Positions 1 to 21,970 of a stretch of 21,970 bases of DNA are shown one piece after another. Source of the DNA: a virus; IMG/VR virus record IMGVR_UViG_3300006638_000027, positions 1-21,970 of that record; one strand, written 5' to 3'. The translations under genes were made by a program, and so were the position numbers. Each line of letters opens with the position of its first letter. The first letter of the stretch is position 1. The notes below the pieces were generated by a model. It saw only the letters and a list, made by a program, of their open reading frames with translations. It had not been told where the DNA came from and did no database searches.

Positions 1-403
1 TTGGCCCGGCAGCGCCGCCGCCGCCCGCACCTTCGTTTGTGCCGCCGTTGCCACCGTTATATTTTGTGGTTCCCGAGCCTCCCGAGCCTCCAGTGCCGCT
101 GCTGCTACCACCGATGGCTTCAACCGTCCCGGTAGCGCTGAACCACGTCACGCCGCCGCTCGTAGCACCCGTGCCGTTATTATACCCCGTGCCCCCGGTG
201 CCGATCACGATGGGAATTATTGAGCCAGAGGTAGATACGAAGTTTACAATTTTGCTATAACTTCCACCACCACCGCCCTTACCCGTGCCACCGGAACTAC
301 CGCCGCCGCCGCCGCCGATCACTTCTATGGTATTTACATTGGTCCAGTCTGACGGAATCGTGTAGCTTGTGCCGCTGGTGAGAATGACTACTTTTTGTGT
401 CAT
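1..403 (-). CDS. Glycine-rich tail fibre-like protein (C-terminus cut by window edge)
   Basis: Open on the minus strand from ATG at 403 to the left edge with no stop (134 codons visible), so the C-terminal part lies outside. The N-terminus begins MTQKVVILTSGTSYTIP, followed by a Trp, an IEVIGGGGGG tract at about residues 27-36, a second Gly tract and a GGVTWF motif near residue 90. This layout is typical of the Gly-rich fibre or appendage proteins of tailed phages, in which a short beta domain is followed by polyglycine-rich sheets. The coding GC rises in the Gly tracts because of repeated GGC/GGT codons. The Shine-Dalgarno is weak (TGGAA). It is the last gene of the leftward virion operon in view. 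Receptor binding is inferred from family appearance only. Confidence 0.7.
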   Translation of the reverse strand, partial: MTQKVVILTSGTSYTIPSDWTNVNTIEVIGGGGGGSSGGTGKGGGGGSYSKIVNFVSTSGSIIPIVIGTGGTGYNNGTGATSGGVTWFSATGTVEAIGGSSSGTGGSGGSGTTKYNGGNGGTNEGAGGGGAAGP

Positions 404-446
404 ATTAAAATTCCAGCATTTCTAATGACAAAAAGAGGGTAGTCTC

Positions 447-956
447 CTAATTTGTCGCGTTGCCGTTCATGTTATTAAAACCAGGCCTGTTTGCCAGACT
501 GCCGATAAGATGAGCGGAGGCACTGCGCACAACTGTCAATATAGGAATGTGATGAGCATTAAGATGGTCATTCACCTCTTCAAAGAACTTCGGCTCCATC
601 TCGCTGGTGCGAAGTTTCCCAAGCGTAACCATCTGGTGGGCAATCCTTGCGGACTTTGCCAGAGTGTCAGGGTAATGAATAATCACGTTAGGCACCTTTC
701 CGGGTTGCATTACCCGGATGGGAACATGGGGTTCGCAGGCCAATGAAAGGAAGATTTCGCCATCACCTTCAGCCTCGGACCCAATAGCAACATGAGTCAT
801 AACCAGATCGGTGTCTTCTGTCACCTCTGGAAACATTACACGTATATACAATGCCCCTATTTCAAGCTCTACCGGAACGCGGGCATAGCCTTTATATGTT
901 ATCTCATTGTCACCCTGAGATGACGGCTTCGCGGTGTGGATTGATGCCCATGCCAT
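447..956 (-). CDS. Virion/tail-associated hypothetical protein
   Basis: 169 aa if read from ATG at 956, which overlaps the upstream stop as TAATG and has GGAG nine bases upstream. A start at 971 would add five residues but lacks this coupling. The N-terminus (WASIHTAKP, then YKGYARVPVE around residues 26-35) resembles the LHTADP ... YARVAV block of the frameshifted gene at 1146-1572, so the two probably share a beta-rich domain. The remainder contains no motif I recognise; the C-terminal 60 residues look helical. Its place between fibre-type genes suggests a tail or appendage component. Function is not established. Confidence 0.7.
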   Translation of the reverse strand: MAWASIHTAKPSSQGDNEITYKGYARVPVELEIGALYIRVMFPEVTEDTDLVMTHVAIGSEAEGDGEIFLSLACEPHVPIRVMQPGKVPNVIIHYPDTLAKSARIAHQMVTLGKLRTSEMEPKFFEEVNDHLNAHHIPILTVVRSASAHLIGSLANRPGFNNMNGNATN

Positions 957-1141
957 TATAGAACACTCCAATCATCTGCAAAGATATCACCACTCATAGG
1001 ATGATAGTGCTGTGACGGATGATCCTTTGAAGACCAAAGCAAGTCATCATTGTCATAGCTGACATTGGCGCTGCTCGACCACATAGAGCGCGCGACCCTC
1101 GTTCCCTCTTTCGCCAATTTCATTGCTTCGAGAAAGTTCAT
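956..1141 (-). CDS. DUF2829/Tad2-like small protein (possible Thoeris inhibitor)
   Basis: 61 aa. It begins MNFLEAMKLAKEGTRVARSMW, and ends with SGDIFADDWSVL. An N-terminal F-x-EA-x(5)-G-x-x-V-x-R-x-x-W block plus a C-terminal D-hydrophobic-x-A-D-DW-x-V block is the signature of the DUF2829 family. Some members (Tad2) bind the cyclic ADP-ribose signal of the Thoeris defence and so block it. This copy is short, retaining both conserved ends but little between them. It lies four bases after the stop of the gene at 1146-1572 and its own stop overlaps the next start. Placement among virion genes rather than in an early region is notable. The family call is fairly sure; anti-Thoeris activity is inference. 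Confidence 0.6.
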   Translation of the reverse strand: MNFLEAMKLAKEGTRVARSMWSSSANVSYDNDDLLWSSKDHPSQHYHPMSGDIFADDWSVL

Positions 1142-1145
1142 TAAT

Positions 1146-1572
1146 TTAGCTCAGGGTAAGAATTGACGCCGTTGTGAGAGAGGGGGTAACACCCGACGAT
1201 ACTGCAATCGTTGGGCTGATAGAGCCAGCGAAGAACAGAAGTCCGTTCCCGCTCGATACTGCGCCAAGACCGGCATATTGCTCTGTCTCGCTCCCGCCCG
1301 TAGCGGCAGGAAAGCTGATATTTGCGACAGGAACTACGGTGTTGGTGCTGACTGTCCACCCGCTTCCGCTACGAGCCACGGCTACACGCGCATAGCTGGT
1401 GTAAGCAGCCTCAGACGTGCTTTGCGTTCCCGCAGTCGGATCTGCAGTATGAAGCGAGGCATACACATTCGTTGTGGGGGGCTGCAGCATTCTGTGCGAT
1501 ACCAGCAATTGACGTGCCCTCAAAAATAAGGTTAAGCAAGCCAGTTGCGAATGTTCCTGCGGTTCCGGTCAT
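1146..1572 (-). CDS. Tail/fibre-type structural protein with a +1 frame break
   Basis: Two frames together form one recognisable phage protein. Frame A starts at ATG 1572 with AGGAGG nine bases upstream, one base after the previous stop, and reads MTGTAGTFATGLLNLIFEG ... IAQNAAAP, then terminates at 1411. The second frame carries the family's continuation, NVYASLHTADP ... YTSYARVAV ... GVTPSLTTAS, down to the stop at 1146, but has no start codon with a ribosome site. The frames join by skipping one base inside a run of six C residues (minus strand; 1476-1481). Joined, the product is about 141 aa, with the order N-terminal LLNLIF, LHTADP, YARVAV, GVTP that I know from intact phage homologues. 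It may be an assembly error, a real mutation or phase variation, or programmed slippage. Confidence 0.7.
1476..1481 (-). other. C6 homopolymer at the frame junction
   Basis: Six consecutive G on the plus strand (C6 in the mRNA). In the start-proximal frame it reads GCC CCC CAC. A one-base forward slip on CCC-C, or a five-base tract, would restore the downstream family reading frame. Confidence 0.75.
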
Positions 1573-1573
1573 A

Positions 1574-1927
1574 TTATGTTGGCCCTCCTGGGCTTCCTGC
1601 TTGAATTGATGTCATTTTAACCGATTCCATGCCGGATGTTCCTATGGAGTTGACAAATACTCTGGAAGCAGTAACCGGAAAGGCAAAGTTGTCAGCCTGA
1701 TTGGTGGTAGCATTCACCAGATCGGTGTTGTCGTGATTAAACCACGTACAGTTTGATGGCAGTGTATTAAAGATATCGTCACCCGTATGCTGCACGGTGT
1801 AGTTTATAGTCCCGCCGGTAGCGATGACGCAAAACAGACTCACATTAAACGGACTGTGAAAATAGTCATAGGTAACTGGCAGGCTCGCGCCAGTTGTAAG
1901 ACTCATACTGGTGGTTTGGCGCTGCAT
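1574..1927 (-). CDS. Conserved small phage virion protein
   Basis: 117 aa, start at ATG 1927 with an AGGAAGGTG ribosome site. The sequence order is SLTTGAS, a PFNVSLFCVI strand, a TINYTVQHTGDDIF block at about residues 41-54, TWFNH at about 62-66, an NFAFPVTASRVFV block, and a closing MTSIQAG. I recognise this as a common short beta-rich protein encoded downstream of capsid genes in phages with this kind of portal. In such homologues the VQ-x-T-x-DDIF, TW-x-x-H and AFPV-x-x-x-R positions recur. The exact role (decoration or tail interface) is unknown. Its stop is one base before the next start, suggesting translational coupling. Confidence 0.7.
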   Translation of the reverse strand: MQRQTTSMSLTTGASLPVTYDYFHSPFNVSLFCVIATGGTINYTVQHTGDDIFNTLPSNCTWFNHDNTDLVNATTNQADNFAFPVTASRVFVNSIGTSGMESVKMTSIQAGSPGGPT

Positions 1928-1938
1928 ATTGCACCTTC

Positions 1939-3153
1939 CTAAACTGGCGTTACGCCGCAGAGGAACTGAGGGGAATCAGGTGTGGCACGCGCAATGTTGA
2001 GGAAGGGCAGCGTCTGGTAAATCACAAGACGATTCGCACCCTGCGAAGCAGTCTGCAGCGCGTATGTACCGCGCGGATCCCCCGTGCTGGTGGTAGCGGG
2101 AGTCGTTTGGTCAGCCTTCGTCCAACCGGTCGCAGACGTAATAAGTGTCTGGCCGAAGTAAATCATCAGATTTTCCCAGAAATCATTACGAAAGGGGAAT
2201 CCAAACAGATCCTGCGTCACGATTGAATAAGTGTGAGTGCTGTCAGCAAAGCCCGGAGTGACCGAGTTAATCATTTTATATGTCTTCACCGACTTCCCGG
2301 TGGTCGCACCGGATGCGATGGTAACAACTTCGCTTTGGGTCTGGCCATAAATATCAGCACCCTTGATGGTAAATGCGCCACCCGCAGAAAGAGCAGTGCC
2401 TACAATAGACACGCCGCGCTCAAGGGTTTGGGTTTCATCAAACACCAAAGCAGCACCACCGGCGATGTATGGAGCATAGAAGGTGGGTCGAATGGGGCCT
2501 GCACCATTAATATTAGCCCAGCCGGGAAGTCCCGAGCAAATACGGGCGGTCGTGGAGTTGGTAGCCAGAGCCTTGTCTGCGACAGTGATGGTCGTTGCGG
2601 TCGCCAGAGACACGACATAGGTAAACAGATGGGCCGTGCCAGCGGCGTTGCCGACATTGGTGATGATAATGGGCTGTCCAACGCGGTAAATCGTGCTATT
2701 GGCCACCGTCACGGTAACAGAGGCTGACGTTGTGCTCGGAGTTTCAATACCAAGATCCAGCGCCAATGCGCCGGTAGCAATCGCACCGGTGGCAAAATTC
2801 TGGTACGGAATATTCAGCGACACGCCAACAGACGCGCCGGTAGCAAGGGTCATCGCCACTCCGCTTATCGCGGGCTGCGGGCTTGCGACGTTGGCCGTGT
2901 TACCAGATGTACCGGCAGTGGCCGGGATGGCGCTTACAGCAATAACATCCGGAGCAGCGTAAAAGGATCTGATAACACCAGGATTATCCAGAGCATCCTT
3001 GGGTAACGGATAATAGCGGACATCCGGGAATGCCTGTCCCTGATAGGTAATATTCGGACCTGCAACAGGGTTAGTCTTCTGGCCGCTGGTTGCAACGGCA
3101 TCCATCATATTGCCAGCGGTAACTAGCGGTCCTGAAAATACATCTGCTGACAT
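1939..3153 (-). CDS. Large virion structural protein, function unassigned
   Basis: 404 aa, ATG at 3153 with AAGGA upstream. The N-terminal 60 residues contain QAFPDVRYYPLPKD and then a hydrophobic Ala/Thr/Val-rich region. Residues about 130-210 hold a beta-rich stretch with VGQPIIITNVG and TTITVADKALA, like an Ig-like or barrel domain. The C-terminal third carries DIYGQTQSEVV, DLFGFPFRND and DPRGTYALQTAS, blocks I associate with a conserved structural protein next to the capsid gene in related phages. There is no signal peptide or catalytic motif. Position directly downstream of the major capsid gene supports a head or neck role. The family is recognised; the function is not. Confidence 0.7.
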   Translation of the reverse strand: MSADVFSGPLVTAGNMMDAVATSGQKTNPVAGPNITYQGQAFPDVRYYPLPKDALDNPGVIRSFYAAPDVIAVSAIPATAGTSGNTANVASPQPAISGVAMTLATGASVGVSLNIPYQNFATGAIATGALALDLGIETPSTTSASVTVTVANSTIYRVGQPIIITNVGNAAGTAHLFTYVVSLATATTITVADKALATNSTTARICSGLPGWANINGAGPIRPTFYAPYIAGGAALVFDETQTLERGVSIVGTALSAGGAFTIKGADIYGQTQSEVVTIASGATTGKSVKTYKMINSVTPGFADSTHTYSIVTQDLFGFPFRNDFWENLMIYFGQTLITSATGWTKADQTTPATTSTGDPRGTYALQTASQGANRLVIYQTLPFLNIARATPDSPQFLCGVTPV

Positions 3154-3160
3154 GGATTAT

Positions 3161-3184
3161 TCCTTAGTCTAATTGTATATACAA
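3161..3184. promoter_or_regulatory. Recurring CTTAG / TGTATRT intergenic motif, copy 1
   Basis: In the 34-base gap between the capsid gene and the next gene the plus strand reads CCTTAG, then, eleven bases from its start, the perfect 12-base palindrome TTGTATATACAA (3173-3184). Similar CTTAG plus TGTATRT combinations occur in two other gaps (7212-7229, 8631-8650). No sigma70-like -35 is evident. It could be an operator, promoter element or processing site. Confidence 0.3.
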
Positions 3185-3187
3185 ATC

Positions 3188-4096
3188 CTAGAGTAACGGC
3201 GCAGTACCCCAGATCGCTCTCCAATCGTTATAACCAAAGCTATACCTTTGGTAGCCCTTCACCAAAACATTATCGGTCGTATCGTCGGTCCAGATTGAGG
3301 TTTCAAACGGAATACGATCAAGATAGATAAGGCCCTTGATGTTGGTGAGGACGAACCACGAATAAAGAGACGTTAAGAAATCCATCACCTCATAGCCTTC
3401 CGGTAACTGGCCGGTGGCAATAAGGGCATTCACATCGTTATCTGCAGTGCCGGGGCGCAGCTCAGTCTTCGTCAGGCGTGACGCCACGTACTCAAGTGAC
3501 GGCGGCACAAGCAGCTTGCGACCGCGAGCAAAGATTTTGAGGTTTGCATTGTTGCGGAATGCACGGATTGCAATCAGGGCGTTGTAAAGCGATGTCTCAT
3601 TCAGATCCACATCGGTCGTCGGCTGGTTGGCAACTGTTCCGCCATCAACCGGGTGAGCGGTATTGATAAGGGAAACGCCATCGCCGCCAATCTGGGTCTG
3701 GTAGGTGGTCGCGGTATTGAACAGGTTCGCACCGAGGATTTCCTGACCTTGCTGGAATGATTCCAGAAGGCCCAAATTCATCGGGTTAAACGCAGTTTTG
3801 TAGAGGTTGTCATCAATGGACTTGCGGGTTAGCGCATAGCCAAGAGCGATTTCCAGATGTTCCTGCGTGTAAACATAACGCTGGCCGGAGTTGTTGTCGA
3901 ACGTGGTCGCCTGACCTTCAGCCTTGATGTACGGGAGGCCGACATAGCGCATGCTGACCGAGCGCTCGACTGCCATCTGCGAAGTGCCCTTGGAATAAAC
4001 CTTGGACCACTGCATGGGAATCTGTTCGTACACGCCTGGGAGTTCCATGACACCCGGCAGGAGGAGGTCTTTAATATATGCAAGCGAGATAGCCAT
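3188..4096 (-). CDS. Major capsid protein (HK97/Mu gpT-like)
   Basis: 302 aa, ATG at 4096 with GGGGAG just upstream. The protein forms the head shell. Support: length typical of an HK97-fold subunit; an early region rich in aromatic and Gly residues (VYSKGTSQMAVERSVSM); a helical segment LGLLESFQQGQEILGANLFN at about 108-127 resembling the spine helix; an AHPVDGGT motif near residue 147, reminiscent of the head-subunit motif in Mu gpT-like proteins; and a long C-terminal beta-rich P-domain-like region ending near SFGYNDWRAIWG. It follows a capsid-associated protein gene and lies in a head operon with scaffold and portal upstream. There is no fused protease or delta domain. Confidence 0.75.
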   Translation of the reverse strand: MAISLAYIKDLLLPGVMELPGVYEQIPMQWSKVYSKGTSQMAVERSVSMRYVGLPYIKAEGQATTFDNNSGQRYVYTQEHLEIALGYALTRKSIDDNLYKTAFNPMNLGLLESFQQGQEILGANLFNTATTYQTQIGGDGVSLINTAHPVDGGTVANQPTTDVDLNETSLYNALIAIRAFRNNANLKIFARGRKLLVPPSLEYVASRLTKTELRPGTADNDVNALIATGQLPEGYEVMDFLTSLYSWFVLTNIKGLIYLDRIPFETSIWTDDTTDNVLVKGYQRYSFGYNDWRAIWGTAPLL

Positions 4097-4108
4097 CTAT
4101 TTTCTCCC

Positions 4109-4726
4109 CTATACGCCAGTTGCCGAAGTGCCAGACCATGCAGTTGGGTTGGCCATAACTTCGATGATATTGTTTGCGAGGGTGTTGTCGTACCCAAGGT
4201 TGCCGATAGGGCCAAGATAGTTGTTGTACCCAAGGCCGAGGATGCGGAACGGATAGGTGCTTGCGGTGGAAACCGTGCCAAAGTCAGCGTAAGCAGTGCT
4301 GAGGCCAGTCGTGGTATTGGGAGCTGCATTGGCTCCAAAATTGATATTCATGCCGACATTCGCCTGAACCACAGGGCCGCCGTTTCCGGACTGAACCGCG
4401 AATACTGCCTGAGTATCGGTGATCACCGAGGCGTATGCGCTGCCAGCCTGCACATTAGACGGTGCGAGCCATGCAAGCGTGCGAACTTTCTTTTGATTGA
4501 CTGTATCGTAATACTCTACCCAATCGACAATACCGAACACGGGGCTGTCTGTGACAAGAGCGCGGTCGATATAACCGGTGTTAAGCAGCTTAACCACATC
4601 ACCCTTGCCAAACGAATTGGAATTCGTTGAGGAGATTTCCTGCAGATTGGTCTGATATGTGGGGGCTGCGCTGAGATTGTTCCTAATGAAAGAAAATCCA
4701 TTAGGGGCCGAAGTGTTGCTTGCCAT
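4109..4726 (-). CDS. Capsid-associated structural protein
   Basis: 205 aa, ATG at 4726. It begins MASNTSAPNGFSFIRN and continues with GKGDVVKLLNTGYI, PVFGIVDWVEYYD, VITDTQAVFAVQ, TTTGLSTAYADFG and a terminal NNIIEVMANPTAW. I recognise this block order from a protein regularly encoded immediately upstream of the major capsid gene in related phages, probably a decoration or capsid-stabilising protein, though the biochemical role is unproven. It is beta-rich with no membrane segment. It lies 12 bases upstream of the capsid gene and is the first gene after a 134-base gap holding a promoter-like site, so the capsid operon may be boosted separately here. Confidence 0.7.
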   Translation of the reverse strand: MASNTSAPNGFSFIRNNLSAAPTYQTNLQEISSTNSNSFGKGDVVKLLNTGYIDRALVTDSPVFGIVDWVEYYDTVNQKKVRTLAWLAPSNVQAGSAYASVITDTQAVFAVQSGNGGPVVQANVGMNINFGANAAPNTTTGLSTAYADFGTVSTASTYPFRILGLGYNNYLGPIGNLGYDNTLANNIIEVMANPTAWSGTSATGV

Positions 4727-4792
4727 CTGACTAACCTAAAGTGTCAGGGAGCAACCAATCCGGCGCGGAAGGTTAGACTCGTTTATATTACC

Positions 4793-4810
4793 CCTCGCGG
4801 CGCGCGAAGG
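4793..4810. other. GC-rich hairpin in the leader of the capsid operon
   Basis: The sequence CCTCGCGGCGCGCGAAGG can fold into CCT/AGG plus CGCG/CGCG pairs with one bulged base and a 3-base loop. It sits between the promoter-like site (4826-4854) and the structural gene starting at 4726. It is not followed by a T-run on either strand, so it is unlikely to be an intrinsic terminator; it could stabilise or process the mRNA leader. Confidence 0.3.
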
Positions 4811-4825
4811 ACCTTCATTAAACGT

Positions 4826-4854
4826 ATAATAGCATTATAGCGAAGAAATGCAAA
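4826..4854 (-). promoter_or_regulatory. Sigma70-like promoter for the capsid operon
   Basis: On the minus strand TTTGCA (4854-4849) and TATTAT (4831-4826) are separated by 17 bases. A second TATAAT lies between them at 4839-4834. The site is in the only sizeable gap between the lysis and capsid genes, about 100 bases before the first start codon. Prediction is by eye only. Confidence 0.4.
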
Positions 4855-4860
4855 GAGAAA

Positions 4861-5031
4861 TTATTTTGTGCAGCTATCGTACAAATCTTCAAGCTGTTTG
4901 CAATACACGGCAACATCATTCCATGTCGTCCCGGTATAGGGAGGTCGCGGAGCGCAGATAGGAGAACTAGCGCAAGCTGCCAGTAATGCCAGCAGGAGGA
5001 GCTGCATTGCCGCAGTCAGTAGTTTTTTCAC
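4861..5031 (-). CDS. Outer-membrane spanin lipoprotein (Rz1-like)
   Basis: 56 aa from GTG at 5031. An in-frame TAA lies three codons upstream, so no longer form exists, and AAAGG precedes the start by about nine bases. The N-terminus has two Lys, a hydrophobic core of Leu and Ala, and the lipobox LLAAC with the lipidated Cys at residue 20. The mature part is 37 residues, with Pro-rich APRPPYTG and three further Cys. Its first 65 bases lie inside the i-spanin gene in another frame, the classic Rz/Rz1 arrangement. It would sit in the inner leaflet of the outer membrane and pair with the i-spanin to fuse membranes during lysis. The gene is easily missed because it is short and starts with GTG. 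Confidence 0.8.
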   Translation of the reverse strand: MKKLLTAAMQLLLLALLAACASSPICAPRPPYTGTTWNDVAVYCKQLEDLYDSCTK

Positions 5032-5209
5032 GTATGATTACCTTTTGAATAGTAGCCGTGTCCTTGATGATCTTCACTTCACCTGCGGCAGCTTTGTGTT
5101 CCTGAGTAATAGCTGCATTCTCACCTTTATATCCCGTATACCAGACATGAGTGGTCCAGCCCGCTACAAAAGCAGCAAAAATAAATCCTATCGTGAAATA
5201 AATATTCAT
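4967..5209 (-). CDS. Inner-membrane spanin (Rz-like)
   Basis: 80 aa, ATG at 5209 overlapping the upstream stop as ATGA. An N-terminal transmembrane helix (about residues 3-24, IYFTIGFIFAAFVAGWTTHV) is followed by a short charged, Ala/Lys/Glu-rich helical periplasmic region (about 30-66) and a terminal CGNAAPPAG tail. This is the topology of an i-spanin, though it is about half the length of lambda Rz. The overlapping lipoprotein gene in the +1 frame strongly supports the call. The C-terminal Cys could form a disulfide dimer, as known for spanins; that is inferred. Confidence 0.7.
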   Translation of the reverse strand: MNIYFTIGFIFAAFVAGWTTHVWYTGYKGENAAITQEHKAAAGEVKIIKDTATIQKVIIREKTTDCGNAAPPAGITGSLR

Positions 5210-5445
5210 GGCTTGTCCGTCTTTGCTTTGTATCCGATGCCAGCAGCCCCAGCTCCGAGAAGGGAGCCATACCCGGTGCCGTACTGCATGGCATTAAACG
5301 AATGCTCCAAATAAACACCGTAACAGGCAAGCCCAAGAAAGATCAAAGAGCCAGCAATAAGTAATACGCGCGCAGGGCAAACAGTCTGTCCGTCGTTTTC
5401 AGTAATCAGATCGGAAACAAAGTTCACAGTTTTGATTCCAGCCAT
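5206..5445 (-). CDS. Holin-like small membrane protein
   Basis: 79 aa when started at ATG 5445 (MAGIKTVNFV). A longer start at 5478 would run further into the upstream gene. There is one clear transmembrane segment at about residues 29-49 (VLLIAGSLIFLGLACYGVYL), then a Gly/Ala-rich weakly hydrophobic segment YGSLLGAGAAGIGYKA at about 59-74 that may form a second helix, and a charged tail. Adjacency to the spanin pair suggests a holin or pinholin, but no endolysin is seen in the window and no family motif proves it. Its first 22 bases overlap the preceding 52-aa gene. Confidence 0.5.
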   Translation of the reverse strand: MAGIKTVNFVSDLITENDGQTVCPARVLLIAGSLIFLGLACYGVYLEHSFNAMQYGTGYGSLLGAGAAGIGYKAKTDKP

Positions 5446-5582
5446 GCCTTGGCCTTTGCAATCTCTTCCTTGGTCCACGTGCCAAAAGCTTCCAGATGGG
5501 CAATAATACCCGTTGTTTCCGTCTTCGCTTCTACAACAGCTGTATCAACCGCTGCGCCAGCCTGTTCAAGATTGTCAGTCAT
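5424..5582 (-). CDS. Small acidic/helical hypothetical protein (52 aa)
   Basis: ATG at 5582 preceded by AAAGGAG at a good distance. The product begins MTDNLEQAGAAVDTAVVEAK and ends with a WTKEEIAKAKAWLESKL helix. It is Ala/Glu/Lys-rich, with no membrane segment or Cys. It lies 11 bases after the preceding head-region gene and overlaps the holin-like gene, so it is part of the same transcript. Short helical proteins of this type are often found beside phage lysis genes, but I cannot assign a function. Confidence 0.6.
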   Translation of the reverse strand: MTDNLEQAGAAVDTAVVEAKTETTGIIAHLEAFGTWTKEEIAKAKAWLESKL

Positions 5583-5593
5583 AGCATTCTCCT

Positions 5594-6175
5594 TTATTCA
5601 GGCACAGCCACGGGAGCAGGATTGCCCCCCGGCAGCTTCTCTTCAAATCCGCGCTCAAGAATAAATCTCTTCGCAGGCATGTCCTTCTCTTTGGACACCA
5701 TGCCCATTTCCTCAAATTTATCCTGAACGAGGGCACCAGCCTTACGCCCCTCCTCCTTCTTGGCCGCATCACTCATGGTCTTAGGGCGATACATAAGGAC
5801 GAGGCCCTCGTATTCAAAGATGTCACCCTGCTTAAAGGAGGCGAAATGCTCTTCAAAGCCATCGGAATTGCTCGGAAGATAGCGCCAGCCCGCTCGCCAC
5901 ACTTCTGCGGTGTGCTTCTTGTCGTCCTTGTTCAGCACGCTTTTGCGCTTCCACTCAATAGCGATGCCATCGGGGATTAGTTCTTTCGGCACATAGAGAA
6001 AGTCCTTAGCCTCATCGACTTCGCGCTTCACATTAGCGAAATCAGCAAGGGAAATAGGTTTGCGCGGGACAGATTTTGTGGATATTTCAGCCTCCGGGCG
6101 CTCATCACCACGATGGACAGCCAATGCTTCTTTTTGCGGATTCCACGTATTGGTCTTGGCAGGAACTTCAACCAT
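5594..6175 (-). CDS. Conserved head-region hypothetical protein
   Basis: 193 aa. The ATG at 6175 shares its A with the last base of the scaffold stop (TAATG), with GGGGAG eight bases upstream. The first five residues, MVEVP, are the same as those of the scaffold-like protein. The middle contains a basic stretch, GWRYLPSNSDG, and GDIFEYEGLVLMYRP (about residues 120-134), followed by a charged helix (KKEEGRKAGALVQDKFEEMG). The G-W-R ... GLVLM-x-RP pattern is one I associate with a conserved protein near the scaffold and capsid genes of podovirus-like phages. No enzymatic motif is visible. It probably acts in head assembly; the role is unknown. Confidence 0.6.
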   Translation of the reverse strand: MVEVPAKTNTWNPQKEALAVHRGDERPEAEISTKSVPRKPISLADFANVKREVDEAKDFLYVPKELIPDGIAIEWKRKSVLNKDDKKHTAEVWRAGWRYLPSNSDGFEEHFASFKQGDIFEYEGLVLMYRPKTMSDAAKKEEGRKAGALVQDKFEEMGMVSKEKDMPAKRFILERGFEEKLPGGNPAPVAVPE

Positions 6176-7197
6176 TATATTTTCTCCCCATTTGCGCGTT
6201 TATCACGGATTTCTAACTGACGGGCCGCATATTTCTTGTATGCCTCATCGTCAGATAGTTTGAATGTCGAATTCTTGCCATAAGTCTTGAGCGCCATCTC
6301 TCTCATAGCCCCATCAAGCTTGAATATCCTGCGACCTGTGCGCTGTTCTTCTGCTGCCTGTCCACCGCGCGCACCCGCAGTGGTGGAATCGTGGCTTGCC
6401 GGAGCTGCAGTGGAAGTACCAGATGGCTTTTTCTTCACCACAGGAGCGGCATCATTATCATTATCACCATCATCAAACTTGCCTACAGCTTCATTTATGC
6501 GTCTGAAATACTCATCGCTGTCAACCCCAACACCGTCATCCACGGCATCCTCATGGGCGGCTATAGCTGCGCGGCGATAATGCTTGTCGGTATTGTATTT
6601 CGGATGCTCGCCAATCCATTTTTTTGATTTCTCCGTCAAGCCATCATCCTGAGCCTTGGGAGCAGGCTTATTCTTCTCACGCTCCTTCCAGTTGTCGAAA
6701 TGGGCCTTCGCGCCTTCAGCACCCTTCTGCTGATAAACAGCCTCAGCAAGCCTCTTCTGAAGATTGATCTGCTCCTTCGCAGGCTTACCGGTGTCGATCG
6801 CCTCTTCCAGCGCGCGCTCTGCATTTTCAACAGCAGTCTTGGCGGCCTCTACGCGATTAACGACGGCAGCTTCCTGCGCGACAACCTTCTCACTCTCGGA
6901 TTTTGCAAGATTGGCCCTCGTAGTGTCAATCTGGCCCCTGGTGGACTCTAATTCTCTTTTTGTGGACGCTTCTCGTTCATTTGCCTCCTTAGCGGACTTC
7001 TGCGCGGCCTCCATATCCTTGCGCATCTGCTCAAGCGGGTCGTTCTTTGGCTTTCTGACCGCAGCCTCACCAATTGGAGTGCCTTCCGGCTCACCGGCAT
7101 GTTCAATTACCACATCCTCCGTTTTTACCTGTGGTGTGGACATAATCACACCGGTATTAACCAAGTCTTTCGGCACGTCCTTGGGTACTTCAACCAT
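6175..7197 (-). CDS. Scaffold-like coiled-coil protein
   Basis: 340 aa, ATG at 7197 with AGGGGAT upstream. Residues about 50-185 are rich in Ala, Glu, Lys and Gln with heptad character, predicting a long coiled coil. They are followed by a charged linker with an Asp-rich patch (FDDGDNDNDAA, about 238-248), a low-complexity Ala/Ser/Thr/Gly segment and a basic helical C-terminus. Scaffolding proteins of P22-like phages have this make-up: elongated, acidic and helical with a positively charged C-terminal coat-binding end. Position after portal and before coat matches. There is no protease motif. Assignment is by composition and synteny, not by sequence identity. Confidence 0.6.
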   Translation of the reverse strand: MVEVPKDVPKDLVNTGVIMSTPQVKTEDVVIEHAGEPEGTPIGEAAVRKPKNDPLEQMRKDMEAAQKSAKEANEREASTKRELESTRGQIDTTRANLAKSESEKVVAQEAAVVNRVEAAKTAVENAERALEEAIDTGKPAKEQINLQKRLAEAVYQQKGAEGAKAHFDNWKEREKNKPAPKAQDDGLTEKSKKWIGEHPKYNTDKHYRRAAIAAHEDAVDDGVGVDSDEYFRRINEAVGKFDDGDNDNDAAPVVKKKPSGTSTAAPASHDSTTAGARGGQAAEEQRTGRRIFKLDGAMREMALKTYGKNSTFKLSDDEAYKKYAARQLEIRDKRANGEKI

Positions 7198-7211
7198 TTT
7201 ATCCCCTATAA

Positions 7212-7229
7212 ATTCTTAGCTGTATATCG
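7212..7229. promoter_or_regulatory. Recurring CTTAG / TGTATRT intergenic motif, copy 2
   Basis: The plus strand reads ATTCTTAGCTGTATATCG. It shares CTTAGCT and TGTAT with the copy at 8631-8650. It is just upstream of the scaffold start. Only half of the palindrome seen in the other copies is kept. Confidence 0.25.
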
Positions 7230-7257
7230 AAAAAAAGAAATTCAAATCCAAGTGCCA

Positions 7258-7395
7258 TTAAAAAATCATCTTCTTCATTCTCGCATCGACCTCTAACAGA
7301 AATACTTGGAAGAAAATAAAAATAAAGGGGCGAAAAAATAGCCGCCATGAGAGAAAGTCTCTAATCAGCCATCCGTCTGCCATATATACATTCAT
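7258..7395 (-). CDS. Possible small membrane protein (45 aa)
   Basis: ATG at 7395 lies two bases after the stop of the upstream gene, with a weak TTGGAA ribosome site. A second in-frame ATG is at 7383. The product has a strongly hydrophobic aromatic segment (LFFRPFIFIFFQVFLL, about residues 19-34) and a basic C-terminus. It could be a small membrane or lysis-related peptide. The alternative is that the region is simply an untranslated leader of the scaffold gene. Apart from it, the 7198-7397 gap holds the CTTAG motif and no other gene. Confidence 0.3.
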   Translation of the reverse strand: MNVYMADGWLIRDFLSWRLFFRPFIFIFFQVFLLEVDARMKKMIF

Positions 7396-7397
7396 AT

Positions 7398-7700
7398 TTA
7401 TTTCCAACTTTCTGTCTGTTTTTCTAAAAATATTTTTCCCAATCTAAGTAATTCTTTTTCAAGCCATATCGCACTTATCATACCAGAAATAATATCTTTT
7501 ATAGGTGAGTCATCAAGAGAATCATAAAAATCTCTCGTTATTTTAAATGTCAAAGATCCGCAGGCATCTGGTGCGATATTTGCTGAATATTTAGCACTCA
7601 ATTCAAATCCATCGTTTGGCCAGAAATCTTCTGACATAGTCATTATATCAAAGCCATTCTTTTGATCTTCTAAATATTTAACAGCACCATCTTTACTCAT
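7398..7700 (-). CDS. Hypothetical protein (100 aa)
   Basis: Start chosen at ATG 7700, one base after the GroES-like gene's stop. The longer reading from 7796 would lie wholly inside the co-chaperonin gene. It begins MSKDGAVKYLEDQ and contains MSEDFWPNDGFELSAKYSANI, a central strand region, and a C-terminal helix with IISGMISAIWLEKELLRLGK. No family is recognised. The base composition of its 3' half is AT-rich compared with neighbours, possibly a recently acquired small gene. It is transcribed with the co-chaperonin. Confidence 0.6.
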   Translation of the reverse strand: MSKDGAVKYLEDQKNGFDIMTMSEDFWPNDGFELSAKYSANIAPDACGSLTFKITRDFYDSLDDSPIKDIISGMISAIWLEKELLRLGKIFLEKQTESWK

Positions 7701-7701
7701 A

Positions 7702-8142
7702 TCACCACACCAATGTTGGATCTTTAATTTTAGCGTCAATATGCAAATCCTGCAGGAACCTGCAGTGTAATCCGGCAATCTCACGCGCCGAACCATGAAC
7801 GGGGCGATATGTTATCCAGTCCAGCGGTTCCACCTTAAATCCGGCAAAGCTGGTGGTGGCATCATCCACAAAACACGCAGAGCCGACTTTCAAAACCAAG
7901 CCTGCAGCCCCCTGGTATTTATCTTCCTCCATGGAAGATTCGGTACGATACAAACCGCCCTCTGTTTTTTCAGGCTGGCGATAAGTAGCTATGAGAAGTT
8001 TGTCAGCAGACAATTCTATGGAATCCAGATGAGACGCAATGAAATCCAGAATCGCCTTATGTGGATTGGAGGCGTACTCATCCGTCTTGTGGATATTCTT
8101 ACCGTAAGTATCGCGTTCGCGTCTGCTGGAAAACTCAGGCAT
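7702..8142 (-). CDS. GroES-like co-chaperonin
   Basis: 146 aa, ATG at 8142 overlapping the upstream gene's end. After a 45-residue N-terminal extension comes a GroES-type fold: SADKLLIATYRQPEKTEGGL (about 45-64), where the KTEGGLYRT part matches the position of the GroES mobile loop (hydrophobic residue after two Gly that docks on GroEL). Then come YQGAAGLVLKVG (about 76-87), DDATTSFAGFKVEPLDWITY with the roof/barrel strands, and a C-terminal strand. It would replace host GroES as cap for the host GroEL during folding of capsid or other phage proteins, like T4 gp31. No GroEL gene is seen. The extension and the last 20 residues (HIDAKIKDPTLVW end) are unlike bacterial GroES. Confidence 0.7.
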   Translation of the reverse strand: MPEFSSRRERDTYGKNIHKTDEYASNPHKAILDFIASHLDSIELSADKLLIATYRQPEKTEGGLYRTESSMEEDKYQGAAGLVLKVGSACFVDDATTSFAGFKVEPLDWITYRPVHGSAREIAGLHCRFLQDLHIDAKIKDPTLVW

Positions 8143-8332
8143 TATTCAGCTTCCCATAAAAAAGTTTTTCGGCAGCTTCAAGGGCACCAATATAATAAAC
8201 CCTGTTTTTTATCTCCTCTGAGGTTTTTCCATCTTGCAAATCCTGAAGCATATTAGCAAAGCAACTGTTAATCGCACGCTGCCAAAAACCTTCAGTATTT
8301 TTTGCTTCATCCATAGTAAGAAAATCATTCAT
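8135..8332 (-). CDS. Small hypothetical protein (65 aa)
   Basis: ATG at 8332 lies within the last codons of the upstream gene (AATAATGAATGA). It is helical, with NRVYYIGALEAAEKLFYGKLNNA at the C-terminus. Its ending resembles the preceding 62-aa protein (GYLMALKDVL ... KLNNE), suggesting the two are distant paralogues. It overlaps the co-chaperonin start by eight bases. No known domain is recognised. Confidence 0.65.
   Translation of the reverse strand: MNDFLTMDEAKNTEGFWQRAINSCFANMLQDLQDGKTSEEIKNRVYYIGALEAAEKLFYGKLNNA
8140..8154. repeat. 15-bp direct repeat at a gene junction, copy 1
   Basis: Identical to 8330-8344 (minus strand GGAAGCTGAATAATG). It spans the stop of one small gene and the start of the next at both places. 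Confidence 0.7.
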
Positions 8333-8513
8333 TATTCAGCTTCCTTTCGATTTCGATAGACCATCCGAGTACGTCTTTAAGCGCCATGAGATACCCGCGA
8401 GAGATACCGACCTCATGAACGCTGTCATTCCTGCTTTCGATAAATGCGGCTGCCCTGTCGGAGGATTCTTCTCTGATTCTGGTTTCGAGCAGTTCTCTGA
8501 ACTTTCCACTCAT
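8325..8513 (-). CDS. Small hypothetical protein (62 aa)
   Basis: ATG at 8513, with a GGAG ribosome site held in a hairpin (8517-8530). The protein is charged and helical (MSGKFRELLETRIREESSDR ...) with GISRGYLMALKDVLGWSIEIERKLNNE at its end. It is the first gene after a 139-base gap and leads the small-gene group feeding into the co-chaperonin. No family is recognised. The C-terminal half resembles the next gene's C-terminus. Confidence 0.65.
   Translation of the reverse strand: MSGKFRELLETRIREESSDRAAAFIESRNDSVHEVGISRGYLMALKDVLGWSIEIERKLNNE
8330..8344. repeat. 15-bp direct repeat at a gene junction, copy 2
   Basis: Second copy of the 8140-8154 sequence, 190 bases away. It encodes the KLNN end of the upstream protein and the start codon of the next. 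Confidence 0.7.
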
Positions 8514-8516
8514 TCA

Positions 8517-8530
8517 TCTCCGTTCGGAGA
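8517..8530 (-). promoter_or_regulatory. Hairpin enclosing a ribosome binding site
   Basis: On the minus strand TCTCC-GAAC-GGAGA folds into a five-base-pair stem with a four-base loop. The 3' arm is the GGAG Shine-Dalgarno, with ATG at 8513 three bases after the stem. The structure would limit translation initiation unless opened, so it may tune or gate expression of this small gene. Confidence 0.4.
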
Positions 8531-8630
8531 CGCTAAAATCTGACAGCATTGCACTGACAGAACCGGCTTAACCGGGCGATTATCGCTTTAACATCTCGCT
8601 TATGCTTTTTAGTATGCAGTTTGCGAAAAA

Positions 8631-8650
8631 ATCTTAGCTTGTATGTACAA
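8631..8650. promoter_or_regulatory. Recurring CTTAG / TGTATRT intergenic motif, copy 3
   Basis: The plus strand reads ATCTTAGCTTGTATGTACAA, and TTGTATGTACAA is palindromic except at its centre. It lies immediately after the stop of the Pro/Gly-rich gene. See 3161-3184 and 7212-7229 for the other copies. Confidence 0.3.
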
Positions 8651-8652
8651 TA

Positions 8653-9270
8653 TTACTTCTTTTTCTTCGGACCGTAAAGGGCAATTTTTTCGAGACGGCC
8701 TTTTCCACCGCCACCACCAAATTCCATCTTCGGCACCTTGCCGCCCTTAGCACGCATCGGCATGCCAGCGCCCGGAGGAAGCGGAGCGCCGGGGCCGGGA
8801 GCGCCGGGACCCATCGGCGGTGGACCGCCAGCGCCCGGAGGCGGCATCATGGGGCGTGGAGGCATCGGAGCATTGGGCGGCGGCATCATTGCGGGCGGCG
8901 GACCACCTGCGGGTGCTTGAGGAGCGCCTCCATGGCCGATAATTACATTGACCTGAGTCTTGCCCTTGCCCTTTACTTTTCCACCTTTGGCAAACTTTTC
9001 CTTGCCGGTCGGGAAGGGCATTGAGGTGTTGGCATCACCTTTTGCAGTCTGGCGAGAAATCTTGTCTAAACGCCTCTTCGGCATTCCGCCGTGGACGAAG
9101 CCGCCTTCAGCTTTCTTCTCTACGGACTTTTTTTTTACGATTTTCTCGTCTTCCGGCTCGTCCGACTTCGGAATCGCACCGCCCTTGGCATATTTGCCGA
9201 TTTTAGCCGAATATCCGGCCTGCTTCAGAATGCGCTCTGCGTTTTTGCGCTTGTGATCATCGTGTTTCAT
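8653..9270 (-). CDS. Portal-linked Pro/Gly/Met-rich low-complexity protein
   Basis: 205 aa from ATG at 9270, which overlaps the upstream stop as ATGA and has AAAGG nine bases upstream; GTG at 9276 is two codons further out. A basic N-terminus (KHDDHKRKNAERILKQAGYS) is followed by AKGGAIPKSD, Lys-rich patches, FAKGGKVKGKGKTQVNVIIG (about 92-111), then a roughly 60-residue Pro/Met/Gly tract, a second AKGGKVPKMEFGGGG and a KKKK end. The KGGK-x-KGKGKT-x-NVII core followed by Pro/Gly/Met-rich sequence is a pattern I know from genes next to P22-type portals. The protein is probably disordered and may bind nucleic acid through its strongly basic segments. Role unknown. Confidence 0.7.
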   Translation of the reverse strand: MKHDDHKRKNAERILKQAGYSAKIGKYAKGGAIPKSDEPEDEKIVKKKSVEKKAEGGFVHGGMPKRRLDKISRQTAKGDANTSMPFPTGKEKFAKGGKVKGKGKTQVNVIIGHGGAPQAPAGGPPPAMMPPPNAPMPPRPMMPPPGAGGPPPMGPGAPGPGAPLPPGAGMPMRAKGGKVPKMEFGGGGGKGRLEKIALYGPKKKK

Positions 9271-9698
9271 AAACACAGCCTTTTAATGATGGTTTTCATC
9301 TTATCAGCATAAACTTCGCATTCTTTGACCAACTCTTTGTTGTCAGCCTTAGAGGCGTAATTCGCTACAAGCACAAGAACGGAATTTGCAATCTGCACCT
9401 TATCGCGTATCTGGTGTTCTTTCAGGCCACGCAAGCCGTCTACAGTCTGCAGCGGCGGCAAATCAGCAAGATCGAGAAATGCGATAGAGGAATCAATTGC
9501 CCAACCCAAAAAATCTCCGTCAGATTTCATACCCGAGAGGGTCGTGATAGCCGACGGAGAAGTTACAGCGGGTTGGCTGGTCGAAATTTCAAAGGGAGGA
9601 TCAATTATTTGACCCGAGTCGAGCAACGTAGGGCGATATGGTGCTTGCTGCGCCTGCTCTTCATCTTCATTGGGAATTTCAAGAGATTCTGTTGACAT
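9267..9698 (-). CDS. Portal-adjacent hypothetical protein (143 aa)
   Basis: ATG at 9698, 17 bases after the portal stop. The N-terminal 55 residues are acidic, Pro/Ser/Thr-rich and probably disordered. The C-terminal half is helical (IRDKVQIANSVLVLVANYASKADNKELVKECEVYADKMK) with a conserved-looking amphipathic pattern. It is translationally coupled to the Pro/Gly-rich gene. It may be a head-completion or portal accessory factor given position; sequence offers no further clue. Confidence 0.65.
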   Translation of the reverse strand: MSTESLEIPNEDEEQAQQAPYRPTLLDSGQIIDPPFEISTSQPAVTSPSAITTLSGMKSDGDFLGWAIDSSIAFLDLADLPPLQTVDGLRGLKEHQIRDKVQIANSVLVLVANYASKADNKELVKECEVYADKMKTIIKRLCL

Positions 9699-9715
9699 AT
9701 TTCAGTATAATATCA

Positions 9716-11851
9716 TTAATCCGCTTGTGGCTCAAGTGGCTTTTGCGCTTCCTGTATTCTATCCTGCTCTGCGTTATGCAGATCAGCACCTGTTTTTATC
9801 TTAGCTTCTTCCAATTTCAATTGCTCAATCCTCTCGCGTGATTCGCGCTCTGCCTGCGCGTTCTGGTCTTCCATCTGTTGCTCGCTTTCCCGCGCCTGAG
9901 TCTCCATGAGGGCTGTGGCAGCCTCGCGCTGCTCCTGCTTCTGTTTGACCTGCACCATGGCCATCTTTGACGGGTCAGGAGGTGGCGGAGGAGGCGGTTG
10001 TGGCGGGGGAGGTGGCGGCTGAATTGCGCCCTGTGTCGGATAGCCAAGAGTTGCCAAGATGATTTCCAGTGCCCACTGCCGGTTAAGCTCGGGGAAGATG
10101 TTGATAAGCTGGGAAAGAGCGGTAGCCATCATGACGCGGTGAACATGCGAAGGTACATTCGGGTCCGAGACAGGTACTAAGTCCAGATCGTTGAATTCCT
10201 GAGCCTCCTCCCATTTACGGCGCGGATTCTTGGCGTAACGCGAAAGCGCGGTGGGGTCTTCTGCAAACAATTCCTTTAGCTTCTCAAATTCCTCCTGCTG
10301 GGAAGAGTGGTTCTGCTTGTGCAGGGCCGCCATCGGCTTGGTAGCCTGCTCAATCAGCGCCATCATGGTGCCAACCGGCACATCAGCACGACCCTCGCCA
10401 ACCTGCACCTGAGCAGTCATAGCAAGGCGACGGGCATTATCCGATATATTCTTGGCCAGAGTCATCAAAACCTGACTCGGCTCCTTATAGGGGAGTGCCA
10501 TCACGACATCGGTGATTTTCATGCCACCAGTCTTGATGGTTTTCATCCCGCCGGGGTTTACACGGATCTGCGTACTCTCCTGCCGTCCTCCGATATCAGA
10601 AGATAGCAACCCAGGGAAATTGGCGAATTGACCCGCATCAAGTAATTGACGCCCCAGCGCCGTAAGTGCCCTAGCAGTATTTCCGAGAATGTGAATGAAT
10701 CCATAATGGTAAAATCCAAGCCCCGGTATGAACCCGAAGTGGACAAACCTAATTTTGGGCATGTAATCTGTGTCGTCTTCATCCCAGTTCCTCCTGATTT
10801 CAAGAATCTCACGGCTATCTTTGTCAATCGTCACCCGGTATGGCAGCGGTAATCCCTCTGGCGCACCTTTTTCGTCAAAGCCATATTCAGAAAGATCGGC
10901 CTCAATATAGCTCTCGTATACCGTGTGCCGTTCATCCTCATACCGAGGCTGGGGCATGATACCTTCAATCTTCTTAATTTTGCGTTCTGTTGTCGTCGGC
11001 TGCTCATGCGGGTGTACCAAATCGACATCACGGTAAACCCCGGCAATCATCATGCGTTTCATGACAGAGGGACGCATCGCAACCTTGTGTGTCATGCGTC
11101 CACAATTCGCCAGACTCACGGCATCATTACTTACGATAAAATCCTGCATGGAAACATAGTCAGACACAGGCGCTTTTCGTATGGGGCAGCGATAGATCTT
11201 CTTGAACCCATTACCACAGAACCCCTGTGCAAAAAGCATGCGGCGCGTATCGGGGTAATACTCCTTGCGCACGCTTGTCAGGTAATAATTCATGTCGTTT
11301 TCAAGGTCGTCTGCAAGGCGAAGGCGGTCGGGAGTGATATCCTTGGAGTAATCCTTGACCTTGACAGGTCCGGCAGACGGCAGCATCTCTGCGCTGGTTG
11401 TACACTGATAGTTTATGACCGCTTCAAGGAGTGTTGGGTCGTAAGTCTTGGAAACGGTGCCTTCAGCCGTAGCCTCGCTCGACGCTTCTTCAAGCGTGAG
11501 GCCCAACAGGTCGATACCTCTGTCATACGTCTTTTCAAGCTGAGCGCGGGTTTCAATATCATTGGCCACACCACGCAGCACATCATCGCAAAGTCCTGCA
11601 AGCTGATAATCATCTATTTTCTCGGCAAGATTGGCAGAAAATGTCGTATCTTTCGCAGCCATGGTCTTGCGACCATCAAAATCAATTTCAATATCCCCAT
11701 TGTCGGAGATAGATATCGCTATTCCGGTAAGCGGGTCATACGAAGTTTTTTCAGGAGCAGATGACCCGTCATCCATAACCACGTCAACACCAGATGATGG
11801 CGAAGAAGGAGGTTCCTGATTGTCAGGTAATGTGGCCGGAGCAATCGACAT
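9716..11851 (-). CDS. Portal protein (P22-type)
   Basis: 711 aa from ATG at 11851. The frame is open to 12088, but that extension lies antisense to the plus-strand fibre gene and is not credible. A GTG at 11866 with AAAGG ten bases before it is an alternative start. The portal forms the dodecameric channel at one head vertex. Evidence: size close to P22 portal; an N-terminal region with RAQLEKTYDRGIDLLG and INYQCTTSAEMLPSAGPVK; a middle with RFVHFGFIPGLGFYHYGFIHILG and TARALTALGRQLLDAGQFANFPG; NPGGMKTI; and a helical C-terminus. Near its end two polyproline runs (six and seven Pro separated by Gln) precede a Gln/Glu-rich coiled coil that may form the barrel. The family match is by motif layout; identity was not computed. 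Confidence 0.8.
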   Translation of the reverse strand: MSIAPATLPDNQEPPSSPSSGVDVVMDDGSSAPEKTSYDPLTGIAISISDNGDIEIDFDGRKTMAAKDTTFSANLAEKIDDYQLAGLCDDVLRGVANDIETRAQLEKTYDRGIDLLGLTLEEASSEATAEGTVSKTYDPTLLEAVINYQCTTSAEMLPSAGPVKVKDYSKDITPDRLRLADDLENDMNYYLTSVRKEYYPDTRRMLFAQGFCGNGFKKIYRCPIRKAPVSDYVSMQDFIVSNDAVSLANCGRMTHKVAMRPSVMKRMMIAGVYRDVDLVHPHEQPTTTERKIKKIEGIMPQPRYEDERHTVYESYIEADLSEYGFDEKGAPEGLPLPYRVTIDKDSREILEIRRNWDEDDTDYMPKIRFVHFGFIPGLGFYHYGFIHILGNTARALTALGRQLLDAGQFANFPGLLSSDIGGRQESTQIRVNPGGMKTIKTGGMKITDVVMALPYKEPSQVLMTLAKNISDNARRLAMTAQVQVGEGRADVPVGTMMALIEQATKPMAALHKQNHSSQQEEFEKLKELFAEDPTALSRYAKNPRRKWEEAQEFNDLDLVPVSDPNVPSHVHRVMMATALSQLINIFPELNRQWALEIILATLGYPTQGAIQPPPPPPQPPPPPPPDPSKMAMVQVKQKQEQREAATALMETQARESEQQMEDQNAQAERESRERIEQLKLEEAKIKTGADLHNAEQDRIQEAQKPLEPQAD

Positions 11852-11857
11852 TTTATC

Positions 11858-11863
11858 ATTATA
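11858..11863 (-). promoter_or_regulatory. Candidate -10 element upstream of the portal gene
   Basis: A perfect TATAAT on the minus strand lies seven bases before the portal ATG, inside the 57-base gap between divergent genes. There is no convincing -35 at 16-18 bases and no Shine-Dalgarno for that ATG, so if used it would give a nearly leaderless mRNA. Confidence 0.25.
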
Positions 11864-11890
11864 CACGGTTTTAGTGCCTTTTCCAGCAGA

Positions 11891-11912
11891 AGGAGGTATA
11901 ATGGCCGAATGA
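11891..11912 (+). promoter_or_regulatory. Ribosome site with a three-codon minicistron before the fibre gene
   Basis: AGGAGG (11891-11896) is ideally placed for ATG at 11901, which reads Met-Ala-Glu-stop. The TGA of that minicistron overlaps ATG 11909 of the fibre gene as ATGA. ATG 11909 itself is 12 bases from AGGAGG, rather far. Initiation may be by termination-reinitiation, or simply from 11909. Confidence 0.4.
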
Positions 11913-12748
11913 CGGGCGGATTTTATTTCGACAGGGTTAAGGAAACCAGCACAACGACCGGCCTGACAAGCATTGCCCTTGCCGGTGCTGTCACCGGATT
12001 CCGCGCATTCTCCAGTGTCTATACAAATGCAAACCAACCGTATTATGTGGCCTGCGACCAGAATGGCCCTAACTGGGAAGTTGGGCAAGCAACGTATAAC
12101 GGCTCCTCAAACACCTTAAGCAGATCAAGAGTTACCTCCTCAAGCAATTCAGGAGCCATAGTAAACTTTACGTCTGGTGCCCTTCTTATTTCTAACACCG
12201 TGCCTGCAGAAGATCTGCCAACAGCAGCAGGGCCAACCGGGACGGGAAAACTTGTCCTGGCAAATGCCCCCAGCCTTACTTCAGCGTCAATAGGAGCGGC
12301 AAATGCAAGCAGTCTCTCATTAAGTGGCAATATTCCATCATATAATAATATGGGTACTGCCGGTAGCGGGGTGCCAGCTATTTACGCCAGCGGGTCTGTT
12401 CTGAACACAGGAGCTGCGGTATCGTCAGTTGCTCCATACACGGTAGGGGCAGCAGCCGGTTATTTTTTAATTTGTGCGAACGTAAACACTTTTGCTGGTA
12501 GCACATATTCTTTCAGCGTGACAGTTACGTACACTGATGAAAGAGGCGCTAGCCGCACTCTTACATTGCCCTTTTCAAACGCCGCAGGTACTTTTGGAAC
12601 ACTTATCACCAATGCTGCGGCAGGCGCATTCGAGGGGGTAACGATAACGATTGGTTGCACCGCGTCTACCCCAATTACGATAGCCACAGCCGGTACATTC
12701 ACCAGCGTGGCTTACAACGTGTTTGCTTCAATCATTCAAATAGCATAG
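11909..12748 (+). CDS. Fibre-like protein with conserved anchor-type N-terminus
   Basis: 279 aa, first of three plus-strand genes. The N-terminal ~100 residues (DRVKETSTTTG, LAGAVTGFRAFSSV, WEVGQATYNG, LSRSRVTSSSNSGAIVNF) match a short domain widespread in phage tail-fibre and appendage proteins, where RVKET-TTTGTG and AGAVTGF are hallmarks. It is followed by a Gly/Ala/Ser/Thr-rich linker (about 105-190, with LANAPSLTSASIGAA) and a C-terminal beta-rich domain (YSFSVTVTYTDERGASRTL). The layout suggests attachment to the virion by the N-terminus and a receptor or glycan-binding C-terminus. It is transcribed opposite to the portal from a 57-base divergent gap. Receptor binding is inferred. Confidence 0.7.
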   Translation: MTGGFYFDRVKETSTTTGLTSIALAGAVTGFRAFSSVYTNANQPYYVACDQNGPNWEVGQATYNGSSNTLSRSRVTSSSNSGAIVNFTSGALLISNTVPAEDLPTAAGPTGTGKLVLANAPSLTSASIGAANASSLSLSGNIPSYNNMGTAGSGVPAIYASGSVLNTGAAVSSVAPYTVGAAAGYFLICANVNTFAGSTYSFSVTVTYTDERGASRTLTLPFSNAAGTFGTLITNAAAGAFEGVTITIGCTASTPITIATAGTFTSVAYNVFASIIQIA

Positions 12749-12760
12749 GAGGGGGGGTAT

Positions 12761-13267
12761 ATGAATTACCTGTTATTACTATTGTTTCCCATTGTGGGTG
12801 GCTTGGCATGGCGGATTCGCGGCCAGTCCGAAATCTGGGGAGATACAGTTTCCCGATATTGCATATGGGGTGTCCCCGTCGGAGGGCTGGTACTTCTTCA
12901 AACACACAATATTATGTATGCCATAGTTTCTGTTGCGCTTGCAGGCATAGGAGCAACGCTCGGATATTGGGGGCAGTTTGATTTTTCTGTTCCGGGAAAC
13001 TGGAATGTCAAAAATTATCTCATGCTCACAGCAACGGCAATGTCCCGCTTTTTACCGTTGTTCATTGCCTCCTGCCTTACCAGCCTACAATGGAATATAT
13101 TGCCCGCAGTTCTCGCTGGGATCAGCTTTGTGCCAATTTATATGTTCTGTTTCACATATCTAAAAAGTTGGAACTGGAATAGTTATTTCAATCAGCCCTC
13201 ATGCTGCGCCGAGTTTCTCTTCGGGGCAGTAATTTATACTAGTTTAGGTATTTTTTTACAGACCTAA
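12761..13267 (+). CDS. Polytopic membrane protein, function unknown
   Basis: 168 aa, ATG at 12761 preceded by AGGAGGGGGGG. Five or so hydrophobic segments: about residues 2-17, 35-49, 52-69, 90-108 and 112-135, with a last one near 150-166. Short polar loops include GGLAWRIRGQSEIWGD just after the first helix. WR-x-RG after an initial helix is a feature I have seen in phage-encoded small membrane proteins next to fibre genes, but no function is known to me. Candidates are superinfection exclusion, or a surface-glycan modifier such as an acyltransferase or flippase-like protein. It is 12 bases after the fibre gene, so coexpressed with it. Confidence 0.65.
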   Translation: MNYLLLLLFPIVGGLAWRIRGQSEIWGDTVSRYCIWGVPVGGLVLLQTHNIMYAIVSVALAGIGATLGYWGQFDFSVPGNWNVKNYLMLTATAMSRFLPLFIASCLTSLQWNILPAVLAGISFVPIYMFCFTYLKSWNWNSYFNQPSCCAEFLFGAVIYTSLGIFLQT

Positions 13268-13289
13268 CCGTGAGAAGAATTAATACTTT

Positions 13290-14042
13290 ATGCTTGGCTT
13301 TGACTCAATATCGCAAACATCACTTGATGATATAGGAAGTCTGCGTGCAACCAAAACAACGTGGTCGCCAAGCTCATCTTTATCCGCAGTAAGCGCAACA
13401 AAAACAAAAAGCCCTGCAACATGGGTTGCCTCCGCATCATTCTCTGCTATCGGCAAAAGCAAGGGTCAGAGTAAGGCAACATGGAATGCAAGCACTGTTT
13501 TTTCTGCAATAGGAAAATCAGCCTCTCTAAGCAAAGCAACGTGGAACGCATCGGCGTCGCTATCTGCAGTAAGTGCAGCTAAAAAGAAAAGTCCGGTGAG
13601 ATGGACACCCTCGGCGGTATTTTCTGCTACAGGAAGGAGTGCTGCAAAAAGTAAGGCGACATGGAACGGCTCTGCCTCTTTCTCTGCAATCGGGAGAAGT
13701 AGCGATAAAAGGGCAATAAATTTTATTGCCCAAGCAGTTTTCTCTCCTATCGGAATATCTACAGCTCGCAGCATCTCGCTATGGAATGCAACAGGAATTT
13801 TCAGCCCTCTTGGCATAGCCTATAAACGTTCCATAGCCACGTGGACTGCCTCGGCCATACTAAGCCCAGAAAGTACGTCATCTGCACAATCGAAGGCAAT
13901 CTGGTCGTCGAAAATAACATTTTCAGCGGTCGGAATGACAAAATTAGGCGCGGTTGGCTACCCGTTCCCCACTCAACACCTGCTCGGCGGAGTGCTACCG
14001 AAGAGAATCAAGCCTCTCCACCAAAGAATGCGGCTTCAGTAG
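13290..14042 (+). CDS. Tandem-repeat beta-strand protein (ten 20-aa repeats)
   Basis: 250 aa from ATG at 13290 (weak GAGAAG site). The N-terminus MLGFDSISQTSLDDIG is of a type common in phage virion proteins with repeated beta segments. Residues 24-223 form ten consecutive 20-residue units with consensus TWNASxxFSAIGKSxxxSKA: conserved Trp at position 2, Ser at 5, Phe/Leu at 8, Ser at 9, Gly or Ser near 12. There is no drift in unit length. The pattern suits a beta-solenoid or stacked hairpins, perhaps a rod or adhesin. The last 27 residues (QHLLGG ... MRLQ) differ. The gene ends convergently, overlapping the minus-strand 83-aa gene by seven bases. Function is not recognised. Confidence 0.7.
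   Translation: MLGFDSISQTSLDDIGSLRATKTTWSPSSSLSAVSATKTKSPATWVASASFSAIGKSKGQSKATWNASTVFSAIGKSASLSKATWNASASLSAVSAAKKKSPVRWTPSAVFSATGRSAAKSKATWNGSASFSAIGRSSDKRAINFIAQAVFSPIGISTARSISLWNATGIFSPLGIAYKRSIATWTASAILSPESTSSAQSKAIWSSKITFSAVGMTKLGAVGYPFPTQHLLGGVLPKRIKPLHQRMRLQ
13359..13958 (+). repeat. Ten-unit, 60-bp tandem coding repeat
   Basis: Ten 60-base units, each encoding 20 residues. Units 1-3 and 4-6 resemble each other as triplets (SLSAVSA-x-K-x-KSP type unit, then two FSA type units), so there is a likely higher-order 180-bp duplication. Units 7-10 are more divergent. DNA copies are diverged rather than identical, so this is an old repeat. Confidence 0.75.
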
Positions 14043-14287
14043 GGCAAAAGCATCCTGCGAAGGAAGTTTCTCTGATCGCGGCTCGCATGACATCGATCTT
14101 CCCCATGCTTTAGCAGACTTTCAAGCTCTTCAAGCCGTTTTTTGCAAGCAATCACCTGCTGAAGATCGTTTTTCAGCTTATGCGCAAGCATTTTTTCACC
14201 AGTTTGCGTCATCTGGTAAAATTGTTGATAGGGTTGCCACACCTTCTCGGTCCCAAGAGGCTCTAAATTGAGTTTGCTATACGTCAT
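14036..14287 (-). CDS. Small coiled-coil hypothetical protein (83 aa)
   Basis: ATG at 14287 overlaps the terminase end by 11 bases and has GGAG before it. The middle (MLAHKLKNDLQQVIACKKRLEELESLLK, about residues 33-60) is a strong amphipathic helix; the C-terminus is basic. Translational coupling to terminase favours reality over the opposing plus-strand reading of the same region. It is the last gene of the terminase operon and converges with the repeat-protein gene. No terminator is visible between them. Confidence 0.6.
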   Translation of the reverse strand: MTYSKLNLEPLGTEKVWQPYQQFYQMTQTGEKMLAHKLKNDLQQVIACKKRLEELESLLKHGEDRCHASRDQRNFLRRMLLPY

Positions 14288-15905
14288 ACAATGCTCCAGG
14301 TTTTGCAGAAAACTCTTTCGGCTCTATTTCTTCCTCGTATTCATTAGTACGGAGCGCCCAGCCGGTGTCACGCAGAAACTTCACACCTTGAAAACACGCA
14401 TCCGGCAGATCATCATGCTTCCCACGGGGGAAAATAGAAACCTCATCAATACACACTTGCGCCCACCACCTGTTTGGAGCCGCTATTATACCATTTTCAA
14501 ACAAATTTGAAATAGCATGCGCACGCGCAATCTTGTCCCCCTTCGGCGTCACCCCTTGAACACCGAATTTTTCATTGCTGTATAGGCGTATCAGCTCTTG
14601 AATAAGCGGTATGCCGGAAGCCGTCTTCTCTACAATCACCTTATCAGCATGCATTTCATGGGCGGTATAGGCCACAAGCTCGACAAGACCCCATTCCTCG
14701 CGGTCAAGATATTGCTTGCGAGTCTCTCCCTTGCGCCGTTCCGGAACAGTGCCATGAAAACTCATGCGCTTCTGCCATGCGTCCATCAAAATGATACGCG
14801 GCTGCCCCTCATCGCGGTATAGGCCGAGCACCACAGCGGCAGAATAATCGTTGGCTCGCTTCTCTGTGAAGGCGGGGTCCACAGAGACAAGAATAAAGTC
14901 CATTGGAGGGTATTCCAAGACGCGAAGAGGATTACCGAACTCGTCAAAGACTTCACCCTGCTTGGGCCAGAGTTTCCACCACGATGATTTTATGATTCCG
15001 CCGCCGCGAGGGGCTGGACTTTGCATATACTGGCCAGCATAGGCATAGCTTGACATCTCTTTGTCAGATTTCAACTTGTCAACCGCCTCCTGACCATAAA
15101 CTTCCGGCCAAAGCAATTCACCCTCTTCTTCACGCCAGTCCTGCCAGCCAATTGAAGTCATGCACCTGCGCTCAGAATCAAACTCCATCGGCAGGCAAAG
15201 ATGCTCATACCCCATGTCGCGTGAAAGAATAAGACCGGAAACATCATCTTCATTGGAACGCTGCTGAATATTCACAAAGACAGATTCGTTGGGATCAATA
15301 ACACGACTCGGGAGAACTTCCGTGTACCATCTGTTCGTTTCATCTCGCGTCACCTTCGACTCAACATCTTTGATGTTGTTGGCATCGTCAATTATTAGGC
15401 GATTGCCTCTTTCACCCGTACCAGTGCCACCCACTGACGAGGCTATCTTCCACCCGGTTCTGTTGTTTTCCACCTTTATCTGGTTATCTTTTGTCAGATC
15501 GAACCCATCACCCCACAGTGCCCGATATAGATCGCACATTATTACAGAACGAAACCTTCCATTATCGCGCTCTGTAAGGCTTGACGCATAGGAGAACGTC
15601 AGGTACCTGAGATGGGGATTTTTAATCCACTCCCATGCGGGCCAGAATACATTTACCACAATGCTCTTGGCGAAACCCGGAGGAATGTTGATTAAAAGTT
15701 TCCTTATCTGACCGGCAGAAACAGCCTCCAAATGCTCGCACATGGCCCGGATATGCCTAGCTTCACGGAACTCGCGCCCCGGCTCCAGATATTCCCACAT
15801 CAGTTTTATGAATTCGTAAAGACTCGCCTCTGCCGCAGTCTGATAAATAATCCCCTTGGCCAGCATGGGATTTTGCTTAAAGAGAGCCTCAAGCGCTTTT
15901 GACAT
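14277..15905 (-). CDS. terL: Terminase large subunit
   Basis: 542 aa from ATG at 15905, chosen because AGAGG sits seven bases upstream; a TTG at 15938 would add 11 residues. It is the DNA-packaging motor and headful/cos nuclease. The ATPase domain has Walker A NIPPGFAKS (about 73-81) and Walker B RLIIDDAN (about 169-176). The RNase H-like nuclease has SVDPAFTEK (Asp about 343), VIVEKTASG (Glu about 426) and GKHDDLPDA (Asp 498, 499, 502). The NIPPG-x-x-KS form is typical of one large TerL group. It overlaps a 63-aa gene at its start. It lies directly downstream of the sugar cassette with no gap, implying one transcript. Complete and intact. Confidence 0.95.
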   Translation of the reverse strand: MSKALEALFKQNPMLAKGIIYQTAAEASLYEFIKLMWEYLEPGREFREARHIRAMCEHLEAVSAGQIRKLLINIPPGFAKSIVVNVFWPAWEWIKNPHLRYLTFSYASSLTERDNGRFRSVIMCDLYRALWGDGFDLTKDNQIKVENNRTGWKIASSVGGTGTGERGNRLIIDDANNIKDVESKVTRDETNRWYTEVLPSRVIDPNESVFVNIQQRSNEDDVSGLILSRDMGYEHLCLPMEFDSERRCMTSIGWQDWREEEGELLWPEVYGQEAVDKLKSDKEMSSYAYAGQYMQSPAPRGGGIIKSSWWKLWPKQGEVFDEFGNPLRVLEYPPMDFILVSVDPAFTEKRANDYSAAVVLGLYRDEGQPRIILMDAWQKRMSFHGTVPERRKGETRKQYLDREEWGLVELVAYTAHEMHADKVIVEKTASGIPLIQELIRLYSNEKFGVQGVTPKGDKIARAHAISNLFENGIIAAPNRWWAQVCIDEVSIFPRGKHDDLPDACFQGVKFLRDTGWALRTNEYEEEIEPKEFSAKPGALYDV

Positions 15906-16080
15906 TTTTTTTCCTCTGCTCATGTCTATAAGCAGCAAGATTATAAATATGAATGGCGTAGCGTAATTTTCTTATTGAAATTTCAGGCTCATCTGGAATA
16001 CCGCAATTAGTCTGCGTCAAAGCAATATCAAGTGCAATTTCATCCATCTTCTCATAATCAGGCTCGTTAGGATCTACCAT
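15889..16080 (-). CDS. Small hypothetical protein upstream of terminase (63 aa)
   Basis: It starts inside the last codons of the glycosyltransferase gene (ATGGTAGATCC) and ends 17 bases into terL. Acidic N-terminus MVDPNEPDYEKMDEIALDIA; basic helical C-terminus (RKLRYAIHIYNLAAYRHEQRKK). It occupies the usual place of a small terminase but is much shorter than TerS and shows no clear helix-turn-helix, so I do not call it one. It links the sugar cassette and the packaging genes into one operon. Confidence 0.6.
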   Translation of the reverse strand: MVDPNEPDYEKMDEIALDIALTQTNCGIPDEPEISIRKLRYAIHIYNLAAYRHEQRKKNVKSA

Positions 16081-16861
16081 TCATGAACTCCTCTGCCGAT
16101 TTCTTGGCAGCGATATAAGTCTCGTCTGGCTCAGACTTATCCCCCATCAACTCTTCCCACTTCTGCCAATTGAGTGCCCACATTTCATCATTAGACCTAA
16201 ACCATTTTTCAACTGGCTCTATATCCGGCATTGGCAGGCCAAGGGATTCTCGTATCTTCTTCGCATGTTCTGTGCGCTCAGGACGCTTTGCAATGAAGAA
16301 GTCCATCCAGAATCGCAGGTCACGCAGACGTTTCGTTGTCGGGGTTTTTTTATGAATAAAGCAGGCGGCCTCAACCATGTAAATCGGTAATCCGTGAACC
16401 ATGGCTGATACTTCTTGAAGCCATGTGTCGTCAAACCAGAAGGGGAAGTAATCAGTATATATCTGACCAGCAGCCTGCCGCCATTTCTCCGGCACAATAG
16501 GTATCACCGGTCCGGCATTAGTTGTCCACCATACGACACGCCTGTCATCCTTCTTATAGGCATCTGCAATGCACACATCCCAGTATGGCCTCACAACAAG
16601 GGAGCGGTCTGTCACAAGGGCATAGACATCCGCAGGAGATTTTGCAGCCGCATAATCCCACGCTCCACCCAATGAGCCTCTTGGCCGTATGAAAGAATCA
16701 GCGAGAGAAACAGATGCCGCCTTGGTTTCCCAGTCATCTTCATCGCAAACTATTGTGTATTTTATCTCATTCTGTCCGCTGGCCAGAGCGTCAAGAGCAC
16801 CCATGCAGGTGCGAAGCCCTGATGGATTGCCGCGCGAGGCGCAAAGTACCGATATTTTCAT
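16067..16861 (-). CDS. GT-A-like glycosyltransferase
   Basis: 264 aa, ATG at 16861 overlapping the upstream stop as ATGA, with GGGAG upstream. The N-terminus ISVLCASRGNPSGL is the first beta strand and nucleotide loop of GT-A enzymes. CDEDD (39-43) and VTDR (83-86) sit where the nucleotide-binding and DxD-like metal positions fall. FWFDDTWLQE (141-150) resembles the acceptor-side acidic motif of family-2-like enzymes. There is no membrane segment. It probably transfers the sugar made by the genes just upstream, either onto host surface glycan or onto a phage component. Donor and acceptor are inferred. The C-terminal helical part (about 195-264) has no recognised domain. Confidence 0.6.
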   Translation of the reverse strand: MKISVLCASRGNPSGLRTCMGALDALASGQNEIKYTIVCDEDDWETKAASVSLADSFIRPRGSLGGAWDYAAAKSPADVYALVTDRSLVVRPYWDVCIADAYKKDDRRVVWWTTNAGPVIPIVPEKWRQAAGQIYTDYFPFWFDDTWLQEVSAMVHGLPIYMVEAACFIHKKTPTTKRLRDLRFWMDFFIAKRPERTEHAKKIRESLGLPMPDIEPVEKWFRSNDEMWALNWQKWEELMGDKSEPDETYIAAKKSAEEFMNGRS

Positions 16862-17847
16862 CTCCCTGCCGTACTTTCACTGAAGGCAATGTAGCGTTTG
16901 CCAGCGTCACTCTTGTTGGCCGCATACCACGCTATAGTTTCTTTGATGCCAGTTTCTAAATCCACTTCCGGTTTATACCCGTAAGATTGAGCACGGCTGA
17001 TATCCATCAAGCGAATGGCATCGCCGCTCGGCTTATCCTTGTCCCACACAATGTCTACGGGGCCACCCGGTGCGTTCCTTGCCACCATCTCAGCAACTTC
17101 TTTAATCGTCACCGCACGCCCGGAAGCCAGATTGAGGGGGGCAGTAATTCCCTGTTCCATCGCCATCATCATGCCGCGCGCCACATCATCAGCATGCACA
17201 AAATCACGGATAGCAGACCCGTCGCCCCAGACAGTCAGCGGATTCTCTCCGTTCACCACGCGCGCTATCAGCGACGGCAGAACCATAGCCGTCTTGGAAT
17301 CAAACCAGTCATATGGCCCGTAAACATTGGCAGGGCGCACGATAGAGCACTTCCAGTTATATTCTATCGCATACGCCTCAGCCTGCAGCTCCCCCATGCG
17401 CTTCGCCCAGCCAGCGAAGCGATCGTTTGGCGATGGGAACCCGTTCCACACATCGTCCTCTTTAAAAATCTGGGCAGGCGAATAAACACCAACGGTGCTG
17501 GTGTAGAGATAGCGGCTGACATTTGACTTCCTTGCCGCTTCCATCATGTTGATTGAAGTCTGCAGCGTTGGTACGAAGAACGATGCCGGATATTTCAAAG
17601 TGGCCGACGGCGAGCCTTTGACGCCGACAAGGTTGAAAACAAAATCCTGGCCGCTACACGCATACTGACAGCTCCTGAATTCGCGCAAGTCCATGGTGTA
17701 ATTATCCGCCCCAGCAGGCAGACTATCCGTATCCATGGAGACAACAGTGACCTTGGCTCCCTGCTCGGCAAGCATCCTGACCAGCGGCCTGCCGATAAGG
17801 CCGGTGCCTCCGGCTACTAAAACTTTCCGGTTTCTATAAAAATTCAT
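16858..17847 (-). CDS. Extended SDR sugar-nucleotide epimerase/reductase (second)
   Basis: 329 aa from ATG at 17847, which has GAGG nine bases upstream; ATG at 17862 has no ribosome site. Rossmann motif GGTGLIG (13-19), active-site TSTVGVYS (115-122), then RFAGWAKRM with Lys149. In the usual YxxxK motif Tyr sits four residues before Lys; here that residue is Ala145, and Phe144 is next to it. Further motifs: IVRPANVYGP, WGDGSAIRDFVHADDVARG, LNLASGRAVTIKEVAE and LMDISRAQSYGYKP, typical of GDP-fucose-synthase-like and epimerase/dehydratase families. It acts in the cytoplasm on an NDP-sugar. Overlaps both neighbours; clearly coexpressed with the first SDR. Exact reaction unknown. Confidence 0.8.
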   Translation of the reverse strand: MNFYRNRKVLVAGGTGLIGRPLVRMLAEQGAKVTVVSMDTDSLPAGADNYTMDLREFRSCQYACSGQDFVFNLVGVKGSPSATLKYPASFFVPTLQTSINMMEAARKSNVSRYLYTSTVGVYSPAQIFKEDDVWNGFPSPNDRFAGWAKRMGELQAEAYAIEYNWKCSIVRPANVYGPYDWFDSKTAMVLPSLIARVVNGENPLTVWGDGSAIRDFVHADDVARGMMMAMEQGITAPLNLASGRAVTIKEVAEMVARNAPGGPVDIVWDKDKPSGDAIRLMDISRAQSYGYKPEVDLETGIKETIAWYAANKSDAGKRYIAFSESTAGR

Positions 17848-18778
17848 GTTTGTGTGCCTCATACCAAAGGATTGTGCTCGTTATACCGTCTTCGAGAGAT
17901 ACTTTCGGCGTCCATTCCAACTGAGAATGGGCAAGTGCGCAGTTCAATGAAGTGCTTACTTTAATGGACGGCTTATCGACATCATATTTCACCGCCAGAT
18001 CCTTGCCAGACACCTTGATTATCTTGGCAACCAAATCACCGATTGTCGCGGCGTGGCCAGCACCGCAATTGTACAGGCCAAAATTGTCCGGCTGCTTCTC
18101 AATCGCACATTCAACGAAGTTCACAAGGTCGTCAATGTACATGACATCGCGCGCTTCAGAGCCATCGCCCCAGACATCAACCATGTGCGTGGCAGACATC
18201 ACCTTGTTGATAGTCGCACCAAATACATGGGCCTTATCCAGCGCAAATTTGTCATGTGGGCCGTAAAAATTGCTACCGCGAACAACCGTGAACTTCGTGT
18301 CTCCAAGCCCAGCATAGAACGCAGCCATCTTTTCAAGATAAAGCTTAGTGCCAACCATTCCGAAATATCGCGGGTTCGGTGCAATCGGAGCTTGTTCATT
18401 TACAAAGCCGCCACCGTACATGGTCGAGCAGCTAAACCAGATAACATGCTTCGCCTTTTTCTCGAATGCATGGCGAAAGATATAGGAATTCATCACGGCA
18501 TTGTCCGTCACATGGAGGTATGGCCGCTCAAACGTATCCTTGCAGCCCGATGTAACGGCAGCGGCCTGCACCACAATGTCCATATGGTTCATCAGCATTC
18601 CGACCATAGCCCCATTGCAGAGATCTATCTGGTGCCAAGTTATGTTGGGGTGATGCCATGACGGTCGCTGGAAACAAGTGGCGTGGACCTCATAGCCCGG
18701 ATGATTGGCAAATCGCTCTGCGATATTATGTCCGAGAAATCCGGTTCCGCCGCACACAAGCATGGTTTTTTTTGTCAT
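17834..18778 (-). CDS. Extended SDR sugar-nucleotide epimerase/reductase (first)
   Basis: 314 aa, ATG at 18778 overlapping the previous stop as ATGA. GGTGFLG (10-16) binds NAD(P). CSTMYGGG (117-124) is the Ser/Thr active-site strand, and RYFGMVGTKLYLEK (137-150) carries Lys145. The residue four before it is Met141, not Tyr; the nearest Tyr is 138. Substrate-side motifs: VVRGSNFYGPHDKF, HVFGATINKVM, VWGDGSEARDVMYIDDLV. It resembles GDP-L-fucose-synthase-type proteins. Together with the next SDR it may perform a reduction plus epimerisation. Overlaps the downstream SDR gene by 14 bases. The family call is firm; substrate unknown. Confidence 0.8.
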   Translation of the reverse strand: MTKKTMLVCGGTGFLGHNIAERFANHPGYEVHATCFQRPSWHHPNITWHQIDLCNGAMVGMLMNHMDIVVQAAAVTSGCKDTFERPYLHVTDNAVMNSYIFRHAFEKKAKHVIWFSCSTMYGGGFVNEQAPIAPNPRYFGMVGTKLYLEKMAAFYAGLGDTKFTVVRGSNFYGPHDKFALDKAHVFGATINKVMSATHMVDVWGDGSEARDVMYIDDLVNFVECAIEKQPDNFGLYNCGAGHAATIGDLVAKIIKVSGKDLAVKYDVDKPSIKVSTSLNCALAHSQLEWTPKVSLEDGITSTILWYEAHKHEFL

Positions 18779-19290
18779 AAATATGTCTCCACCAATAGGG
18801 TTGAATGATCTGCTTCCATCGCAGCGCGGTATGCCGGGACTATCTCGTTTGCATCAGCCAGCCTCACAACACGAACCGTGCTTAACATTTTCTCAACCGC
18901 ATCGGTATAATCTCCGAGATGCTGAGGGCCGGGGTCAAGCGGGACGGGAGTTGCTATAGCCGTGCGAATAATTACCTTCGGGCGATAGTCGCTGAACAGC
19001 GGAATCTTGTCAAGGTGCTGCACCAGTTGCGAGATAGCCTCAAGCATGAAATTGATGCGAGGGAAGATGCATATCGGCAGCCAGCCAGCCATGGCAATGC
19101 CGGTGCAAAAGCCCATCTGCATATTCTCTGCGACCGGGAATTCAAGACGTTTGTGCACAGGAACATCGGTCAGCGTATTCGACATGGCCGTTCCGGCACA
19201 AGCTACGGCCTGCCCGACGAAAATGGATTTAGGGTGGTATGACAAAACATTCATTGCCCTGCGAAGTTCCTCAAAATATTCCTGTTTCAT
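18775..19290 (-). CDS. Transketolase/E1 beta-like TPP pyrimidine-binding subunit
   Basis: 171 aa, ATG at 19290 coupled to the 56-aa gene by an ATGA overlap. VGQAVACAGTAMSNTL (25-40) and FPVAENMQMGFCTGIAMAG (51-69) are the pyrimidine-domain signature; Glu55 matches the Glu that activates the TPP aminopyrimidine. FPRINFMLEAISQLVQHLDK follows, as in E1 beta and transketolase Pyr domains. At 171 aa it has only this domain and lacks the C-terminal transketolase domain, unlike a normal E1 beta (about 320 aa). It must pair with the alpha-like protein encoded upstream to make an active site. Reaction unknown. Confidence 0.75.
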   Translation of the reverse strand: MKQEYFEELRRAMNVLSYHPKSIFVGQAVACAGTAMSNTLTDVPVHKRLEFPVAENMQMGFCTGIAMAGWLPICIFPRINFMLEAISQLVQHLDKIPLFSDYRPKVIIRTAIATPVPLDPGPQHLGDYTDAVEKMLSTVRVVRLADANEIVPAYRAAMEADHSTLLVETYL

Positions 19291-19457
19291 AATAAATCTT
19301 TTATGTTAGCACATTTTATTGCGCCTTTTATAGCTGACTCTGGACCGGGACACTCAGGGCCAATTATACATCTTTCATCGCCGCTCTTTTTTACACGAGC
19401 TATCCATATCGGATCTTCAAAAAACACCTCCACGATATATCTTAATTCTTCCGTCAT
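19287..19457 (-). CDS. Small hypothetical protein between the TPP subunits (56 aa)
   Basis: Start chosen at ATG 19457, one base after the alpha stop, rather than upstream starts lying inside the alpha gene. The product is MTEELRYIVEVFFEDPIWIA ..., with GPECPGPESAIKGAIKCANIKDLL at its end. It is mixed alpha/beta in appearance, with three Cys (residues 31, 36 and 50). It does not resemble any known TPP-enzyme segment. Its tight coupling on both sides argues that it is translated. It could be an assembly or accessory peptide of the split enzyme. Confidence 0.55.
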   Translation of the reverse strand: MTEELRYIVEVFFEDPIWIARVKKSGDERCIIGPECPGPESAIKGAIKCANIKDLL

Positions 19458-19458
19458 A

Positions 19459-20064
19459 TCAAAACTCAATTCTTTTACCAGCACCGCTATGGGGAAATGG
19501 GAGTGCATACTCATATTCGTATAATATTCTTTCAACACCAAATTTTCTATTATGTTTTATACCCCACACTTCCCGCGTATCGGTACAAACACTTTTGTTA
19601 TTATTCTCCACTATCAATCTTATCGGCAGATCCCACCCCCGTATATAATTCCTGCACTCTTGAAAAAGACCTGACATGGCACACATATCGCCAACAAAGC
19701 AGAACACCCTTTCATTGCCACCACTCTGCTTAATCTGCCATGCCACTCCAAGAGCTATCGGACAGCAGCCAGAAAAGATGGCGGAGGAGAAGAAGCGATG
19801 TTCGGGCGAGCAAACCGTCATGGAGCGACCAGCCATAATTTGTCTCTTGATCTCTTCTGCAGGAACGCCAGCAAGTAGCGCGTGGTAGTGATTACGCCAC
19901 GTGGAGAAACACCAGTCGCCTTTTTTGAAGTCCTTGAAGATGTCTATCAACTGAGATTCATTATTCCCAGACAAGTGTATGGGCGCACGAATAAGTCCAG
20001 AGTTGAAGTCTCTGGCCACCTGAGCCTCAAAATTTACGAGTTCTTCAGAACTTATATTTGCCAT
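19459..20064 (-). CDS. Transketolase/E1 alpha-like TPP diphosphate-binding subunit
   Basis: 201 aa; ATG at 20064 overlaps the end of the PLP-enzyme gene by 20 bases. WRNHYHALLAGVP (56-68) is the E1-type His region. FVGDMCAMSGLFQE (123-136) followed by IVENNNKSV (151-159) forms the GDx(26-28)NN TPP/Mg2+ motif, with M in place of the second G. The end, YEYEYALPFPHSGAGKRIEF, fits the natural C-terminus of such short sugar-locus homologues, so the gene is complete. It would bind the diphosphate of TPP and work with the beta-like subunit encoded 169 bases downstream. In a sugar cassette, a two-carbon transfer or decarboxylative addition to a keto-sugar is plausible, which would branch its carbon chain. 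Inferred. Confidence 0.75.
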   Translation of the reverse strand: MANISSEELVNFEAQVARDFNSGLIRAPIHLSGNNESQLIDIFKDFKKGDWCFSTWRNHYHALLAGVPAEEIKRQIMAGRSMTVCSPEHRFFSSAIFSGCCPIALGVAWQIKQSGGNERVFCFVGDMCAMSGLFQECRNYIRGWDLPIRLIVENNNKSVCTDTREVWGIKHNRKFGVERILYEYEYALPFPHSGAGKRIEF

Positions 20065-21244
20065 AAGTCACCATAAAATCATCCACACACCCCGCAACAT
20101 AATCCACAGCACGCTCATCAATATCCTGATGACAGCCAATGGCGAATCCGTTTCGCATAATAAAATCGCAGTTACTAAGCGCTCCGGCAGCGCGATGCTC
20201 ATGCATCTTGAGAGCCGGATGGCGTGCCATGTTACCGGCAATGATGGGGCGGGTTTCCACTCCCTTGCTTTGCAGGAATGAACTCAAATCCCTGCATTTA
20301 AACGGCGCATCACCCTTCACAACAATCCCAAAGCCAAAGCAACTTGACTGTCCGTTCATCTGCTCTTCCTGAAACTGCAGGTATTCGCCGTACTTGCCAA
20401 GCCTGTTGCGGTACATAGTCTGGGCGGTGCGCCTCTTCCTCACAAAATAGGCTAGCTTGGGTAGCTGCTTCATGCCAATCACTGCCTGCACTTCAGTCGG
20501 GCGCAGGTTGTACCCGGTATTGATAAAGATAAAGCGCGGGTCAATATCGGGGTTGGCGTCGATATGCTTCTGCTTATCATCAGCCTCCCTGCTCCAGCCA
20601 TGCGCGCGCAGGATACGCATCAACTCAGCCAGTTCATGGCTATTGGTGAAGGCAATTCCGCCCTCGAAGGTGGTGATGTGGTGGGAGTAATAGAAGCTCA
20701 TGGTGCTCACCGTGCCGGAACTGCCCACCGGATGGCCGACATAAGAAGCGCCCATAGCCTCGCAGCAATCTTCAATCACGTACAGGCCATGCTTATAAGC
20801 CAGCGCGCATATTTTGTTCATGTCACATGGATTACCATACACATGCACCAGCATTATCGCCTTTGTCTTCGGCGTAATGGCAGCCTCCAGTTTTTGCATA
20901 TCCAGATTGTAGGTGGAGAGGTCGCAATCCACAAATACCGGGATAAGTCCGTGTTGGATAATCGGCCAGATAGTCGTGGCCCACGAGAGCGCCGGAACAA
21001 TCACCTCATCGCCAGCTTTCAAACTCCCATGCCATGCCGGGTTCGCCAGTGCCGCGATGGCGAGGAGATTGGCAGAGGAACCGGAATTGCACATCACGGC
21101 ATACTTCACGCCAAAATACCTGGCGCATTGCTCCTCAAACTCCCGCACCTTTGGCCCCATGGTTACGTGGGTCGTGCGCATCTGCTCGCAGGCAGCCTGT
21201 ATTTCCTCCTCACCGAAGGTAGGTTCGTGCAGACGAATTTTCAT
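20045..21244 (-). CDS. ColD/RfbH-like PLP sugar 3-dehydratase (DegT/DnrJ/EryC1/StrS fold)
   Basis: 399 aa, ATG at 21244, ATGA overlap with the upstream stop. DegT-fold landmarks: NSGSSANLLA (53-62), VIVPALSWATT, VYGNPCDM, VIEDCCEAMGASY (156-168) and SFYYSHHITTFEGG (183-196). In aminotransferases of this fold the position at 188 is the PLP-binding Lys. Here it is His, exactly as in ColD (GDP-4-keto-6-deoxymannose 3-dehydratase) and the E1/RfbH dehydratase, which remove the C-3 hydroxyl. The Cys cluster of the iron-sulfur E1 type is not visible, so ColD-like chemistry is favoured. Product would be a 3-deoxy (3,6-dideoxy) 4-keto NDP-sugar. Full-length, no damage seen. Substrate nucleotide not determinable. 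Confidence 0.85.
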   Translation of the reverse strand: MKIRLHEPTFGEEEIQAACEQMRTTHVTMGPKVREFEEQCARYFGVKYAVMCNSGSSANLLAIAALANPAWHGSLKAGDEVIVPALSWATTIWPIIQHGLIPVFVDCDLSTYNLDMQKLEAAITPKTKAIMLVHVYGNPCDMNKICALAYKHGLYVIEDCCEAMGASYVGHPVGSSGTVSTMSFYYSHHITTFEGGIAFTNSHELAELMRILRAHGWSREADDKQKHIDANPDIDPRFIFINTGYNLRPTEVQAVIGMKQLPKLAYFVRKRRTAQTMYRNRLGKYGEYLQFQEEQMNGQSSCFGFGIVVKGDAPFKCRDLSSFLQSKGVETRPIIAGNMARHPALKMHEHRAAGALSNCDFIMRNGFAIGCHQDIDERAVDYVAGCVDDFMVTYGKYKF

Positions 21245-21588
21245 ATATTATTAAGTTCGCCTAAAATAATAACTGTATTTTTCACCGACAATGTTCCGTC
21301 AGAGCTTGATAAGGCATCAATTTTTCTATTCAATTTTTTAAATTTTTCACGCCTAATGATTGCAGCTCTGGCGAAGAGGCACCATATCGCTGCAATCATA
21401 GCTAACATTACACCACCCTGCGCATATCTTTCAGTTAAAGACATCATTACACCGGTTTGCCTGTTGATATAATTAACAGGCAAGAATACAAAAATAGCGA
21501 CAAATATTACTTCAAGACAGCATATTATATTTAATCCGGTTATTGGACTATCATTAAAATCAAAATCAGCATTGTCAGAACAATTCAT
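21241..21588 (-). CDS. Two-helix membrane protein leading the sugar cassette
   Basis: 115 aa, ATG at 21588 with GAGGAGG. Transmembrane segments at about 19-37 (LNIICCLEVIFVAIFVFLP) and 57-76 (GGVMLAMIAAIWCLFARAA), followed by a basic cytoplasmic helix (IIRREKFKKLNRKIDAL). It overlaps the ColD-like gene. It lies downstream of the promoter-like site, so it would be the first gene of the transcript. No family recognised; possibly an anchor or unrelated moron gene. Confidence 0.6.
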   Translation of the reverse strand: MNCSDNADFDFNDSPITGLNIICCLEVIFVAIFVFLPVNYINRQTGVMMSLTERYAQGGVMLAMIAAIWCLFARAAIIRREKFKKLNRKIDALSSSDGTLSVKNTVIILGELNNI

Positions 21589-21624
21589 AAAACCTCCTCT
21601 TCTCTAAGTTGTTTAAGCATGCAC

Positions 21625-21653
21625 ACTATGCGCTATGGGTTATGGATTGTCAA
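21625..21653 (-). promoter_or_regulatory. Sigma70-like promoter for the sugar/terminase operon
   Basis: TTGACA (21653-21648) and CATAGT (21630-21625) on the minus strand with a 17-base spacer, about 37 bases before the ATG at 21588. The -35 is a perfect consensus and the -10 matches four of six. The rest of the 142-base gap holds only an 11-codon ORF and no other gene. Confidence 0.45.
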
Positions 21654-21730
21654 TCATCGTGTTAAAAAATTTTCTCCGTTGTCAATGCGGTCACACAGGT
21701 GGTCGAGCAATAAGTTTTACTTTCATAATA

Positions 21731-21970
21731 TCATCCAATTTGAGCGGCAGAGAATCCAGAAGTATAGTGATATAAATTCTGACCGCAGCATGGACAGGTC
21801 TTTTTCATATTTTTTTCAATTTCCTCCCAATTAGTTTTTGCTATGGCTGTTTCCTCTTGTGCTCTTTTTTTATACTGCTCAGATTTTCCGTATATAAATT
21901 TTCTACCTTCAGAGAATAAAAAAGAAATTGGCCAAATCATAGAGAGAAATATAGATAGCAATATGAATAT
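21731..21970 (-). CDS. Membrane-anchored protein with CPCCG knuckle (N-terminus may lie outside window)
   Basis: The frame is open from the right edge (Ile-Phe-Ile before a TTG at 21961), so the true start may be beyond the window. Visible part: an N-terminal hydrophobic helix (LSIFLSMIWPISFLF), a charged helix (KSEQYKKRAQEETAIAKTNWEEIEKNMKK) and a CPCCGQNLY motif near residues 56-64 (counted from 21961), offering a CxxC metal site. The likely topology is a membrane anchor, coiled stalk and zinc knuckle. Upstream of the sugar-cassette promoter. Function unknown. Confidence 0.5.
   Translation of the reverse strand: MFILLSIFLSMIWPISFLFSEGRKFIYGKSEQYKKRAQEETAIAKTNWEEIEKNMKKTCPCCGQNLYHYTSGFSAAQIG

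Follow-up and report, generated by a model that had tools for sequence, protein, structure and literature searches.

We describe a gene of a tailed phage that very probably encodes a ColD-type nucleotide-sugar 3-dehydratase, its chemistry being modelled on ColD. It lies in what we call the window, the whole 21,970-base virus sequence analysed, in which terminase, portal and capsid genes are also present. The open reading frame begins with the ATG at 21244 on the minus strand and encodes 399 amino acids (aa). It contains the motif SFYYSHHITTFEGG, whose first histidine is residue 188. The assignment builds on direct observation of this residue, the surrounding active-site signature, the fold, the phylogeny and the gene context. 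The relevant features of the window are:

20045 to 21244, minus strand: DegT-fold PLP/PMP enzyme, very probable ColD-type nucleotide-sugar 3-dehydratase, with His188 at the Schiff-base lysine position (from sequence search, profile, model and tree)
20681 to 20683, minus strand: codon of His188 (SHH motif, first His), computed from the start codon at 21244
19459 to 20064, minus strand: thiamine-diphosphate enzyme, PP-domain half, 201 aa, E1-alpha-like, with GD...NN motif; matches residues 8-196 of the fused phrog_34187
18775 to 19290, minus strand: thiamine-diphosphate enzyme, PYR-domain half, 171 aa, E1-beta-like, with catalytic Glu E55 and without the E1-beta C-terminal domain
17834 to 18778, minus strand: SDR1, extended SDR (NAD-dependent epimerase/dehydratase family), 314 aa; orthologues in L002 and L099
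16858 to 17862, minus strand: SDR2, extended SDR nearest GDP-L-fucose synthase (GDP-4-keto-sugar epimerase/reductase), 334 aa, candidate C4 reductase
16067 to 16861, minus strand: glycosyltransferase-like protein, 264 aa; phrog_14945 (weak), orthologue in L002
14277 to 15938, minus strand: terminase large subunit

The preliminary description of this DNA had noted a histidine where DegT aminotransferases have a lysine. This observation proved exact: profile and PDB alignments place His188 opposite His188 of ColD and the catalytic His of RfbH/E1, instead of a lysine at the PLP position, and the numbering agrees with that of ColD because the two proteins align there with no net offset (after subtraction of a shift of two in the tagged PDB chain). 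The catalytic His is kept in viral relatives that are ~72-73% (L002), 63% (L099) and 55% (L100) identical (fetched loci carry L numbers). A tree of 114 DegT proteins of both kinds has all His types on one side of one branch and all Lys types on the other, which corresponds to one change compared with a shuffled mean of 38. A chance histidine at residue 188 is ruled out by this conservation and the single-change split.

The protein has the DegT/aspartate aminotransferase fold (PF01041, E=6.6e-96). A PDB sequence search returned ColD (2gms) first (E=7.9e-81) and E1/RfbH (3bcx) next (E=4.7e-77), the match to the Lys-type perosamine synthase being far weaker (7e-54), and the AlphaFold model (mean pLDDT 82) also has ColD 2gms as its best PDB match (E=1.4e-36). 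Identity to ColD is ~37% and overall identity to RfbH is equal to that; the active site separates the two. Alignment with ColD, RfbH and perosamine synthase, a check proposed beforehand, revealed ColD-type residues throughout: W88, E162, S187, H215, R219, F240 and R248 are the ColD residues at seven of seven discriminating sites, where RfbH has F, D, A, W, C, Y and K. The four-Cys [2Fe-2S] motif that a motif search finds in RfbH was not found in the window protein. Furthermore, the protein groups with those of L099 and L100 (support 99) within a ColD-containing set (support 97), with RfbH placed elsewhere on the His side of the tree.

What defines ColD, E1 and SpnQ is a His in place of Lys (PMC8987622), and to this extent the literature agrees with the preliminary description, which had taken the change to define ColD- and RfbH-type dehydratases. 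The definition needs one refinement: SpnQ, also of the His type, acts as an aminotransferase when its reductase is absent (PMC8987622). Because of SpnQ, the His motif alone is a strong but not an absolute sign of a 3-dehydratase, and the full ColD signature is a stronger one. An ordinary or bifunctional aminotransferase that yields a 4-amino sugar despite its histidine, as the SpnQ precedent, the DegT fold and the family label might suggest, is very improbable, given that all tested Lys-type proteins lie across the tree, that ColD-type residues occupy the whole active site, and that ColD and E1, unlike SpnQ under the same conditions, showed no transaminase activity, the E1 H220K variant transaminating only non-catalytically (PMC8987622). 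Least probable of all is an RfbH/E1-type CDP-sugar 3-dehydratase requiring an iron-sulfur cluster and a reductase; the NCBIfam RfbH model NF011936 is indeed the top family match (363.5 bits, below its cut-off of 423) and overall identity does not favour ColD, but the cysteines are absent, every discriminating site carries the ColD residue, no E3-type reductase is found among the cassette genes, and the window lies on the ColD side of the tree. The RfbH-type assignment was ruled out by the absent cysteines and the active-site residues, and a CDP sugar is an unlikely substrate. The full signature, the tree and the absence of the lysine thus support the earlier proposal of a predicted 3-dehydratase rather than an aminotransferase; its authors were right about the residue and, judging by analogy, almost certainly about the chemistry.

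The window protein shares with ColD (E. coli GDP-4-keto-6-deoxy-D-mannose 3-dehydratase, PDB 2gms/3b8x/3gr9) His188, the complete active-site signature, the fold and the lack of an Fe-S cluster, and the same catalytic design would be expected. It differs from ColD in belonging to a separate clade with L099 and L100, in being phage-borne and in its neighbours, which include a thiamine enzyme and, in relatives, heptose-type genes. With RfbH/E1 (CDP-4-keto-6-deoxyglucose 3-dehydrase, Yersinia, PDB 3bcx) it has in common the His for Lys and the DegT fold, whereas the [2Fe-2S] cluster and E3 reductase that RfbH/E1 needs set that enzyme apart. In these enzymes, the histidine that replaces the catalytic lysine acts as acid and base, and ColD releases the dehydrated sugar as an enamine that is then hydrolysed, with glutamate restoring PMP (PMC8987622). 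We infer that the window enzyme works as ColD does, both the chemistry and the nucleotide being carried over from ColD. A GDP-4-keto-6-deoxy sugar would be bound to PMP through its C4 ketone as a Schiff base, His188 would take the PMP C4' proton, and the C3 hydroxyl would leave; the enamine would be released and hydrolysed to a GDP-4-keto-3,6-dideoxy sugar and ammonia, and glutamate would regenerate PMP. Since His replaces Lys, neither an internal aldimine nor a stable amino sugar would be expected. The GDP-fucose-synthase-like SDR and the glycosyltransferase may then complete and attach the sugar.

The cassette lies directly upstream of the terminase large subunit, as in the relatives L007/L008 and L099, and combines the ColD-family C3-dehydratase with a candidate C4 reductase (SDR2). 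No 4,6-dehydratase, nucleotidyltransferase or sugar kinase is present in the window, which reaches 726 bp upstream of the DegT start before the contig ends. A 115-aa open reading frame, apparently a small membrane protein, occupies 21241-21588 (minus strand), its stop overlapping the DegT start (ATGA); it has no convincing relative among the fetched loci.

With identity to ColD at only ~37%, the substrate is not readable from the protein itself. Indeed, characterised ColD-type (hexose) enzymes share 62-67% identity with the C3-dehydratase from the 3,6-dideoxyheptose route of Campylobacter (PMC10440746), hence sequence alone cannot separate hexose from heptose enzymes. We thus turned to the gene neighbourhood of relatives. 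The orthologous cassette of L002, whose DegT protein is the one 72-73% identical to that of the window, comprises in order glycosyltransferase-like genes, a 4,6-dehydratase, DegT, a nucleotidyltransferase, thiamine alpha and beta, an SDR, a GHMP kinase, a further SDR, a glycosyltransferase-like gene and terminase. In the closest viral relatives, the 4,6-dehydratase beside DegT has GDP-heptose 4,6-dehydratase as its best match, a single solved enzyme of this kind being the reference for the heptose call. This heptose-type gene is present in L002, L099 and L100 and matches 7us5 in the two tested; the call holds for L100 (7e-91) and also for a marine cassette, L140 (4e-111). The L002 kinase is HddA-like and matches D-glycero-D-manno-heptose kinases. 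C. jejuni makes 3,6-dideoxyheptoses with a GDP-heptose 4,6-dehydratase and a C3-dehydratase, and in its HS:5/HS:11 pathway these stand with an HddA-type kinase and a C4 reductase (PMC10440746), a set matched in the window's relatives. Differences from that pathway are the genes missing from the window, the cytidylyltransferase-like type of the relatives' nucleotidyltransferase, and the thiamine enzyme, of which the review (PMC10440746) makes no mention.

Given the heptose-type dehydratase and kinase in relatives and the Campylobacter precedent, the likeliest substrate is GDP-4-keto-6-deoxyheptose, and we consider a Campylobacter-type 3,6-dideoxyheptose route, over one from a mannose derivative, reasonably probable. 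The same 3-dehydratase chemistry acting on the hexose GDP-4-keto-6-deoxymannose, to give a colitose-like 3,6-dideoxyhexose, is a possible, if doubtful, alternative. It agrees with ColD being the nearest characterised enzyme with a structure, with SDR2 falling nearest to GDP-fucose synthase, in whose family a ColC-like reductase would be expected, with GDP-mannose being common in hosts, and with the many other viral His-type DegT genes that adjoin a mannose-type GMD. L002, L099 and L100, however, carry the heptose-type 4,6-dehydratase and an HddA-like kinase instead of GMD, and the window's thiamine enzyme occurs in none of 29 loci that pair a mannose-type dehydratase with a His-type DegT. A hexose (colitose) had been the default reading and was demoted after the relatives' neighbouring dehydratase proved heptose-like.

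The preliminary description had further held that the His change sets the chemistry of the whole cassette, a deoxy rather than an amino sugar. The deoxy-sugar part of this claim finds support; as a description of the cassette it falls short, since the split thiamine-diphosphate enzyme and the relatives' heptose-type genes make it more than a deoxy-sugar operon. The two thiamine proteins each correspond to one half of phrog_34187, a 405-aa phage family ('transketolase central region-containing protein', cyanophages S-SM2 and P-TIM68), which has the same PP and PYR module in one fused chain beside Zn-ADH and PfkB kinase genes, with no DegT, whereas the window has a split enzyme with DegT. They also weakly match human PDH E1 alpha and beta, with the catalytic Glu and GD...NN motif kept, and the complete thiamine-binding module (GD...NN in alpha, E55 in beta) is conserved across 76 and 64 sequences. 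As the pair lacks the C-terminal domain of E1-beta, and no gene of the window cassette was identified as E2 or E3, a stand-alone decarboxylase or carboligase seems more likely from the sequence than a dehydrogenase complex. Between the two genes lies a possible 56-aa open reading frame (MTEELRYIVEV..., 19290-19457, minus strand) that has no match in the fetched loci save the window's own copy; in L002, unlike the window, the thiamine genes abut.

We scanned viral contigs with four anchors, namely thiamine alpha, His-type DegT, Lys-type DegT and 4,6-dehydratase, using alignments as queries because single-sequence scans had found only two near-duplicate contigs. DegT counts were clustered at 70% identity, the pair was scored within 8 kb, and heptose- or mannose-type was assigned by similarity to L002, L100 and L140 or to L105, L106 and L111, respectively. 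The split thiamine enzyme lay within this distance in 21/58 His-type clusters, a count inflated by seeds partly picked near the enzyme, versus 2/58 Lys-type clusters. Around His-type DegT anchors, it accompanied the heptose-type dehydratase in 20 of 21 loci (3/4 clusters) and the mannose-type in 0/29 (13 clusters); around dehydratase anchors, the corresponding counts were 18/39 (7/19 clusters) and 0/42 (8 clusters). Presence of the thiamine enzyme thus follows the dehydratase type, which ties it to the heptose-type pathway and not to 3-dehydration as such. A simple pairing with the 3-dehydratase, as an analogue of YerE, is weakened, as the dehydratase-anchored scan shows the pair where no DegT was found. 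When bacterial genomes were scanned with the thiamine alignment, only 10 loci came up, most of them of the fused type.

What the thiamine enzyme does can be read in two ways, both tentative. It may add a pyruvate-derived two-carbon unit at C4 of the pathway ketone and so yield a branched 3,6-dideoxy sugar, much as YerE or AviB1/AviB2 do; we regard this as conceivable, though on the unlikely side. YerE acts on a 4-keto-3,6-dideoxy sugar, alpha-keto-acid-dehydrogenase-type pairs (AviB1/AviB2, KbDH) branch sugars in antibiotics, and in these systems (YerE, AviB1/AviB2, KbDH-alpha/beta) the thiamine enzyme is encoded beside 4-keto-deoxy-sugar enzymes as in the phage cassette (PMC12247030, PMC4753412). 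YerE is a single decarboxylase-family flavoprotein, whereas the phage pair is much shorter. The retained catalytic residues without accompanying E1-beta C-terminal domain or E2/E3 genes, and the excess near His-type DegT, inflated as it is by the seeding, are consistent with branching. Against it, the pair tracks the heptose-type 4,6-dehydratase even in loci where no DegT was found, is absent from the 29 loci of His-type DegT with mannose-type GMD, and has fused relatives that adjoin Zn-ADH and PfkB with no DegT.

Alternatively, the enzyme may act upstream and help to supply the seven-carbon precursor, as a transketolase-like or 1-deoxyketose synthase-like enzyme, which we hold to be slightly more doubtful still. 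The same tracking of the heptose-type dehydratase speaks for it, as do the fused homologues, which are accompanied by genes typical of heptose activation (PfkB kinase, nucleotidyltransferase and HAD phosphatase-like). The top folds for a model of the fused enzyme are transketolase and DXS, but within broad transketolase/DXS/E1 matches, at moderate model quality and with low Foldseek TM-scores. Furthermore, the sequence is nearest to pyruvate-type E1, and sedoheptulose 7-phosphate is normally supplied by the host.

The wider set of viral loci is varied. L140 (6804-14200), L112, L123, L131, L135, L137, L142 and L153 carry a conserved cassette of thiamine alpha and beta, His-type DegT, two SDRs, heptose-type 4,6-dehydratase and PfkB-like kinase, followed in some loci by a nucleotidyltransferase and a small HAD-like protein. 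The fused 400-aa thiamine enzyme of L004 (S-SM2), L005 (P-TIM68) and L091-L098 adjoins a Zn-dependent alcohol dehydrogenase, usually together with a PfkB-like kinase; its carriers are cyanophages and MAGs of Patescibacteria and others. In L020, L023, L026, L030, L031 and L034, large SDR genes separate alpha from beta, which lies several kb further downstream, and in L006 (LR756501, 6391-8609), a 735-kb uncultured phage genome, beta precedes alpha with a radical-SAM-like gene between. Near this thiamine enzyme, L018, L065, L155 and L178 have a second His-type DegT of ~436-446 aa, which falls on the RfbH side. Since the iron-sulfur cysteine pattern is found in two of three of these proteins tested, both 3-dehydratase types occur in phage contigs, and in L018 and L155 they do so in one locus.

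A phage 3-dehydratase is already known from Synechococcus phage S-CAM7, annotated CDP-4-keto-6-deoxy-D-glucose-3-dehydrase, so that the novelty is the gene set, not the enzyme by itself. In a limited literature search we found no description of the window clade or of the set of heptose-type dehydratase, ColD-type dehydratase and minimal split thiamine enzyme, and nothing relevant on cassettes for colitose or heptose, or on 'transketolase central region' cassettes, in phages. Of greater interest than the residue itself are the probable sugar and the neighbouring genes.

Automatic annotation makes this gene an aminotransferase, and its phage relatives mostly bear the label 'hypothetical protein' or 'aminotransferase'. 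The earlier warning that the latter label misleads was justified: it predicts the wrong sugar where the ColD signature points to a 3-dehydratase. Read correctly, the gene points to phages carrying a dideoxy-sugar pathway, predicted for cell-surface polysaccharide; the phage would help to make a deoxy sugar for such a polysaccharide, the sugar probably being a 3,6-dideoxyheptose and the purpose presumably a phage-driven change of the host surface. As a long shot, this pathway may be widespread in phages, with the ColD-type 3-dehydratase producing GDP-4-keto-3,6-dideoxyheptose and the minimal split thiamine enzyme extending it at C4, so that the host surface would be remodelled with a branched higher-carbon sugar that bacteria are not known to make. 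The recurrence of this minimal enzyme with a heptose-type dehydratase makes virus-encoded sugar carbon-carbon chemistry concretely testable.
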